Below are positions 1 through 64,000 of a DNA stretch of 64,000 nt, piece by piece. A program made the translations under genes and the position numbers. The notes beneath the pieces were generated by a model. It was not told the DNA's origin. It made no database searches and saw only the letters and a list, made by a program, of their open reading frames with translations. Numbering within the stretch: position 1 is the first letter of the stretch; every line of letters starts with the position of its first letter. Location: the NCBI RefSeq assembly GCF_010882175.1, contig NZ_WKLH01000003.1, forward strand, positions 1-64,000, written 5' to 3'. The stretch comes from Mangrovibacterium lignilyticum (GTDB lineage Bacteria > Bacteroidota > Bacteroidia > Bacteroidales > Prolixibacteraceae).

Positions 1-428
1 GCCTCCAGGTTGTGCCTGTTGTGCCTTTCGCTTACCATCAATGTGACTGGTTCCCGAGTTCCGTAAATAAGCCCAAGTATAAGTCCTACCGCCTGAAAGA
101 CGCCTGCCGCACAGCCAGTAAACAGGTGCCCGCTGTGCTTATCACTGCATAACATGCGCTACAGCTTTTGACAGAATGTGGCCACTTCCCGACTCCTCAT
201 CAGCGGTTCACTTTCGTTTAGCTCTTATACCCATACCTGAATACGCTCATGACATACCCTTTTCCCAAACGCTCAGTACCTAGGCTCTTTACCTAAGCAC
301 CTTTGGGTGGTTTGATGCCCCCTCCTGCAAGACGACACCGGAGGTTCATCCGGTTACTACCGGACTCCTCCATCTTATTTACAGCATGCAGAACGATGAA
401 TTAGCCGATGTTCTGCTTCTCGGCACAC
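1..428 (-). mobile_element. Probable 5' part of a group II intron RNA (truncated by window edge)
   Basis: No convincing ORF lies here, but on the minus strand the sequence reads like domain I of a bacterial group II intron. It has a GUGUG start at 428-424 (fits the GUGYG 5' end), a run containing CTAAACGAAAGTGAACC followed by GATGAGGAGTCGGGA, and later GGAACTCGGGAACC and GTAAGCGAAAGG, all typical of such ribozymes. The reverse transcriptase would lie left of the window. The 5' boundary falls inside the attC site that follows the adjacent cassette. I could not find a clean EBS1/IBS1 pairing, so the exact boundary and subclass are uncertain. Confidence 0.5.
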
Positions 429-545
429 CAAGTTGTCGTTGCGGATTTCGAAGAGCGTCAGTGTCCGACAGGACATGACGGTCAAGAAAGGAGCAGAGAC
501 AACGCACACCACTGCACCCGCAATGCAATTTGCAAAATGTTAGCA
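429..545 (-). repeat. attC recombination site, interrupted at its distal end
   Basis: This is the attC of the cassette at 553-1047, read on the minus strand. The R'' box contains GCTAAC (complement of 539-545). It is followed by an arm that closely matches the attC at 1059-1188: both carry, on the plus strand, a CACCCGC(A/C)ATGCAAT block and AAAATGTTAGC. The loop region has the same GACACTGAC element. The arms GTTGTC..TGC and GCA..GACAAC pair. The R' end expected next, with GTTAGC, is missing, and intron-like sequence starts instead. The core GTTTGCTAAC is complementary to GTTAGCAAAC at the start of the same cassette. Confidence 0.65.
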
Positions 546-552
546 AACGTTT

Positions 553-1047
553 TTATTTTTTTAATTTTTCTATAATCTGCTTCGACAAATCAAGATTTCC
601 TTGTCCGTCGGGCAAGAATAAATATTGATAAGTCCAAGAAGTATTGTCAACATTTAAAACTCCATATTTTTCATTAAACAGCATCGGTCCATTACCGTCC
701 ACAACCGGTTCTTTTAAGTCATACAAGTCAAAGTTAGATGAAGACAACTTTGAGTTAGAATAGAAGTTTTCTTTTGCTTTTTTAAAGTCAAATGGTCCAA
801 ACGATAAAACTTCTGTGTATTTGTTGAATCTGAAAGTCATGTTTTTTGTTGAATCCAATTTGTCGATGTATTTATAAACCAGAATTGTGTCTTTGTTTAA
901 TATATTAAAGTTGTAAGTCTCCTGTTTTACCAAAGAATCCAAATGGAAAGCATATAGAACTTTTGATTCCAATCGATTTTTCACTGGGGAAGTCGAACAA
1001 CCAAATAGGAACCCGATTAACAATATTTGCATTAGTTGCTTTTTCAT
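553..1047 (-). CDS. Hypothetical lipoprotein in an integron cassette
   Basis: A small exported protein of unknown function. The ATG at 1047 starts a lipoprotein signal: charged MKKQ, a hydrophobic stretch, then LFGC at about residues 15-18 with Cys as the lipidation site. A TTG two codons upstream falls nearly in the R' core, so the ATG is preferred. The mature part (about 146 residues) is rich in Lys, Asn and Asp and repeats F/Y-rich beta-like strands; I recognise no domain. The gene fills almost the whole cassette between GTTAGCA at about 1065 and the attC at 545, with no promoter of its own visible. Its low GC against the GC-rich attC arms is typical of cassette genes. Confidence 0.75.
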   Translation of the reverse strand: MKKQLMQILLIGFLFGCSTSPVKNRLESKVLYAFHLDSLVKQETYNFNILNKDTILVYKYIDKLDSTKNMTFRFNKYTEVLSFGPFDFKKAKENFYSNSKLSSSNFDLYDLKEPVVDGNGPMLFNEKYGVLNVDNTSWTYQYLFLPDGQGNLDLSKQIIEKLKK

Positions 1048-1058
1048 TTTCAAATGTT

Positions 1059-1188
1059 TGCTAACGGAAAATTGGATGTTGCGTGGCGATTGCGGCGAGG
1101 GTCAGTGTCGACCGAAGGAAGACCTGACGCGGGATGCAAAGCCACGCACCCCCGGCCACCCGCCATGCAATATGCCAAAATGTTAGCG
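1059..1188 (-). repeat. attC recombination site of the second cassette
   Basis: This is a 130-bp imperfect palindrome between two leftward genes. On the minus strand R'' is CGCTAAC (complement of 1182-1188) and R' is GTTAGCA (complement of 1059-1065). The inner arms GCGTGGC and GCCACGC pair around a loop with CGACACTGACCC. The cassette's two ends match: GTTAGCGAGC at its 5' side and GCTCGCTAAC at its 3' side are exact reverse complements, the hallmark of a cassette excised and inserted by an integron integrase. Confidence 0.8.
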
Positions 1189-1199
1189 AGCGTGTTAAT

Positions 1200-1625
1200 T
1201 TAAAAATTGTGAAGGACATATTTAATTAAAAACCATTTATTATTAATCAATTTAAAGGTTCTTAATTCGTAATATCCACTATGATCTAAGTATAGTTTTT
1301 CTTCAATTAAATTTTCTTTTTCATTTAATTCACTAAAATAATTGTCACCATACTTGACAACCGAATGGAGCATTAAAACAAATTCATCTTTTTCCCATTT
1401 TGTTCTGATTTTAACTTCAATTCCTAATGAGTCTGCAATGTCGGAGGGAATGTAATCGCCACCACCCATTTCTGTCCCATTTAAAGGGAAAATTATTCTG
1501 GAAATTTGAAAAGAACTGTCTGTATAGAATTGATGTTGAAAAACTTTGAAGTCTTCTATATAGACATTTTCTTGACACACAATTGTCAAGGAAAATAGTA
1601 AAAGTATTATTGTTAAGATTCTCAT
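1200..1625 (-). CDS. Hypothetical exported protein in an integron cassette
   Basis: A 141-residue protein with an N-terminal signal sequence (MRIL then about 12 hydrophobic residues, ending near IVCQE). Cys17 could be lipidated, but the box LTIVC is not canonical, so cleavage after a standard signal peptidase site is also possible. The remainder is acidic and aromatic-rich, with several alternating hydrophobic strands, and I recognise no family. The gene lies alone between two attC sites with its start 24 bp after the GTTAGCG core, so it must be read from an outside or cassette promoter. Function unknown. Confidence 0.75.
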   Translation of the reverse strand: MRILTIILLLFSLTIVCQENVYIEDFKVFQHQFYTDSSFQISRIIFPLNGTEMGGGDYIPSDIADSLGIEVKIRTKWEKDEFVLMLHSVVKYGDNYFSELNEKENLIEEKLYLDHSGYYELRTFKLINNKWFLIKYVLHNF

Positions 1626-1648
1626 TTTAACTGAGGTTTGGCCATGCT

Positions 1649-1779
1649 CGCTAACGTTGAGTGTATGATTTCGTAAGGGATTGCGGGATTCAAACTTATC
1701 AATTTACCACCCAAAATTGATGCGGGTGACACCGCTCGAAAACCACTGAAACCCTTATGAATTATACACATTGTTGTAC
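1649..1779 (-). repeat. attC recombination site of the third cassette
   Basis: On the minus strand R'' is GTACAAC (complement of 1773-1779) and R' is GTTAGCG (complement of 1649-1655). The stem is very clear: GTGTATAATTCATAAGGG pairs with CCCTTACGAAATCATACAC with only three mismatches or bulges, and an inner ATTTACCACCCAAAAT-type loop lies between them. GTTGTACACC at the cassette start and GGTGTACAAC here are exact reverse complements. The stem sequence is unrelated to the other two attC sites, as expected for cassettes of different origin. Confidence 0.8.
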
Positions 1780-1791
1780 ACCGTAATTAAT

Positions 1792-2520
1792 CTATTTCTT
1801 AAATCTATCTGTAATCTTTGTCCAAAAACTTGGTTTGTCATTGTCCATCTCTTTTATCGGCAAGTCTTTCTCGAAACTGTCCTGATAAGATTCAATTATC
1901 CTTTTCAAATCCTTTGTGCCAAAAAATGTACTTGGAGATTTGTCATGCTTCAATGCGTATTTAGCAAATTCCAATGATTTTTTAGGATTAGATTTTTCAA
2001 TAATTACTGCCAAAGCCCAAGCCAATCTGATATCTGTTGTCATAGGTGTTAATCCACCTTTAAAGTCCGGTATCGGTATAAATCGATTCTTTATGTCAGA
2101 TATTTTAACCTTTTCCAATAATCCAGTATCATTTTTGAATCCATTTATTATTGGTAAAGCATATTTTGAAATATAATGAATTACATCATCTATGATTTCA
2201 AAGTTTTTTGATTCTGAATCAGTATAATTCCACCACTTATCACCTTTTCCTTCTTTTGCTAATCTTGTCCTAAATTCACAGTTATAGTACTTAAGCTTAT
2301 TAAAATCTAAATCCTCAAATCCATTGTTTGTTATTTCTTTCGGGTGAACTCCTAATTCAACACAAAAACTTCCACCATATCTATTTGCTTGCAAACCAAT
2401 TGTAAAAACGAAACTTTCAGAGTCCATTATATAATTGAATCCAGAGCCTTTAAATCCGAATTCACGAATCTTAGTTCCGAGATATTTTCCAATTTGCTTT
2501 CTAAACTCCTGTGTCGTCAT
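1792..2520 (-). CDS. DUF4304 domain protein in an integron cassette
   Basis: A 242-residue protein without a signal peptide. The first 160 residues fit DUF4304: an N-terminal helix, then GFKGSGFNYIM, a strand with VFTIGLQANRYGG, FCVELGVHP and a DKWWNY segment. DUF4304 proteins have no established biochemical role but are frequent in mobile gene cassettes and near toxin-immunity loci. The C-terminal third is helical and lysine-rich. The ATG at 2520 lies 27 bp inside the GTTGTAC core, leaving little room for a leader. This is the first cassette in the direction of transcription. Confidence 0.75.
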   Translation of the reverse strand: MTTQEFRKQIGKYLGTKIREFGFKGSGFNYIMDSESFVFTIGLQANRYGGSFCVELGVHPKEITNNGFEDLDFNKLKYYNCEFRTRLAKEGKGDKWWNYTDSESKNFEIIDDVIHYISKYALPIINGFKNDTGLLEKVKISDIKNRFIPIPDFKGGLTPMTTDIRLAWALAVIIEKSNPKKSLEFAKYALKHDKSPSTFFGTKDLKRIIESYQDSFEKDLPIKEMDNDKPSFWTKITDRFKK

Positions 2521-2640
2521 TTGCAGGTCTGTCTTATGGTGTACAACGTTTTAGGAAACGCTATTGCGTTTATTTCGCTTATATCGTGCTAAAAGGTGTT
2601 CTTATACCTGAATTTAGGCCGTATAAGAGCACCTTATCGC
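2521..2640 (-). other. First cassette attachment core plus upstream hairpin (attI- or decayed attC-like)
   Basis: The minus strand carries the core GTTGTAC (complement of 2541-2547), where the first cassette begins. Further upstream are inverted arms GGTGCTCTTATAC and GTATAAGAACACC (2595-2607 and 2621-2632) that form a 12-13 bp stem with one mismatch. I see no second AAC core pairing with this end, so it may be an attI-like site or the remnant of an older attC. No integrase gene follows. Confidence 0.45.
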
Positions 2641-2734
2641 ATCCACCCAAGTTAACACTTTTCATAAAATATCTTTACCCTTGGTATTTATTCGACTTCG
2701 GTCTAAATAAGCGGTTTGGAGGTTAAACGCAGGT

Positions 2735-3250
2735 AAAATGGCGCTGGTAAACATTTCCACGTCTCTGGTAAGTACTTCCTCCGCTCTGGTAAGCATTTCC
2801 CCCGCCTGGAAATACGGGAAAACAGCCCGAAAGCGACTGAAAGAGCCCGGATGCAGCCGGCAAGCGGGCGTTTTAAGCACACCGTCGTTTCTCGCAGGCT
2901 TACCGGCAAGCTTCGCGCTGTCACCATCGCCTCGGGTAAGCTCTTCCGCTTCGTTCGCGATCTTCGTCGCGTCTTTGGCAGGTATTTCCCCGCCCCGGCC
3001 AAGGTCTTCCGCAAGCCTGGCAGGCTTTTGCTCACCGGTCTCAGCCTTTTCCGCAACTTACTCAACCTTGCCCTCGCCTCGTTCAACCTTCCCCGCTTCT
3101 TTCTCAACCTGTAGCTCCGTTCTCGCGATGTTATCCTCAACTTTCGTAACCATTTCCTCATCTTTCGCCACCATTTCCTCAAAGCTACAGAGGCTGCGAA
3201 AGGCGGGGTCAACCGGCCGGTTGCTGCAGAGCGGATGAGACCGACCGGGC
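2735..3250. repeat. Intergenic 21-nt-period degenerate repeat array 1
   Basis: This is a GC-rich block between the cassettes and metK, made of degenerate units repeating every 21 nt. Examples are CATTTCCTC at 3151 and 3172, and on the minus strand CTTACCAGAG recurring 21 nt apart near 2790-2740. Read on the minus strand, one frame encodes heptads such as EEMVAKD, EEMVTKV, EDNIART and, further on, GEMLTRA, EEVLTRD. That register runs straight through an in-frame TAA near 3058, so an intact protein is unlikely. A flank GTAGcTTTGAGGAAATGG (minus strand, about 3190) recurs in array 2 at 31345. A 15-bp palindrome, AAGCCTGGCAGGCTT, lies at 3013-3027. Overlapping ORFs in several frames look spurious. 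Confidence 0.65.
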
Positions 3251-3318
3251 AACGGCTTGCTGCCGGAAGCGGGGCCGCGTCAACACCAGCCGCGGGGTTC
3301 GAATATGATTTCCAGTTG

Positions 3319-3349
3319 TTTGGCAAACCAAAAAAAGATATTACATTTG
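3319..3349 (+). promoter_or_regulatory. Bacteroidota-type promoter of metK
   Basis: TTTG at 3319-3322, a 19-nt spacer, then TACATTTG at 3342-3349 match the -33 TTTG / -7 TAnnTTTG consensus. Transcription would start near 3356, just before the SAM-II aptamer. Confidence 0.7.
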
Positions 3350-3358
3350 CCGCCGTAT

Positions 3359-3420
3359 TTGTGGACAAATTTGAGATTGATTGCAACCACATAAAAAAAT
3401 GCTAAAGCAGTCGCTTTAAC
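3359..3420 (+). ncRNA. SAM-II riboswitch with overlapping hairpin
   Basis: The leader matches the SAM-II aptamer. GTGG (3361-3364) pairs with CCAC (3387-3390), with ATTTGA and TTGCAACCAC between, followed by an A-rich linker and the conserved GCTAAAG pseudoknot strand at 3401-3407. SAM-II occurs in Bacteroidota and Proteobacteria and shuts off methionine/SAM genes when SAM is bound. A 6-bp hairpin TAAAGC-AGTC-GCTTTA (3403-3418), followed by CCTTTTT, overlaps the pseudoknot strand, so the two structures exclude each other. The metK ATG is about 115 nt downstream, so classical RBS masking by the aptamer itself is not obvious. Confidence 0.85.
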
Positions 3421-3524
3421 CTTTTTGGCTTTCCTTTCAATCGCTTTCATCCACAACAACCATTGTTCAATCAATCGTTTGCCCGGCTTACACAAGCAGG
3501 CAAATCTTAATAGTTTAAACGAAT

Positions 3525-4778
3525 ATGAGCTATCTATTTACAAGCGAATCGGTATCGGAAGGACACCCGGATAAAGTGTCGGACCAAATTTCTGATGCCC
3601 TGCTGGATGAATTTCTGGCATTTGACCCGAACTCAAAAGTAGCCATTGAAACGTTGGTAACCACCGGACAGGTTGTGTTGGCCGGCGAAGTAAAATCGAA
3701 AACTTACGTGGATGTGCAGGAAGCCGCCCGTAAAGTGATTAACGAAATTGGCTATACCAAAGCTGCGTACCGTTTCGACGGTGACTCGTGCGGGGTATTG
3801 ACTGCCATTCACGAACAAAGCGACGACATCAACCGCGGAGTGGATAAGACCGACAAGATGGACCAGGGAGCCGGAGACCAGGGAATGATGTTTGGCTATG
3901 CCTGCAAAGACACCGAAGACTATATGCCTTTGCCGTTGGAACTGTCGCACCGCATTTTGAAAGAACTGGCGGCCATTCGCCGCGAAGAAAAAGTAATGAC
4001 CTACCTGCGCCCCGATTCCAAGTCGCAGGTAACCATTGAATATAACGACGACAATTCGCCCAAACGCGTCGAAGCCATTGTGGTTTCAACCCAACACGAT
4101 GAGTTTGACGCCGACGAGCCGATGTTGGCTAAAATCAAGGACGATGTGATCAACATCCTGATGCCTCGCGTGATTGCGCAATTGCCGGAGCGTGTTCAGG
4201 TGCTGTTTGGCACCGACATTAAATACCATGTGAACCCAACCGGTAAATTCGTGATCGGCGGACCACACGGCGATACCGGACTAACCGGCCGTAAAATCAT
4301 TGTTGACACTTACGGTGGTAAAGGCGCGCACGGTGGTGGTGCTTTCTCGGGTAAAGACCCTTCGAAAGTTGACCGTTCGGCTGCTTATGCATCCCGCCAC
4401 ATTGCGAAAAACCTGGTAGCTGCCGGTGTTGCCGACGAAGTGTTGGTACAATTGGCTTACGCTATTGGTGTCGCTCAACCCGTTGGTGTTTATGTGAATA
4501 CTTACGGTACAGCCAATGTAAAAACAGACGATGGCGCGATCGCCCGCAAAGTAGAAGAATTGTTCGACCTGCGTCCGGCAGCCATCGAACAACGCCTGAA
4601 ACTGCGCAACCCGATTTACCGCGAAACAGCAGCTTACGGACACATGGGACGGACACCGCAAACCGTAACGAAGGTATTCGAATCGCCTTATTGGGGTAAA
4701 ATCGAAAAAGAAGTGGAATTATTCACTTGGGAGAAACTCGACTATGTGATCGACATCAAACAAAGTTTTGGAATTTAA
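3525..4778 (+). CDS. metK: S-adenosylmethionine synthetase
   Basis: Makes S-adenosylmethionine from methionine and ATP in the cytoplasm, with release of phosphate and diphosphate. All three family signatures are visible: the ATP-binding GHPDK near residue 14, the hexapeptide-type [12 protein letters not shown] near residue 117, and the P-loop-like [16 protein letters not shown] near residue 266. At 417 residues it is slightly longer than the E. coli enzyme, as usual in Bacteroidota, and looks complete. It is transcribed alone from its own promoter and preceded by a SAM-II riboswitch, so product feedback on expression is likely. A terminator follows. Several long ORFs on the other strand here are shadows. 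Confidence 0.98.
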
Positions 4779-4804
4779 TCCGCTTACCGCAAACAACGAT
4801 ACCG

Positions 4805-4838
4805 AGCCCGGCCAATTCAGGTCGGGCTTTCTTTTTTT
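4805..4838 (+). terminator. Intrinsic terminator of metK
   Basis: AGCCCG (4805-4810) and CGGGCT (4823-4828) form a stem, followed by a T-rich run to 4838. It abuts the stop of the convergent gene at 4840. Confidence 0.8.
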
Positions 4839-4839
4839 G

Positions 4840-6030
4840 CTAAAAATTGAAGCTGGTTCCAAGGGCGATACCAAACGACTGCAACCGAACCCGGCCATAG
4901 CCAATGTCCTGGAAAGGAACTTTTAAATACGGCCGTAAGCTAATACTGATTTGGGAACTAAGCTGACGCTCCAGACTCGCCTGCAGGTTTAACACACTCA
5001 CCCAGTGGATGCTGTTGTTTTTAAGACTTACCGCGTCTTTTTGTTCCGGCCCGTAAGCATATTGATAGCTGTATTTTTCGCTGAGCATGAAATAAGTCGA
5101 TACGCCGGTACCCAGGCTGAACGAGGTTTTCGGGAGAATCAGCAATTTGTAATCAATGTTCAGCGGAATGTCCAATACCCGGCAATCAGCATTCACCGAC
5201 ATCGGATCGTAACTATACCCATCATCCTGGGCCGGATGATAACTGTCGCCGTCCGTCTCGTAAAGTTTCAAGGCATAAATTGCCCCGGTGCTCACAGCCC
5301 ATCTTTTGCTGACAGCGACAGAAAACAGGACGCCAAAATCGCCACCGATTTTCGCTTGATTCAGCTTGTCAACGCCGTTGTAGGCCGGTGCTGCCAATAC
5401 GGTAATGGCCATGGTATTCCGTTCCGGTTCATCCTCCAGTTTGAGCGGGATAGGCTTTTTCACTGTTTTGGAAGGAGGAATAACAGGCTTAAATGACGCG
5501 ACCGGGTCCAACTTCGACGCTGATGCTGCTGCCGTGTTTGCTGCGAACGGCGACCAGTCCCCGCGTGATGCAAGCGGACTCATCGCTCCCCGACCTGATC
5601 CGCCGGTAGTTTTTGCTATTGGAAGCTCTTTCTGCTCAACCGGCGAAACGGCAATGACTGGCCTTGTTTGCTGCCCCCCGGATGTTTCAGCCTTCTGAAC
5701 GTCAGCTATAGCAGTCGTTGTTTCAGCCTGCGCGGGCTCCTCAACCTGACCGGCTTCCGGTTTTTCAGCCTCCTGCACGACAGTTACCTGCCGGGGTAGC
5801 GTCTGCTCTTTTTCGGGCCACAACCACCAACCGGCAAAAGCCAGCAACAAGAGTGCAGCAACACCACTCAAAGGCCTCAACCAGTAGACGATTCGTCTGC
5901 GTTTTTCGTGCAGCTTTAGCCGGTGCTCCAGTGCTTCCCAGGCGCTTTCGCGAAAAGGAATCTGGTGGTCCTCACTCCCCAGGCCTTCCCGAAACAATTG
6001 ATCAATATGTCCGCCTTCCTCTTCCTTCAT
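4840..6030 (-). CDS. Anti-sigma-like membrane protein with C-terminal beta-barrel domain
   Basis: A 396-residue protein encoded directly after an ECF sigma factor. The N-terminal 45 residues are charged and helical (IDQLFREGL, AWEALEHRL), resembling the cytoplasmic sigma-binding part of Bacteroidota anti-sigma factors. One transmembrane helix follows near residues 50-68, then a long Pro/Glu/Ala-rich linker. The last 190 residues alternate like an outer-membrane beta-barrel of the PorT/OmpA-like type and end in SFNF with a terminal Phe. Start and sigma stop overlap as ATGA, so the pair is translationally coupled. Such chimeras recur in Bacteroidota, but their topology is unproven. Likely role: membrane-bound control of the neighbouring sigma factor. 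Confidence 0.75.
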   Translation of the reverse strand: MKEEEGGHIDQLFREGLGSEDHQIPFRESAWEALEHRLKLHEKRRRIVYWLRPLSGVAALLLLAFAGWWLWPEKEQTLPRQVTVVQEAEKPEAGQVEEPAQAETTTAIADVQKAETSGGQQTRPVIAVSPVEQKELPIAKTTGGSGRGAMSPLASRGDWSPFAANTAAASASKLDPVASFKPVIPPSKTVKKPIPLKLEDEPERNTMAITVLAAPAYNGVDKLNQAKIGGDFGVLFSVAVSKRWAVSTGAIYALKLYETDGDSYHPAQDDGYSYDPMSVNADCRVLDIPLNIDYKLLILPKTSFSLGTGVSTYFMLSEKYSYQYAYGPEQKDAVSLKNNSIHWVSVLNLQASLERQLSSQISISLRPYLKVPFQDIGYGRVRLQSFGIALGTSFNF

Positions 6031-6653
6031 AAACGGCCGAATTTTGAGTGAAGCATTTCATTTACAGCTAATCGTTTGAATGCTTCCGTTTTGTACTTCC
6101 AAATCAGCAAAACAATCAATGACTGCGGTTGCGAAAGCATCTGTTGCAACTTCAATCGTGCCTTATACAGGTTCGACCTGGATGTTCCGGTTCCGATTCC
6201 CAGCATCCCGCCAATCTCCTCGTGCGAATAACCATCGATGGCATACAAGTTAAAAACCATTCGGTAAGTCGGCGGCAGTCGCTGTACCATATTGAGCAAA
6301 TCATCGTAGCTCAGCTTTTGCTCGACCGACGCCTCATACATCACCGGATTCAATTTCTCCAGATCTTCCCTGTTCGCCCATTTCAGCCCGGCCCGGTAGT
6401 AATCGATGGCTGCATGGTACATTATTTTCCGCAACCAGGGTTTAAAAGGAAGCTTATCATCGTAGCGTTCAATGTTGGTGAACGCTTTAAAGAAACCGTC
6501 ATTCAGCACCTCCGACGCTTCGTGTTCGTTGTGGGCATACCGCAAACAAACCCCCATAGCAAAGCCATGCAGAACTTGGTACAACAATTTCTGACTTTGG
6601 CGATCTTGCTTTTTACAACCCTGGATCAAATGCTGCAGTTCCTTTTCTACCAT
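6027..6653 (-). CDS. ECF-type RNA polymerase sigma factor
   Basis: A sigma-70 family extracytoplasmic-function factor of about 208 residues. Region 2 holds CLRYAHNEHEASEVLNDGFFKAF and the DNA-melting segment PFKPWLRKIMYHAAIDYYR. Region 4 holds LPPTYRMVFNLYAIDGYSHEEIG and an HTH with LGIGTGTSRSNLYKARLKL. The reading frame could start 12 codons earlier (6689), but those residues are not family-like, so MVEKELQ at 6653 is chosen. The ATGA overlap with the membrane partner suggests a sigma/anti-sigma pair. The target regulon cannot be read from the window. Confidence 0.9.
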   Translation of the reverse strand: MVEKELQHLIQGCKKQDRQSQKLLYQVLHGFAMGVCLRYAHNEHEASEVLNDGFFKAFTNIERYDDKLPFKPWLRKIMYHAAIDYYRAGLKWANREDLEKLNPVMYEASVEQKLSYDDLLNMVQRLPPTYRMVFNLYAIDGYSHEEIGGMLGIGTGTSRSNLYKARLKLQQMLSQPQSLIVLLIWKYKTEAFKRLAVNEMLHSKFGRL

Positions 6654-6772
6654 GCAAAAACGGTTCTGATAATACAACTCAATATACAAGTTAACTTAGG
6701 TTCTATTTTTATACATACAATCTCCGATTAAGATTCAAAAATTGATCGTCAAGCGATCAACCTGCTGTGTTT

Positions 6773-7744
6773 TCAATAACCCGCATCGCGCCTGGACTTG
6801 TCCAGCGAGAATGTTCGTGAAATACTAAAGCCCCAGCGAAACTCCCCCTTGCCCCACGAGCTGCTTGTGCTCGGAATAAACTGATTTTCGAGGATCGCAG
6901 TCGAGTTCGTGAAGCTCATATTGAAGACGTGTCCACCGGTTTCAATCTCGAGCCCAACCCCCAACGGATTATAGAAGCGGAAACTTTTCTCCTGCTTGAA
7001 ATAATCCTCGCTCTCCTGCGAGCGGAAATTGTGGAAATAATCAACCACCACAGCCATCCGCCGGCTGACTTTCATCCGCAAGGCGATTCCCAGTGCAAAC
7101 AGGTCATTCTGCTCCATGTAGGTCACCAGATTACGGTGAATATAGGTTGGCAAAATTTCCAGTGAAAAGTCAGGACTAAATTTCCGGGCCAGAATCAGCT
7201 GAGCCACAAAACTCCACCGATCTCCCGACTCCTGAAAATTGGCGTCCGAGGTTGATAAATCCATTTTCTTCATCCCCGACAGCACACTATTGCCAAACAA
7301 AGCGATCGACAACGGAAACCGTTCATCAGTGGTTTGCCGTAACAAGCGATATTTACTGTTCAAATAAAACAGCTGTCGTTGAAAAGTATTAACACCATTA
7401 GGCGCACCTTTTACGCGACCCAAGCCAATTGACCAACTATCGGTTAATCCGTAGTCGAAACCAATCTGGATATCGGACGAGTTATCAAGACCGAAAAAAG
7501 TCTCAGCACCACCGTTACCGCCAGCCAAATCGCCAAACCGATGCAAAACCAAAAACACCAGATCGTGCTTGTGCACGGTCTCCACCGATTGGGCATTAAT
7601 TACACGAGGCGATTTGAAGGTCGCAAGCACCGGAAGCGCCTGCTCGCTCACTATTGAATCATTAAACAAATCGGCCAGGTCAACCTGAGCCGGTAACAAT
7701 AAGGACCAAAAGCAGCAAAAGAACAATGTCAATACTTTTTTCAT
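6773..7744 (-). CDS. DUF5777 family outer-membrane beta-barrel protein
   Basis: About 323 residues starting at MKKVLTLFF with a cleavable signal peptide ending near LLPAQ. An upstream in-frame ATG at 7771 would add nine residues before the signal and is less likely. The mature protein is made of amphipathic beta strands with many aromatic girdle residues (VFLVLHRFGDLAGG, DIQIGFDYGLTDSWSIGLGR), the DUF5777 pattern. It is the last gene of a leftward set with CHRD, cytochrome c-like and YceI genes; DUF5777 and YceI often travel together in Bacteroidota. A porin-like or structural role in the outer membrane is an inference. Confidence 0.8.
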   Translation of the reverse strand: MKKVLTLFFCCFWSLLLPAQVDLADLFNDSIVSEQALPVLATFKSPRVINAQSVETVHKHDLVFLVLHRFGDLAGGNGGAETFFGLDNSSDIQIGFDYGLTDSWSIGLGRVKGAPNGVNTFQRQLFYLNSKYRLLRQTTDERFPLSIALFGNSVLSGMKKMDLSTSDANFQESGDRWSFVAQLILARKFSPDFSLEILPTYIHRNLVTYMEQNDLFALGIALRMKVSRRMAVVVDYFHNFRSQESEDYFKQEKSFRFYNPLGVGLEIETGGHVFNMSFTNSTAILENQFIPSTSSSWGKGEFRWGFSISRTFSLDKSRRDAGY

Positions 7745-7937
7745 AGGATATCGATTTAAAGCCAATTCCACTTCGGCAGGTTTTACTTCGTAAGTACTCC
7801 TGAGCCAAAGCAGAATCGGACATCAAACAACACCGGACCAACGCTCTGTTCTTCCCTAATTAATACCCATACTTGCGGCCCGGTATTAAAAACTTGTTTA
7901 GCTATCATGGCATCCTGTACGCTCATTTCGATTACTA

Positions 7938-8510
7938 TTATGGTGATGCAGTGCTTTCGCCTGCAACACCGGCTGTTGTATCGTAAGTGGCAGAGACCGT
8001 AACCTTTACCACCTCAGCGATGTTCTTAATCAGGATGCGCGGTATCTTTACCCTGTGATCGGCCAGCGCCACCGGAAAATCGGCCGTCGCGACCAACTTT
8101 CCGTCAGCGGAGTTTATTTTTCCTTTCACAAGGTAACTTTTTGTCACACCATGAATCGTCAGTTCACCGCGGACCGTGACCGCCTGGCTACCTGAAAAAT
8201 CAGGATCAATGTTTTCTCCGAATTTTCCCTTGAACTCGGCATAAGGAAACTTTTCACTCTCGAGGTAGTTCTCATTGAAATGCTCCTGCATCAGTTTCTT
8301 TTCAAACTCAAAACTGCGAATCGACACGTTGAAATAGACCACCCCTGATTGGAGATTCAAAGCCGAAAGCCCCTGGTTGCTGACGGCATAAATATCCTCA
8401 ATGGGAGCCTCCGAGAAAAAACTCAGTTTAACATCGGTCGACTTCAGGATTTGTGCCGGAGCAACGCCGCTTGACAAAAACGCCAGACAGAAGAGCAGTA
8501 ACAGTTTCAT
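7938..8510 (-). CDS. YceI family periplasmic protein
   Basis: A lipocalin-like YceI beta-barrel of about 190 residues; family members bind isoprenoid or other amphiphilic ligands in the periplasm. MKLLLLFCLAFLSSG at the start is a signal peptide; the longer frame to 8561 overlaps the upstream gene and is rejected. Diagnostic segments are VYFNVSIRSFEFEKKLMQEHF, NYLESEKFPYAEFKG and VRGELTIHGVTKSYLVKG, followed by DFPVALADHRVKIP. It lies 16 bp after a cytochrome-like lipoprotein gene, suggesting co-transcription. In other bacteria YceI genes often sit beside cytochromes, which fits here. Confidence 0.92.
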   Translation of the reverse strand: MKLLLLFCLAFLSSGVAPAQILKSTDVKLSFFSEAPIEDIYAVSNQGLSALNLQSGVVYFNVSIRSFEFEKKLMQEHFNENYLESEKFPYAEFKGKFGENIDPDFSGSQAVTVRGELTIHGVTKSYLVKGKINSADGKLVATADFPVALADHRVKIPRILIKNIAEVVKVTVSATYDTTAGVAGESTASP

Positions 8511-8526
8511 CAGTAAACCTCCTTTC

Positions 8527-8904
8527 TTAGTTTTGAGGAGCACAGTTCCTAATCCATACATTTAGAGAATCACGAACTGCCTTTGGCAACGGTGCATTCC
8601 CCTGAGGCATGTCGGCATTGTCCGGTATCACCCGGACGAAGAATTTATCAACGTAAGGCAAAACGCCACTGTAAGTTGAAAAATCTCCGGGCCCCTGTGA
8701 ATTTCCCGTATGATGACATTCGATGCAATACATGTTTAAAACACCAGCCACATAATTATTGTAGGTCACATCCATTCCCGGAAATTCGGGAGTACATTCA
8801 TTACTCGGGTTACCGTCAATTTCAGACTCAAATTCGGAAGCCGAATTCGAACAGCCTGCCAGGAAGATCACAATGCCAATCAGCAATAATTTTGATTTTT
8901 TCAT
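8527..8904 (-). CDS. Small c-type cytochrome-like lipoprotein
   Basis: A 125-residue exported lipoprotein (LLIGIVIFLAGC, Cys17 in the lipobox) with one heme-attachment motif, CIECH, near residue 65 and a plausible axial Met in DNADMPQGNAPL. The spacing and the final VRDSLNVWIRNCAPQN helix fit the compact cytochrome c domain often found in Bacteroidota lipoproteins. It would carry electrons at the outer periplasmic membrane face. It sits between CHRD and YceI genes in one direction, with short gaps. The electron partner is unknown. Confidence 0.8.
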   Translation of the reverse strand: MKKSKLLLIGIVIFLAGCSNSASEFESEIDGNPSNECTPEFPGMDVTYNNYVAGVLNMYCIECHHTGNSQGPGDFSTYSGVLPYVDKFFVRVIPDNADMPQGNAPLPKAVRDSLNVWIRNCAPQN

Positions 8905-8922
8905 CGATGTTTTGTTTTCAGG

Positions 8923-9429
8923 TTAATAGCCTCCGCCACCTCCGGATCCACCGCCGCCGGAACTCTTCCTCTCGAATGTGGCAAGAATTTCACCGGAAGG
9001 ATAACCGCTTGTATGTATCTGAATGTAAATTTTACCGGCGCCTAAATCGCTGGCCTGAGCTGTAGTTAAGGATATTGTTCCGCTAACCGATCCTGACGTT
9101 GCATCAGGAAAGCCGGTAATTTCCTCCAGAATCGGCCCGGCATCGTGAAAGTGCATGGCCGCAGCATTCGATCCCAACCCGCTCCAGTTCGCTGAATAAG
9201 ACAACATCATGGTCGTTGCGTTAAAAGTGCCCGATACCGATCCGGTTGCTGAAGTCGTAACCGCATCACTCGATTTCTCAAAAGTCCCGGTATAACTAAC
9301 TGTTGTTGTTGACCCCATGTCGTCATCATCATCTTTACTACACGCGGTAAAAAAGCCGACAAACAGTACAAAACAAAAAAGCAGCATTGGAACAGGCCAA
9401 TTTTTAAAATATCGCATAATCGTTTTCAT
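8923..9429 (-). CDS. CHRD domain lipoprotein
   Basis: A 168-residue protein with a lipoprotein signal ending in GFFTAC, then an acidic KDDDDD linker and a CHRD domain. The domain shows the typical AAMHFHDAGP and IYIQIHTSGYPSGEILATF strands. CHRD domains derive their name from chordin and in bacteria occur in secreted or surface proteins of unknown function. The C terminus is an unusual Gly/Ser tail ending in Tyr. It is the first gene of the leftward set with cytochrome c, YceI and DUF5777. A GTAAC pair 11 bp apart about 210 bp upstream might link it to phosphate control, weakly. Confidence 0.88.
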   Translation of the reverse strand: MKTIMRYFKNWPVPMLLFCFVLFVGFFTACSKDDDDDMGSTTTVSYTGTFEKSSDAVTTSATGSVSGTFNATTMMLSYSANWSGLGSNAAAMHFHDAGPILEEITGFPDATSGSVSGTISLTTAQASDLGAGKIYIQIHTSGYPSGEILATFERKSSGGGGSGGGGGY

Positions 9430-9822
9430 AACATCAATTTTTAAGCGTTCATAAATGAAGTTTTAAGAGAAATGCTAAAAAGCGTTTCTCAGGGAACGAT
9501 CGTTTCTATTAAAGAATACGGAGGGAAAATGCGTGGCGCTGCCTGATAAAATACTTTTTTGTCTTTTTCTTGTTTTGCGAAGGCAACCTTCCCGTTCGGG
9601 ACATTCCATGATCTGAAGCAAGATTTTGGACCCAAAAACCTGTTACAAAATTGTTACAAGGTGAAACACGGTTCATTTAAAGAACCGGATTATGCAATTT
9701 TTCTTACAAATATTTCAGCAATGAAACATTTTTGCAACAACATGTAAAAAGCTGTATTTACGGCCATTACACGCAAACAATTCAGCAACAAAACACGTAA
9801 CAACAACGAAATTAATCGTTTT
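9430..9822. other. Divergent intergenic region between CHRD operon and phosphate porin
   Basis: No gene was seen. It should hold the CHRD operon promoter. A direct repeat TGTTAC at 9641 and 9652 (11 bp apart; GTAACA on the minus strand) resembles the Pho-box-like repeats elsewhere and faces the CHRD operon. Otherwise AT-rich, with no strong hairpin. Confidence 0.4.
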
Positions 9823-9867
9823 GTAATCTTTTAGTAATCCACCTGTAACGAAATAGATCTTGATTTG
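9823..9867 (+). promoter_or_regulatory. Candidate Pho box and -7 element of the porin-pst operon
   Basis: GTAATC at 9823, GTAATC at 9834 and GTAACG at 9845 are direct repeats exactly 11 bp apart, the phasing used by PhoB dimers in other bacteria. TTGATTTG at 9860-9867, 15 bp from the start of the last repeat, is a near match to TAnnTTTG. No good TTTG -33 box is present, which fits an activator-dependent promoter. Confidence 0.65.
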
Positions 9868-9917
9868 CTTCCGAATTCTGTCAAAGGGATTTAAGTATAA
9901 TTCAATCTTAAGTATAT

Positions 9918-10904
9918 ATGAAAAGCAAAGTATTGTTAACATTTGCCATGCTATGCATGGGTCTAATTGGTATGTCACAGACATCAGAAGAATTTAAACC
10001 AGAAGGTAAGATGTACGGAGCGGTTTTCACAAACTTTTACACCACAATCTCTGACGGAGAATCTGCCTCAGGTTTTAACCTCACTCGTTTGGAACTTGGC
10101 TACAAGTACCAATTCAGCACTACATTATCAGCCAAAGCTTGTTTCGACATTGAAAATCCAAAAGACGGAGGGAGTCTGGATTTTACAGCTTTCGCCCGTA
10201 ACGCTTACCTCGAATACAGCGACAAAGGTTTCACCGTTGATTTCGGTGTAATCACAGCCAACGCATTTAACTTACAGGAAAACTATTGGGGATATCGCTA
10301 TGTTTCCAAATCTTTCCAAGACTTATATAAGTACAGCTCAAGCCGCGACCTCGGGGTTAAAGCAGCCTACAAATTCAACAAAGCGATCAGCGCCGATGTA
10401 TTTATTGCCAACGGCGAAGGCTACAAAAGCATGCAAAAAGACAGTGCACTGCGTGTTGGATTCGGAGCAACCGTTCACCCGGTTGAAAAGATGACCCTTC
10501 GTGCTTATTACGATTTCATCAGCAAAGACGAAACAATGAGCACTCTGGCACTTTTTGCCGGATACGCAACCGAACAATTCTCGATTGGTTTTGAATACAA
10601 CCAAAGAAACAACACATCGTTTGTTGCCGGAGAAGACCAAAGCGGTATTTCAACTTATTTCAAGTATAAACCATCTAAGAAAGTCTCAGTATTTGGCCGT
10701 TACGACCAACGCATGTCGAAAGACGACTGGAATACAGCCGGCGACGGAGGTGTGAAATACGACGGAAGCCTTTTCATTGCGGGTATGGAATACAACCCGG
10801 TAAAAGGAGTTCGCCTTGCACCAACGCTAACCGGATGGAGCCCTGCAGAAGATGGTCAGCCATTCACAACAGGACTTTTATTGAATTGCGAAATTAAATT
10901 CTAA
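9918..10904 (+). CDS. Phosphate-selective porin O/P-like outer-membrane protein
   Basis: A 328-residue protein with a signal peptide (cleaved near GMSQ) and a beta-barrel of about 16 strands ending in CEIKF. The pattern LTRLELGYKYQFSTTLSAKA, DFGVITANAF and GVRLAPTLTGW is that of the OprO/OprP-like porins found in Bacteroidota beside pst genes. It would let phosphate or polyphosphate across the outer membrane. It starts the putative operon porin-pstS-pstC-pstA-pstB-phoU, 12 bp before pstS, behind three Pho-box-like repeats. Substrate selectivity is inferred from location. Confidence 0.85.
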   Translation: MKSKVLLTFAMLCMGLIGMSQTSEEFKPEGKMYGAVFTNFYTTISDGESASGFNLTRLELGYKYQFSTTLSAKACFDIENPKDGGSLDFTAFARNAYLEYSDKGFTVDFGVITANAFNLQENYWGYRYVSKSFQDLYKYSSSRDLGVKAAYKFNKAISADVFIANGEGYKSMQKDSALRVGFGATVHPVEKMTLRAYYDFISKDETMSTLALFAGYATEQFSIGFEYNQRNNTSFVAGEDQSGISTYFKYKPSKKVSVFGRYDQRMSKDDWNTAGDGGVKYDGSLFIAGMEYNPVKGVRLAPTLTGWSPAEDGQPFTTGLLLNCEIKF

Positions 10905-10916
10905 TAGAAAATTATC

Positions 10917-11978
10917 ATGAGAAAATTATTGACCTTCGTTTTAGCGGCCGCATTGTTGAGCAGCTGTTCAAACTCAGCAAAAAAATCGGCTGAAGGTGAA
11001 AAAAGTAGTGTCAACCTGACGGCAGCAGGAGCAACCTTCCCGCTTCCATTTTACAACATGGTTTTCAAAAAGTATGGTGATGAAACAGGAGCACAGGTTA
11101 CCTACGGTGGTATCGGTTCCGGTGGTGGCATCCGCAGCCTGAAAGACCAGGTTGTTGACTTCGGTGCTACCGATGGCTTTTTGTCTGACGATAAACTGGC
11201 AGAAATGCCGGGTGAAGTATTGCACATCCCTACTTGTATGGGAGCTGTTGTCATTGCCTTCAACATTCCGGGAGTGGATTCTCTGAAATTATCAAACGCC
11301 TTGTTGGAAAAAATCTTCATGGGTGAGATCACCAAATGGGATGATGCAGCAATTAAAGCCAACAACGAAGGAACAACATTGCCGGGCATGGACATCACTG
11401 TTGTGCATCGTTCAGACGGTAGTGGTACTACTCAAATTTTCTCTGACTTCATGACCAAAATCAGCGAGAAGTGGGCTAGCCAGGTAGGTGTTGGAAAATC
11501 GTTGAACTGGCCGGTTGGTATGGGCGCTAAAGGTAACCCGGGAGTTGCCGGAACCATCAGCCAAACTGAAGGAGCTATCGGTTACATCGGATCTGAATTC
11601 GCTTTCGCTCAAAAAATCTCAATGGCGAAAGTTGAAAACAGCAGCGGTGCCTACGTTTTGCCTAGTATCGAAAGTATCAGTGCTGCTGCAAAAGGCGACA
11701 TTCCTAACGATACCCGCATCATGTTGACCAACTCTTCTGATCCGGATTCATATCCAATCAGCGGATTTACCTGGATCATCCTTTACAAGGAACAAAACTA
11801 CAATGGTCGCACAGAAGCACAAGCCAAACAAACTGTTGACCTGCTGAAATGGTTAATGAGCCCAAAAGCTCAGGACGAAGCAGCGAAAGTACATTACGCT
11901 CCGCTTCCCGCATTAGCAGTTGAAAAAGCAAAAGCTATTCTGAGCACCGTAACATTCGGCGGTAAACCAATCGAATAA
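10917..11978 (+). CDS. pstS: Phosphate ABC transporter substrate-binding protein
   Basis: The periplasmic phosphate-binding component, here a lipoprotein: the signal ends in ALLSSC with Cys at about residue 17. The family segments are clear: LTAAGATFPLPFYNMVF, YGGIGSGGGIRSL, VDFGATDGFLS, and the phosphate-contacting VVHRSDGSGTTQIFSDF with Arg, Ser and Thr ligands. NWPVGMGAKGNPGVAGT follows. Length (353) is normal. It lies between the porin and the permease genes. A hairpin just after the stop could raise PstS over the membrane parts. Confidence 0.97.
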   Translation: MRKLLTFVLAAALLSSCSNSAKKSAEGEKSSVNLTAAGATFPLPFYNMVFKKYGDETGAQVTYGGIGSGGGIRSLKDQVVDFGATDGFLSDDKLAEMPGEVLHIPTCMGAVVIAFNIPGVDSLKLSNALLEKIFMGEITKWDDAAIKANNEGTTLPGMDITVVHRSDGSGTTQIFSDFMTKISEKWASQVGVGKSLNWPVGMGAKGNPGVAGTISQTEGAIGYIGSEFAFAQKISMAKVENSSGAYVLPSIESISAAAKGDIPNDTRIMLTNSSDPDSYPISGFTWIILYKEQNYNGRTEAQAKQTVDLLKWLMSPKAQDEAAKVHYAPLPALAVEKAKAILSTVTFGGKPIE

Positions 11979-11997
11979 TACACCATGAATGAGCTAA

Positions 11998-12048
11998 GGG
12001 TAGCGGGTACACGAATCGACATACGAATATCAGTACCGCAAACTACCC
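11998..12048 (+). promoter_or_regulatory. Intercistronic hairpin after pstS
   Basis: GGGTAG (11998-12003) and CTACCC (12043-12048), with inner CGGGTAC/GTACCG pairing, form a long stem without a T-run. It is likely an mRNA-stabilising or attenuating structure that favours PstS over PstC. Confidence 0.5.
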
Positions 12049-12085
12049 GGCGTTAAACCGGAATTTGAAACTTGAATACTTTAAG

Positions 12086-12940
12086 ATGAATAGTGATAGA
12101 ATCACACGAATAGTTTTATCCCTGGTCTCATTCATTATTGTCATAGTGGCTGCAGGAATGGTCTACTCATTAATTGAGGGGTCCATTCCTGCAATCAAAA
12201 CTTTCGGATGGAAGTTTATATTCTCCAACAATTGGGATCCGACAAGCGGGAGAGAGAATTACGGCGCACTGCCATTCATCGCCGGTACGATGATTACATC
12301 GATTCTGGCTTTGCTGATCAGCTTGCCCCTCTCCTTTTCAACGTCCTTGTTTCTGGGAGAATATTTCAAAGGAACCCGTGTCGCCCGCATCCTAAACATG
12401 CTGGTTGATTTGTTAGCAGGGATTCCATCTATCGTGTATGGTTTGTGGGGTTTTTACGTCCTGCGCCCCTTGATGATCGATCTCGGAATCGGCAACCAGG
12501 GGTTTGGCGTTTTCACTTCCAGCGTCATCCTCGCCATCATGATTATTCCTTATGCCACATCGTTAAGTAACGAGATCATTGCGATGGTCCCGAACGATTT
12601 GAAAGAAGCCGCATATTCACTAGGAGCTACCCGTTTAGAGGTTATCCAAACGGTTACCATCCCCAATGCCCATTCCGGAATTATTGCCGGTTACATTTTA
12701 TCCTTTGGTCGTGCGTTGGGTGAAACCATGGCCGTGACCATGCTTATTGGTAACTCCAACAAAGTACCCGACAGCCTTTTCGGAACCGGAAACTCCATGG
12801 CCAGTGTTATTGCCAACCAGTTTGGCGAAGCCGACGGATTAAAATTGAGCTCCCTGATTGCCATCGGGCTGCTACTTTTCCTCATCACCGGAATTGTAAA
12901 TGCCTTGGGAAAACTGATCATTAAACGAATGACCAGGTAA
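12086..12940 (+). CDS. pstC: Phosphate ABC transporter permease
   Basis: An inner-membrane permease subunit pairing with PstA. About six transmembrane helices are visible, the first at residues 10-30. The EAA loop reads NDLKEAAYSLGATRLEVIQTVTIPNA, and GRALGETMAVTMLIGN follows, the usual PstC signature. The start is taken at ATG 12086 (MNSDRITR). An upstream in-frame TTG at 12065 would add seven residues and is less likely. The gene is 107 bp from pstS, separated by a hairpin, and 40 bp from pstA. Confidence 0.96.
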   Translation: MNSDRITRIVLSLVSFIIVIVAAGMVYSLIEGSIPAIKTFGWKFIFSNNWDPTSGRENYGALPFIAGTMITSILALLISLPLSFSTSLFLGEYFKGTRVARILNMLVDLLAGIPSIVYGLWGFYVLRPLMIDLGIGNQGFGVFTSSVILAIMIIPYATSLSNEIIAMVPNDLKEAAYSLGATRLEVIQTVTIPNAHSGIIAGYILSFGRALGETMAVTMLIGNSNKVPDSLFGTGNSMASVIANQFGEADGLKLSSLIAIGLLLFLITGIVNALGKLIIKRMTR

Positions 12941-12980
12941 GCCGGAAACAGACAAACAAGCAAACACAACAGACGAAAAC

Positions 12981-13868
12981 GTGAACGCCGCAAAAAACAT
13001 ACAGATTCAGGATATTTCGAAAAGACGAATATTGAAGGACAAAATTGTTCTCGGCCTCGTCATTCTCCTTTCACTGATCACCATTTCACCAATCATTTTG
13101 ATTATTGGGGAACTGATCATGAAAGGCTACCGGCAAATCAGCCTCGACTTCCTGATTCAGAATACGCCCGATACCTACTCGGCCATGACAGCGATCGCCA
13201 ACGGCGAACGGATTCCCGGTGGAATTGCCAACGGGATTATTGGCTCATTGATTATGGTCGCCATGGCTGCGATTATCGCGATTCCCCTGGGAGTTATTAC
13301 AGGTGTTTACCTGTACGAAAACCCCGGAAAACGCATGGCAAATTTCACCCGCAATATCTCCGATATTCTACAGGGTGTGCCATCCATCGTTTTAGGTTTG
13401 ATTTCCTATTTGTGGGTGGTGAAACATATCACCAACGGATATTCAGCTTTGGCAGGTAGCGCCTCATTGGCCATTATGATGTTGCCCATGATTGTCCGCT
13501 CGACCGAGGAAACCTTGAAAATGATTCCCGACAGTTTAAAAGAAGCTGCCTTGGCGCTCGGAACCCCCTACCATAAAGTCATATTCCGGGTACTCATCCC
13601 CACCGGTTTTAGTGGAATGCTAACTGGTATTTTACTGGGTATCTCGAGGGTTTTAGGCGAAACAGCACCGTTGATGCTCACTGCCCTGGGGAGCTCCATG
13701 ATTAACACGAACATCACCAAACCCACCAGCGCGATGCCGCTGCTGATCTGGGAATTTTATAACGACCCGAACATGATCGACCTCATTTGGAGCTCGTCTC
13801 TGATGTTGATGATTATGGTTCTCTTACTAAATATCATATCGAAGCAGATTGCTGGCAAACGAAGATAA
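12981..13868 (+). CDS. pstA: Phosphate ABC transporter permease
   Basis: The second permease of the high-affinity phosphate importer. It begins with GTG (residues [11 protein letters not shown]) because no suitable ATG is present. It has about six helices, an EAA loop [21 protein letters not shown], and [18 protein letters not shown], typical of PstA. Length 295 residues. The stop at 13868 is 16 bp before the pstB start, consistent with one transcript. Confidence 0.96.
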
Positions 13869-13884
13869 AAACGGACACAAAAAG

Positions 13885-14664
13885 ATGACAGATACAATTG
13901 CTGATATAAAGAATCCGGCCCTGTCGATTGACAACCTTTCCATTTGGTACGACAAAAACAAGGCGGTAAAGAATGTCTCGGTCGAGATTAAAAAGAATAC
14001 GGTTACAGCAATCATGGGACCATCGGGTTGCGGAAAAAGTACCCTGCTACGGGCGCTCAACCGTATGCATGAACTGTATGACAATATCACCACCGAAGGC
14101 AAAGTGTTGATTCATGACGATAATATTTACGACATGTCAACCATCAAGCTGCGCCGCGAAATGGGGATGGTCTTTCAGCGTCCCAACCCGTTCCCGACCA
14201 TGAGCATTTACGAAAATGTTATTGCCGGTTACAAGCTGAATGGCATCCGACTGAAAAAGAAAGAAAAGGATGAGATCGTTGAACGTTCGTTGCGCGATGT
14301 AGCGCTTTGGGACGAAGTAAAAGATTCGCTTCACAAAAAGGGAACATTCCTTTCCGGTGGGCAGCAACAACGCTTGTGTATTGCACGGGCACTGGCCTTC
14401 GGACCTGAAATTATCCTGATGGACGAACCGACTTCGGCACTCGACCCAATTGCAACGTCAAAAATCGAAGACCTTTTAGTGAAGCTCAAAGAAAGCTACA
14501 CCATCATCCTGGTCACCCACAACATGACACAAGCAGCCCGCATTTCAGATTACTCATTATTTATGTATCTTGGTGAGTTAGTGGAATACGGAAAAACAAA
14601 AAATATGTTTACCAATCCGAAAGACCCGAGAACAGAGCAATACTTAACCGGAAAGTTCGGTTAA
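13885..14664 (+). CDS. pstB: Phosphate ABC transporter ATP-binding protein
   Basis: The ATPase that drives the Pst importer. Walker A is [17 protein letters not shown] near residue 40. The Q-loop region reads [19 protein letters not shown], the ABC signature [15 protein letters not shown], and Walker [14 protein letters not shown], followed by the switch His in LVTHNM. These, with RPNPFP, mark PstB specifically. The ATG at 13885 ([10 protein letters not shown]) is chosen over an upstream start that overlaps pstA. Confidence 0.98.
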
Positions 14665-14696
14665 TCTCCATTCATTAAACTTAAAAAATTTCGATC

Positions 14697-15383
14697 ATGA
14701 CCATAAAAAAAGACGAGGCAATTCAAAGCATTTTAGATGATTTTGAAAAACTGGCCAACATTGTCTTAGAACAATTGGACTTTATGGAACAAATCATCAC
14801 CTCGGGTGATTTAACTGTTTCAGATGAAGTTTTGACCTTTCTTGTCAAGAATGAAAGCGACATTAACAAGATGGAGGTTAAGCTGAGCGATAAAATCGTC
14901 AACACCATCGTCCTGCAAAATCCGGTCGCATCCGAGCTCCGGAAACTGATGTCGTGCTACCGGATCCTGATCAACCTGGAACGTATTGGCGACCGCGTGA
15001 TCAATTTTTCCAACTTCATCAAAAAGATCAAAGATCCTGATTTATACAATTCGTTTCATGAAGTGTTTACGAATACCGCTATCCACAGTGTCGAAATGGT
15101 GCGCAAGTCCCTTTGGGCATTCTCAAACGATGATCGCGAATTAGCGATTTGGACGATTAAGAACGACGACATCATGGATGAGGTTAACGGGAAACTACTG
15201 AAGAAATTGGTCAAAAAAGCCAACAACGCAGAAACCAATAAAAATCTGCTGACCAGTATGATCACCATGAAAGAAATGATGAGCAATATTGAACGAATTG
15301 GAGACTATGCGACAAACATTGCAGAAGCCGCCATTTATTCAATCGAAGGAAAAGATATAAGACACCACAATATTGAAGAGTAA
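14697..15383 (+). CDS. phoU: Phosphate-specific transport system accessory protein
   Basis: A cytoplasmic helical protein of two PhoU domains (about residues 15-105 and 120-215). Each has the metal-binding E/DxxxD-type helices, for example INLERIGDRVINFSNFI and SNIERIGDYATNIAEAA. PhoU links the Pst importer to PhoR and keeps the regulon off when phosphate is plentiful. Length (228) is normal. It follows pstB by 32 bp, and its stop nearly touches the start of the response-regulator gene, so all three signalling proteins are probably made together. Confidence 0.96.
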   Translation: MTIKKDEAIQSILDDFEKLANIVLEQLDFMEQIITSGDLTVSDEVLTFLVKNESDINKMEVKLSDKIVNTIVLQNPVASELRKLMSCYRILINLERIGDRVINFSNFIKKIKDPDLYNSFHEVFTNTAIHSVEMVRKSLWAFSNDDRELAIWTIKNDDIMDEVNGKLLKKLVKKANNAETNKNLLTSMITMKEMMSNIERIGDYATNIAEAAIYSIEGKDIRHHNIEE

Positions 15384-15384
15384 A

Positions 15385-16065
15385 ATGGATTTTATACCAA
15401 AAATATTAATTGTCGACGACGAGCAGGATTTACGGGAAATTCTTCAATTTAACCTATCCAGCGAAGGATTTCAAATTGATGTAGCTGCTTCAGCTGAAGA
15501 AGCCTTAACCAAACCTCTGGAAACGTATCATCTCATCCTGCTGGATGTTATGATGGGCGGAATGTCCGGTTATAAAATGGCTGATTTGGTCAGAAAAGAA
15601 CATCAACTGGATGTGCCAATCATTTTCCTGACCGCAAAAACCTCCGAAAATGACCTGCTGACAGGCTTCAACGTTGGAGGCGACGACTACATTATCAAGC
15701 CGTTTTCAATCAAGGAAGTCATTGTTCGTATTAAAGCTATCCTGAAAAGGGGAAGAACAACCGAACAACCATCTACCACCCTGGAATGCGACACCATGAA
15801 AGTAGATATCGACCGGAAAACAGTAACAATCGATAACGAATCCGTCAGCCTGACAAGAAAAGAGTTCGAGATTCTGATTTTGCTGCTTCGGAATAAAGGT
15901 AAATTTATTAGCCGGCAGGAAATTCTGGATCGCATATGGAGCAACGACGTTATTGTAACAGAGCGAAATGTCGATGTAAACATTGCCCGGTTACGCAAAA
16001 AAATAGGCCTCTACGGAAGCCAGATCGTAGGCCGCTCCGGTTACGGATACTGCTTTGAAAAATAG
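15385..16065 (+). CDS. phoB: PhoB-like winged-helix response regulator
   Basis: An OmpR/PhoB-family regulator of 226 residues. The receiver has the acidic pair DDE at 11-13, the phosphoacceptor Asp54 in LILLDVMMGG, and Lys in FLTAKTS. The C-terminal winged helix has SLTRKEFEILILLLRNKGK and VIVTERNVDVNIARLRKK. The frame extends to an upstream TTG inside phoU, but ATG 15385, one base after the phoU stop, is the natural start. With PhoR next door it is the likely factor binding the 11-bp repeats found in this region. Confidence 0.93.
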   Translation: MDFIPKILIVDDEQDLREILQFNLSSEGFQIDVAASAEEALTKPLETYHLILLDVMMGGMSGYKMADLVRKEHQLDVPIIFLTAKTSENDLLTGFNVGGDDYIIKPFSIKEVIVRIKAILKRGRTTEQPSTTLECDTMKVDIDRKTVTIDNESVSLTRKEFEILILLLRNKGKFISRQEILDRIWSNDVIVTERNVDVNIARLRKKIGLYGSQIVGRSGYGYCFEK

Positions 16066-16099
16066 ATCATTGCTTAACAACATTTAAAACATTTTAGCC

Positions 16100-17869
16100 G
16101 TGCTAAAACAACGAACATATCAACAGCGCATTTTTATTTACTTTTTCAGTGCTTTTACAATTTTCACCCTGTCTATTCTGACTTTTCAGTATAGCCGGGA
16201 AAAGGAATACCGGACGGGCCAACTGGAGAATACGTTGGACAATGTAGCCCAGATGACAAACCAGTTTATCGAACATAACAAGTTGGAAAAAACCGGGGAT
16301 TTTGAGGAATTGGACTCCATCGTATACATGATTCCGGATCCAGAAATCAGGGTAACCGTAATTAATCCCAAAGGAGTTGTGCTGTTCGATAGCTTTGTTG
16401 AAGAATATTCGGCCATGGAGAATCACCTCCATCGCCCCGAAGTTCAAAAAGCACTTTATAATGAACGGGGAGCGAATATTCGGCACTCGGCAACCACCGG
16501 ACAGGACTTTTATTACTACGCCCGTAACTACGATCACTACTTTATCCGATGCGCGGCTGTTTACAACATCAAGATTCAGAATTTCCTGAAAGCCTCACGG
16601 GTGTTTATCTTTTTCATGATCGCTTTGTTCCTGCTGATGTGGCTCATGCTTTACCTGGTCACTAAGCGCCTGGGTGAGTTTATCACCAAGTTGCGCGATT
16701 TTGCGGTACGAGCCGGGAAGGAAGAAGACATCGACCCGAACTTTAAATTTCCTGACTCCGAATTTGGCGATATTCAGCTCCAGATTGTCCGGATTTATAA
16801 CCGACTGAAACGGGCAAAAGATGACCTGAGTGCGGAAAAAGAACGCCTGTTCAATCACCTTTACGCACTAAACGAAGGAATCGCATTTTTCACCATCAAC
16901 AAAGAAAAGATCTTAGCCAACAGTCACTTCATTCAATACATCAATGTCATCTCAGAGCACTCGACCATTTCGGCTGAATCGCTGTTCGAAATTCCTGAGT
17001 TTGGAGAATTGATTGAGAAAATTGAAGAACACCTAAAACCGGGGTTGACGATCAATCCGAAAAACCCTCCGCACGTTCAGATTACTGTGGAGAAAAACGA
17101 AACCTATTTCCGGGTACAGGGAATCATTTTCGCCGACCAAAGCTTCGAGGTTTTGATTGAAGATATTACCCGCCCTGAAAAACGCCGTTTGCTGAAACAG
17201 CAACTAACCTCGAATATCGCTCATGAGTTAAAGACACCGTTAGCATCTATCAAAGGTTACCTCGAAACAATCTTGTCGAACAACAATATTCCAAAAGAGA
17301 AAATGCACTATTTCATCGAACGCGCCTTTAAGCAAAGCGAGCGCCTGAATGAACTGCTAAACGATATTTCTCTGCTCAATAATATTGAAGATGCCGGCGA
17401 CCTGTTCGAGTTTAAGCAAGTCAAACTTCGCCCCTTAATCAATGACGTTGTTGAAAACCTGGAATCGCGACTCACGAAAAATGGCAATCAACTGGAAATC
17501 GATATTAACGATAAAGTAAGTGTCTACGGAAACGACAGTCTGCTGTCGTCCATTTTTCAAAACTTCATTGAAAACAGTATCAACTACGCCGGGCCGAAAG
17601 TGACCATTAAAATCAGGCAATACCTGGAAGACGAGAAATACTATTTCTTCAGCTATTCCGATAGCGGGAAAGGTGTCCCTGAAGAGCATTTAACCCGTAT
17701 TTTCGAGCGTTTCTACCGCATCGAAGAAGGACGTACCCGTGAAACAGGAGGTACCGGCTTAGGGCTTGCAATCGTTAAAAATGCTGTTAGCCTGCACAAA
17801 GGCGAAATATCTGTCAGAAACCGTCCAGAAGGAGGACTTGAGTTCCTGTTTTCGCTCTCGAAAAGTTAA
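16100..17869 (+). CDS. phoR: PhoR-like sensor histidine kinase
   Basis: A 589-residue membrane kinase that would phosphorylate the adjacent PhoB-like regulator. It starts with GTG (MLKQRTYQQ). Transmembrane helices lie near residues 11-29 and 167-188 with a periplasmic sensor domain between. A HAMP-like linker and a PAS-like stretch (residues about 245-360) follow. The dimerisation helix carries His375 in SNIAHELKTPLASIKG, and the ATPase domain has NFIENSINYAG, DSGKGVPEEHLTRIFERFYR and GGTGLGLAIVK. It is longer than E. coli PhoR and has a real periplasmic domain, as is usual in Bacteroidota. A strong terminator follows. Confidence 0.93.
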   Translation: MLKQRTYQQRIFIYFFSAFTIFTLSILTFQYSREKEYRTGQLENTLDNVAQMTNQFIEHNKLEKTGDFEELDSIVYMIPDPEIRVTVINPKGVVLFDSFVEEYSAMENHLHRPEVQKALYNERGANIRHSATTGQDFYYYARNYDHYFIRCAAVYNIKIQNFLKASRVFIFFMIALFLLMWLMLYLVTKRLGEFITKLRDFAVRAGKEEDIDPNFKFPDSEFGDIQLQIVRIYNRLKRAKDDLSAEKERLFNHLYALNEGIAFFTINKEKILANSHFIQYINVISEHSTISAESLFEIPEFGELIEKIEEHLKPGLTINPKNPPHVQITVEKNETYFRVQGIIFADQSFEVLIEDITRPEKRRLLKQQLTSNIAHELKTPLASIKGYLETILSNNNIPKEKMHYFIERAFKQSERLNELLNDISLLNNIEDAGDLFEFKQVKLRPLINDVVENLESRLTKNGNQLEIDINDKVSVYGNDSLLSSIFQNFIENSINYAGPKVTIKIRQYLEDEKYYFFSYSDSGKGVPEEHLTRIFERFYRIEEGRTRETGGTGLGLAIVKNAVSLHKGEISVRNRPEGGLEFLFSLSKS

Positions 17870-17892
17870 AATAAGCATTACAATATTCCACA

Positions 17893-17928
17893 AAAGCCCC
17901 GGTGATTTATTTCATCGGGGCTTTTTTT
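17893..17928 (+). terminator. Intrinsic terminator of the pst-pho operon
   Basis: An 11-bp stem AGCCCCGGTGA / TCATCGGGGCT (17895-17905 and 17912-17922), followed by seven T. Confidence 0.9.
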
Positions 17929-17990
17929 ATGTAATAAATATGCAATCCTTTATTAATGCCACTATATATCAACTACTTACAAACAAAGAT

Positions 17991-18046
17991 GTAATGCAAG
18001 AGTAAATGTATTGTAATCATACTGCAACATAAAGAGTCGTATTTAG
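17991..18046 (+). promoter_or_regulatory. Candidate Pho box upstream of the beta-helix lipoprotein
   Basis: Four direct repeats at exact 11-bp steps: GTAATGCAAGA (17991), GTAAATGTATT (18002), GTAATCATACT (18013) and GCAACATAAAG (18024). TATTTAG at 18040 may be a weak -7 element. The remaining leader to 18235 has no gene; it is AT-rich and purine-rich. Confidence 0.65.
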
Positions 18047-18235
18047 CGGCGTTGAAAAGTCAATAACACAAGAATACGAGATTTGAAAAAAGAGAAAAGA
18101 AATAGCGCTGACTCCCAATGTCTCTTTGAGTAGAAGAAAGCAGGTTCATTCTGCATTAAAAAACGATTAAGCACAATTAAGGACTTCAATTAAGAGAAAT
18201 TCAATCGGATTATAAAACCATAATTATTTAAGAAA

Positions 18236-19696
18236 ATGAAAAAGTTGAACTTACTATTTTTAATGTCCCTGTTTTTAGGTGTAACATTATTTACTTCATG
18301 TAGTAGCGAAGATGATCCTACGTATGATGCGCCAGCTGTTAATGCGCCAGCAAGCAGCTCTGTAGTTGCCGGTGAAACTACAACTTTAGAATTCGCCTAT
18401 TCTGCTGCTGCAGGATTTAAATCATCAGCAGTATCAGCAACAAACGGTACAGCCAGCGTTACAACCGACGGTACAGCCTCTGCTACATCAGGAACAATTG
18501 TTGTTAGCTTTGTTGCATCAAGTACTGAAGGAGCAGGAGCAGTTGCATTGACTGTTACCGATGCTCAAGGAAACATTGATGAAGCGACTGCTATCTTGAC
18601 TGTTGAAGCAGTTCAAACTCAATTTGATATCGACGCAAACATTACAGAAAATACGACATGGGAAACTGGAAATGTCTATAATCTGAATAGCCGTATCGTT
18701 GTAACTAACGGTGCCGTTTTGACAATTGAGCCAGGTGTTGTTATCAAAGGTGCTGCCGGAACAGGAGCTAACGCAACTGCATTGATCATCGCCCGTGGTT
18801 CAAAAATCATGGCTGAAGGTACTGCTGCATCACCAATTATCTTTACCTCTGTTGCCGACAACCTTATGCCAGGCGAAATTGCAAGCCCGAACCTTGACCC
18901 AACCTTAAACGGTTTATGGGGTGGTTTAATCGTTCTTGGAAACGCAAAAGTTTCGGTTAGCACAGGTACTGAAGCTCAGATCGAAGGTATTCCTGCAACC
19001 GATACGAACGGATTGTATGGTGGCGATGACGACACTGACAATTCAGGTGTGATCCAATATGTTTCTATCCGCCACGGTGGTGCAAACATTGGTGAAGGAA
19101 ACGAAATCAACGGTTTAACACTTGGTGGTGTTGGATCAGGTACAACGATCGAAAACATCGAAATCGTATCTAACCAAGATGATGGTATCGAATTCTTCGG
19201 TGGAAAACCAACTGTTACAAATGTGGTTTGCTGGAACGTTGGTGACGACGCTCTGGATACTGACCAATCATTCTCTGGTGTTATCAACAACGCATTGGTT
19301 ATCAACCCAGGAGATGAATGTTTCGAGTTAGACGGTCCTGAAGGAACATACCAAGGTGCTGGTCACACAATCACAAACGTTACTTGTAAAGTAGAAGACG
19401 CTCAAGGTTTGATTGACTTTGATGCAACAACTGACGTGAATATGTCGAACATCTACTTCTATGATTTGGCTGCTGGTCAAGACGTTGAAGAGTACGATCT
19501 TTATTCTGCTAACACTTTAGGTTTTGCAAGTTCAAACTTCGAAGTAACCTTACCTACCGGTGTTGCTTTAACTGATGCATTCAAAGGTGGTTCTGATGCC
19601 ATTACAACTGAAGTTGCTGAAGGAGCAAACACTGTTGGTGCTGACTTAACTGTTTTCGCCGACTGGACCTGGGCTGCTGTTAGCAGTGCATATTAA
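18236..19696 (+). CDS. Secreted beta-helix lipoprotein, probably phosphate-starvation induced
   Basis: A 486-residue lipoprotein (signal ending LFTSC, Cys22). Residues 25-125 form an Ala/Ser/Thr-rich Ig-like domain (SFVASSTEGAGAVALTVTDAQGN). From about 150 on there is a right-handed parallel beta-helix with repeated strands: VVTNGAVLTIEPGVVIKG, GLWGGLIVLGNA, IQYVSIRHGGA, EIVSNQDDGIEFFGG. No polysaccharide-lyase catalytic residues are evident, so binding or surface function is as likely as enzymatic activity. It sits behind a four-repeat Pho-box candidate and directly before a TonB receptor, a pairing seen in Bacteroidota phosphate-stress gene sets. Substrate unknown. Confidence 0.75.
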   Translation: MKKLNLLFLMSLFLGVTLFTSCSSEDDPTYDAPAVNAPASSSVVAGETTTLEFAYSAAAGFKSSAVSATNGTASVTTDGTASATSGTIVVSFVASSTEGAGAVALTVTDAQGNIDEATAILTVEAVQTQFDIDANITENTTWETGNVYNLNSRIVVTNGAVLTIEPGVVIKGAAGTGANATALIIARGSKIMAEGTAASPIIFTSVADNLMPGEIASPNLDPTLNGLWGGLIVLGNAKVSVSTGTEAQIEGIPATDTNGLYGGDDDTDNSGVIQYVSIRHGGANIGEGNEINGLTLGGVGSGTTIENIEIVSNQDDGIEFFGGKPTVTNVVCWNVGDDALDTDQSFSGVINNALVINPGDECFELDGPEGTYQGAGHTITNVTCKVEDAQGLIDFDATTDVNMSNIYFYDLAAGQDVEEYDLYSANTLGFASSNFEVTLPTGVALTDAFKGGSDAITTEVAEGANTVGADLTVFADWTWAAVSSAY

Positions 19697-19735
19697 TAAC
19701 AAAGGATCTTATCCGAACACAATACTCTAAGAATA

Positions 19736-19772
19736 GAACTCACAGGCTTTTGTCTGTGAGTTCTCATTTTTC
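19736..19772 (+). terminator. Hairpin between lipoprotein and TonB receptor genes
   Basis: Perfect 10-bp arms GAACTCACAG (19736-19745) and CTGTGAGTTC (19754-19763), followed by TCATTTTT. It ends 26 bp before the receptor ATG, so it is probably a partial terminator that sets the ratio of the two products. Confidence 0.65.
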
Positions 19773-19797
19773 AAAAAATAGAACAACAATAGAAATC

Positions 19798-22689
19798 ATG
19801 CGAGTTACAAAATTGTCTGTTACTATCATCTTCTTATTCTGTACAACGATCTTATTCGGTCAAAACGGTTACTTGCGAGGAACTGTTTACGATGGTAAAA
19901 CCGGCGAATTTCTTCCGGGGGTAACCATTTTTGCTGAAGGAACTACAAAAGGAACAATTACAGATTTAGATGGTAAATTCAACCTCAGCATTGAAGCTGG
20001 AACCTACCAAGTCAGAGTATCGTTTATTTCTTACGAAACTCTGAGCATCAAAGATGTTGTCATATCTCCCGACAAAGCGACTGTCCTGGACGACATCAAA
20101 CTAAGCGAAGCAACTGTCGAAATTGGTGAAGCAGTTGTGACAGCAAAAGCATTAAGAAATACAGAAACCGCCATGTTGACGATGAAAAAAAAATCAGCCA
20201 ACCTTCTGGATGGAATTTCTGCTTCAGCATTACAAAAAATTGGCGATTCCGACGCGGCAGCTTCTATGAAACGCGTTACCGGAGTCTCCGTTGAAGGCGG
20301 AAAGTATGTATTCGTCCGCGGACTCGGTGACCGTTACACCAAGACACTCTTAAACGGCTTAGACATTCCCGGGTTAGATCCGGATCGTAACACGATTCAG
20401 ATGGATATTTTCCCAACCAGCATCGTTGAAAATCTGGTTGTAAACAAGACTTTTAGTGCTGACTTACCAGCCGACTTTACCGGCGGGGTGATCGACATCA
20501 ATATTAAAGATTTCCCGGTACGCAAAAACGGAAACTTTTCGGTGAGTGCAGGCTATAACCCAGGGTCAAGCTTTAACAAAGATTTTGTGAGTGCACCTGG
20601 AGGTAAAACAGATTGGCTTGGTATTGACGACGGCACACGCGACATCCCGGCAACCGACAACATTCCCTTCCTGACCGATGCAATCGTTAACGAAAGTTCT
20701 GCAACCCGCTATAAAGAAATTCTCTCTTCTTTCAACCCCACAATGGCAGCAGCCCGCGAGCGTAGTCTGATGGATATCAGTCTTAGCACCTCGCTCGGCA
20801 ATCAACTGAAATTGGGTAAGTATGATTTGGGGTACCTGCTTTCAGCCTCTTATAAAAACAATACGGATTATTACGAGGGAGCTGAATATGGCCGTTATGG
20901 CTTATCAAGCGATGTTACAGTGAATGAAATGGAAACCCGCGAGTTGACGCAGGGTGATTACGGTGTAAACACCGTACTATGGAGTGCACTTGCCGGTTTG
21001 GCGTTAAAATCAACGAAAGCCAAATACCGCCTTAACTTCCTGCACCTGCAAAATGGTGAATCACAAGCGGCAATCTTCAACTATGAAAAAAACAACTACG
21101 GTACAACCATTTCAGGTATTCAACACAACATCGAATACAGCCAACGGGCACTGACCAATGTCTTGCTGTCAGGTAAATATAACTACTACGACAAAGGGTG
21201 GGAAATTGAATGGAAACTATCGCCAACTTTATCAAAAATCGACGAACCGGATATCCGTTTTACCCGCTATCTTGTCGAAAACGGTAACTATACAATCGGA
21301 ACTGAATCCGGATTCCCGGAACGCATTTGGAGAGAATTGGAAGAAAAAAGCTTTGCCGGCGTTCTACATTTTACCAAAAGTCTCAAAATAAAAAACGAGG
21401 ATGCCAAATGGAAATTCGGAGGTGCGTACACCTACAAGGATCGTGCTTTTGCCATTCGCGACTTCAACATCAATATTCGGGGTAATATACCTTTAACCGG
21501 TGATCCCAATGAGCTATTTGCTCCCGAAAACCTGTGGCCTTACAATGGAAAAGTAAGTGCCGGTACCACCTACGAAGCGCCGTTTATCCCGACAAATTAC
21601 AATAGCTACGATGCCAACGTTACCAATATTGGTGGTTACACCTCTCTGGAGTTCAATCCTCTTACAAAGCTGAAATCGATTATTGGTGTACGTGCCGAGC
21701 AATACGTTCAACATTACACCGGTAAAACACAGCAGGATGCCATTGAATTCAATGATGAGAAAGTACTCGACAACCTGGACTTCTTCCCAACAGCAAACCT
21801 GATTTACAGCCTAAATGACGAGCAAAACTTACGATTTTCGTATGCCAAAACAATTGCACGCCCATCGTTTAAAGAACTGTCTTACGCGCAAATTTTTGAC
21901 CCGATCAGCGGTAGAAATTTCTTTGGTGGTATGTTCCGCGACTACAACGAAACGAAAGGAATTGTCTACTGGGACGGTAACCTGACCAAAACGGACATTC
22001 ATAATATTGACTTACGCTGGGAAATGTTTAAGCCGGGCGGACAAACCGTTTCAGTCGGTGCTTTTTACAAGAGCTTTAAAAACCCAATTGAGATTGTGCA
22101 GTACTCCATTCAGCCGGGATCATTCCAGCCCAGAAACGTTGGAGACGGAACTGTAATCGGTGCAGAACTTGAACTGCGTCATAAATTAGAGTTCTTTGGA
22201 GAATCGCTTAAAAATATGAGTTTCCAGGCAAACTTTACTTATACCCACTCCCGAATTAAATTGAGTGATACCGAATATGACTCACGTGTTGAATATGCTC
22301 GCGAAGGGGAAAGTATCAGTCGCTACAGAGATATGGCCGGACAGGCGCCTTATATCGTCAACGCAGGTATTTCATTTGATGGTAGTGAAGAAGGTTTTGG
22401 AAAAGGATTAAATGCCGGCTTGTACTACAATGTACAAGGTGAGAGTCTTATGATCGTTGGGATCACCGACCGCCCGGATGTTTATAACGTTCCTTTCCAT
22501 AGTTTGAATTTTAACACTTCTAAAGCATTTGGTAAAGATCAACAGTGGAAGTTAGGCTTCAAAATTGAAAACCTTTTAAACTCGGACAAAGAGGCGATCT
22601 ACAAAAACTTCGGAGCGAAAGATCAATTCTATTCTAAATTGAGTCCCGGAAGGACATTCGAACTGAAATTAAGCTATTCATTCTATTAA
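19798..22689 (+). CDS. TonB-dependent outer-membrane receptor with carboxypeptidase-like N-domain
   Basis: About 963 residues. ATG 19798 begins a signal peptide (VTIIFLFCTTILFGQ); an earlier in-frame ATG lies inside the hairpin and is rejected. Next come a CarboxypepD_reg-like domain (LRGTVYDGKTGEFLPGVTIFAEGTTKG), a plug (GVSVEGGKYVFVRGLGDRYTKTLLNG) and a 22-strand barrel ending in ELKLSYSFY. It imports an unknown ligand using TonB energy. There is no SusD partner, so it is not a classical glycan receptor. Its place after a Pho-box-like site and the beta-helix lipoprotein suggests uptake of a phosphorus-containing compound, which is inference. Confidence 0.92.
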   Translation: MRVTKLSVTIIFLFCTTILFGQNGYLRGTVYDGKTGEFLPGVTIFAEGTTKGTITDLDGKFNLSIEAGTYQVRVSFISYETLSIKDVVISPDKATVLDDIKLSEATVEIGEAVVTAKALRNTETAMLTMKKKSANLLDGISASALQKIGDSDAAASMKRVTGVSVEGGKYVFVRGLGDRYTKTLLNGLDIPGLDPDRNTIQMDIFPTSIVENLVVNKTFSADLPADFTGGVIDINIKDFPVRKNGNFSVSAGYNPGSSFNKDFVSAPGGKTDWLGIDDGTRDIPATDNIPFLTDAIVNESSATRYKEILSSFNPTMAAARERSLMDISLSTSLGNQLKLGKYDLGYLLSASYKNNTDYYEGAEYGRYGLSSDVTVNEMETRELTQGDYGVNTVLWSALAGLALKSTKAKYRLNFLHLQNGESQAAIFNYEKNNYGTTISGIQHNIEYSQRALTNVLLSGKYNYYDKGWEIEWKLSPTLSKIDEPDIRFTRYLVENGNYTIGTESGFPERIWRELEEKSFAGVLHFTKSLKIKNEDAKWKFGGAYTYKDRAFAIRDFNINIRGNIPLTGDPNELFAPENLWPYNGKVSAGTTYEAPFIPTNYNSYDANVTNIGGYTSLEFNPLTKLKSIIGVRAEQYVQHYTGKTQQDAIEFNDEKVLDNLDFFPTANLIYSLNDEQNLRFSYAKTIARPSFKELSYAQIFDPISGRNFFGGMFRDYNETKGIVYWDGNLTKTDIHNIDLRWEMFKPGGQTVSVGAFYKSFKNPIEIVQYSIQPGSFQPRNVGDGTVIGAELELRHKLEFFGESLKNMSFQANFTYTHSRIKLSDTEYDSRVEYAREGESISRYRDMAGQAPYIVNAGISFDGSEEGFGKGLNAGLYYNVQGESLMIVGITDRPDVYNVPFHSLNFNTSKAFGKDQQWKLGFKIENLLNSDKEAIYKNFGAKDQFYSKLSPGRTFELKLSYSFY

Positions 22690-22744
22690 TGGAACGAATC
22701 AAAATTCTCTAAAATAGTAACACCAGTTACTCGCATGTAACTTA

Positions 22745-22782
22745 ACCCCGTGTATTCAGCTTGCTGAATCCGGGGTTTTTTA
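22745..22782 (+). terminator. Intrinsic terminator of the TonB receptor gene
   Basis: ACCCCG..TATTCAGC pairs with GCTGAAT..CGGGGT, followed by TTTTT. Confidence 0.88.
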
Positions 22783-22828
22783 AACCTAAAAGACGAGCAA
22801 ACAGCTGCAAATTCTCTTTAACTAAATT

Positions 22829-22873
22829 TTAATCCTTATGTAACTACGCCGTAATTTGCATGGCCTAGTTTTG
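22829..22873 (+). promoter_or_regulatory. Candidate Pho box and -7 element
   Basis: TTAATCCTTAT (22829), GTAACTACGCC (22840) and GTAATTTGCAT (22851) are 11-bp-phased. TAGTTTTG at 22866-22873 is a perfect TAnnTTTG, 15 bp from the start of the last repeat, the same geometry as at 9845/9860. Confidence 0.7.
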
Positions 22874-22894
22874 TAGTTATAAAAATAGCAGATC

Positions 22895-23248
22895 ATGAAA
22901 AATTTAGTTTTAAGCATGTTAATGGTTTTTGCAGTGTCTGTTGCAATGGCCGGTGAAAAAAAAGACAAAGAAGCTGTTGAAGCAAACGCAAATGCGACTA
23001 CAATGCTTAATGGCTCAGTGATTGATCAAACAACCAACGAAGCTTTGGTTGGTGTGAAAGTACAACTGGAAGGAACTAACAAAGTTGCTTACACTGATTT
23101 CGACGGAAACTATGCGTTCGAAAACATTAAACCAGGAACTTATAAAGTTACAGCGACCTACGTTTCATACGAAAAGAAATGCATGGAAGACGTTTCTGTA
23201 AACCCCTCAGAAAATCAAGTGATGATTAGCTTGAAATCTTCAAACTAG
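22895..23248 (+). CDS. Small secreted carboxypeptidase-regulatory-like domain protein
   Basis: A 117-residue secreted protein. The signal peptide ends at VAMAG; a Lys/Glu/Ala-rich stretch follows; then a single CarboxypepD_reg-like beta-sandwich (LNGSVIDQTTNEALVGVKVQLEGTNKVAYTDFDGNYAFENIKPG). That domain is the same type as the N-domain of TonB receptors, but here it stands alone with no plug or barrel. It is monocistronic, between a Pho-box-like promoter and a terminator. A role as a decoy, partner or surface adhesin is speculative; function unknown. Confidence 0.82.
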   Translation: MKNLVLSMLMVFAVSVAMAGEKKDKEAVEANANATTMLNGSVIDQTTNEALVGVKVQLEGTNKVAYTDFDGNYAFENIKPGTYKVTATYVSYEKKCMEDVSVNPSENQVMISLKSSN

Positions 23249-23280
23249 TTTTTGCAGGATTTCTATATACTTAAGATTAC

Positions 23281-23310
23281 AGCCGTTTCTGAGAGCAGGA
23301 ACGGCTTTTT
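23281..23310 (+). terminator. Intrinsic terminator
   Basis: AGCCGTT and AACGGCT form a stem around TCTGAGAGCAGG, followed by TTTTT. Confidence 0.85.
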
Positions 23311-23374
23311 CATATAAACAAACTTATATTTTACATAAGGGATTAAATTTTAACTCAAATTGTGAAATTTAATC

Positions 23375-23426
23375 GTAATCGTTTCTTAATAGTTTACAAT
23401 CGACTTAACTTTGGCTTAACATTGAA
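23375..23426 (+). promoter_or_regulatory. Candidate Pho box upstream of the MORN-like protein
   Basis: TTACAATCGAC (23394), TTAACTTTGGC (23405) and TTAACATTGAA (23416) are 11-bp-phased. GTAATCGTTTC at 23375 and TTAATAGTTTA at 23386 may extend the set. The -7 element is unclear. Confidence 0.5.
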
Positions 23427-23455
23427 AAACAAACAAATAACTGGAGGAGAAAGAT

Positions 23456-23914
23456 ATGAAAAGGATATTCTTACTTATTGGACTAATTTTAGCGACCGTG
23501 ATAGGCGTAAGCGCCCAGGAAGTTGTTGAAAAAGACGGTATTTACTATTTCGATTCAAAACCTTATACCGGTAGCTATATCGGCACCTTTGAGAATGGAA
23601 ACACGAAATTCAGTTTATTCCTGAAAAACGGAAAGAAAGATGGTGAAATGAAGGTTTATTTTGAGAGCGGTAAGCTCAACGAGATTCGCCATTACAAGAA
23701 AAATGAGATGGACGGTACGTGGGTAACGTATAACGAAAATGAAGTTCAGGTTGGTTTAGCTAATTATAAAGACGGACAAAAAAACGGCGAGTGGAAAGTA
23801 TGGGATGACCAAGGCAATTTAATCTACGAAATGAACTATGCCAATGGTGAAAAATCAGGCACCTGGAAAAAGTTCGATGCCGCCGGTAAAATCCTTAGCG
23901 AGAGAACATTTTAA
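23456..23914 (+). CDS. Secreted MORN-variant (YwqK-like) repeat protein
   Basis: A 152-residue exported protein with a signal peptide ending VSAQ. The rest is about five MORN-variant repeats: YTGSYIGTFENGN, LKNGKKDGEMKVYFESGK, NEMDGTWVTYNEN, KDGQKNGEWKVWDDQGN and ANGEKSGTWKKFD. Such repeats form flat beta-meander surfaces and occur in the YwqK antitoxin-like family, but no toxin gene is adjacent. Unusually for this window it has a strong Shine-Dalgarno, GGAGGAGAAAG, just before ATG 23456. It is monocistronic and probably under phosphate control. Function unknown. Confidence 0.8.
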   Translation: MKRIFLLIGLILATVIGVSAQEVVEKDGIYYFDSKPYTGSYIGTFENGNTKFSLFLKNGKKDGEMKVYFESGKLNEIRHYKKNEMDGTWVTYNENEVQVGLANYKDGQKNGEWKVWDDQGNLIYEMNYANGEKSGTWKKFDAAGKILSERTF

Positions 23915-23935
23915 TTCACAAAAGAGGTAAATGAA

Positions 23936-23963
23936 AAAGAGGAGCGTTTCGCTCCTCTTTTTT
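23936..23963. terminator. Bidirectional intrinsic terminator
   Basis: AAAGAGGAGCG TTT CGCTCCTCTTT, with T on the right and A on the left, sits between two convergent genes and can serve both. Confidence 0.88.
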
Positions 23964-24571
23964 TAGCTCCGTTTCACAATACCGAAGCAGAGTATCTTTA
24001 AAATATTGTCAACTCCTTTTTCCAGGTTCGTTGTTCCGTAATCACCAGCGGTAAGCGGCATTTCCAGCCCTTTAATGGCCGTTGTGATCCCAATGGCTGC
24101 CAAGGTGAAATCATACACCTCAAAGGTGTTCTTACGCACTCCTTCGATCAAAATCCGTTTAATCATCCGGATTTCTTCCTGGTTATATTTATTCTTGATG
24201 TTGTCGATAAACTCGATAGCTGTGACATCATTTTCCAACGCATGGTAGAAATTTGCCAACCCTCTAAAAGTTGTCAGCTTGGTTAGAATATACTCCCGAA
24301 GTTTCTCAACCGGATCAGTGTTGCGCATCACCACTTTCTCAAGCTCTCGTTTCAAGATATCAACCTCTTTGATAATCACGGCCTGAAACAAGTCTTCTTT
24401 ACTGCTAAAATAATAATACAAGGAACTCTTTCCTTTTCGAACCGCATTGGCAATGTCATCCAACGTTGTTTTCTTGTAGCCGTATTTACTAAAAATCTCC
24501 TGGGCAATCTTCAGGATTGTTTCCCGGTTGGCGTCCTTTTTATTAACACCATTTTCGAGGTTCATAACCAT
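23963..24571 (-). CDS. TetR/AcrR family transcriptional regulator
   Basis: A DNA-binding repressor-type protein of about 200 residues. The N-terminal HTH is clear: RETILKIAQEIFSKYGYKKTTLDDIANAVRKGKSSLYYYFSSKEDLFQAVI. The C-terminal part is all-helical, as in ligand-binding TetR domains. The frame runs back to 24634, but MVMNLENG or MNLENG (24571 or 24565) is the likely start since earlier residues are not family-like. No efflux or metabolic gene is divergent from it, so its target is unclear. It is 78-84 bp downstream of rnr. Confidence 0.9.
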   Translation of the reverse strand: MVMNLENGVNKKDANRETILKIAQEIFSKYGYKKTTLDDIANAVRKGKSSLYYYFSSKEDLFQAVIIKEVDILKRELEKVVMRNTDPVEKLREYILTKLTTFRGLANFYHALENDVTAIEFIDNIKNKYNQEEIRMIKRILIEGVRKNTFEVYDFTLAAIGITTAIKGLEMPLTAGDYGTTNLEKGVDNILKILCFGIVKRS

Positions 24572-24648
24572 AACAGGATATTCTAAATTTGTAATGCGTA
24601 AAGATAGTTGAAATTTTCGAATATTTTCTACCAAAAATCAACACGACC

Positions 24649-26790
24649 CTACTTCGGGTTTTTAACCAACTTAAAATCAAGTTGTTTTTTCTCCAAATTT
24701 GCCCGCATAATTTCGACCCAAACAGATTCGCCCAGCTGATAAGTCTTCTTACTGTGGTTACCAACCAAACAGTAATTCTTTTCATCGAAGGTGTAAAAAT
24801 CGTCATCCAGCTCACGCATCGGAACCATTCCTTCACATTTATTTTCGAGCTCAACATACAAGCCCCAGTCGGTAATCCCGGAAATTACGCCAGGAAAGGT
24901 TTGTCCGATTTTATCTTTCATAAACTCCACTTGCTTGTACTTGATCGAACTCCGCTCGGCACTGGCTGCCCGGTTTTCCATCTCCGACGAATGCTTACAA
25001 TAGTCTTCAAACTTGGTCGCGTTAGCTGACCGGCCACCGTCAAGATAGCGCTCCAGAAGGCGATGCACCATCACATCGGGATAGCGGCGGATTGGTGAGG
25101 TAAAATGGCTGTAGTACTCAAACCCCAGCCCGTAATGCCCAATATTCCGGGTGGAGTAAGCGGCTTTTGCCATCGAGCGAATAGCGAGCGTCTCGACAAC
25201 ATTCTGCTCACTTTTACCCTTTACCTGGGCCATCAGAGCATTCATTGAGTTGGATATCGTTTTGGACGAGGTCGTCTGAATGCCGTAGCCAAATTTCTTA
25301 ATAAAGTGGTTAAAGTTATCCAGCTTTTCGGGATCAGGTTTATCGTGAATCCGGTATACAAAGGTCTTAGCGGCTTTCACTTTACCGATATGTTCGGCCA
25401 CTTTTTTATTGGCCAGCAACATAAACTCTTCAATCAACTTATTACTTTCTTTCGATTCTTTGAAAAACACCGAGAGCGGCTTCCCTTTCTCATCAATTTC
25501 AAACTTAACTTCGATCCGGTCAAAGGCCAACGATCCTTCTTTAAAGCGCTTTTGACGCAACTTAACCGCCAGATCCTGCAAGGTCAAAACCTCTTCTTTT
25601 AAATCACCCTCGCCGGTTTCAATAATTGCCTGAGCTTCTTCATAAGTAAACCGTCTGTTCGAATGAATAACCGTGCGCCCAAACCATTCTTTCAGCACTT
25701 CTCCTTCCCCATTCACTTTAAACACGGCAGAGAAACACAGTTTGTCCTCATTGGGGCGCAACGAACACACTCCGTTCGAAAGCTTTTCAGGCAACATCGG
25801 CACTACCCGGTCGACCAGGTAAACGGAGGTCGCGCGGGAATAGGCTTCATCGTCCAAAATGGTATTCGGACGTACATAATGGCTCACATCAGCAATGTGT
25901 ACCCCAACTTCCCAAAGATCGTCTTTGAGTTTCCGCACCGAAAGCGCATCATCAAAATCTTTCGCATCTTCCGGGTCAATGGTAAAAGTTGTCACATCGC
26001 GCATATCGCGCCGTTTTTCTATCTCCTCTTCCGGGATCTCCAGGGAAATTTTTTCTGCAGCTTTCAACACATTCTCAGGGAAACGAATTGGTAAGTCAAA
26101 TTCGGCGAGAATGGCATGCATTTCTGTTTCATTTTCACCGGCATTTCCGAGCACCTCAATAACTTCACCAAACGGATTTTTAGCTCTTGTCGGCCACTCC
26201 GTTATTCGAGCGACGGCTTTTTGCCCGCCAACAGCACCTTTCAGTTTATCATTCGGAATAAACAGGTCGAAACCAACTTTTCCAACAGGTATGAGAAAAG
26301 CGAAATTTCGGGAACGCTCAATAGTCCCAACGAAAGTCGTTTTTGCCCGTTCTATAATCTCAATTACTTCGCCCTCCAATTGATGTTTCTTCCTTCGGGC
26401 GTACATGGTAACACGTACTTTATCGCCCTCCATGGCATGATTTAGGTTACGTTGTGAAACCATCACCGGTTGATCAATCTCTTCCGAGATAATGAGGCCG
26501 AATCCTTGAGGTTGCAACTCAACTTTTCCGCAAATCTGTCCACCTCCCGACTTCACTTTATATTTTCCGCGAAAAACCTGTTCAATGGTATTATCTTCCG
26601 AAAGCTCATCCAAAACAACACTAACCAAGCGTCTAACCTCAGGGTCTCTCACCCCTAACTCTGCCGCAAGCTGCTTGTAATTAAATGATTTTTGAGGATT
26701 ATCGTAGAATACCGTTAATATCGCGTTTTTAAGATTTTTTTTATTGAAAGTTGAAGATTTTGACCGATTCTTCGTTTTCTTTTTCTTCAT
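24649..26790 (-). CDS. rnr: Ribonuclease R
   Basis: A 3'-5' exoribonuclease of 713 residues that degrades structured RNA. In order: an N-terminal winged helix (FNYKQLAAELGVRDPEVRRLV), cold-shock OB folds (residues about 65-220), the RNB catalytic core with TIDPEDAKDFDDALSV whose Asp residues bind magnesium, HYVRPNTILDDEAYSRATSVY, a C-terminal core block with HYGLGFEYYSHFTSPIRRYPD, and an S1 domain (PGVISGITDWGLYVELEN). It ends with LDFKLVKNPK. Complete and typical of Bacteroidota RNase R. Confidence 0.97.
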   Translation of the reverse strand: MKKKKTKNRSKSSTFNKKNLKNAILTVFYDNPQKSFNYKQLAAELGVRDPEVRRLVSVVLDELSEDNTIEQVFRGKYKVKSGGGQICGKVELQPQGFGLIISEEIDQPVMVSQRNLNHAMEGDKVRVTMYARRKKHQLEGEVIEIIERAKTTFVGTIERSRNFAFLIPVGKVGFDLFIPNDKLKGAVGGQKAVARITEWPTRAKNPFGEVIEVLGNAGENETEMHAILAEFDLPIRFPENVLKAAEKISLEIPEEEIEKRRDMRDVTTFTIDPEDAKDFDDALSVRKLKDDLWEVGVHIADVSHYVRPNTILDDEAYSRATSVYLVDRVVPMLPEKLSNGVCSLRPNEDKLCFSAVFKVNGEGEVLKEWFGRTVIHSNRRFTYEEAQAIIETGEGDLKEEVLTLQDLAVKLRQKRFKEGSLAFDRIEVKFEIDEKGKPLSVFFKESKESNKLIEEFMLLANKKVAEHIGKVKAAKTFVYRIHDKPDPEKLDNFNHFIKKFGYGIQTTSSKTISNSMNALMAQVKGKSEQNVVETLAIRSMAKAAYSTRNIGHYGLGFEYYSHFTSPIRRYPDVMVHRLLERYLDGGRSANATKFEDYCKHSSEMENRAASAERSSIKYKQVEFMKDKIGQTFPGVISGITDWGLYVELENKCEGMVPMRELDDDFYTFDEKNYCLVGNHSKKTYQLGESVWVEIMRANLEKKQLDFKLVKNPK

Positions 26791-26844
26791 GGTGAGAACT
26801 TAAATATTTGCGAATGAAGTTAAAACTATTTATAAGGATATAAA

Positions 26845-26872
26845 AAAAGCGGATCGCAAATATTTGCGATCC
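26845..26872 (-). terminator. Intrinsic terminator of the GH32-like gene
   Basis: A perfect 22-bp palindrome at 26851-26872 (arm GGATCGCAAAT) is followed on the minus strand by GCTTTTTTTATA. It lies about 70 bp after the stop at 26942. Confidence 0.85.
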
Positions 26873-26941
26873 ACTCAAAAATTCTTCAATATGTAACAGC
26901 TTGTTCCCTGATCTTTATCAAGTGATTAAACAAACAGTCAA

Positions 26942-28393
26942 TTATTTCTTAGGATAAACAGCTTGAATCGGGAATATATCCAGCTTATCGACATACAATT
27001 CCCCTCCGGTGTTGTACAAAATGTAATCGCTGGCATCCGGACCGGGTAAAAACTCTCCTGATATAACGGCTTTACCGTCATTCCCGAAGACCTCTATCGA
27101 AGAACGGTCAACCAGAACATCCAATTTTATTTTACCGTCTTCCGGGTCCAGGGGAGCAGATTTCCCCAAGCAAGACAACAAGTTGCGAGTAGCATCGTAA
27201 CGAATTTCTGTGCCATCACTCCCTTTGCCCGACCGAATGACAAAACCGAAGCTGCTGACCGTTTTTAACTCGAAAGTACCAACCAAATGAAAACAATCCC
27301 CTTTAATGCGCTTAATTGGGTTTTTATCCAATCCGGGAATAATATTCTTTTTGCTCAAGGAGATTGGTTTATCCTGCAAGCGGTGAATCTCTTTTACCGG
27401 TTCCTTTACCAGACGCATACCCTCGGTGTATTTGCGAATTCCCAACTCTGCCGGGAAAGACAGTTTTCCGGCAAAAGGCATCCCTTCTATTTCTTTATTC
27501 GAGATTGAAGCGATCTGGATAATCCGCGTTTCTCCGTCCTCTCCGGGAACCTGCCAGGTAGCCGGTTCGGCATATGTTCCATATTCAGTTTTCATCAAAC
27601 TGGTTAAAGCGGTAAAACTTTTCCCGTCGAAATCGCCAATAACATACGCACCGACGGAATCAGTCAATACCCATTGCATTTCGTCAGGCCGGTTGTTTAC
27701 CGGCAACTCAAACAAATCGGGCCGTCCTTTTGGGCCTACAATGTGACTCTGGTAATCCCAATCGATCAAATTATCCGAAGTGTAAAAGGAGAATCCTTCT
27801 CCGATATCCGAGTCCTCCGGATTACGCGCCAAAACCATCACATAGCTTTCTGTCGGCTCATACCAAAATACTTTTGGACTGCGGGCATTCTCTATTTTAT
27901 TGTATGGAATTAATGGGTTTTTCGCATATTTTGTCCATTTTGTTCCACCATCTGTGCTATAGGCCATTCGAACACCACATTCGAAACTGGAGTAGAACAA
28001 CACCAAGGTTTCTGTGTCTCCATCCTTCTCGCCCAGTACATTCTGCTGATCAACCAAAGCGCTACCGCATCGAATCGTACAACGGTACAGGTCGCGCGTA
28101 TTCTCATCGGGTTCCAAGGCTAAAGGCTTGACTTCCCAGTGCAACAGATCGCTGCTGACAGCATGTCCCAGATTCAAATAAACCGGCGTATTTCCAACCG
28201 GACTGTACTCGTAAAACAGGTGATATAAACTATCAGCATAAACAGTTGCTGACGGGCTTCCAACGAAATTTTCCGGAGCTGTAAAGTGAAACTGAGGCCG
28301 ATACACTTGTGTGAAATCCGGCGCAGCCTCCTGACCAAATGAAAAAACAGTTACTAAACTTAAGAGGAAAATAGAACAAAGGGATTTTATCAT
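26942..28393 (-). CDS. GH32-fold secreted protein lacking the catalytic acids (probable pseudoenzyme)
   Basis: A 483-residue exported protein (signal ends FSFGQ) with the five-bladed propeller and C-terminal beta-sandwich of glycoside hydrolase family 32 (levanase/inulinase). Aligned landmarks are QFHFTAPENFVGSPSATVYADSLYHLFYEYSP, LGHAVSSDLLHW, CGSALVD, ARSPKVFWY, GRPDLFEL and, late, DVLVDRSSIEVFGNDG. However, the nucleophile block WMNDPNG is FVGSPSA (residues 43-49), the RDP motif is RSP (171-173), and the acid/base ECP is GRP (223-225). All three carboxylates are gone while the fold motifs are kept. It may bind fructans or another sugar without cleaving it. No SusC/SusD or fructokinase lies nearby. 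Confidence 0.82.
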   Translation of the reverse strand: MIKSLCSIFLLSLVTVFSFGQEAAPDFTQVYRPQFHFTAPENFVGSPSATVYADSLYHLFYEYSPVGNTPVYLNLGHAVSSDLLHWEVKPLALEPDENTRDLYRCTIRCGSALVDQQNVLGEKDGDTETLVLFYSSFECGVRMAYSTDGGTKWTKYAKNPLIPYNKIENARSPKVFWYEPTESYVMVLARNPEDSDIGEGFSFYTSDNLIDWDYQSHIVGPKGRPDLFELPVNNRPDEMQWVLTDSVGAYVIGDFDGKSFTALTSLMKTEYGTYAEPATWQVPGEDGETRIIQIASISNKEIEGMPFAGKLSFPAELGIRKYTEGMRLVKEPVKEIHRLQDKPISLSKKNIIPGLDKNPIKRIKGDCFHLVGTFELKTVSSFGFVIRSGKGSDGTEIRYDATRNLLSCLGKSAPLDPEDGKIKLDVLVDRSSIEVFGNDGKAVISGEFLPGPDASDYILYNTGGELYVDKLDIFPIQAVYPKK

Positions 28394-28477
28394 GGTTGAT
28401 TTTTCTGTTTGCTAAGCAAAATAAGTAAAAATCGCTATATAAATTATAAATTGGTCAACGCAATTCAACAGAAACAG

Positions 28478-30946
28478 ATGAAGTTATTACTCTCGTGCAT
28501 ATTCGGGCTCATTCTTTCTGTCTCGGTAAACGGGCAGAAGAAAAGTCGATCGCCAAAGATTCATATCCATACGCCGGTATGCTATGCTTCCGATGAAGTG
28601 CACAAGGTCTTTGTTCCTGCTCCAGCCAAGAGTAAGCTTAAATCGGCTCAATTAACGAACGCGACAATTAACGTCACCTATGTCGGTTTTTCAACCGAAG
28701 CGAAAGACGCTTTTGCTTATGCAGTCAGCATTTGGGAAGGTCTGATTGCGTCACCTGTTACCATTAACATGCTGGCCCGCTGGACACCATTGGAAACAAG
28801 TGTTTTGGGAAGTTGTTCTCCCACTGACTACCTGGAGAATTTTGATGGCGCTCCTTTTCAGGACTACTATTACCCCATTCCTTTGGCCGAAAAATTAGCC
28901 GGCAAAGAACTCAATCTCTCCACCGAATTTGACATCACCGCCCAATTTAACAGCATTAATGACAACTGGTATTTTGGAACTGACGGAAATACGCCGACTG
29001 ACAAATATGATTTCGTATCGGTTGTCCTTCACGAAATCACCCACGGACTGGGATTTACGGGCCTCTGCTACGAAACCACAGCAGGTTTGGGAGCCTATGG
29101 CTGGATAAGCGATCACCCGGGAATTTTTGATGATTACATGGTCAACCTGCAAGGGGCAAAATTGGTTGACCAAACGTTATTCCCCAATTATTCAGCCGAA
29201 CTTTTGGATGAATTTGAATCCGGATACATCGAGTTTCACAGCGAATGGGCAAAATCACAGCTTAACGATACCTATCCCAAACTCTACGCTCCGGTGACCT
29301 ACGACGAAGGTTCGAGCCTCTATCATTTAAACGAAAACACCTATTTTCCCGGCAATGAAAACTCGTTGATGACGCCGAACATCGGCCGTGGAGAAGCGAT
29401 CCACGATCCGGGGAAAGCAACCTTGGCTATGTTTAGCGAGATGGGCTGGGTTTATACCAGTATTCAGCATAACGAACTGGCCGACACCGAAGATACTGCC
29501 AGTCCGCTGCAAGTCGACGCACGGGTAGTGAGCGATAAGGGCCTCGACAGCACCAGTGTGAAACTAATCTACACAGACGCCGATTTTTCAGTTGCTGACA
29601 CGGTCTCCATGAATTGGGAAGAATCAACCGATTTCTTTTCGGCACAAATTCCTGTTTCCGGGGAAGCAGAAATTAAGTACTACATCGCCGCAAATGACGA
29701 GGACGGAAGAACTTACCGTCTCCCCGCATTGGCTCCTCTTGCGTATTTCAATGTGCTGATTGGCGTTGACCAAACCCCGCCAGGCTTATCACACGAACCG
29801 GTTAAGATTTTAATGGAAAATGACCCGCTTCTGACCATCCATGCACTAGCTACAGATAATATCGGGCTAGCCGGAGTTCAAATCGAGTATGCTGCAAACA
29901 ACCAGCCCTTCCAATCGTCTCCACTGACCGAATCGAACGGAGAATATTCAACGGCAATCAGCTTTGAAGGGCTGACCGACGGCGATTCGATCCGTTACCG
30001 ACTGATTGCAACCGATTCATCATCGCAGTCCCTGACCGACACGCTGCCGGCCAAAGGCTATTTCGTTGTGTCGGTTGAAGGGTTTTACGATCCGGTTTCA
30101 ACATACGCCAATAATTTCAACACGTCGGACCGCGATTTTATAAGCACCGACTTTTATACCGCCACCCCCGAAGGATTTGATAATGGCAACCTCAACAGTT
30201 CCCATCCCTACTCCAGCCCCGGGCAGAATGATGCTTCCTACGATTTTACGACCATCCTGAAACACCCGATTGTACTGGAAGAAAACGGTGAAATGTCGTT
30301 CAACGAAGTCGTTTTGGTTGAACCGGGTGAAACAGGTTCTGTTTACGGTGATGAAGGTTTCTATGACTACGTAATTGCAGAAGCCTCGCTCGACGGCGCA
30401 ACCAACTGGCTGCCGCTCCTTGATGGTTATGATTCCAGCGCGAACACCTCGTGGCTAACGCGATATAATTCTGCCATTGAGGGCGACAACTCGACCGCAA
30501 CCGGCGACAAAGCGTTGTACATTTCCAGAACGATTTCGTTAACACAGAATGGCAATTTCAGCGCCGGACAAACAGTTTATATTCGCTTCCGCCTGTTCTC
30601 CGACCCCTTCGCAAACGGCTGGGGATGGGCCATCGACGACCTGCTGATCCAGGATCCCGGAACCGCTGTGGCGACGATCAAAATCTCCCCCGGCGAAGTC
30701 ATTTTCTTCCCCAACCCCGTGAAAAACCAACTCACGATCCAGGGAAACCTGCAACAAGTGCCCGGCACCATCCTGTTGAGCCTCTTCAGCAATACGGGGC
30801 AAAAGCTCATTCAGCGCCAAATAGACGGCAGCACAAGAAGTTTCAACGCCGAAATCGACCTCTCCTCCTTCCGGTCCGGCATTTACCTGGTGAACCTTCA
30901 ATTTGAAAGCGGCCAGCTAATTTCCCGAAAAATCATCCACGATTAG
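28478..30946 (+). CDS. Secreted zinc metalloprotease-like protein with T9SS sorting domain
   Basis: A protein of 822 residues exported through Sec (signal MKLLLSCIFGLILSVSVNGQ) and the type IX system. The first 330 residues form a protease domain with the zinc motif VVLHEITHGLGF and a later LMTPNIGRGEAIHDPGKATLAMFSEMGW. The third metzincin ligand is not where HExxHxxGxxH/D would put it. Ig-like repeats follow (DTASPLQVDARVVSD, DQTPPGLSHEPVKILMENDP), then a jelly-roll-like segment. The C-terminal about 80 residues are a type A sorting domain: FFPNPVKNQLTI, LLSLFSNTGQKLI, FRSGIYLVNLQ, KIIHD. An upstream frame to 28409 is not used because the signal begins at 28478. Divergent from the GH32-like gene. 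Confidence 0.85.
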   Translation: MKLLLSCIFGLILSVSVNGQKKSRSPKIHIHTPVCYASDEVHKVFVPAPAKSKLKSAQLTNATINVTYVGFSTEAKDAFAYAVSIWEGLIASPVTINMLARWTPLETSVLGSCSPTDYLENFDGAPFQDYYYPIPLAEKLAGKELNLSTEFDITAQFNSINDNWYFGTDGNTPTDKYDFVSVVLHEITHGLGFTGLCYETTAGLGAYGWISDHPGIFDDYMVNLQGAKLVDQTLFPNYSAELLDEFESGYIEFHSEWAKSQLNDTYPKLYAPVTYDEGSSLYHLNENTYFPGNENSLMTPNIGRGEAIHDPGKATLAMFSEMGWVYTSIQHNELADTEDTASPLQVDARVVSDKGLDSTSVKLIYTDADFSVADTVSMNWEESTDFFSAQIPVSGEAEIKYYIAANDEDGRTYRLPALAPLAYFNVLIGVDQTPPGLSHEPVKILMENDPLLTIHALATDNIGLAGVQIEYAANNQPFQSSPLTESNGEYSTAISFEGLTDGDSIRYRLIATDSSSQSLTDTLPAKGYFVVSVEGFYDPVSTYANNFNTSDRDFISTDFYTATPEGFDNGNLNSSHPYSSPGQNDASYDFTTILKHPIVLEENGEMSFNEVVLVEPGETGSVYGDEGFYDYVIAEASLDGATNWLPLLDGYDSSANTSWLTRYNSAIEGDNSTATGDKALYISRTISLTQNGNFSAGQTVYIRFRLFSDPFANGWGWAIDDLLIQDPGTAVATIKISPGEVIFFPNPVKNQLTIQGNLQQVPGTILLSLFSNTGQKLIQRQIDGSTRSFNAEIDLSSFRSGIYLVNLQFESGQLISRKIIHD

Positions 30947-30974
30947 TCCCTGACAATCATTTTATCTCGTTTCT

Positions 30975-31380
30975 TTTTCGGCCTGTAGAGATTTGACGGA
31001 ATGGTCGAAAAACACGACTGAAACACTGCTAGAGACGACCGAAACATTGAAAAAGATGCTAAAGACATTGAAAAAGACGACAGCCGGCTCGAAAGACAGG
31101 ATGAGAATACAGGAAAAGTTGCCGGCAACATGGCTAAATGCGACGAACTTCTTACCAGCAACGACGGCCGCAGCAAAAAAGCCGCTGGTAAGCCTGCCAA
31201 AGACGACAGGAGATTTACCGGAGAAGACAGGGACAGGGCGAAGCCCGACGAAATACCAACCAGAAACCACGAAGGAGCCAAAAGCTGCAAAGCTCGACCC
31301 AAAAGGTAGTATCGCCGGTACCCCCGGGCCTTTTCCGGACTCCGTAGATTTGAGGAAATAGTTGAAAAAACGCTCCTTTG
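30975..31380. repeat. Intergenic 21-nt-period degenerate repeat array 2
   Basis: A purine-rich block between the protease gene and the aromatic operon. GAAAC/GAGAC/AAGAC motifs recur at alternating 12 and 9 nt (31020, 31032, 31041, 31053, 31062, 31074), a 21-nt period. In one plus frame it spells heptads RNIEKDA, KDIEKDD, SRLERQD, ENTGKVA, GNMAKCD and so on to about 31305, after an early in-frame TGA at 31019. It is bounded by direct copies of a flank, GTAGAGATTTGACGGAATGG (30985) and GTAGATTTGAGGAAATAG (31344), also present in array 1. CCTGCCAAAGACGAC (31193) has a near copy in array 1. No convincing gene. Confidence 0.65.
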
Positions 31381-31412
31381 TTTAAAAATTAGAAACAAAA
31401 ACGCTCATAAAT

Positions 31413-31441
31413 TTTGATTTTAAAATAAATCTCTATCTTTG
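31413..31441 (+). promoter_or_regulatory. Promoter of the aromatic amino-acid operon
   Basis: TTTG at 31413-31416, 17 nt, then TATCTTTG at 31434-31441, a full TAnnTTTG match. The start site would be about 31448, 16 nt before the leader peptide. Confidence 0.65.
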
Positions 31442-31463
31442 TCAGCAAATTAGACACAAACAG

Positions 31464-31532
31464 ATGCTTTTAGCTAATACATTTTATTACTGGTTTTATT
31501 ATTTCACTTCAAACAACGGGGTCGAACAGTAA
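31464..31532 (+). CDS. Aromatic leader peptide controlling tyrA-aroF/aroQ
   Basis: A 22-codon ORF (31464-31532) with a run FYYWFYYF: three Phe, four Tyr and one Trp codons in eight. It is followed after about 40 nt by a perfect intrinsic terminator and then tyrA. This is the layout of translation-coupled transcription attenuation: when charged Phe/Tyr/Trp tRNAs are scarce the ribosome stalls in the run and the terminator should be prevented. A strong antiterminator pairing was not evident to me; CGGGG near 31517 could pair with TCCCG of the terminator. Confidence 0.85.
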   Translation: MLLANTFYYWFYYFTSNNGVEQ

Positions 31533-31570
31533 TTGTATTGTCATAAAGCAGAGAATAAAAATACTAGAAG

Positions 31571-31599
31571 GTCCCGAGTTAACTCGGGACTTTTTTTTT
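31571..31599 (+). terminator. Attenuator terminator ahead of tyrA
   Basis: GTCCCGAGTTAACTCGGGAC, a perfect 20-nt palindrome (31571-31590), followed by nine T. It ends 14 bp before the tyrA ATG. Confidence 0.92.
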
Positions 31600-31612
31600 G
31601 AAATAAACTATC

Positions 31613-32506
31613 ATGAATGTAAGCATTGTAGGACTTGGATTAATCGGAGGATCGGTTGCCCGCGACTTGCGGAAGACGCATTTCGCGACGCACCTTATTG
31701 GCGTTGATGCCAACGAAGCACATGCCAAAGAGGCCTTGCAAATACAGCTGGTCGATGAGATTCTTCCCTTGACTGAAGCAACCTCAAAAGCCGATCTGGT
31801 TATTATCGCCATTCCGGTTAACAGAATTCGCGAGATTCTACCTCAAGTGCTGGACCAAATTCAGCCCGGAACAACAGTCACCGATTTAGGATCGACCAAA
31901 CAGCGCATTGTCGATGTGGTTGAAAATCATCCGAAACGCCGGAACTACATCGCAGCACACCCAATGTCGGGAACTGAAAACTCAGGTCCTTCAGCTGCGC
32001 TCGAAGGTCTGTTCGAAGGTAAAATCGCTATTATCTGCGACCAGGAAAAAAGCGGTCCTCAGCACCTGGCACTGGTCGAAAAAATGTTTCAAACCCTGGG
32101 TATGAACATTGCCTACATGTCGGCCGACGAACAAGACCACAGTACCGCTTACATTTCACACCTTCCCCACGTTGTCGCTTACGCGTTGGCCAATGCGGCC
32201 ATGGCCAAAGAAAACCGCCACATCATTTTCGATCTGGCAAGTGGAGGTTTCAACTCAACTGTCCGCCTGGCAAAGAGTACTCCGTCCATGTGGGGACCAA
32301 TTTTTCAGGATAATAAAAAGTATATCATTGAGTCGCTCGATACGTATATAAAGCATCTGAAAGAATTTAAGGAGAGCATTCAAAAGGACGAGAAACAGAT
32401 GTACCAACTGATGGAAAACGCCACCAAAATCCGGGAGGTACTGGGTGGAGCCAATCCATCACTAATTAAGAACGAAGAAAAAATTATTAAACTTTATACC
32501 AAGTAA
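31613..32506 (+). CDS. tyrA: Prephenate dehydrogenase
   Basis: Converts prephenate to 4-hydroxyphenylpyruvate for tyrosine. The 297-residue protein begins with a Rossmann motif, VGLGLIGGSVARDL. The catalytic region has DLGSTKQRI and AAHPMSGTENSGP, then DHSTAYISHLPH with the active His. The C-terminal helical dimerisation domain is lysine-rich. There is no fused chorismate mutase, which is instead on the next protein. It is the first structural gene after the FYYWFYYF attenuator and separated by one base from the next gene, so both are co-expressed and controlled by aromatic amino-acid supply. Confidence 0.96.
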   Translation: MNVSIVGLGLIGGSVARDLRKTHFATHLIGVDANEAHAKEALQIQLVDEILPLTEATSKADLVIIAIPVNRIREILPQVLDQIQPGTTVTDLGSTKQRIVDVVENHPKRRNYIAAHPMSGTENSGPSAALEGLFEGKIAIICDQEKSGPQHLALVEKMFQTLGMNIAYMSADEQDHSTAYISHLPHVVAYALANAAMAKENRHIIFDLASGGFNSTVRLAKSTPSMWGPIFQDNKKYIIESLDTYIKHLKEFKESIQKDEKQMYQLMENATKIREVLGGANPSLIKNEEKIIKLYTK

Positions 32507-32507
32507 G

Positions 32508-33599
32508 ATGGGAGTAGAAATTGACATTAAACCAATTAAAGAGTGGTTACCTAAGCTGAACAACCCTCTATTGATTGCAGGCCCTTGCAGCCTCGAAACT
32601 GAAGAACAAGCCATGGACACAGCTCGTCAGCTGGCCAAAGATCCACGTGTATTTGTTTACCGTGGTGGTGTATGGAAACCTCGTACTCGCCCGGGAAGCT
32701 TTGAAGGAATTGGCTCCATCGGTTTGGAATGGTTAAAACAGGTAAAACAGGAAACCGGCTTGCTGGTTGGTACCGAAGTGGCCAACGCGCAACACACCGA
32801 AGAAGCATTGAAAGCGGGATTGGACGTGCTTTGGATTGGTGCCCGTTCTACAGCCAGTCCGTTTGTTGTACAGGAAATTGCTGACGTGTTGAAAGGTACT
32901 GATGCCGTTGTGATGGTAAAGAATCCGGTAAACCCCGATACACAATTATGGATGGGTGCGATTGAGCGATTGTCGAAATCAGGTATCACCAAATTGGTTG
33001 GTATCCACCGCGGGTTCACACCTTTCCGCGAAACAAAATACCGCAACTACCCCAACTGGCAATCCTTCATCGAGCTGCGCCGCCTGATGCCGAACCTACC
33101 TGTTATTTGCGACCCGAGCCACATTGCCGGAAAACGTGAATACCTGCAGGAGGTTTCACAAAAAGCCTTCGACATGGGCATGGACGGGTTGATGATTGAA
33201 TCGCACCGCGATCCGTCGTGTGCGCTGAGTGACGCAGCACAACAACTCACACCAACCGATCTGTTCAAATTACTGGATAAGTTGGTAATCCGTAACGAGA
33301 AAGTGGACAACAAACAGTTTGAAGATCAACTGGAGATGTTGCGGAACCGGATCGACTCGCTGGATACGGAACTGCTGGAAATCTTATCATCGCGCATGGA
33401 AGTTGTTCGCCAGATTGGCCAGTATAAGAGAGACAACAACGTAACCGCCTTGCAAATGAGCCGTTGGACTGAGTTGATGAACAAACGAATCGCTGCCGGT
33501 GAAAACATGAATTTAAACCGCACGTTTGTACAAATTCTTTTCCAACTAATTCACGAAGATTCGGTTCGGATGCAGACTGAAATTATGGATGCTGAATAA
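32508..33599 (+). CDS. Bifunctional DAHP synthase / chorismate mutase
   Basis: A fusion of 363 residues. Residues about 10-265 are a type I beta DAHP synthase (LIAGPCSLETEEQA, VYRGGVWKPRTRPGSFEGIG, GARSTASPFVVQEIA, VICDPSHIAGKREYL, DGLMIESHRDPSCALSDAAQ), making DAHP from erythrose-4-phosphate and PEP. Residues about 275-360 are an AroQ chorismate mutase helix bundle (LEMLRNRIDSLDTELLEILSSRMEVVRQIGQYKR). It therefore holds the first step of the shikimate pathway and the branch toward Phe/Tyr, feeding TyrA encoded just upstream. This fusion is typical of Bacteroidota and allows feedback of the first enzyme through the mutase site. Confidence 0.96.
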   Translation: MGVEIDIKPIKEWLPKLNNPLLIAGPCSLETEEQAMDTARQLAKDPRVFVYRGGVWKPRTRPGSFEGIGSIGLEWLKQVKQETGLLVGTEVANAQHTEEALKAGLDVLWIGARSTASPFVVQEIADVLKGTDAVVMVKNPVNPDTQLWMGAIERLSKSGITKLVGIHRGFTPFRETKYRNYPNWQSFIELRRLMPNLPVICDPSHIAGKREYLQEVSQKAFDMGMDGLMIESHRDPSCALSDAAQQLTPTDLFKLLDKLVIRNEKVDNKQFEDQLEMLRNRIDSLDTELLEILSSRMEVVRQIGQYKRDNNVTALQMSRWTELMNKRIAAGENMNLNRTFVQILFQLIHEDSVRMQTEIMDAE

Positions 33600-33624
33600 G
33601 CAAAATAAGAAATAAACAACAAGG

Positions 33625-33654
33625 AAGGACTGCCGAATGGTGGTCCTTTTTTTG
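33625..33654 (+). terminator. Intrinsic terminator of the aromatic operon
   Basis: AAGGAC and GTCCTT arms around TGCCGAATGGTG, then TTTTTTT to about 33653. It faces the convergent rnpA stop at 33658. Confidence 0.8.
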
Positions 33655-33657
33655 TGA

Positions 33658-34041
33658 TCAGGAAAGGAGCGACTTTAGCTTTTCAAGCGATTTTAGCATG
33701 CCTTTCTCAACAACCTGAAAGTCTTTCTCTTCTTTGGCAGCGAAGATAAACATCACCCCCAACTGCTCCCCTTTTTCATTCAAAAGACTTGCCAACTCTC
33801 CCTTATTCAACCGGTAAGTTTCACGCATCAACCGTTTCAGGTAATTGCGTTTTACAGCCCTCTTAAAGTTTCGCTTTGAAACCGAAAAAGCAGCTTTCAC
33901 CGGGGTTTCATCGTCAAACTTAAGTTTCCGATAAACCACTTTAAGCGGAAAAATAAAAAACGATTCTCCTTCAGCAAAAAGTTCACCGATAGATTTCCGA
34001 CTACGAAGCCGGTCGTTTTTTGATAGGCTGAATTCGCTCAT
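33658..34041 (-). CDS. rnpA: Ribonuclease P protein component
   Basis: The protein subunit of RNase P, which helps the catalytic RNA trim tRNA 5' leaders. The family RNR-type signature is seen in FSVSKRNFKRAVKRNYLKRLMRETYR, preceded by LSKNDRLRSRKSIGELFAEG. Length 127 residues, with a basic surface helix as usual. It is not next to rpmH or yidD, unlike in Proteobacteria; instead it follows hemD with a terminator between, an arrangement found in Bacteroidota. Confidence 0.95.
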   Translation of the reverse strand: MSEFSLSKNDRLRSRKSIGELFAEGESFFIFPLKVVYRKLKFDDETPVKAAFSVSKRNFKRAVKRNYLKRLMRETYRLNKGELASLLNEKGEQLGVMFIFAAKEEKDFQVVEKGMLKSLEKLKSLLS

Positions 34042-34062
34042 TTAGAAGAACTAAAGTACAAT

Positions 34063-34088
34063 AAAAAAGGGGAATCAAATTCCCCTTT
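34063..34088 (-). terminator. Intrinsic terminator of hemD
   Basis: AAAGGGGAAT TTG ATTCCCCTTT followed on the minus strand by TTTATT. It separates hemD from rnpA. Confidence 0.85.
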
Positions 34089-34115
34089 CATTCCTACTGT
34101 ATCAATAATGAATGA

Positions 34116-34865
34116 CTACTTCACTTTGTTGTGTTCCTTGATAAATTGCTCCAAAGCCATCGTCATTGACGGAGCTTTTGAAGTTGGAGCTTCAATATCC
34201 AAACGTAAACCTGCATCGCGCACTGCATTTGCTGTGGTTGGGCCGAAACAGGCAATTTTTGTGTTGTTTTGTTCGAAATCCGGGAAATTCTGTTTTAATG
34301 ATTTAATACCTGAAGGACTAAAAAATACCAGAATGTCGTAGTTCACATCTTTCAAATCAGATAAATCGCTGCTCACGGTACGGTAAAGAATGGCTTTTGT
34401 ATACTTGTAACCACCTTTATCAAGTAACTGTGGGATTTCTTGTTTGTGAATGTGAGAGAGAGGAACAAGGTAATTATCATCCTTGTGCTTCTTCATCAGT
34501 TCCACCAAATCTGAGAAAATACCGCTTCCATAAAAGATTTTTCTTTTACGGTAAACAATGTATTTCTGCAAATAGAAAGCTGTCGCTTCCGAAATACAAA
34601 AATATTTCATGGTATCAGGAACGGTAACCCGTAAATCCTGGCAAATTCTGAAGAAGTGATCAATTGCAGTACGGCTGGTAAAAATAACTGCCGTGTGATC
34701 CAAAATCTGGATCCTTGTCTGCCTGAATTCTTTAGACGAAACACCTTCTACCTGAATAAAAGGTCTAAAGTCAACCTGTAAACTCATCTTTTCCGCTAAA
34801 TCGAAATAAGGAGATTTTGCAGTTTCAGGCTTTGGTTGCGAAACTAAAATTTTCTTGATTTTCAA
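34116..34865 (-). CDS. hemD: Uroporphyrinogen-III synthase
   Basis: Closes and rearranges hydroxymethylbilane to uroporphyrinogen III, for heme, siroheme and B12. The 249-residue protein shows the two alternating domains of HemD: AVIFTSRTAIDHFFRICQDL, KYFCISEATAFYLQKYI, then DILVFFSPSGIKSLKQNF and IACFGPTTANAVRDAG. It probably starts at TTG 34865 (MKIKKILVSQPKPE), which matches the family N-terminus; no ATG is near. It follows the DUF4271 gene by 33 bp, the usual Bacteroidota pairing. Confidence 0.92.
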   Translation of the reverse strand: MKIKKILVSQPKPETAKSPYFDLAEKMSLQVDFRPFIQVEGVSSKEFRQTRIQILDHTAVIFTSRTAIDHFFRICQDLRVTVPDTMKYFCISEATAFYLQKYIVYRKRKIFYGSGIFSDLVELMKKHKDDNYLVPLSHIHKQEIPQLLDKGGYKYTKAILYRTVSSDLSDLKDVNYDILVFFSPSGIKSLKQNFPDFEQNNTKIACFGPTTANAVRDAGLRLDIEAPTSKAPSMTMALEQFIKEHNKVK

Positions 34866-34898
34866 GATATCTTACTTTTAAAAAATTTATATACCAAC

Positions 34899-35855
34899 TT
34901 ATACCAACACCAATTTGTAGATAAAGAATAATGGTAAAATTTCAAGGGTACAAAGGTACAAAATCAAATAAAATAAAGGAAAATCTTTCCTCACTAAAAT
35001 TTTCATACCCCGAAATACCAATAAAATATAACATACCAGAGCTATTCCAACACCCAAACCGATAACAATTTGCGGGTTTTGAAGCCTCGAAAATGCCAGA
35101 ATAAGCGTAATAGGAATCAGACCTAGTCCTAAAATACGGTTATAAAGATTCATGTTATAAAGAATCTCCTGGGTCTCCGAGTTGGCTTCACTGACCCTCC
35201 CCTGAACAGAATATAAAAATTGTTTGCCCGTCATATAAAGCACGGTTCCGGAAAACAACAGCAAGTATTTCAGCAAATTATGCTCAACAACAAAATCTAT
35301 TTTTGAGCCAAAAATCTGATACAAAAACAAACTGGCGGTCAGAAAAAAGATCAGGTCCAAGCGAAAGGCGGCATGCGTCACACTAATCGACCGCTCCCGA
35401 AACAAACGCGATGCCGTTGCATAATTCACAGCGGCGTGAAACAACTGCACCAGGTACTTCCCAAAAAACAAACGAACGGTCGCAAAAAGTGCAAAAACCA
35501 CGATCAACACGCCCACCATCCAATCAGCCTTCCGGTCTATCATTTTTCGTTCCGGCAAAACCAAACCTGGAGGAACTGTGGTCGTTGTTAATTGTACCTG
35601 AATTGAATCAACCGGGTGAAGCATTTCAATCGGCTTCATCTCAGAAGGACGTATACGATAAGTTTTGGACGGCAATAAAACAGCTTGTTTCACTTTGATG
35701 GCTGCTGTATCTGCCTTCTTCGTTGAATCAGACACCACCGGTTTCACTGACAGCAAAGACGATTCATCCTGACTATTCAGGGTAGAATCTGCTTGCACCA
35801 AAGGAGTTGAAATGGTATTTTTCAGACTAACTTCCGGCAGTAAAACTTCTGTCAT
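34899..35855 (-). CDS. DUF4271 membrane protein
   Basis: A Bacteroidota-specific inner-membrane protein of unknown function. The ATG at 35855 (MTEVLLPEV) is preferred; the longer frame to 35915 overlaps the divergent gene. The first 120 residues are polar and Ser/Thr/Pro/Lys-rich. At least six hydrophobic segments follow (for example VGVLIVVFALFATVRLFF, LIFFLTASLFLYQIFG, LLLFSGTVLYM, LGLIPITLILAF, IGLGVGIALVCYILLVF and FYLILYLCTLEILPLFFIY). DUF4271 genes commonly neighbour hemD, which suggests but does not prove a link with tetrapyrrole or envelope metabolism. Confidence 0.85.
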   Translation of the reverse strand: MTEVLLPEVSLKNTISTPLVQADSTLNSQDESSLLSVKPVVSDSTKKADTAAIKVKQAVLLPSKTYRIRPSEMKPIEMLHPVDSIQVQLTTTTVPPGLVLPERKMIDRKADWMVGVLIVVFALFATVRLFFGKYLVQLFHAAVNYATASRLFRERSISVTHAAFRLDLIFFLTASLFLYQIFGSKIDFVVEHNLLKYLLLFSGTVLYMTGKQFLYSVQGRVSEANSETQEILYNMNLYNRILGLGLIPITLILAFSRLQNPQIVIGLGVGIALVCYILLVFRGMKILVRKDFPLFYLILYLCTLEILPLFFIYKLVLV

Positions 35856-35950
35856 TCCTTGCTCTGTGTATAATTCTCTGCAAAAATAATGAATTAGTGA
35901 CGTAAAACAGATCAATGATTAACTTTGTCCTCTATTTATTTTTAAACGCT

Positions 35951-36904
35951 ATGGCTTCAAACGACCTATTTTATTTAGCTCCGTTACAGGGTTTCACCGA
36001 TTACGTTTACCGGAAGTGCTATCACCAACTATTTGGCGATATCGATACCTATTATATTCCGTACATCAGTTTCGCTTCCGGCCACAAAATCAGAAACAGC
36101 CAAATGCGCGATCTGCTTCCGGAAAATAATTCAGGAGTCCCCGTAATCCCGCAAATTCTTTGCTCCGATGAGGTTGAGATGAAACAGCTGGCCAGCCTGG
36201 TTAAGGACCATGGTTACCAAAAGTTGAATCTAAACCTGGGATGTCCCTACCCGATGGCTACCAACCGGGGGCGAGGAGCCGCATTGCTTGAAAAGCCAGA
36301 TGAGCTAAAGCGAATTTTGGACGCCCTTTTTTCCGACTTCGAGTTTGAAGTTTCCCTCAAGTTTCGGGCAGGAATGACCGATGAACAAAGCATCTTTCAA
36401 CTAATTGAAATATTAAAAGTTTACCCATTCACTCAGCTGATCTTCCATCCACGAACGGCGGATCAACTTTATAAAGCAGAAGCCAACCGATCATTGTTTG
36501 CCCCATTTGTTCAGGTAATGAACCGCCCCATTATCTATAATGGTGATATCAATAGTATCGATGATTTGGACGAAATCCGGAAGATGGTCCCCGATCAGAA
36601 CCAATGGATGATCGGTCGCGGAGTTTTATCCAACCCATTTTTAATTGGTGAATTGAATGGAAAAGAGATCAGCCCGGAAGAAAAAAAACGGCTGAGGCTG
36701 GAATTTCATGAACTCATATTTGAAACCTACCAGCAACATTTTTCTGATAAAGGGCAGCTGTTGATGAAAATGAAAGGCTTCTGGTCTTATTTCGCCAATT
36801 CTTTTACCAACCCTCATAAAGCATTCAAATCCGTTAAGAAATCTTCTTCTTTGGACAAATTCAAGCAGAATTACCCGGCAATCTTTCAAAATTATGAGTT
36901 TTAA
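35951..36904 (+). CDS. dus: tRNA-dihydrouridine synthase
   Basis: A flavoenzyme that reduces uridines in the tRNA D-loop. ATG 35951 (MASNDLFYLAPLQG) gives the family start; the frame extends upstream but those residues are not family-like. Motifs are APLQGFTDYVYR for FMN, LNLNLGCPYPMATNRGRGAALLEKP with the catalytic Cys near residue 98, KFRAGM, LIFHPRTADQLY, YNGDINSIDDL and MIGRGVLSNP. Length (about 317) is typical. Divergent from DUF4271. Confidence 0.94.
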   Translation: MASNDLFYLAPLQGFTDYVYRKCYHQLFGDIDTYYIPYISFASGHKIRNSQMRDLLPENNSGVPVIPQILCSDEVEMKQLASLVKDHGYQKLNLNLGCPYPMATNRGRGAALLEKPDELKRILDALFSDFEFEVSLKFRAGMTDEQSIFQLIEILKVYPFTQLIFHPRTADQLYKAEANRSLFAPFVQVMNRPIIYNGDINSIDDLDEIRKMVPDQNQWMIGRGVLSNPFLIGELNGKEISPEEKKRLRLEFHELIFETYQQHFSDKGQLLMKMKGFWSYFANSFTNPHKAFKSVKKSSSLDKFKQNYPAIFQNYEF

Positions 36905-36998
36905 CACTCATCCATCTTGACTTCCTCCTAAACTATTCTTAACTTTTGCTCAATTAGCAAAACTGTATCAAAACACACCTACATCATTTACAGTCTAT

Positions 36999-37086
36999 TA
37001 TATCAGATATAGGGAAAATCTATTATCAGTTAGATAATACCGATGACATACATGTATCCATATTTCTGCATATTTAGATATATTTG
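36999..37086 (+). promoter_or_regulatory. Efflux operon promoter with two inverted repeats
   Basis: TATATTTG at 37079-37086 matches the -7 consensus. Upstream lie TATATCAGATATA (36999-37011) and TATTATC-AGTTA-GATAATA (37021-37039), both perfect dyads and sharing TATCAG. They could bind a dimeric repressor. Confidence 0.5.
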
Positions 37087-37115
37087 TCCCAAGAAATTAA
37101 AACAGAAAATCAGAT

Positions 37116-38447
37116 ATGCAAAAAATCGATCACCTTTTACTTCTAATTGCGCTGGCCTTTCCCCTATTGGCCAGTAGTCAAGTAAAGCAGTCGCTGAGCT
37201 TACAGGACGCTCTTCAACTTGCAGAAGAAAATAACCTTTCCGCCAAGAGTGCTGAAGCACGAGAACTGGCAGCCCGGGGTAACTACCGGATGACCAATTC
37301 TGTTTTCCTTCCAGGATTATCTGTAAACGCCTCGGGTGTTACAACAAATGATCCGCTGGCCTCTTTCGGTTACAAGCTGAAACAAGAAATTGTCACTCAA
37401 GCCGATTTTGATCCCGCTAAACTGAATGACCCGGATCGAATCGAAAACTTCAACACAAGACTGGAAGTTCAGCAGCCTTTGTTGAATCTCGATGGTATTT
37501 ACGCCCGTAAGGCTGCAAAAAACCAGTACGAAGCGATGAGCCTTCAAACAGAACGAATTAAAACAAATATTCGTTACCAAGTGAAAAAGGCTTATTATAT
37601 GCTGGAGCTGGCACAAAACGCAGTTGATGTATTACAAACATCAGTTAAAGTGGCCGAAAGCGCCCTAAAGTTAACTCAGGATAGCGAAAGCCAAGGCTTC
37701 GTTAAACATGCCGACGTACTGGAGGCAATGGTCCGGTTAGATGAGCGGAAAAATCAACTGAGCGAGGCTCAAAACAACCTGCAATCAGCCAACGAATACC
37801 TGTCCCACCTGTTAGGCATGGACTTAAATACAACAATTGAAACAACTGACTCCATGATACTGTCGCCTGCATTAGCTGCCTGGCAAGCTTCTGAAACATC
37901 TTTAGAAACCCGCACCGACGTTCTGGCTATTGAAAAGCAGATTCAGGGTGCGGAGAACATGCTGAAATCTGAAAAAATGAAATTCGTCCCTCGGGTCAAT
38001 GCTTTCGGAAGTTACGAATGGAATGACAGTAAACTTCTTGGAACTGCAGCCAACAATTATATGGTAGGCGCCACGCTAAGCTGGACCCTTTTCGGAGGCT
38101 ACAAAAACATTGGTAGCGCTCAACACGCCAAAGCACAGCTTCAGGAAGCCCGTTACAATTATGAAGATTACCTGTCTCAAAGCCAAATTCAGTTAAACCG
38201 TGCTAAGCGAACCATGGAACTCAAATACCAACAGGTTCAATCGGGGAAACTAGCCAAGGAACAAGCGGCAGAGTCGTATCGCATTCGCAGCGATCGTTTC
38301 AAACAGGGATTGGAAAAAACAACCGAGCTGTTGATGGCCGAAGCGCTTTCATCTCAGAAAAATCTTGAATACATCCAGTCTATCTACAATTACCAACAAT
38401 CCGTTTTTGAATTAGAATTACTCCTTGAAAAAGATATTAACGAATAA
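37116..38447 (+). CDS. TolC-family outer-membrane efflux protein
   Basis: A 443-residue outer-membrane channel for the RND pump encoded next to it. The signal peptide ends LASSQ. Two halves of long coiled helices are visible (LQDALQLAEENNLSAKSAEARELAARG; later GGYKNIGSAQHAKAQLQEARYNYEDYL), with FEVQQPLLNLDG-type strands between. It is the first of five rightward genes, with 6 bp to the adaptor gene, so they form an operon. The substrate is not evident from this protein. Confidence 0.93.
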   Translation: MQKIDHLLLLIALAFPLLASSQVKQSLSLQDALQLAEENNLSAKSAEARELAARGNYRMTNSVFLPGLSVNASGVTTNDPLASFGYKLKQEIVTQADFDPAKLNDPDRIENFNTRLEVQQPLLNLDGIYARKAAKNQYEAMSLQTERIKTNIRYQVKKAYYMLELAQNAVDVLQTSVKVAESALKLTQDSESQGFVKHADVLEAMVRLDERKNQLSEAQNNLQSANEYLSHLLGMDLNTTIETTDSMILSPALAAWQASETSLETRTDVLAIEKQIQGAENMLKSEKMKFVPRVNAFGSYEWNDSKLLGTAANNYMVGATLSWTLFGGYKNIGSAQHAKAQLQEARYNYEDYLSQSQIQLNRAKRTMELKYQQVQSGKLAKEQAAESYRIRSDRFKQGLEKTTELLMAEALSSQKNLEYIQSIYNYQQSVFELELLLEKDINE

Positions 38448-38453
38448 AAAGCC

Positions 38454-39557
38454 ATGATAACAATGAAAACACTCTTGAATAAAACCAAGCTTATGCTGCT
38501 GGCTGTAACAGCAGTGACTTTCGCCCTTAGCTCATGCGGTAGCAAGGAAAATGAAAAGAAAGCTCCGGAACATACGATTAAAGCGACCATTGCAACGGCA
38601 CAATTAACCGACTACCCGGTTATCTACAGCTTCTCAGGCAAACTACAAGCTGACAAGCAGTCGAACCTAAGCACACGCATAATGGGCCAAGTGCAGAAAG
38701 TGTACGTAAAACCCGGCCAGCAAGTAAAAGCCGGGGACCTGTTAATTCAAATCCGTAACCAGGATATTCTGGCCAAACAAGCACAGGTTGAAGCCAACAA
38801 AGTTGAAGCAACAACGGCTTATGAAAGTGCTGAAAAGGATCTGAAACGTTTCGAAGCTCTTTATAAAAGCAACAGTGCGTCTGAAAAAGAAATGGACGAC
38901 ATTCGCTCCCGCTACCAAATGGCAAAAGCCCGGGTAGAAGCTGTCAACCAAATGGACCAGGAAGTTCAGGAATCTTTGCGCTACGCTGCCATACGCGCTC
39001 CATATAACGGTGTGATCACCGGTAAATTTGTTCAGGATGGAGATATGGCCAACCCGGGAATGCCTTTATTGAGCATCGAAAGCCCGAACCAATGGAAGGT
39101 TTTTGCCCGCATTCCGGAAAACGAAATTGCCCAACTGCAATTAAATGCCCCGGTGAAAGTTCAGTTTTCTTCTGTTCCCGGATTGGAAGTACAAGGTACC
39201 ATTTCTGAAATAAACCCATCGTCAACCAATACCGGAAGCCAGTTCGAAGCGAAAATCCTGCTGAACACTTCCTCCTCTGAAGCCAAACAATTTTACACCG
39301 GCATGTTTGCCACTGTTAATTACGAACAAGGAACACAACCAATGGTTCTCATTCCGCAAAGCAGTTTAGTTACCCGCGGACAGCTGGTTGGCCTTTACAC
39401 CGTCAGCCAGGCAGGAACATCACTGCTGCGCTGGGTTCGTACCGGCAAATCACACGGTGATTCCATCGAGATCCTTTCCGGATTAACCGATGGCGAAAAA
39501 TACATCCTTTCAAGCGAAGGAAAATTGGTTGACGGAGCACTGGTAGTAACCCAATAA
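38454..39557 (+). CDS. RND efflux periplasmic adaptor (membrane fusion protein)
   Basis: A 367-residue lipoprotein adaptor. The signal ends in FALSSC, so it is anchored by lipid in the inner membrane. Domains in order: biotinyl-lipoyl half (GQVQKVYVKPGQQVKAGDLLIQI), an alpha-helical hairpin (ANKVEATTAYESAEKDLKRFEALYKS), the second lipoyl half (YAAIRAPYNGVITGKFVQDGDM), a beta-barrel and a membrane-proximal part (VLIPQSSLVTRGQLVGLYTV). The start could also be the next ATG at 38463 (MKTLLNK). It bridges the TolC channel and the RND pump. Confidence 0.93.
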   Translation: MITMKTLLNKTKLMLLAVTAVTFALSSCGSKENEKKAPEHTIKATIATAQLTDYPVIYSFSGKLQADKQSNLSTRIMGQVQKVYVKPGQQVKAGDLLIQIRNQDILAKQAQVEANKVEATTAYESAEKDLKRFEALYKSNSASEKEMDDIRSRYQMAKARVEAVNQMDQEVQESLRYAAIRAPYNGVITGKFVQDGDMANPGMPLLSIESPNQWKVFARIPENEIAQLQLNAPVKVQFSSVPGLEVQGTISEINPSSTNTGSQFEAKILLNTSSSEAKQFYTGMFATVNYEQGTQPMVLIPQSSLVTRGQLVGLYTVSQAGTSLLRWVRTGKSHGDSIEILSGLTDGEKYILSSEGKLVDGALVVTQ

Positions 39558-39568
39558 GCGAAAAAATC

Positions 39569-42500
39569 ATGAAGACAGGATTTGCAGGCGGAATCGCCAA
39601 ACTATTCATAAATTCAAAGCTGACTCCCCTTTTGATGATTGCCTTTCTGGCAATCGGGATGTACAGCTCATACCTCACACCGAGGGAAGAAGAACCTCAG
39701 ATTGATGTACCGATTGCCGACATCTTTTTCCGCTATCCCGGCGCCAGCGCCCAGGAAATTGAATCGCGTGTCATGCAGCCACTTGAAAAAGTGGTGGCCA
39801 ATATTCCGGGAGTTGAATATGTCTATTCAACGTCAATGCCCGGCCAGGCCATGCTGATTGTTCAGTTTTACGTGGGTGAAGATGTGGAACGTTCGTTGGT
39901 AAAAATGTACAACGAGATCATGAAACACATGGATCAAATGCCTGCCGGAACTTCCCTGCCATTGGTCAAAACCCGTTCCATCGATGATGTTCCTGTGCTG
40001 GGACTGACCCTTTGGAGTGAAAACTACGACGACTACCAGCTGAAACGCATGGCTCAGGAACTGAACAACGAGATTGAACAGGTAACTGATGTTTCCGAAA
40101 CCAAAGTAATTGGTGGCCGCTCCCGCGAAATCAGGGTAGTGTTGGACAACGAGAAAATGGCAGCTGCTCACGTTGACGCGCTGATGATTGCGCAACAAAT
40201 TCAACTGGCTAACGGCCAGTTTCAAGCCGGAGCTTTCAACAAAAACGATACAGAATACCTGGTTCAGGCCGGTGAATTCCTGAAAACAACGGAAGATGTC
40301 GAAAATCTGGTTGTCAGCGTATACAAAGATCACCCGGTGTACCTGAAACAAGTTGCTGAAATTCTGGACGGCCCCCAAGAGCCCGCACAATATGTAGAAT
40401 TCGGTTACGCCCACATGGACGAAGCCAAAAAACAATATCCCGGAGAATATCCGGCAGTGACGATCTCAATTGCCAAACGCCGCGGAGCCGATGCGATGCG
40501 CGTATCAGACGAGATCCTGCAAAAATTAGATATCCTGAAAAAAGACCTCATTCCAGAGGACGTAAACGTTACGGTGACCCGCAACTATGGCGAAACAGCT
40601 TCACACAAAGTGTCGGAACTGTTGATGCACCTGGCAGGCGCGATCATTTCGGTAACCTTTGTGGTGATGCTGGCCATGGGCTGGAGAGGTGGTCTGGTGG
40701 TTTTCCTCTCGGTTCCGATCACCTTCGCGCTCACCATGTTCAGTTATTACTTCATGGATTACACCCTGAACCGGATCACGCTGTTTGCACTGGTATTCGT
40801 AACCGGGATTGTGGTCGACGACTCGATCATTATTGCCGAGAATATGCACCGGCACTTTAAGATGAAGAAATTACCGTTCATCCAGGCAGCGCTGCGCTCT
40901 ATCGACGAAGTAGGTAACCCAACGATCCTGGCAACCTTTACCGTAATTGCAGCCGTGCTACCGATGGTTTTCGTTAGCGGATTGATGGGCCCATACATGA
41001 GCCCAATGCCAATTGGTGCTTCCATTGCCATGATTTTCTCGCTGCTGGTAGCGCTGACAATCACGCCATACCTCGCCTATCGTTTGTTAAAACATGACGA
41101 CACAGGTGCAGGCGAGAAGGAATTCCGCATGGAAGATTCCATAATCTACAAGCTTTATTCGAAAACCATCACTCCCATGCTGGAATCGTCCACAAAACGA
41201 TGGATCTTCATTAGCAGTGTAACTTTTCTGTTGCTTGCATCAATGACACTGGTGTATTTCAAGCAAGTCGCGGTAAAAATGTTACCCTTCGACAATAAAA
41301 ATGAATTCCAGGTCATTGTAGACATGCCCGAAGGAACAACACTGGAGCGCACTGCTGCGGTTACCAAAGAACTGGCTGCTTACATTGCTACACAAGACAA
41401 TGTGCTGAATTATCAGAGCTACGTCGGAACGGCTTCACCAATGAATTTTAACGGGTTGGTTCGCCACTACGACCTGCGCCAGGGTTCAAACGTGGCCGAC
41501 ATCCAGGTGAACCTCACCGATAAGGGTGATCGCAAACTGCAAAGTCATGATATTGCCAAGGCACTGCGTCCCGGGCTGCAGGAAATTGCCGGGAAATACC
41601 ATGCCAATGTGAAGGTCGTGGAAGTTCCACCCGGCCCACCGGTTATGTCGACTTTAGTGGCCGAAGTTTATGGCCCGGACTACGCCACCCAAATGAATAT
41701 TGCCAAACAGGTTAAAGGCATTTTTGCAGAAACTGCTGATGTGGTTGATATTGACTGGCACATGGAAGACGACCAGGTGGAGTACAAATTCAATGTACTG
41801 AAAGAGAAAGCTGCATTGCTGGGACTTTCAACCCAACAAATTACACAAAGCCTGGCAATGGCCCTGGGCGGGAACGAAGTAACCCAGCTGTACCAGGAAA
41901 AAGAGTACGAACAAATTGGCATCAAACTACGCCTGGGTGAGGCCGACCGCTCCGGATTAAATGAATTGAAGAACATCAACATCATGAGTAAAACCGGTCA
42001 AATGGTTGCCTTGGGCGATGTTGTTGAAATTGAAAAAGGACTGCAGGACAAAAGCATTTACCGTAAAAACCAACGTCGCGTGGTTTACGTAACCGCCGAT
42101 GTTGCCGGAAAACTGGAAAGCCCGGTTTATGCCATCCTGAATATGTCGGAACACCTGGATCGAATCAAATTGCCGGAGGGATATTCCCTGGCGGAAGAAT
42201 ACACCCAACAGCCGTTCACGCAAGATAACTACAGCCTGAAATGGGACGGCGAGTGGCAAATTACCTACGAAGTTTTCCGCGATCTTGGAACAGCGTTCGC
42301 CGTGGTACTGCTGGTCATCTACTTGCTGATCATCGGTTGGTTCCAGAATTTCAAAGTGCCGTTTGTCATGATGATCTCCATCCCCCTGTCGCTGGTCGGC
42401 ATCCTCATCGGTCACTGGATCATGGGCGCATTCTTCACTGCAACATCCATGATCGGGTTGATTGCGCTCGCGGGGATTATGGTTCGAAACGCCATCCTGC

Positions 42501-42793
42501 TCATCGACTTCATCAACCTGAGACTGGCCGACGGAATTCCCCTGAAGGAAGCTGTGATTGAAGCCGGAGCCGTGCGGACAACACCAATCCTGCTCACAGC
42601 CGGAACCGTGGTTATTGGTGCCGTAGTCATCCTGTTCGACCCCATTTTCCAAGGTCTGGCGATCTCGCTCATGGGTGGTAGTATCGCCTCAACATTCCTG
42701 ACGCTGATCATCGTACCGCTGATTTACTACATGACAGAGAAAAAGAAATACCCGGTTAACGAAAATAAAACTGACAAAACTGAAGAACTATGA
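39569..42793 (+). CDS. RND-family efflux permease
   Basis: A 1074-residue inner-membrane proton antiporter with 12 expected helices. TM1 is LTPLLMIAFLAIGMYSSY. The first periplasmic loop starts REEEPQIDVPIADIFFRYPGAS. TM4 carries the proton-relay pair in FVTGIVVDDSIIIAENMHRH. The second half has TATSMIGLIALAGIMVRNAILLIDFINL and ends with TLIIVPLIYYM. It resembles the MexF/AcrB-like hydrophobe pumps more than CzcA, yet the small downstream genes (a PII-like protein and DUF2892) are seen with metal or sulfur efflux sets. Its stop overlaps the next start by ATGA. Confidence 0.93.
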   Translation: MKTGFAGGIAKLFINSKLTPLLMIAFLAIGMYSSYLTPREEEPQIDVPIADIFFRYPGASAQEIESRVMQPLEKVVANIPGVEYVYSTSMPGQAMLIVQFYVGEDVERSLVKMYNEIMKHMDQMPAGTSLPLVKTRSIDDVPVLGLTLWSENYDDYQLKRMAQELNNEIEQVTDVSETKVIGGRSREIRVVLDNEKMAAAHVDALMIAQQIQLANGQFQAGAFNKNDTEYLVQAGEFLKTTEDVENLVVSVYKDHPVYLKQVAEILDGPQEPAQYVEFGYAHMDEAKKQYPGEYPAVTISIAKRRGADAMRVSDEILQKLDILKKDLIPEDVNVTVTRNYGETASHKVSELLMHLAGAIISVTFVVMLAMGWRGGLVVFLSVPITFALTMFSYYFMDYTLNRITLFALVFVTGIVVDDSIIIAENMHRHFKMKKLPFIQAALRSIDEVGNPTILATFTVIAAVLPMVFVSGLMGPYMSPMPIGASIAMIFSLLVALTITPYLAYRLLKHDDTGAGEKEFRMEDSIIYKLYSKTITPMLESSTKRWIFISSVTFLLLASMTLVYFKQVAVKMLPFDNKNEFQVIVDMPEGTTLERTAAVTKELAAYIATQDNVLNYQSYVGTASPMNFNGLVRHYDLRQGSNVADIQVNLTDKGDRKLQSHDIAKALRPGLQEIAGKYHANVKVVEVPPGPPVMSTLVAEVYGPDYATQMNIAKQVKGIFAETADVVDIDWHMEDDQVEYKFNVLKEKAALLGLSTQQITQSLAMALGGNEVTQLYQEKEYEQIGIKLRLGEADRSGLNELKNINIMSKTGQMVALGDVVEIEKGLQDKSIYRKNQRRVVYVTADVAGKLESPVYAILNMSEHLDRIKLPEGYSLAEEYTQQPFTQDNYSLKWDGEWQITYEVFRDLGTAFAVVLLVIYLLIIGWFQNFKVPFVMMISIPLSLVGILIGHWIMGAFFTATSMIGLIALAGIMVRNAILLIDFINLRLADGIPLKEAVIEAGAVRTTPILLTAGTVVIGAVVILFDPIFQGLAISLMGGSIASTFLTLIIVPLIYYMTEKKKYPVNENKTDKTEEL

Positions 42794-43101
42794 TGAAATT
42801 TGTAATCATTCAATGTGTAAAAGCTTATCGCGATGAGCTGGAGCAGATCTTTAAGTCAATCCATGTTAATGCCTACAGTGAGATGGATGTTGAAGGGTTC
42901 ATGAAAAACGCCGATGGAACCTCCGACTATTCAAACTGGTTTGGATCGACTAAAAATCCGTACAATTACATGGTTTCCTTTAGCTTTTTGGCGACCGACA
43001 AAGCCGATGACCTGCTAAAGCGTGTCGACGATTTCAACAACAGTATCCAGGGCATGAGCCCGATCAATGCTTATATCGTTGGAGTCGAGAAATTTGTCTA
43101 A
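42790..43101 (+). CDS. Small PII-like (DUF3240-type) efflux-associated protein
   Basis: A 103-residue cytoplasmic protein with a ferredoxin-like pattern: MKFVIIQCVKAYRDELEQIFKSI, a mid segment GSTKNPYNYMVSFSFLAT, then DKADDLLKRVDDFNN and AYIVGVEKF. This resembles PII/CutA-like DUF3240 proteins that follow RND efflux genes, where a sensing role is suspected. It overlaps the pump gene by ATGA, so translation is coupled. Ligand unknown. Confidence 0.65.
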   Translation: MMKFVIIQCVKAYRDELEQIFKSIHVNAYSEMDVEGFMKNADGTSDYSNWFGSTKNPYNYMVSFSFLATDKADDLLKRVDDFNNSIQGMSPINAYIVGVEKFV

Positions 43102-43128
43102 GCAATAATTAAATAAAAAAGAAAAGAT

Positions 43129-43311
43129 ATGGTAGAAAGAATTATTCGCGCTGTTGCAGGCATATTTGTCCTGATCAGCATCCTGCTGGCTATTTATGTG
43201 AATATAAACTGGCTGTTTTTTACAGGTTTTGTGGGGTTAAACCTATTACAGTCGTCCATCACTAAATTTTGCCCGCTGGAGTATATTTTGAAGAAGTCAG
43301 GGGTGAAGTAA
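43129..43311 (+). CDS. DUF2892 small membrane protein
   Basis: A 60-residue protein with two hydrophobic helices (AVAGIFVLISILLAIYVN and LFFTGFVGLNLLQSSI) and the DUF2892 ending KFCPLEYILKKSG with one Cys. The family occurs beside rhodanese, sulfur and metal-efflux genes and is thought to be an inner-membrane accessory. It is the last gene of the efflux operon, 27 bp after the PII-like gene, and is followed by a terminator. Confidence 0.85.
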   Translation: MVERIIRAVAGIFVLISILLAIYVNINWLFFTGFVGLNLLQSSITKFCPLEYILKKSGVK

Positions 43312-43336
43312 AATCACGGGTTTTTGTTTTATTCTG

Positions 43337-43370
43337 AAAAGCAGTACACAGCAATGGGTGCTGCTTTTTT
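43337..43370 (+). terminator. Intrinsic terminator of the efflux operon
   Basis: AAAAGCAG (43337-43344) and CTGCTTTT (43361-43368) form an 8-bp stem, ending in a T-run. Confidence 0.8.
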
Positions 43371-43404
43371 GGCTTCGGGTGATGCGGCTCCCAATCGCAT
43401 TAAA

Positions 43405-43711
43405 TCCGTCCCTGCCAACAAGCAGGCAGCCCTGCTGAAAAATTCCGGCCCCTGCCCAAATAAACACTGTCCTGCTATGATCAGACCCGTCCTGCCGGTT
43501 TTATTTCGGTCCTGCCGGAAGGTCACACAGTCCTGTCGCTTTTTTTGCTTCCCTGCCCGGCAGGACACCCGACGAACCAACAGGGAAGACCACCCAACCG
43601 GCAGGGAGGTCGAATTATCAGCAGGGTTACCCGCCCCACCGACAGGACGGCCCGCCCGGGCAACAGGGCCTGAAAAAAACCGGCAGGGCCGGAAATTTTT
43701 GAGCAGGGCGA
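43405..43711. repeat. Symmetric inverted array of sixteen CCTGCC-type motifs, about 20-nt period
   Basis: Eight CCTG(C/T)(C/T) motifs start at 43411, 43431, 43451, 43471, 43491, 43511, 43532 and 43552. Eight mirror-image CAGG motifs start at 43561, 43581, 43602, 43622, 43643, 43664, 43684 and 43704. The two halves meet in the palindrome CCTGCCCGGCAGG centred on 43558. Distances from the centre are 1, 21, 42, 62, 82, 102, 122, 142 on the left and 1, 21, 42, 62, 83, 104, 124, 144 on the right. The DNA between motifs is not complementary between the halves. It lies between two convergent transcription units. ORFs on both strands across it look spurious, since a 20-nt period breaks frame. Confidence 0.85.
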
Positions 43712-43791
43712 AAAAATCAACGGAAAATAGTTCGACTCTTTCGGCTGATGCCGTTTCCAACCGCGCCATAGCAAAACTGCCATGCAAAAGT

Positions 43792-43811
43792 CAGCGGTTG
43801 AAAACCGCTGC
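43792..43811 (-). terminator. Hairpin downstream of polA
   Basis: CAGCGGTT and AACCGCTG arms, followed on the minus strand by ACTTTTGC. A weak T-run, so a modest terminator. Confidence 0.55.
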
Positions 43812-43816
43812 ACCTG

Positions 43817-46606
43817 CTAATGCGCTTCCAGCCAGTTTTGACCGGCATTCATTTCAACATCGAGTGGTAAACCAACCTCAACGGCGTGCTCCATCTGCTC
43901 TTTGACGATTTGCTTTACTTGTTCCAGCTCGCTTTTGGGAACGTCGAAGTTCAATTCATCATGCACCTGTAGCAACATTTTAGCCTCTAGTTTATTCCTG
44001 TTCAGCTCTTTCCAAATGTTGATCATGGCGAGCTTAATGATATCGGCTGCCGATCCCTGGATTGGCGCGTTGATGGCATTTCGTTCAGCAACACCGCGCA
44101 CAACCGCATTGGCCGAGTTGATATCTTTCAGATAGCGGCGACGGCCCCTGATGGTCTCCACATAGCCTTTATCGCGGGCAACCTGGATACACTCATCCAT
44201 GTATTCCTTCACGCGCGAAAAGTTCTCAAAATAGCCATCAATAAGCTGTTTGGCCTCCGTCCGCGGAATGTTGAGCCGCTCGGACAAGCCAAAAGCGGAA
44301 ATACCGTAAATGATACCGAAGTTCGCCGTTTTGGCTTTGCGCCGCATATCCGAGGTCACTTCCTCCAGCGGAACTTTATAAATTTTGGCAGCCGTGGCCG
44401 CGTGAATATCCTGCTTGTTGCGGAATGCTTCCAGCATGTGCTCATCCTTGCTCAGAGCGGCCATAATGCGCAATTCAATTTGTGAGTAGTCGGCCGACAA
44501 AAACAAATGCTCGTCATCCGATGCCGTGAAAGCGCGCCGAATTTCCCGGCCGTTTTCATCTCGAATCGGGATGTTTTGCAGGTTCGGGTTTGTCGAACTC
44601 AATCGTCCTGTTGCCGCAATCGTTTGGTTATAGGTCGTATGAATCTTACCTGTTTTGGCATCGACCAACTGCGGAAGCGCCTCAACATAGGTAGAAAGTA
44701 ATTTCTTCAACCCGCGAAAATCGAGTATTTTCCCCACAATCGGGTGCTTATCAACCAGCTTAATCAACACGTCTTCCGACGTTGAATACTGCTTGGTTTT
44801 AGTCATTTTAGCTTTCGAATCAATCTTCAGCTTCTCAAATAAAATCGGCCCCAACTGCTTTGGCGAGGAAAGGTTGAAATCTTCACCGGCCAACTCCTTA
44901 ATCTCAGCTTCCAGCTCAATCAACTGTTTGCGCAACACTTCGGCATATTCGTCCAGTGCTTTTGTGTTCAGCGTAACGCCCGCCACTTCCATATCCGCCA
45001 AAACCGGGATTAGTGGCATCTCAATTTCCTCGAAAACCGACCGGACACCGGTTTTATCCAAATCCCCGTCAATGGCCAGTTTAAGCTGAAGCGTGAGGTC
45101 CGCGTCCTCGCACGCATAATCGCGCAGCTTTTCAACCGGGACGTGTCGCATGGTCTTCTGGTTTTTACCTTTCTTGCCTATCAACTCTTCGGTCTCTACC
45201 TTCCGGTAACCCAAATAAGTTTCGCACAAATAGTCGAGGTTGTGCCGCAGCTCGGGTTGAATGAGGTAATGTGCAATCATGGTATCGTACAGCGGCCCTT
45301 TCACCTCCATGCCATACTGTTTCAACATTAAAATATCGTACTTAATGTTTTGACCAATCTTGCGAATATTTTCATCTTCAAAAATCAAACGAAACTCTTC
45401 CAAAACTTTCAGCGCTTCTTCCCGTTTTTCAGGAAGCGTCACACAAAAGGCTTCTCCCTTGCGGAATGCGAACGATAAACACACCAACTCAGCTTTACTG
45501 GTGTCGAGACCCGTTGTTTCAGTGTCGAAGCAAAACTCTTCCTGAACCGATAACTCTGCTTTCAGGCTAGCACGTTGCATGGCATTTTCAACCAGGTAAT
45601 ACTCGTGCTGCGTGTTCTCAATGTTTGCCAGATCTGTGGCAGGTGCAAGTTCAGGAGCAGTCTCCGGAGCACCAAACAAGGTGCCTTGCTCAAAAGCAGC
45701 ATCAGCAACGGCAGCTTTCGCCGGCTCCATCTTTTGCACCATCGAACGAAACTCCAGTTCGGTGAAAATTTCCTTCAAAGCAGCCCAATCCGGATCAGCC
45801 ATGGTCAAGCTGGCTTCGTCAAACTCAACCGGCACATCCTGAATGATGACCACCAATTCCCGCGACAAACGCACCTGCTCTTCGTTTTGCTGCAGGTTTT
45901 CTTTTTGCTTCCCTTTTAAATCATCAATATTGGCGTAAAGATTGTCGATCGATCCATACTTGCCGATCAGTTTCATCGCTGTTTTGGGACCAATTCCGGG
46001 ACAGCCCGGAATATTGTCTGCCGTATCGCCCATCAACCCTAAAATATCGATCACCTGATCAGGCGTTTCAATTTCGAAATTCTCTTTAACTTCATTTGTT
46101 CCCCAAATTTCAACCTCGTTGCCTCCGCGTCCGGGTTTGTACATGAGAATATTATCGGACACCAGCTGCGCATAGTCCTTATCCGGAGTCATCATATAGG
46201 TTGTGTATCCTTCTTGCTCCGCTTTTTTAGCCAAGGTCCCGATTACATCGTCCGCTTCAAATCCTTCTTTCTCCAATATCGGAATATTATAGGCTTCAAT
46301 AATTTTACGAACCCACGGAATCGCTTTACGCAAGTCTTCCGGCATTTCTTCACGATTTGCCTTATAGGGCTCATACATTTTATGCCTGAAAGTTGGCGCA
46401 TGCACATCGAACACCACAGCTACATGAGTTGGTTTCTCTTTACTTAGCAACATTTCCAGGGTGTTTGTAAACCCCAACATGGCCGATGTATTCAAGCCTT
46501 TTGAATTATAACGCGGATTTCGGATGAACGCAAAGTACGAACGATAAATTAGTGCGTAAGCATCAAGTAAAAACAAACGTTTATCCGGAGTGGCAGTGTC
46601 TGACAT
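43817..46606 (-). CDS. polA: DNA polymerase I
   Basis: A 929-residue repair and Okazaki-fragment polymerase with all three domains. The 5' nuclease starts LFLLDAYALIYRSYFAF and includes GDTADNIPGCPGIGPKTAMKLI. The proofreading exonuclease is intact, with the acidic FDTETTGLD and NIKYDILMLKQYG. The polymerase has ADYSQIELRIMAALS, TANFGIIYGISAFGLSERL and LLQVHDELNFDVP. ATG 46606 (MSDTATPDKR) is chosen; the frame continues upstream 27 codons without family similarity. It converges on the efflux operon with the CCTGCC array between. Confidence 0.97.
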   Translation of the reverse strand: MSDTATPDKRLFLLDAYALIYRSYFAFIRNPRYNSKGLNTSAMLGFTNTLEMLLSKEKPTHVAVVFDVHAPTFRHKMYEPYKANREEMPEDLRKAIPWVRKIIEAYNIPILEKEGFEADDVIGTLAKKAEQEGYTTYMMTPDKDYAQLVSDNILMYKPGRGGNEVEIWGTNEVKENFEIETPDQVIDILGLMGDTADNIPGCPGIGPKTAMKLIGKYGSIDNLYANIDDLKGKQKENLQQNEEQVRLSRELVVIIQDVPVEFDEASLTMADPDWAALKEIFTELEFRSMVQKMEPAKAAVADAAFEQGTLFGAPETAPELAPATDLANIENTQHEYYLVENAMQRASLKAELSVQEEFCFDTETTGLDTSKAELVCLSFAFRKGEAFCVTLPEKREEALKVLEEFRLIFEDENIRKIGQNIKYDILMLKQYGMEVKGPLYDTMIAHYLIQPELRHNLDYLCETYLGYRKVETEELIGKKGKNQKTMRHVPVEKLRDYACEDADLTLQLKLAIDGDLDKTGVRSVFEEIEMPLIPVLADMEVAGVTLNTKALDEYAEVLRKQLIELEAEIKELAGEDFNLSSPKQLGPILFEKLKIDSKAKMTKTKQYSTSEDVLIKLVDKHPIVGKILDFRGLKKLLSTYVEALPQLVDAKTGKIHTTYNQTIAATGRLSSTNPNLQNIPIRDENGREIRRAFTASDDEHLFLSADYSQIELRIMAALSKDEHMLEAFRNKQDIHAATAAKIYKVPLEEVTSDMRRKAKTANFGIIYGISAFGLSERLNIPRTEAKQLIDGYFENFSRVKEYMDECIQVARDKGYVETIRGRRRYLKDINSANAVVRGVAERNAINAPIQGSAADIIKLAMINIWKELNRNKLEAKMLLQVHDELNFDVPKSELEQVKQIVKEQMEHAVEVGLPLDVEMNAGQNWLEAH

Positions 46607-46727
46607 GATTGAAAATTTAATACGATCTGATTTCCGATACACAAACAGTAAATTCCGTTCGATGTTCGGGTAAATGATCGACAGCATAAATAATGACCGA
46701 AATTATGAACTTCCCTTCAATAAATAA

Positions 46728-46753
46728 AAAAAGCCGTCAAAATAGACGGCTTT
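46728..46753 (-). terminator. Intrinsic terminator of the ArsR-type gene
   Basis: AAAGCCGTC and GACGGCTTT arms around TATTTT, followed on the minus strand by TTTTATTTATTG. It also insulates polA from read-through. Confidence 0.85.
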
Positions 46754-46778
46754 ACAATCCTATATTATTGGAATAAAT

Positions 46779-47084
46779 TTACTCTCCGCAGGTACAACGT
46801 TGCAGACAATCAACAATCTGGCTCAAGGTGTCATGCTTCAGATAATAAAAGGTATTTTTTCCCTCACGACGAGAACAAAGCACACCTTTATCCTTCAAAA
46901 TCCCCAAATGGTGGGATGTTGTTGATTGCTCGATCCCCAGTAATTCGTGGATCTCCGTTACGGTTAATCTTTTCCCGGCTTCCAAATGCTTCAAAATAGC
47001 GATACGCATCGGATGGGCAATTGCTTTTAACATGTTTGCAGCCATATCTAAACGGTCTGCATCTAATTCTTGAATTTTCATCAT
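46779..47084 (-). CDS. ArsR/SmtB family transcriptional regulator
   Basis: A 101-residue winged-helix repressor: MLKAIAHPMRIAILKHLEAGKRLTVTEIHELLGIEQSTTSHHLGILKDKGVLCSRREGKNTFYYL. The alpha-3 CxC arsenic site is absent, but the C-terminus reads DCLQRCTCGE, three Cys that could form a metal or redox site together with Cys near residue 70. Either of two adjacent ATGs (47084 or 47081) may be the start. It is monocistronic, with a -7 TATATTTG just upstream on the minus strand. The efflux operon 4 kb away is a possible but unproven target. Confidence 0.92.
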   Translation of the reverse strand: MMKIQELDADRLDMAANMLKAIAHPMRIAILKHLEAGKRLTVTEIHELLGIEQSTTSHHLGILKDKGVLCSRREGKNTFYYLKHDTLSQIVDCLQRCTCGE

Positions 47085-47107
47085 GGCTAATAATTCTGAG
47101 ACAAATG

Positions 47108-47130
47108 CAAATATATAAATATATTATTAC
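47108..47130 (-). promoter_or_regulatory. Promoter and AT-rich dyad of the ArsR-type gene
   Basis: On the minus strand TATATTTG (47115-47108) is a perfect -7 element. It overlaps ATATAT-AA-ATATAT (47111-47124), a dyad typical of ArsR-family operators, which suggests autoregulation. Confidence 0.5.
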
Positions 47131-47330
47131 TTCTAAAAGAAACAGTTAGGCTAAAATGATATTTTTGAAAGATTTTAAATTCAGTTAAGAATCAAGTTGG
47201 GATTTATGGCTTAAAAATAATCAATTTAATTAACCATAAAGGAAATCACATTCGAAGTTGAAGAAGAAAAGCCTAAAAAATTAAAAACCCGTTTAATTTA
47301 CTATTTTTGACCAGAGGTAAAAAAAGGAGC

Positions 47331-48305
47331 ATGGGATCACTGGATATCATTAGAAAACCGATAGCAAAAGAACTGGATGAATTCGAGGATTACTTTAAAT
47401 CCACCGTCCAAAGTGATATCCCTCTTCTCTCGCTTATCATACAATACATTCTACGCAAAAAGGGCAAGCAAATGCGCCCGATGTTCGTTTTTCTGGCAGC
47501 CAAGATGAATGGTGGATTTAACGAAACCACCCACATGGCCGCTTCATCAATCGAACTGTTACACACGGCTACGTTGGTGCACGACGATGTTGTAGACGAA
47601 TCATACGAACGTCGCGGAAGCTTCTCAATCAATGCTTTGTGGAAAAACAAACTCGCTGTTTTAGTTGGCGATTACATTCTGGCAAAAGGTTTATTGCTGA
47701 ATATTGACAATAAAAATTACAGTTTTCTGCAACTCATCAGCCGCTCGGTAAAAGACATGAGCGAAGGTGAAATTTTACAAATGCGCAAGAGCCGGAAGCT
47801 GGACATCGACTATGACACCTATTTCGAGATTATCAAAAAGAAAACTGCGTCGCTGATCGCCACCAGCTTAGCCATTGGAGCTGCTTCGGTAACCGAAGAC
47901 GAATGCATCGTGGAGCGCATGTTTGAAATTGGTATCGATGTTGGAATCGCCTTCCAGATTAAAGACGATATTTTCGATTACCAAGCCAAAGGAATTCTGG
48001 GTAAGCCAACCGGAAACGACATCAAAGAAAAGAAAATCACCATGCCTTTACTTTATGTGCTTGGCGAGTCAGACGAAAAAGAACGCCGCCGGATTCTGCA
48101 CGAAGTGAAGCGCAAGCATAAAAACACGGCCAAAGTACAAGAGCTGGTCAATCTGGTTGTTGACCGTGGCGGTCTGGATTACGCCACTGAACAAATGAAT
48201 ATTTACCGCGACAGAGCGCTGACTAAGATCATGGAATTCCCGGATACTGAAGCACGTTCATCTCTGGTCGAATTGGTCAACTACGTTACGACCAGAAAAA
48301 AATAA
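47331..48305 (+). CDS. Polyprenyl synthetase (trans-isoprenyl diphosphate synthase)
   Basis: Extends isoprenyl diphosphates with IPP, probably to the octaprenyl-type chain of menaquinone. The first aspartate-rich motif is LVHDDVVDES and the second is FQIKDDIFDYQ, with GKQMRPMFVFLAAK and GNDIKEKKITMPLLYVL between and after. The start is ATG 47331 (MGSLDIIRKPI), preceded by AAAAAGGAGC; an upstream TTG frame is ignored. Length 324 residues. Chain length cannot be told safely from the sequence. Confidence 0.94.
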   Translation: MGSLDIIRKPIAKELDEFEDYFKSTVQSDIPLLSLIIQYILRKKGKQMRPMFVFLAAKMNGGFNETTHMAASSIELLHTATLVHDDVVDESYERRGSFSINALWKNKLAVLVGDYILAKGLLLNIDNKNYSFLQLISRSVKDMSEGEILQMRKSRKLDIDYDTYFEIIKKKTASLIATSLAIGAASVTEDECIVERMFEIGIDVGIAFQIKDDIFDYQAKGILGKPTGNDIKEKKITMPLLYVLGESDEKERRRILHEVKRKHKNTAKVQELVNLVVDRGGLDYATEQMNIYRDRALTKIMEFPDTEARSSLVELVNYVTTRKK

Positions 48306-48361
48306 GGTATCACGTACATCAGCATACGCAATACCTTTTGTCAAAAACCAAAAATCGGAAC

Positions 48362-49375
48362 TTATCGCAGTTTAATCCCTATCCCGGGTTGGTCAATCAA
48401 ACTGACTTTTCCGTCAGTTATTTGCATCCCGGTAAACGGATCATTCGAAATTAACAGGTTACCGTCCAAATCGGCCCAATCTACTTTGGGTGCGAGCTGA
48501 GCCGCAGCCGTAACAGCACATGATGTTTCAGTCATACAGCCAATCATGACTTTCATATCGAGCGCCCGTGCAAGCGTCAGCATCTTATGTGCCTCGCGCA
48601 TACCGGTACATTTCATCAGTTTAATATTGATACCGGAATAAACACCTTGTACCCTTTTCAAGTCTTTCAAGCGCTGAATGCCCTCGTCGGCAATAATCGG
48701 CAACGGACTTTTTTGCGTCAACCAGGCAATATCATCGACCAGTTCCTTTGGCATCGGTTGTTCTACAAAAATAACCCCCATTTCCTCCAACCACCAGGTT
48801 GTTTCAAGTGCCTGAACACGGTCTTTCCACCCCTGGTTAATATCGACACTCAAAGGCACATCCGTCATAGACCGAATTGTCTCAATCATTTGCTTATCAC
48901 TTTCGCGACCAAGCTTCACTTTCAGAATGTTAAACCCTTCGGCCTCCTTCACCTTTTGCCGAACCACATCGTCCGAATCGATACCGATTGTTAACGAGCT
49001 ATCCGGTGTATCCTCAGCTTTAAATCCCCAGATTTTATACCAGGGCTTTTGCATAATTTTCCCCAATAAATCATGCAACGCAATATCCACCGAAGCCTTT
49101 GCAGCGCAATTTCCGGTGGCAACACCGTCAACATATTCAAGTATCTCATCCAAACGGAAAGGATCGCTGAACTGCCCTAAATCGAGTGATTCGAGGAATC
49201 GTGTTGCCGTTTCATAACTCTCACCCAAATAAGGCGGCATGGAGGCTTCTCCATAGCCAACAATTCCGTCAAACTCAATTTCAATTAGCATCGATGGAGT
49301 TATTGTTCGCGAGCTCTCAGCAAGCGTAAAGGCATGCCTCAACTGCAAGTCGTATGGTTTAAGCCGTAGTTTCAT
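48362..49375 (-). CDS. L-Ala-D/L-Glu (dipeptide) epimerase
   Basis: An enolase-superfamily enzyme that converts L-Ala-D-Glu, from peptidoglycan stem peptides, to L-Ala-L-Glu. Catalytic KxK is K152/K154 in LKVKLG. Metal ligands are D178 in SVDINQGW, E205 in VEQPMP and D230 in IADEG, followed by a second Lys in INIKLMKCTG. The lid region has GYGEASMPPYLGES. The start is taken at 49375 (MKLRLKPYD); an upstream ATG at 49414 is possible. It follows the NlpC/P60 gene by 17-56 bp, the same pairing as ykfB/ykfC in Bacillus. Confidence 0.93.
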   Translation of the reverse strand: MKLRLKPYDLQLRHAFTLAESSRTITPSMLIEIEFDGIVGYGEASMPPYLGESYETATRFLESLDLGQFSDPFRLDEILEYVDGVATGNCAAKASVDIALHDLLGKIMQKPWYKIWGFKAEDTPDSSLTIGIDSDDVVRQKVKEAEGFNILKVKLGRESDKQMIETIRSMTDVPLSVDINQGWKDRVQALETTWWLEEMGVIFVEQPMPKELVDDIAWLTQKSPLPIIADEGIQRLKDLKRVQGVYSGINIKLMKCTGMREAHKMLTLARALDMKVMIGCMTETSCAVTAAAQLAPKVDWADLDGNLLISNDPFTGMQITDGKVSLIDQPGIGIKLR

Positions 49376-49430
49376 CCCGCTTTTGACAAGCTTTCTTTGT
49401 TTATTTTGAATCATACTTGTTCGTTCTTGC

Positions 49431-50600
49431 CTAGTTGTACCAGGAATGTTCTTTGATGGGTATAATCTGCCCGTTGTTCAATGAATTCAACACGCGGCGG
49501 GCAGCAACCAATTCTACTTTGCGTCGCGGATCATAATTTTCATCATCCGGGTTAAAGCTGTTAATCTTCACCCGTCCCGACGAATGAATAAAGTGACCAT
49601 CACCGATATACAATCCCACATGTGTAATGTGATCTTTACTTCTTCCAAAGAACAGCAAATCGCCAGGTTCGAATTGAAAGTCGGTGATATCAAGTGCCTC
49701 GCCAAATTGAGCCTGCTGCGAGGCATCGCGAGCCAACATGACCCCTTGCGACAAATAAGCAGTCTTTACGAATCCGGAGCAATCAACCCCTTTGGTCGAC
49801 GTTCCTCCCCAAAGGTACGGGCTTCCAAGAAGTTTTCTCGCTGTTGCAATTACTGCTCCGGCCTCAGGCTGAATAGATTCCCATTCTTTCAAAGGAAGGC
49901 ATTCTGATGCTTTCACATAGCCTCCCCGCTTATCGGGAAACTGAACCTGCAAATATCCATTCACCGTTTTATTAACTTCAAAAAGACTCCCCAAAACAAG
50001 ATCCGAAACCGTTTCTGCCGCTGAACTTGGCTCGGCCAGTACCCAACCATTTATTGCAGCAAAAACATACCGATTGGCCCTTTTCCAATCAGCTATTTGA
50101 TCTGCTGTCATCGGGACCAGACCACTTCCACTGACCCATCCGATATACAAATCAGGCGTTTGAATGCGATACCATCCCCCTCTTTTATCCAGTAATTTTA
50201 CTGGTGTTCCCAAAATCGTTTGCGATACCATTTCAGCAGAATATGCCGGGTTTCCCCGCATCGGTATCACCGACAATGTGACTAATCCCCAATGCTTGCC
50301 ACCCAGTGCTTCATCAGGCAAAATTCGGACCGAATCAACGACTTCAATGTTTAAAGAAGTCAACGTATCAATCAGCAAATCGTGAGCTTCCGGCAAGTTC
50401 GTTTCGCCTTTAAGTACCAAATTACCATCAGCCTGTTTTTCCGAAACAAGCTCAAAAATGGCAACCCGCTTGTCCGGCGCAAACTTATCGACTATTTCCC
50501 GGGTGACCCGTTCCACCTTCCCCGGCTGAACGTCGGTTTCGCAGGATGCAAAGGTCACCAACAAGAATATTGTAAAAAGCGAATGAATTAAATTTTTCAT
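49431..50600 (-). CDS. NlpC/P60 (C40) peptidase lipoprotein with SH3 domains
   Basis: A cell-wall peptide endopeptidase, likely cutting gamma-D-Glu-diamino acid bonds as YkfC does. The lipoprotein signal ends TFASC (Cys20). Two SH3b-like segments lie at about residues 120-165 and 185-235 (LLDKRGGWYRIQTPDLYIGWV, VNGYLQVQFPDKRGGYVK). The C-terminal NlpC/P60 domain has catalytic Cys274 in GGTSTKGVDCSGFVKTAYL and the His in ITHVGLYIGDGHFIHSSG. It forms a unit with the epimerase, and its membrane anchoring points to periplasmic trimming of imported muropeptides. Confidence 0.94.
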   Translation of the reverse strand: MKNLIHSLFTIFLLVTFASCETDVQPGKVERVTREIVDKFAPDKRVAIFELVSEKQADGNLVLKGETNLPEAHDLLIDTLTSLNIEVVDSVRILPDEALGGKHWGLVTLSVIPMRGNPAYSAEMVSQTILGTPVKLLDKRGGWYRIQTPDLYIGWVSGSGLVPMTADQIADWKRANRYVFAAINGWVLAEPSSAAETVSDLVLGSLFEVNKTVNGYLQVQFPDKRGGYVKASECLPLKEWESIQPEAGAVIATARKLLGSPYLWGGTSTKGVDCSGFVKTAYLSQGVMLARDASQQAQFGEALDITDFQFEPGDLLFFGRSKDHITHVGLYIGDGHFIHSSGRVKINSFNPDDENYDPRRKVELVAARRVLNSLNNGQIIPIKEHSWYN

Positions 50601-50631
50601 GAATACCCCCAGTATATCATTCTATAAAATT

Positions 50632-50676
50632 AAGAAAAGGACAGCATGCAGAGCGCAACTGTCCTCTTTTTATGAT
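50632..50676 (-). terminator. Hairpin between SusD and NlpC/P60 genes
   Basis: On the minus strand AGGACAG (after AAG) and CTGTCCT form a stem around TTGCGCTCTGCATG, followed by TTTCTT. Probably a partial terminator, often found after susCD pairs. Confidence 0.7.
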
Positions 50677-50683
50677 CTCAAAA

Positions 50684-52255
50684 CTAATTTGCGATATCCC
50701 ACCAAACAGGCTCTGTCATATAGCTGTTTTCGAAAACACCTAAATCAGTCACCTTCGCGGCGTTATAATATCGCTCGTAATAGGCCATCTGATAACGGCG
50801 GATGTAATCTGTTTCTGTTGGAAAAGCTGTCTCGTACGCAAACTCAGGACGCTTGAAACCTTTGTAAACACCTTCCTCCAGGTTATAAGTGCCATCCGAG
50901 CCGATACAGTAATCACAGCGACGCATATCGGTCCAAACCTCAGGACTGTATGTAAGCGTGATATATTTCTGAATCATGATGTGGCTCAAGGTCAGGTCGG
51001 CAGCTGTTTGCGCCACGGCTTCACTTGCCAAAAAGGCATCACGGTCAGTTGCGGCAACTCCCAGCTTATCCATATTAGCCGCGATGGCTGCCTGATAAGC
51101 AGTCAATGCATTGGCTTTATCACCTTCGCGGAAATAAACTTCGGCTTCGATAAACTTCGCTTCAGCGTAAGTCATCAAGAAATAAGACGAAGATTGCTGC
51201 GTGTAGAAGAGTTGGTTTTCATCAGTAGAACGAAGACCCACATAATTCACATCCGATGATTGCGGGTCTGTATTAGCGATCGTTAAATCAATCCCAAAGG
51301 AATATTGACCGGTATTATCACCTTCCAAAATCCGGGGAATCAACTTCTCGGCACGTGGATCTTCAACACCGCTATTCCAACTATTTCCGCTGCCCTCAAC
51401 AGTGTTCAGCAAATAGTCGATCCAAAGTTTTCCAGGCTTATAACTTGACGACATATTTGAATACTGAATCGCTCTTCGCGCCGAAATATCGCTTTCCTCA
51501 TATTTATATTCGGCATCGTCGTCGTTGGATGTAAACGACATCTGCAGAAGATCCAAAATCGCATCGGGATTATAATCCAGCAATCCCGTTCCGACACTCT
51601 TCTTCGACAAGTGGCTCATTAAGCGAGCTTTTACTCCGTATCCGAATTTGATCCATTTGTCAACGTCTCCGTTGTACATGATATCACCTGCTGACAAATC
51701 AGGTGCTCCGTCATTCTGTGCTTTCTGTAAATCTGCTATACCTTCATCGACCAACGGCAAAACCTGACTGTAAACATACTCGGCATCATCGTAATCCGGC
51801 TGGATGTTACCGCTTAATCCATCCTGATAAGCAATATATCCGTAGGCATCGACCAACGCACCGTTACCAAAAGCCTCGAGAATCTTTCCAACACCAACAT
51901 AATGCCAGGCCCCCATATCTTCAGCATCCTGAACCATTTCATCGATGTTTACCCAGGCATAACCATACCAACATTGCCAAACCCAAGCATCGGCATTGTT
52001 GGCAAATTGCCAATTTTCCAACTGGTAATAGCGCGCACTGGGACTGTACACATAGCCCATTTGCTGACAAATTGCAGCAACCCGTGTCCCATGACTTCCG
52101 TAAAAATCACAAGCTTCAGTTAAAATGTAAGGTAGGCGAAGCTCAGGTGATGCTACCTGCGAATTATTGGGTGAGGTATTGATATCCAGATCATAATCGC
52201 ACGAGCTAACGATCAGGCCCAAAAGTATGATGAATATTGTCGTTATCTTTTTCAT
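50684..52255 (-). CDS. SusD/RagB-like outer-membrane lipoprotein (SusD-like 2 type)
   Basis: A surface lipoprotein of 523 residues (signal IVSSC, Cys19) that forms the lid of the neighbouring SusC. The early motif DLDINTSPNNSQVASPELRLPYI and ALVDAYGYIAYQDGL, followed by YAEAKFIEAEVYFREGDKANALTAYQAAI (TPR-like helices), are those of the SusD-like_2/SusD superfamily. Much of the rest is Tyr/Asp/Ser-rich. It lies 11 bp after susC. The partner genes here suggest a muropeptide or peptidoglycan-fragment ligand rather than starch. Confidence 0.93.
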   Translation of the reverse strand: MKKITTIFIILLGLIVSSCDYDLDINTSPNNSQVASPELRLPYILTEACDFYGSHGTRVAAICQQMGYVYSPSARYYQLENWQFANNADAWVWQCWYGYAWVNIDEMVQDAEDMGAWHYVGVGKILEAFGNGALVDAYGYIAYQDGLSGNIQPDYDDAEYVYSQVLPLVDEGIADLQKAQNDGAPDLSAGDIMYNGDVDKWIKFGYGVKARLMSHLSKKSVGTGLLDYNPDAILDLLQMSFTSNDDDAEYKYEESDISARRAIQYSNMSSSYKPGKLWIDYLLNTVEGSGNSWNSGVEDPRAEKLIPRILEGDNTGQYSFGIDLTIANTDPQSSDVNYVGLRSTDENQLFYTQQSSSYFLMTYAEAKFIEAEVYFREGDKANALTAYQAAIAANMDKLGVAATDRDAFLASEAVAQTAADLTLSHIMIQKYITLTYSPEVWTDMRRCDYCIGSDGTYNLEEGVYKGFKRPEFAYETAFPTETDYIRRYQMAYYERYYNAAKVTDLGVFENSYMTEPVWWDIAN

Positions 52256-52266
52256 AGTTAAATGCT

Positions 52267-55200
52267 TTAAAACTTAATATTTACACCGAATGCGACACTT
52301 GATGTTGCCGGCACACCTGCATAATCGATTGCAGTAGAACCAGCCCCTAATACACCGGAACCTCCGGCACTAACTTCAGGATCCATTCCGTCATAATTGG
52401 TAACCAACAACAGGTTTGTTCCTGATAGTGAAAGATCGGCTGATTTCACAAAACCAAGCTTCTGACAGAATGATTTTGGTAACGAGTAAGTTAAGGATGC
52501 TGAACGCAAACGAACCCAGTTCACACTGGTAATAAAGTGCGATGCATCGGCTGTATACGTATTCTGATAATAGTCTTGACTCAACTCAACTGTGCTTGTC
52601 ACATCAACATATTCACCCGTATTAGAATCGACCGTAACACCACTGAACTCCTGTGTTTGACCACGTTTTTCGGTTTCTTTACTTGTACCTGAATAAACCA
52701 TCGCATATTCGGTAGCATTATAAACATCACCTCCGCGACGGATGTCAAACAAGAACGACAGGTTCCAGTTTTTGTAGGTAATGCTGTTATTCAAACCAAG
52801 CAGTAAATCCGGCTCACGATTACCCACGATATTAGTCGCATCCGTTGATGTAATTGGTTGTCCGGTGTCCGAATCCAGAATCAGGGTTCCAGCGTCATCC
52901 GTTTGCCAACGCTGACCAGTCAGGCCAAGGAAATCACCCTCGCCAATAGAAGCTGACTTTGCCGGTCCAATTTGCACATCAGTTACATAAAGCAGTGTAA
53001 TGCCATCAGGAAGATCGGTAACCGTACCATTGTTATGCGAAATATTCAGAGCTGTATCCCATCTCCAGTTTTTAGATTGTAACGGTTTGCCGGTCAAAGT
53101 AACTTCAACCCCTTTATTAATAACCGTACCAAAGTTCACGTACTGGAAGATATATCCGGTAGCCATACTCACACGTGGCGAGATAATCTGGTCTTTACTT
53201 CGTGTATCATAATAGGTAAAATCGACGCCTATACGCCCTTTCAGGAAGCGCATATCCAGACCATACTCCGTCGATTCAGTTGTTTCCGGCTTCAAATTCG
53301 GATTACCACCTGTATAGCTGTTTTTATAGCCCCCGCCAATAGACGAAACAGGCGGATCGAGATAAGTCGCGGTTTGATAAACAGGAGCATCTTTACCGAC
53401 TTGAGACCACGATGCACGCAGTTTGGCGAAGGATAAGGTTTCTTTCAACTCGTCAGAAAAGAACTGCGATACAATGAAACTACCACTAACCGAGGGGTAG
53501 AAGAAAGAACGGTTTTCAGGAGCCAAAGTGGAAGACCAGTCGTTACGCCCTGTTACACTCAAATAAGCAATTCCTTTGTAGTCGGCCGAGAACTCACCAA
53601 AGATACTATACAAGCGTTTTGTTGAACGGTAATTTGAAAAGCTCTTGTTGTCTTCGTCAGCATTATTGATACTGATGAAATCACTCAACAAACCGATTGC
53701 CTGCTGTTTGTTCCTGTAGTAGGTTGTCTGCTCGTAGTTATGCCCAAGCATTAATCCCAGGTTGAAATCGCTCACCTTTTTAGTGGCCGAAATCGTAAAG
53801 TTTGATGTGAGAATATTGTTCTCGCGTTGCGTCTCAGTCACCACACCTGCATCATACGGATCAGCAACTGCTGAGCCCGGATAAACAATGCTTCGCGTAC
53901 TCATATTGTAGTGGTCAACACCTAAACGATAGGTCGCAGTCAACCAATCTGTCGGATCTATTGTCGCATAACCCGATCCAATAAATCGATGCAGATCATC
54001 AGTAATCGGGTTTTTGTTAACCGTCCAGTAAGGATTGTCAACGTCTTCGCTTGGATCAGCATCAGGCAGCAACGGGACACGATTCCCACCTTGTTGCCAA
54101 TTCTGCATATTATTATTCACCGGCCAGTTGTACAAACTAATCATAGCCCCCGAACCGGAAGAACCGTACAAGCCATCACCTGTAAGTGTTTTGGTGGTTT
54201 GAGAATACACATAGTTTGTATTCATGCCAATAGTAAACCAGCCTTTTTTCTGCTCACCGTTAAAACGAAACGAGTTTTTCGAATAATCGGTTGTTGGAAC
54301 AATCCCGTTTTGGTCAGAACGATTCATCGAGATGAAGTAAGTTCCATTTTCATTTCCACCAGAAACACTTCCGGTTACGTCGTATGACCAGGCCGGTTCA
54401 AAAAATTCTTTCATATTGTCGTAGGTTTGCCCTGAAACTGCCGCACCCCAAGAACTGGCAGTACCGGTATCAGAAACACCGCCATTCCCCTGCCCGTACA
54501 TGGTTTGTTGCTCCGGATAACGGTTCACAACATCCAATCTTACTTTCGAACTAACGGTAACTTCGGGTACTCCGCTTTTCCCCTTTTTTGTTGTAATGAT
54601 AACAGCACCGGCAGCAGCCTTCAAGCCATAAAGGGCGGCAGCGGCAGGTCCTTTCAATACCGAAATAGACTCAATATCATCTGAATTTAAGTCCATCCCG
54701 CGGTTGGCTGTATAGGTTGAAGTTGCGCTTAAACCACCTGTTCCGGAATCGCCGCCAACAGCAGAGTTGTCAACCGGAATACCATCAACCACAAACAAGG
54801 GTTGGTTATCGCCCGTCAACGATGTTCCACCCCGGATAATGATTTGCGATGAAGATCCCGGCGCACCACCTGAGTTGGTGACGTTCACCCCGGCAATTTT
54901 GCCATTCAGCGAATTGACCAGGTTGGGCTCCTTCACTTTAACCAACTCAGCTCCTTTCACTTCCTGAACGGCATAACCCAAAGCTTTGGTTTCTTTTTTT
55001 ATGCCCATTGCTGTAACAACGACTTCGTTGACCTGCTCCATTGAAGGTTCGAGCTGGATTTGGAGATTCGTGGCGTTACCAACAGCTATTTCCTGCGAAT
55101 CCATTCCAATGAACGAAATCAACAAAACAGCTCCCGGCTTAACAGCTATGGTAAACTTACCATCGATATCGGTAATTGTACCGTTCGTAGTTCCCTTTTC

Positions 55201-55332
55201 CTGCACGGTAACTCCCGGCAGAGGGTCTTGTGTAGCCTTTTCCTGAACGAATCCGGATATCGTTCGGTCCTGTGCTGTTGCCATTACAGCAACCAAACAC
55301 GAAAGGAAGAGAAAAATCAATCTTTTTTTCAT
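52267..55332 (-). CDS. SusC/RagA TonB-linked outer-membrane transporter
   Basis: A 1021-residue transporter. The signal ends VMATAQ. A CarboxypepD_reg-like domain follows (ISGFVQEKATQDPLPGVTVQEKGTTNGT), then a TonB-box-like EVVVTAMG, the plug with GGAPGSSSQIIIRGGTSLTGDNQPLFVVDGIPVDN, and a 22-strand barrel ending VAFGVNIKF. All SusC marks, including VLKGPAAAALYG, are present. It starts a susC-susD-nlpC-epimerase set behind its own upstream region, with a candidate operator at 55544-55563. Confidence 0.96.
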   Translation of the reverse strand: MKKRLIFLFLSCLVAVMATAQDRTISGFVQEKATQDPLPGVTVQEKGTTNGTITDIDGKFTIAVKPGAVLLISFIGMDSQEIAVGNATNLQIQLEPSMEQVNEVVVTAMGIKKETKALGYAVQEVKGAELVKVKEPNLVNSLNGKIAGVNVTNSGGAPGSSSQIIIRGGTSLTGDNQPLFVVDGIPVDNSAVGGDSGTGGLSATSTYTANRGMDLNSDDIESISVLKGPAAAALYGLKAAAGAVIITTKKGKSGVPEVTVSSKVRLDVVNRYPEQQTMYGQGNGGVSDTGTASSWGAAVSGQTYDNMKEFFEPAWSYDVTGSVSGGNENGTYFISMNRSDQNGIVPTTDYSKNSFRFNGEQKKGWFTIGMNTNYVYSQTTKTLTGDGLYGSSGSGAMISLYNWPVNNNMQNWQQGGNRVPLLPDADPSEDVDNPYWTVNKNPITDDLHRFIGSGYATIDPTDWLTATYRLGVDHYNMSTRSIVYPGSAVADPYDAGVVTETQRENNILTSNFTISATKKVSDFNLGLMLGHNYEQTTYYRNKQQAIGLLSDFISINNADEDNKSFSNYRSTKRLYSIFGEFSADYKGIAYLSVTGRNDWSSTLAPENRSFFYPSVSGSFIVSQFFSDELKETLSFAKLRASWSQVGKDAPVYQTATYLDPPVSSIGGGYKNSYTGGNPNLKPETTESTEYGLDMRFLKGRIGVDFTYYDTRSKDQIISPRVSMATGYIFQYVNFGTVINKGVEVTLTGKPLQSKNWRWDTALNISHNNGTVTDLPDGITLLYVTDVQIGPAKSASIGEGDFLGLTGQRWQTDDAGTLILDSDTGQPITSTDATNIVGNREPDLLLGLNNSITYKNWNLSFLFDIRRGGDVYNATEYAMVYSGTSKETEKRGQTQEFSGVTVDSNTGEYVDVTSTVELSQDYYQNTYTADASHFITSVNWVRLRSASLTYSLPKSFCQKLGFVKSADLSLSGTNLLLVTNYDGMDPEVSAGGSGVLGAGSTAIDYAGVPATSSVAFGVNIKF

Positions 55333-55694
55333 GAGACAACTATTTGTTTTGGTTAGAACTATTGACCAGAACCGGGGTAGGTACTAGTCTGAGAAAATTG
55401 TAAGTATGGGTAATGTATTTTTGCTATAGTAAAGTCCGATTTGATATCAATATGGCTGAATTAATACATTGATTTCAACATTGGCATTAGTAATACCACT
55501 AATAAATATCAAATTTAATTTTTCAAATCATCAAAACAAGGATTTTGTAATATGTATTACAAATTTTATGGAAAATATTAACAGAAGTATGAAATCTGAC
55601 TGATCCAGTCACTATTTGCCTAAATTAAAGATACTATAACCAAAATACCCGCCTTAATGTTCAGGACTTCACACACATCCTGTTGTCATACAGG
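55333..55694. promoter_or_regulatory. Regulatory region of the susCD-nlpC-epimerase set, with a 20-bp palindrome
   Basis: No gene. A perfect dyad TTTGTAATA-TG-TATTACAAA lies at 55544-55563. Just downstream on the minus strand is TAAATTTG (55517-55510), a good -7 element, with CTTG (55540-55537) as a weak -33 at 19 nt. The dyad therefore sits next to the -33 region and may bind a dimeric regulator. Confidence 0.55.
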
Positions 55695-58688
55695 TTATTT
55701 CTGAATCTCGTCGTAAAACACCTGAAGGACATTGGTTCTGACATTGAGCTTTCCTAATAGATTATCCTCCCTGGTAGGATACACCCGGTTACTTAGAAAG
55801 ATGTAAATCAGCTGATGAGTCGGATCGGCCCAAACAAATGTTCCGGTAAAACCTGAATGTCCAAAGCTTTCCGGGCTCGCCCCCGGGCAGGGATAACTGT
55901 GCGCCTGATCAACTTCGCTGTTGTTCACCAATGGCTTGTCGAAGCCCAAGCCCCGGCGATTGTTACTCTCCGGAAACTGAACTTTTGAAAACTCCTTCAT
56001 TGTTGACTCACTAAGATACTGTTTGCCTCCATAGGAGCCCATTTGCATATACATTTCAATCAGCTTTGCCAGGTCGTTGGCATTGGCGAAAAGTCCGGCA
56101 TTTCCCGAAACTCCGCCCAGTACAGCAGCGGCTTCATCGTGCACCGTTCCCTGAATCTGTTGCTTGCGGTAATAGGGATCGTATTCAGTCGGAACAATTT
56201 GATCACGGGGAAACTTTCGAAGTGGATTGTAGGTAATCTTGTATGCCCCCAATGGATTATAGTAATTTTCATCCAGAAAATCGACATAGCTCTCGCCTGA
56301 CAAATTCTCAGTCATCTGCGGAATCAACAAGAAGCACAGTCCGCTGTAAACATATTTGCCCGAAGGATTCAATTTTGAAAGACGAATATCTTTGCATATC
56401 TGCTTCTTAAACTTATTTTTTAGGTAAAGACCGGGTACTACTTCAAGCTGGTAATCGCCTGTTTCCTGAACCGAATACCATCGATTTATTAATTCACCAT
56501 CCTTCACCGTTTCTTTCCAGTAATTGAGATAAGGCACCAATCCGGCTTGATGAGCCAGTATCTCGCGCCATCCCAGGTCCTGCTTGTTTGATCGATGAAA
56601 CAGGCCTTTCTTCCAATCTTTCCATTCATCGGAAAACTTACCGTTAATATCGATTTTTCCTTCATCGGTTAATTTCAAAATTGCAGGTGTTGCTCCCGAA
56701 ACTTTTGTCACCGATGCTAAATCATACAAATCGTCCTCCGAAACAGGAATGCGTTGATCGTAGGTATGAAATCCGTATGTCTTTCTGAAGACTATTTTAC
56801 CGTCTTTGGCCGCCAAGACACTGCACCCCGGCGTTGCTTTTTTGCCAATCGCATCAGCAATAAGCGAATCAATCCGGTGGTTCAATTTTTCGCTATTCAT
56901 CCCTACTTCTTCCGGAATTGTATATTTCATTCGCACAGCCTGATCAATCTCTATTCCATCGCCGATTTTATAATAATCCCCCAGGCTAACAGGAAGCTTC
57001 CCTGAAGCGCCGATTCCTCCGAATACTTGTTGAGCGGCTAGTTCCTGCACAAGCGAATCGTTTTGGTAAGCCATAATCAAACCGGCAGGAGCTTTAAAAT
57101 CTTTCACTTCTGCTAACGCATAGGGACTGCTGAAAAATACCTCAACCGACTGCTTGTCTACTGCCAGGTAGTTCAGCAAATTCTCCGTTTCATCTGTCAA
57201 TCCATAAGGACGTTCGGGCTTTATTTTTTGCAAATTCCCAACCTGCATCGAATGACGTCTTTTACTTTCGTATAAGTGAATTCCGGCAATCACCAGGTTG
57301 TAGTCAGCCAGCTTAGTCTTTAATTCATCCAGATCAGCAGCTGTAAATCGTTCAGGAAGAAAGAAATTATCCGTTTGGGTATATTTTGACAGCATGTTCT
57401 GGAATGGCGTTGGCTTTGTCCGCCCAACAGCCACAGCGGCAATTCTCAATGTATCCAGCCCTTGCAACGGAAGGATCTCATTTTCATTTTCCAACAAAGT
57501 CAGTGAGGCTTCAATCATTTGTCGTTTGACTAACTCAGCCTCAGGCCGATTCAGGTCTGCTAGCAAGTCTTTCGTGTTAACCGGTTCAATGTTATGCAAC
57601 CCTGCCCAATATTTAGCATTCAGCACCCGGAGGCACTTTTCATTAATCTCCGCCCAACTAAGCGTTCCATCCTCAAGCGCCTTTTTAATTCCGGCAATCG
57701 CGACATCAACATCCTTTGGAAACTCAATCACATCATTCCCTGCTTTCAATGCCAAAGCTTCCAGCTCTCCTGGCTGTCCATAAGCTTTTGCTCCCCCCAT
57801 ATTCATGGCATCGGTCACAACCAAACCGTTGTAGCCCCACTCCCTCCGTAAAATCCCATCAATAATTTTAATCGACAAACTGGAAGGAATCCCCTCCTGG
57901 TCATCCAAATGTGGAACATGCAGATGAGCCGACATTATTCCCGTTACACCCCTCTCAACCAAGTGCTTAAATGGATAAAGTTCTACCGAATCCAAACGTT
58001 CGCGCGAATAAGGGACCAGCGGCAAGGTCAAATGAGAATCCGTCTGCGTATCCCCATGTCCGGGAAAATGCTTGGCAACTGCGATGATGTGATTCTCCTG
58101 CAATCCGTTCACATAGGCACTGCTATAGTCGGCAACCTTCTGAGGTGACTCACCAAAAGACCGCATCCCAATAATCGGGTTCAAAGGTTGTGTATTGATA
58201 TCCGCATCAGGGCCAAAACTTACCTGCACCCCAAGTCGCTTCATCTGATACGCCATCTCATTCGTAACCTGCCGGATCAATTCAGGATTGTTTGAAGCAC
58301 CCATCATCATGTTGTAAGGGAAAGGAATTACCCCGTGAAGGCGCATACCGACGCCCCACTCAGCATCCATTGCAATAAATAAAGGAGTCTTAGCAATTGA
58401 CTGATAAAGATTAGTCAACCCCGCCTGCTTAACCGGCTCACCGGTAAAGAAAATCACTCCTCCTAAATTGTACTTCCTGATTAAGTCAGCAACACGAAGT
58501 TGATCGGCAATATTTTCGTTCGCATAAGCATTCACCCAAATCAACTGAGCAATCCGCTGATCTGGTGTCAGGGATTGGAAAACAGAATCCACCCACTGCT
58601 CCTGACCCGAACCATCCACCTCAAATTGCGCGTAACTTGAGTTAAAGAGCACAATCAACCCTATTGCTAAAAAAATATATCTTTTCAT
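55695..58688 (-). CDS. GH3 beta-N-acetylglucosaminidase (NagZ type) fused to AmiE-type serine hydrolase
   Basis: A 997-residue exported protein (signal FNSSYAQ). Residues about 35-370 are a GH3 barrel with the NagZ His/Asp signature KHFPGHGDTQTDSH (206-219) and nucleophile Asp293 in LVVTDAMNMGG. A GH3 C-domain reaches about 600. The last about 390 residues are a class C beta-lactamase-fold hydrolase with SxxK in DLASVTK, Tyr in KYVYSGL and HSGFTGTF at the KTG position. In Bacillus the same two activities are separate proteins, NagZ and AmiE, that remove GlcNAc and then split MurNAc from the peptide. Here they are one chain, fitting sequential attack on muropeptides. Confidence 0.9.
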   Translation of the reverse strand: MKRYIFLAIGLIVLFNSSYAQFEVDGSGQEQWVDSVFQSLTPDQRIAQLIWVNAYANENIADQLRVADLIRKYNLGGVIFFTGEPVKQAGLTNLYQSIAKTPLFIAMDAEWGVGMRLHGVIPFPYNMMMGASNNPELIRQVTNEMAYQMKRLGVQVSFGPDADINTQPLNPIIGMRSFGESPQKVADYSSAYVNGLQENHIIAVAKHFPGHGDTQTDSHLTLPLVPYSRERLDSVELYPFKHLVERGVTGIMSAHLHVPHLDDQEGIPSSLSIKIIDGILRREWGYNGLVVTDAMNMGGAKAYGQPGELEALALKAGNDVIEFPKDVDVAIAGIKKALEDGTLSWAEINEKCLRVLNAKYWAGLHNIEPVNTKDLLADLNRPEAELVKRQMIEASLTLLENENEILPLQGLDTLRIAAVAVGRTKPTPFQNMLSKYTQTDNFFLPERFTAADLDELKTKLADYNLVIAGIHLYESKRRHSMQVGNLQKIKPERPYGLTDETENLLNYLAVDKQSVEVFFSSPYALAEVKDFKAPAGLIMAYQNDSLVQELAAQQVFGGIGASGKLPVSLGDYYKIGDGIEIDQAVRMKYTIPEEVGMNSEKLNHRIDSLIADAIGKKATPGCSVLAAKDGKIVFRKTYGFHTYDQRIPVSEDDLYDLASVTKVSGATPAILKLTDEGKIDINGKFSDEWKDWKKGLFHRSNKQDLGWREILAHQAGLVPYLNYWKETVKDGELINRWYSVQETGDYQLEVVPGLYLKNKFKKQICKDIRLSKLNPSGKYVYSGLCFLLIPQMTENLSGESYVDFLDENYYNPLGAYKITYNPLRKFPRDQIVPTEYDPYYRKQQIQGTVHDEAAAVLGGVSGNAGLFANANDLAKLIEMYMQMGSYGGKQYLSESTMKEFSKVQFPESNNRRGLGFDKPLVNNSEVDQAHSYPCPGASPESFGHSGFTGTFVWADPTHQLIYIFLSNRVYPTREDNLLGKLNVRTNVLQVFYDEIQK

Positions 58689-58752
58689 AATGTCTCACTT
58701 TACTACCAATACACCGGAGGGAGAATTCGGTTATAATTATCAGCTATTTGAT

Positions 58753-59862
58753 TTAAACTTTGATAAAGATCTTTTTACGGTACAACACATAGCCTATCAC
58801 CCAAAAGAAAACAACATGGGCCAGCGCAAACAACAAAGACCCATTCAATGGGCCTCCAAGGGGCTCAAAAACTGATCGATAGAGCCAACTGTAGCCATTA
58901 AGCATTTCACCAGCTCCATTTTCGAACTTAATCAACCGGATGATTGATATTGTCCACAAACCGGAGAGCGCAAATATGAACAAGGGATTCATGCCGAAAA
59001 CCACAAAAAACGAGGTCCATTTTTTTATCGATTTCAGATCAATGACCCAAATGAGAATGGCTAACACCAGCGAAGCCCAACCAGCTGCGTAGATTACATA
59101 TGAACTTGTCCAAAGCGGCTTATTGATTGGGAAAAATTGCCCCCATACAAAACCGACAACCAGGCCGACCAGGCCCCAAATCGCCAGTTTCACAGGAACT
59201 TTGTCTTTATCCGTTTTTTGGATCACTGCTCCTGCCATATAGCCCAACACAGCCGTACCTATTGCGGGATACGTACCTAACAGTCCTTCCGGATCAAAAG
59301 GAATTCCAAAGCCTTTATACAGGTGATCAGCACCAAAAATCATCGAATCAAAAGGAATGGTTATATTGCCTTCGAGGCTGTACGGATCAGTCCCTCCGAA
59401 GAAAAAAATAATCCCCCAGTAGCTTAGCAGAATGAATACCAAGATGTAGGGTAGATAATTCTTCTTAACCGACAACACAATCAGGGAAGCAAAACCATAA
59501 ACAAGCGCGATTCGCTGCAATACGCCCATAATACGCAAATGCGAAAAATCCTTTAGCCATTGGGGAAATGAATTCAAAAAGAGACCAATCGCAAAAATCA
59601 GTACCGTTCGTTTTAGAACCCGCACAAAAGAATCGCGGTTCAAAACATTTCCATATTTCGAAAAGGAAAAGAACATGGAAACACCCACAACAAAAAGGAA
59701 AAAAGGAAAAACCAAGTCGGTTGGTGTGCAACCATTCCACTCCGAGTGCAATAGCGGCGGGTAAACATGCGCCCAACTCCCGGGATTGTTAACTGTAATC
59801 ATCGCAACAATAGTTATTCCCCGAAGCACATCAAGCGCCAGGTAGCGTTGTGTCGTTTTCAT
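58753..59862 (-). CDS. NagX-like (HGSNAT/DUF5009 type) sugar acyltransferase membrane protein
   Basis: A 369-residue integral membrane protein with about ten helices. It starts RYLALDVLRGITIVAMITVNNPGSW and has NGCTPTDLVFPFFLFVVGVSM, HLRIMGVLQRIALVYGFASL, FDPEGLLGTYPAIGTAVLGYMAG and FVVFGMNPLFIFALSG, the pattern of heparan-alpha-glucosaminide N-acetyltransferase and bacterial NagX. Such proteins are thought to transfer acyl groups to amino sugars across the membrane or to aid their uptake. Its start overlaps the stop of the preceding gene (ATGA), and it lies 64 bp before the GH3-AmiE gene, so it likely handles GlcNAc or MurNAc products. Confidence 0.88.
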   Translation of the reverse strand: MKTTQRYLALDVLRGITIVAMITVNNPGSWAHVYPPLLHSEWNGCTPTDLVFPFFLFVVGVSMFFSFSKYGNVLNRDSFVRVLKRTVLIFAIGLFLNSFPQWLKDFSHLRIMGVLQRIALVYGFASLIVLSVKKNYLPYILVFILLSYWGIIFFFGGTDPYSLEGNITIPFDSMIFGADHLYKGFGIPFDPEGLLGTYPAIGTAVLGYMAGAVIQKTDKDKVPVKLAIWGLVGLVVGFVWGQFFPINKPLWTSSYVIYAAGWASLVLAILIWVIDLKSIKKWTSFFVVFGMNPLFIFALSGLWTISIIRLIKFENGAGEMLNGYSWLYRSVFEPLGGPLNGSLLFALAHVVFFWVIGYVLYRKKIFIKV

Positions 59863-61787
59863 AGTTTACTGTATTTATCGTCAAAACTTTTGATCGAATC
59901 ATAAATGGCCTGATGGATTTGCATACGGACATGTGTATCGTAAATTTTTGTATTCTTTCGCGTTGGGTATACCCGGTTTGAAAAGAAAATATAGACCAAC
60001 TGGTACTTAGGATCACACCACACAAAAGTCCCGGTATAGCCTGAATGCCCAAAACTTTCTGAACTCGCTGAATAAGCTGGATAACAAGTTGCAATATCCA
60101 AGCTGTCATTGCCTAACTCGGGCCTATCGAACACCAAGCCTCTGCGATTATCATTCTCTGGGAACTGACAACGTGTAAATTCCTTCATTGTTTCCTCTGA
60201 GATATACCGCTCGCCACCATAGGTTCCCATCTGCAAATACATTTGCATTAGTTTGGCCAAATCATTCGCTGTTGAAAAGAGACCGGCATTTCCTGAAACT
60301 CCGCCCATCATCGCAGCCCCTTCGTCATCAACAAAACCATGCAATAAGCCGAATCGAAAATAGTCATCATACTCTGTCGGCACAATACGATCCAACGGAA
60401 AAACCTGAAACGCGTTAAAGGTAAGACTATACGCTCCCAAAGGACGATAGAATGTTTGTTGCACATAGTCGGGGTAAGCCACACCCGTTATATTTTGAAT
60501 AATCTGGGGCAAAATGTAAAACGGCAAACCCGAATAAACGTATTTCTTTTCTGTCGAAACCGGCGAATCCACGATCTGCCGAAACATCACTTTCCGGTAA
60601 TTTTTATTCAAATAGAGATGCCTGCCAACCTGCACCGAAAAAGTATCGTTTGGTTGTGTATTGAATATTCCCGGTAAGAAGTTCCCGGTTGAATCAACCG
60701 TGCTTCTCCAATAGGGAATCCACGCTTGCAAACCCGATTGATGAGCAAAAATATCGCGCACTTTCATTTGTGCTTTATTTGAATTCTTAAAATCACCCCA
60801 ATAATCTGAAAAATTGCTATCAAGCTTAATTTTACCCTGGTCAACAAATTGCATGACTGCAGGCAAAGTACCGGCGATTTTAGTTACTGAAGCCAGATCA
60901 TATACATCGTCATTTTTGACTTTTATTCGCTGAAAATAGGTGTGATAGCCAAATGATTGGTGGTAAATAATTTTACGATTTTTCGCAACTAAAACCTGAC
61001 AACCAGGAAAAGCATGTTCGGCAATAGCAGCATTAGCCGCCGAATCAATTACACGGGTTAGATAATCTCCGTCGACGCCCGCCATTTCAGGTATTGTGTA
61101 CTCGAACCGACGCGCTGGCGGTGTATCTAATCCACTGTTTTTGCCGTAGCCCGGCAACGCATGAGCCAGCCGACCACTGGCAGAAATACCTCCAAACACG
61201 ATCTGTGCAGCAGTGGTTTGCTCAATCGAATCAGTCGACGAACTATACAACAGAGCATCAGAACAACCCGAAAGATCCTGATCTGTTTGTCCCAGAACAA
61301 AAGAAACAATCGGCACCAACTTGGCTATTTGCTCCAACTTTGACTTTTTAAGAGCTCCAACAGTTCCATTCAAATCACCAATTTTCACAATCAACAAATC
61401 AATCCCAGCCAGATTCTTTTGAATCGAATCATAGCCTTCCAATGCCAGCATTTGAGGATCAATAGCTATCTCTGCAATACGGGTATATTTTTGAAGCATG
61501 TTAAGAAATGGATCACTAGCAGAATCAGACCAATTGACATAAGCAATCTTGTTATCACCAAGTTGCATGACAGGAACAAGAGAGTCGTTCTTCAGCAGAA
61601 CCACATCTCCTTTGGCTGTTACTTGTCTTAGAACCTTTTCCTGAACGCTATCGAAATCATTAGCACCATTCTCCTTCCATCCAAAATCATCCTGATTTTT
61701 CACGGCTATCGCTCTACTATCATTGGCCGACATACCAATGACGAGTATTAGAAGTAGTATTTTGGGGAAAAGATTATTGATGCGCAT
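59859..61787 (-). CDS. AmiE-type serine hydrolase paralogue that has lost the GH3 barrel
   Basis: A 642-residue exported protein (signal VIGMSANDSRA). Its residues 50-215 match the GH3 C-terminal domain of the 997-residue neighbour (for example AAQIVFGGISASGRLAHALPGY), and 225-640 match the beta-lactamase-fold domain: S300xxK303 in DLASVTK, YVYSGL and HSGYTGTF are kept. The whole N-terminal TIM barrel, with the GH3 catalytic residues, is missing. It is not a frameshift remnant, since it has its own signal peptide and an ATGA overlap with nagX. It probably keeps the amidase/esterase activity alone, perhaps on MurNAc-peptides already lacking GlcNAc, or a different stereochemistry. Confidence 0.85.
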   Translation of the reverse strand: MRINNLFPKILLLILVIGMSANDSRAIAVKNQDDFGWKENGANDFDSVQEKVLRQVTAKGDVVLLKNDSLVPVMQLGDNKIAYVNWSDSASDPFLNMLQKYTRIAEIAIDPQMLALEGYDSIQKNLAGIDLLIVKIGDLNGTVGALKKSKLEQIAKLVPIVSFVLGQTDQDLSGCSDALLYSSSTDSIEQTTAAQIVFGGISASGRLAHALPGYGKNSGLDTPPARRFEYTIPEMAGVDGDYLTRVIDSAANAAIAEHAFPGCQVLVAKNRKIIYHQSFGYHTYFQRIKVKNDDVYDLASVTKIAGTLPAVMQFVDQGKIKLDSNFSDYWGDFKNSNKAQMKVRDIFAHQSGLQAWIPYWRSTVDSTGNFLPGIFNTQPNDTFSVQVGRHLYLNKNYRKVMFRQIVDSPVSTEKKYVYSGLPFYILPQIIQNITGVAYPDYVQQTFYRPLGAYSLTFNAFQVFPLDRIVPTEYDDYFRFGLLHGFVDDEGAAMMGGVSGNAGLFSTANDLAKLMQMYLQMGTYGGERYISEETMKEFTRCQFPENDNRRGLVFDRPELGNDSLDIATCYPAYSASSESFGHSGYTGTFVWCDPKYQLVYIFFSNRVYPTRKNTKIYDTHVRMQIHQAIYDSIKSFDDKYSKL

Positions 61788-61806
61788 TCCTTAAAGTTAA
61801 AACAGA

Positions 61807-61843
61807 AATACCCGGGACCAAATTTGGCTCCGGGCTTTCTGTT
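61807..61843 (-). promoter_or_regulatory. Intercistronic hairpin after the second SusD
   Basis: On the minus strand AGCCCGG..CCAAA pairs with TTTGG..CCGGG, followed by TATTTCTGTTTT. It may reduce read-through from susCD into the hydrolase genes. Confidence 0.6.
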
Positions 61844-61854
61844 TAGTTCATTTT

Positions 61855-63186
61855 TTAAATTTCAGGATCATCCGGACAATTCGGATTGTTATCTCTTTCC
61901 TCTTGAGGATAGGGATAGTAATCCCTGTTCCGCTCACTGGTCAAATCAGACGAGTGGTTGAAATCCAAATCCGGATGAAAGCGCCGGCTATCCACTAGTC
62001 GTTGACCGGTGAAAAACAGCTCAATGCATCGTTGTTTGTAAATTTCTTCCAAAAGCTCGCTCTGTGACAAGCTGCTTAAATAGGCAGTTTGATCAGCCAA
62101 TGACGCATTCAATCCATAAGCATCATCAGTTTTAGTAACTACCGCATTGACATAAGTTACAGCATTCGATAAATCGCTGGATCTGGCGTATGCTTCAGCA
62201 ATATTCAATAAGATTTCACCTGGAAGATAAACCGGAATTTCAGAACTGTAGGTACTAAAAAATCCGTTAATCTGCTTCAATGCTGCCCCTCCAAGTTCTT
62301 CCAGTTCCACCGTATCCGGCGCTGCCAGGTAAAAGTCATATCGACCGTCACCATCTGCAGGAAGGTAATCGCCTGTCAACCCAAAATTGTCTTTTGGAAG
62401 CAGATACGGTGATCCATCAACAGCAAAGGCATACACCGGGTTATAGTTTTCATTATCATACGCAAAGGTTGACATCGATGTCAAATCAATTCCTCCGGCC
62501 ACAGCAATACAACTTGTATAATCGCCCTGATACAGGTAAACCCGTGACAGCAAAGCTTCGATACAATTGTCAAGTTCAATGTTCCCCAAAACATTGGATG
62601 CAAAGTCGCTGGAAACTCCTGCCTGTACTAAATCCTGCGCTTCAAGCAACAAACTCACCATTTTTGCAAGTCCTTCACTCGCAGTGGCAAACTCAGCATC
62701 ACCATCTGCAGAGTTCATCAATGGAAATTGCTCGAAGTTTTGATACAAATTACAAAGCGTTAACGCTTTAAAGTAGTTGGCAAAAGCTAAAATTCCGTTT
62801 CTGGTTTCTTCTGCCATCGTAATGTTATCAATCTTTCCGATGATGTCTTCAGCTTGCCCTTTATCTTTCAGCAAGGCCGACCATAAACTCCCAACTCCGG
62901 TATTAATATTTGTCAGCGACGTTCCACCATAGGCAAGGTCCATCGGCGTTTGGTAAGTACTTGTCGTACCGATCTCCCGGGTAGTTATCCCCGGCACATA
63001 CACAGCATAACGCAAAGAGCTCACTGAGTAATGTGTTCTCAAGCCAACACAAACGGCATAAAAACCTGCAAGACTGCTGTAAGCATTTTCCTCGTTCGGC
63101 TCGTTAGGATTCGAAAATTCACTGTCGCAAGCCACTGTTGCTACAACCAACAAGCCAAGTAATATATTTCTAAGTCTTTTTTTCAT
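61855..63186 (-). CDS. RagB/SusD family outer-membrane lipoprotein
   Basis: A 443-residue surface lipoprotein. ATG 63186 starts the signal (ILLGLLVVATVAC, Cys about 20); a TTG three codons upstream is not needed. The family features are an N-terminal NPNEPNEENAYSSLAGFYA, ALTLCNLYQNFEQFPLMN, LSRVYLYQGDYTSCIAVAG with TPR-like helices, LPGEILLNIAEAYARSSDLSNAVTYVNAV and the ending LLEEIYKQRCIELFFTGQRLVDSRRF. It follows the SusC gene by about 14 bp. Together they form the second nutrient-import pair of the locus and probably bind a muropeptide-type ligand, by context. Confidence 0.95.
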   Translation of the reverse strand: MKKRLRNILLGLLVVATVACDSEFSNPNEPNEENAYSSLAGFYAVCVGLRTHYSVSSLRYAVYVPGITTREIGTTSTYQTPMDLAYGGTSLTNINTGVGSLWSALLKDKGQAEDIIGKIDNITMAEETRNGILAFANYFKALTLCNLYQNFEQFPLMNSADGDAEFATASEGLAKMVSLLLEAQDLVQAGVSSDFASNVLGNIELDNCIEALLSRVYLYQGDYTSCIAVAGGIDLTSMSTFAYDNENYNPVYAFAVDGSPYLLPKDNFGLTGDYLPADGDGRYDFYLAAPDTVELEELGGAALKQINGFFSTYSSEIPVYLPGEILLNIAEAYARSSDLSNAVTYVNAVVTKTDDAYGLNASLADQTAYLSSLSQSELLEEIYKQRCIELFFTGQRLVDSRRFHPDLDFNHSSDLTSERNRDYYPYPQEERDNNPNCPDDPEI

Positions 63187-63200
63187 GATTCTCAAGGGGA

Positions 63201-64000
63201 TTAAAAGTTAACATTTACACCAAAAATTATTGTTCTTGGAATTGGTACGCTAGCCATATCGTTACCTCTTACAACATTCGATTGTCCTTCCCTATTTACT
63301 TCAGGATCCATCCCGTAGTAGTTGTCGAAAGAGAACAAGTTGCGACCGGTCAAACTGAGTTTGATCGATTCACACCAGTCAACCTGGGGTTTAATGCGAT
63401 ACCCAACAGACAGTTCACGCAGTTTGACAAATGATCCATCTTCAATAAAGGAATCATAAATACTGTATTCGGCAACCCCCCAGCCTTTTGGTCGTTCGCC
63501 CAACAGCTCTTTGGCATATCCGTCACCACCGTTGAAACGGTTCAAAATACGTTTATCCCAGCTGATTACATCGTAGCCCTGAACGGCATCAAATTGTACC
63601 CGGAAAGACCAATTCTTATACTTAACTTCATTGATGAGCGAAGCAATAAAATCCGGGTTAGGATCACCAATCACTTTTTTCAAGTTCTCTCCGGTAGGCT
63701 GTCCGTCACTATCGCGATCAGCTACCGCTTCATTGTTTTCATAGTGCCCTTTTTCTCGCTGAGGCAAGCCATCAGGAGTCAACAGAATATTTCCATCATC
63801 ATCGCGGGCATAATAGTAACCGTAAAACACGCCCAGGGGATAACCGTTTTTCGCTGCAGATTCGCCCCATGCATAGGTGATAATATCACCTTCAATTCCA
63901 TTCACTTCGTTTTTATTGGTACTGAATGTTGCAGTCAAGTCCCAGCTGAACGATTTCTTTTGAATCAAACCAGCCTTCACCAACAGTTCAAAACCCTTAT
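63201..64000 (-). CDS. SusC/RagA TonB-linked transporter, C-terminal part (runs past window end)
   Basis: The last about 265 residues of a SusC barrel; the frame is still open at 64000, so the start lies outside. Strands such as SFSWDLTATFSTNKNEVNG, GDPNPDFIASLINEVKYKNWSFRVQF, DGSFVKLRELSVGYRI and LTGRNLFSFDNYYGMDPEVN, with the final IFGVNVNF, are diagnostic. DPNPDFxxS and YxGxDPE recur in nearly all SusC proteins. It differs from the SusC at 52-55 kb, so the two pairs probably take different ligands. It is the first visible gene of a susC-susD-amiE paralogue-nagX-GH3/AmiE set. Confidence 0.94.
   Translation of the reverse strand, partial: KGFELLVKAGLIQKKSFSWDLTATFSTNKNEVNGIEGDIITYAWGESAAKNGYPLGVFYGYYYARDDDGNILLTPDGLPQREKGHYENNEAVADRDSDGQPTGENLKKVIGDPNPDFIASLINEVKYKNWSFRVQFDAVQGYDVISWDKRILNRFNGGDGYAKELLGERPKGWGVAEYSIYDSFIEDGSFVKLRELSVGYRIKPQVDWCESIKLSLTGRNLFSFDNYYGMDPEVNREGQSNVVRGNDMASVPIPRTIIFGVNVNF

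Follow-up and report, generated by a model that had tools for sequence, protein, structure and literature searches.

Iteron origins and ParR/parC-type centromeres consist of tandem binding sites that lie next to a protein gene and recur about every two helical turns. The known repeats of type III toxin-antitoxin loci are alike along their length, and CRISPRs are built from near-identical direct repeats of at least 23 nt. The mark of REP and BIME elements is a GTAG or CGTC tag on a palindrome of 20–40 bp. For another member of the Bacteroidota, Porphyromonas gingivalis, the accessible part of one study describes BrickBuilt, an intergenic MITE of 23-nt repeats with conserved and non-conserved sites that has terminal inverted repeats, and a second MITE, PgRS, with 41-nt repeats (PMC4596501). 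The gyrase site motif, as given in an excerpt of its source, has symmetric arms with a 10.75-bp modulation of GC content over 130 bp and no fixed core (PMC6379681). In an excerpt of a study on RIP, interspersed homology consists of short identical units at helical intervals, with the rest free to vary (PMC4858203). Searches of an open-access library gave no account of the arrays described here, or of the protein family 'PQLLE'. As dispersed repeats, the arrays work like MITEs or REPs; what appears to be new is a class of arrays that is phase-locked, two-armed, and linked to a gene.

The window analyzed here is a stretch of 64,000 nucleotides from Mangrovibacterium lignilyticum (genome G000; G denotes a genome and L a locus, and G001, G002, and G003 are congeners). 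At positions 43405–43711 it contains a two-armed phased array of 16 cores that is assigned to neither strand. The left arm (43411–43555, plus strand) has eight CCTG cores pointing to the center, which start at 43411, 43431, 43451, 43471, 43491, 43511, 43532, and 43552, so that the steps outward from the center are 20, 21, 20, 20, 20, 20, and 20 nt. The right arm (43561–43707, minus strand) has eight inverted cores, read as CAGG on the plus strand, starting at 43561, 43581, 43602, 43622, 43643, 43664, 43684, and 43704, with steps from the center of 20, 21, 20, 21, 21, 20, and 20 nt. Every step within an arm is thus 20 or 21 nt. The two arms meet in a 13-bp odd palindrome, CCTGCCCGGCAGG (43552–43564, no strand). 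The eight-plus-eight arrangement at 20–21 nt claimed in the initial annotation is confirmed by these positions. Its motifs, given there as CCTGCC and GGCAGG, hold for the CCTG and CAGG cores, but the bases after CCTG are mostly Y-Y-R and not strictly CC; 90 units from the arrays of G000 yield the core K-Y-CCTG-Y-Y-R.

A chance origin of the array is excluded. When positions 43381–43740 were shuffled 2000 times with dinucleotide composition preserved, no 4-mer formed a 20/21 chain longer than 4 (a length reached in three shuffles), against 8 per arm in the window array. A three-core pattern matches 12 times in the window versus 0.04 expected, and all 12 matches lie inside the array (43411–43707). 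The mirror-matched distances from the center, which had been emphasized, are present in the window but are to be expected, because both arms share one period. In relatives the arms are often unequal (8:3, 7:4, and 9:3), and a matched number of cores is therefore not essential. The tight center does recur: of the 32 distinct two-armed arrays, counting orthologues, 29 have a gap of 5 nt between the last CCTG and the first CAGG, where a two-armed array was defined by at least seven cores with at least two per arm. None of L113, L147–L149, L151, L153–L161, L174, and L176, among other loci examined, qualifies as two-armed.

TRF reports no repeat at the window array, and only a short core is common to the units, which are set in inverted arms. 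This sets the array apart from CRISPR repeats and upholds the view that it is neither a CRISPR nor a simple tandem repeat. A coding repeat was also considered and rejected: two of six frames stay open across the array, which overlaps three ORFs (193, 152, and 96 aa), but the mixture of 20- and 21-nt steps shifts the frame, and the array is taken as noncoding for this reason. Like REP and BIME elements as described in the available part of PMC3733652, the arrays are intergenic, inverted, and species-specific. GTAG is absent from the window array. Of the 16 window units, 2 have a CGTC that ends at the first core base; the corresponding counts are 12 of 104 in G000 and 45 of 201 in the related genus. 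No REP-like palindrome per array unit was seen. The arrays differ from REP/BIME elements and their RAYT tyrosine transposases in strict two-turn spacing, variable spacers, and the lack of a regular RAYT neighbor.

The array lies between two convergent genes, one for a YgaP-like transmembrane protein upstream (PF11127; 43129–43311, plus strand) and polA, for DNA polymerase I, downstream (PF00476; 43817–46687, minus strand). It starts 100 nt past the YgaP-like stop codon, after a terminator-like hairpin with a T run (43337–43370, plus strand), and ends 110 nt short of the end of polA, which has a terminator-like hairpin of its own on the 3' side (43783–43810, minus strand). The DNA polymerase I of the window is closest to Prolixibacteraceae, Maribellus and Draconibacterium records. 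All three congeners keep the YgaP-like gene with a matching hairpin and lack the array; about 440 bp (43370–43810, boundaries approximate) have no counterpart, and other short sequence stands in their place. A 25-nt direct repeat of 80% identity brackets the array (43374–43398 and 43740–43764, both on the plus strand) and is a possible trace of insertion. At the ends of the extra DNA, which are approximate, no terminal inverted repeat appears in the inverted-repeat listing of 43200–43900. There is no adjacent Rep or ParR gene, the flanks being polA and the YgaP-like gene. The arrays resemble iterons and parC-type sites in having tandem sites about two turns apart near a protein gene, and differ from them in being chromosomal, in occurring several times per genome, in their two inward arms, in their changing core word, and in a protein without a Pfam match.

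The absence of the array at polA in all three congeners, together with the bracketing repeat, is what would be expected of a REP- or MITE-like non-autonomous mobile repeat spreading into intergenic sites. Its spread would perhaps be helped by the gene A/PQLLE product described below or by a transposase, with the phasing reflecting the mode of copying or a minor use by the host. We consider this explanation rather unlikely. It has a precedent in BrickBuilt, an intergenic 23-nt-repeat MITE which is the nearest published relative that we found. Within the available part of their description, BrickBuilt and PgRS share with the arrays an occurrence in Bacteroidota, an intergenic position, several copies per genome, tandem units, and presence or absence between strains (PMC4596501). 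However, BrickBuilt has direct 23-nt units and terminal inverted repeats and is not described in that part as two-armed or gene-linked (PMC4596501), whereas the window-type arrays have two inward arms, a period of ~20.4 bp, no terminal inverted repeat seen, and a link to gene A/PQLLE. A mobile repeat also leaves the two inward arms and the fixed center unexplained.

A loose search of G000 for the CCTG ladder found five more large arrays besides that of the window, a small variant (L113), and scattered single ladder matches on contigs C8 to C13. Six arrays of this genome, the window array included, are two-armed; two of the left arms in G000 were extended by hand across degenerate units. Their neighbors are unrelated genes, for instance a phosphofructokinase gene at L115 and a ribonucleotide reductase gene at L116. 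A terminator-like hairpin is seen by eye shortly before the start of four of the six arrays (window, L111, L115, and L116). The initial annotation had also suggested a replication-related site. A single-copy site of that kind is unlikely, given several G000 arrays at unrelated genes and the absence of the window array from three of three congeners. Of the 140 family genomes, 67 have CCTGYY triple cores, although by eye some of these look like simple or coding repeats. Beyond G000, the exact CCTG center has one match each in 5 of 393 order genomes (a sample that included five family genomes) and 1 of 296 phylum genomes; no array is visible in the matched letters of these six, and the pattern is blind to other core words.

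Arrays turn over between species. The phosphofructokinase locus has a gap of 91 bp in G003 versus 467 bp in G000, and the ribonucleotide reductase locus one of 89 bp versus 517 bp. At the former, G002 carries an unrelated array with 41–42-nt steps and a chain of 8, and the repeats of G001 form a chain of no more than 4; at the latter, repeats that look palindromic by eye are present in both G001 and G002. These short gaps and other repeats again favor a mobile repeat. The scan used here for phased sites requires at least five identical 4-mers at 20–22, 41, or 42 nt, and it misses arrays: the ribonucleotide reductase loci of G001 and G002 are not flagged, L190 and L198 are array-like by eye yet negative, and in L308 the chain stops at 4. 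The G002 array at L111 has 21-nt spacing and a different core, and G003 has none there by the scan. At L114, a mirrored CCTGTG array lies between the same two genes in G002, and one adjoins the same right-hand gene in G001, so that the core has shifted in concert from CCTGYY in G000 to CCTGTG in both congeners.

In seven genomes of a related genus (g11, taken here as Draconibacterium), an orthologous array precedes a class-I tRNA synthetase gene by ~185 nt. By reading, this gene encodes IleRS; the Pfam class I match was made on L168 only. Over the alignment columns with at least five rows, 59 of 60 core columns are invariant (98%) compared with 74 of 116 spacer columns (64%), and the flanks have 69 of 132 invariant columns at the 5' side and 19 of 99 at the 3' side. 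Length changes among these orthologues are of 20 and 40 nt, apart from a 10-nt deletion in G117, equal to one turn, and the loss of a single base in G120. Fits to 21 unique arm patterns, some of them from orthologues and two with degenerate units placed by hand, gave a mean period of 20.42 bp, and in the same patterns the 20- and 21-nt steps are more evenly interleaved than permuted ones (p 0.0072). The core and the spacing are under selection. The selection on helical phasing that had been proposed is thus supported by the core conservation, the mostly unit-sized indels, and the interleaved steps, and spacing is indeed conserved at orthologous loci. The accompanying statement that spacing rather than sequence is conserved is correct for the spacers but not for the core.

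The array upstream of the synthetase gene, with its cores kept in seven genomes, speaks against a mobile repeat. It also bears on whether the arrays are decaying, functionless tandem repeats, an explanation that was already disfavored and that we regard as highly improbable. The turnover between species would agree with decay, as would some PQLLE-linked arrays that are nearly perfect 21-nt repeats, such as L229; the difference between 98% and 64% invariance, the phase-keeping steps, and the recurring two-armed design do not. The core is nearly constant within one array and different between arrays. This likens the arrays to the RIP pattern, in which, according to the excerpt, identical short units also recur at helical intervals with otherwise variable sequence. 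RIP compares repeats in fungi (PMC4858203), whereas the identity here lies within one array.

Because the arms are inverted complements, the array could act as RNA, either as a laddered hairpin paired through its cores or, in the manner of type III toxin-antitoxin systems, as a repeat RNA that partners the protein encoded next to it. The whole window array folds with a z score of -5.75 against dinucleotide shuffles. The spacers help: most of the 17 arrays analyzed fold better on the plus strand than versions with shuffled spacers (z from +0.13 to -3.40). The initial annotation had called the spacers non-complementary, which fails for 43429–43456 and 43682–43709 (86% complementary) but holds in that pairing across the arrays is not register-specific. 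When units were permuted within arms, the fold energy stayed about unchanged in 12 of 13 arrays, the exception being L114, where 1 of 40 permutations folds as well. Mirrored cores do not covary, neither in G000 (0.619 versus 0.644 expected, 42 pairs) nor in g11 (0.667 versus 0.689, 53 pairs). Between mirrored spacers of g11, the similarity is slightly above that of permuted ones (p 0.0045 and 0.0105, from orthologues that are not independent).

An in-register RNA stem was rejected on the results for unit permutation and core covariation, and the large RNA structure nucleated by short stems that had been suggested loses its support with it. Loci with a protein gene and adjacent noncoding repeats, sometimes with a terminator between them, do resemble type III loci. 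In contrast to the repeats of those loci, the array units share only a short core. The arms are unequal, and Rfam has no match at the window array. We consider an RNA element improbable.

The two-armed form of the window array and its position between convergent genes would also suit a strong site for gyrase or another topoisomerase, with periodic arms wrapped around the center to absorb supercoils. The available part of PMC6379681 describes E. coli gyrase sites as symmetric, 130 bp long, and GC-periodic on both sides, and reports many gyrase cuts in BIME-2 elements. The arrays share with this motif the symmetric periodic arms about a center (PMC6379681). They differ from the motif, as far as it is set out there, in having a nearly constant core and a 13-bp center where the motif has 10.75-bp periodicity and no fixed core. 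The unit logos do not show such a GC modulation, having at most one AT-rich valley per unit, namely one in relatives and almost none in G000. A topoisomerase site would leave the gene linkage unexplained as well, and we give it only a slim chance.

At 10 of the 47 CCTG-array loci, ORF calling identified one flanking gene from a single uncharacterized family of ~245 aa (gene A). Gene A, whose counterpart in a type III locus would be a ToxN-like toxin, has no Pfam match. Against the NCBIfam family PQLLE it scores 18.4 bits (E 0.0014), which does not reach the curated cut-off of 80 bits, and it may at most be a distant relative of PQLLE. A sequence search of the PDB returned nothing significant (best E 0.46), and the protein reads as helical. 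A phage or plasmid home for gene A was considered and discarded, with no confirmed relative in viral contigs and none in plasmids.

Although gene A was first noticed as a neighbor of CCTG arrays, the following counts come from protein searches. A search of 41 genomes gave 13 loci with a gene A match, short fragments included, and 10 of these 13 carry a phased array on the 3' side; the arrays mostly have other core words, among them a two-armed CGAGTA array recognized by eye. Matches to NF052641 in 296 phylum genomes have an array at 22 of all 28 loci, on the 5' side in 20 of the 22. In a third sample (395 class genomes, 91 matches), an array is present at 15 of the 30 loci examined, divided between strong matches (10 of 19) and weak ones (5 of 11). 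A single G000 gene among the 30 also belongs to the 28-locus sample and is arrayless both times. Many of the 28 and 30 loci score only 20–30 bits, and many of the sampled genomes are related, so that not all loci are independent. As a control, 744 kb of DNA contained 10 phased sites: 7 in 564 kb from the family (the window, with two of them, and 25 stretches of 20 kb) and 3 in 180 kb (9 stretches from PQLLE-bearing phylum genomes), with nothing from the third sample. Three control sites fall in one G780 stretch, and two of these adjoin PQLLE-like ORFs by eye. Unrelated polA neighborhoods have a phased site in 6 of 268 chunks of 3 kb.

Across the 140 family genomes, gene A is found in 29 of 42 that are CCTG-array-positive versus 20 of 98 that are array-negative (Fisher p 7e-8). 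Still, among the 91 genomes in which no gene A was detected, 13 are array-positive, a class including some simple or coding repeats. Three of the four known gene A/PQLLE-type genes of G000 adjoin an array, each with its own word (C8:155864, C8:1843326, and C10:458311); the fourth, at C9:316608, has no adjacent array, and no CCTG array adjoins any gene A copy in this genome. Pieces of gene A lie beside some seemingly solitary arrays (G100, G106, and G089), and arrays may therefore outlive the gene. The same remnants can be read in favor of a mobile repeat. RAYT-like tyrosine transposase ORFs adjoin gene A arrays in two genomes (L297, 972–1610; L187, 599–1207), and a third lies 1.6 kb from an array, giving three gene loci in all (five records, two of them repeats). 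With only these three among the loci examined, RAYT was rejected as a systematic partner, which counts against mobility. Outside the family, arrays beside PQLLE genes are mostly of exactly 21 nt, many with an open frame. In some arrays (L309, L225, and L243), two unit types alternate, which brings the period to about 42 nt.

A multimeric DNA-binding protein is the best reading of the array, as judged from sequence, and the likeliest partner would be the gene A/PQLLE-like family encoded next to many arrays. We propose tentatively, as a possibility that falls somewhat short of probable, that the window array is a DNA platform for such a protein and belongs to a dispersed class of arrays. The cores, spaced two turns apart, would all face the same side of the helix and point from either arm toward the palindromic center, and the protein may load onto them as an ordered two-armed filament or wrap, in a complex that might insulate or organize the DNA. 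The window array would be one of several dispersed copies, gained between the two terminator-like hairpins. In the wider Bacteroidota class, spacing and core identity within an array would be preserved, with a core word that differs from one array to the next. The choice of partner follows from linkage, which might equally reflect joint transfer of gene and array. Proteins that are 72% identical adjoin arrays with unrelated cores (L169, CCTGTT; L187, GGAAAG), which is awkward for direct readout and indicates that the protein either evolves its specificity fast or does not read the word.

A bolder version, which we consider distinctly unlikely, is that gene A/PQLLE and the phased arrays form an undescribed two-part system of Bacteroidota that senses two-turn self-similarity, with solitary arrays as dispersed docking sites. 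The core would then be replaceable wholesale with the spacing kept, and the nucleoprotein might read homology or organize the chromosome. If the core word is free and the phase fixed, recognition would work in an unusual way. The linkage ties an uncharacterized protein family to a DNA pattern missed by ordinary repeat finding (TRF). It gives a way to find such arrays in genomes, and phase-dependent DNA organization in Bacteroidota becomes testable.

Further phased stretches were observed outside these loci. In the control stretches, arrays are present in G000 (two) and G094 (L337, 13849–14062; L349, 7572–7723; L342, 2419–2590), with the cores CTAACC, GTTATT, and TTATCACC by eye. In G046, from the same order, 21-nt CCTGCCCGA-type repeats in outward orientation surround a gap (C154:25229–25613). 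The window itself has a weak, degenerate 21-nt phased stretch of GAAA and GACGAC units behind a long ORF (30970–31360), where one chain of five 4-mers passes the scan. It also contains a Group II intron match on the minus strand (235–351; RF01999, 93.5 bits) and a SAM-II riboswitch (3355–3415; Rfam RF01726, 62 bits). Upstream of the riboswitch and, by reading, of metK, TRF reports period-21 blocks at 2744–2809, 3039–3110, and 3134–3182, which the 4-mer scan does not flag and which ORFs overlap (2744–3182).
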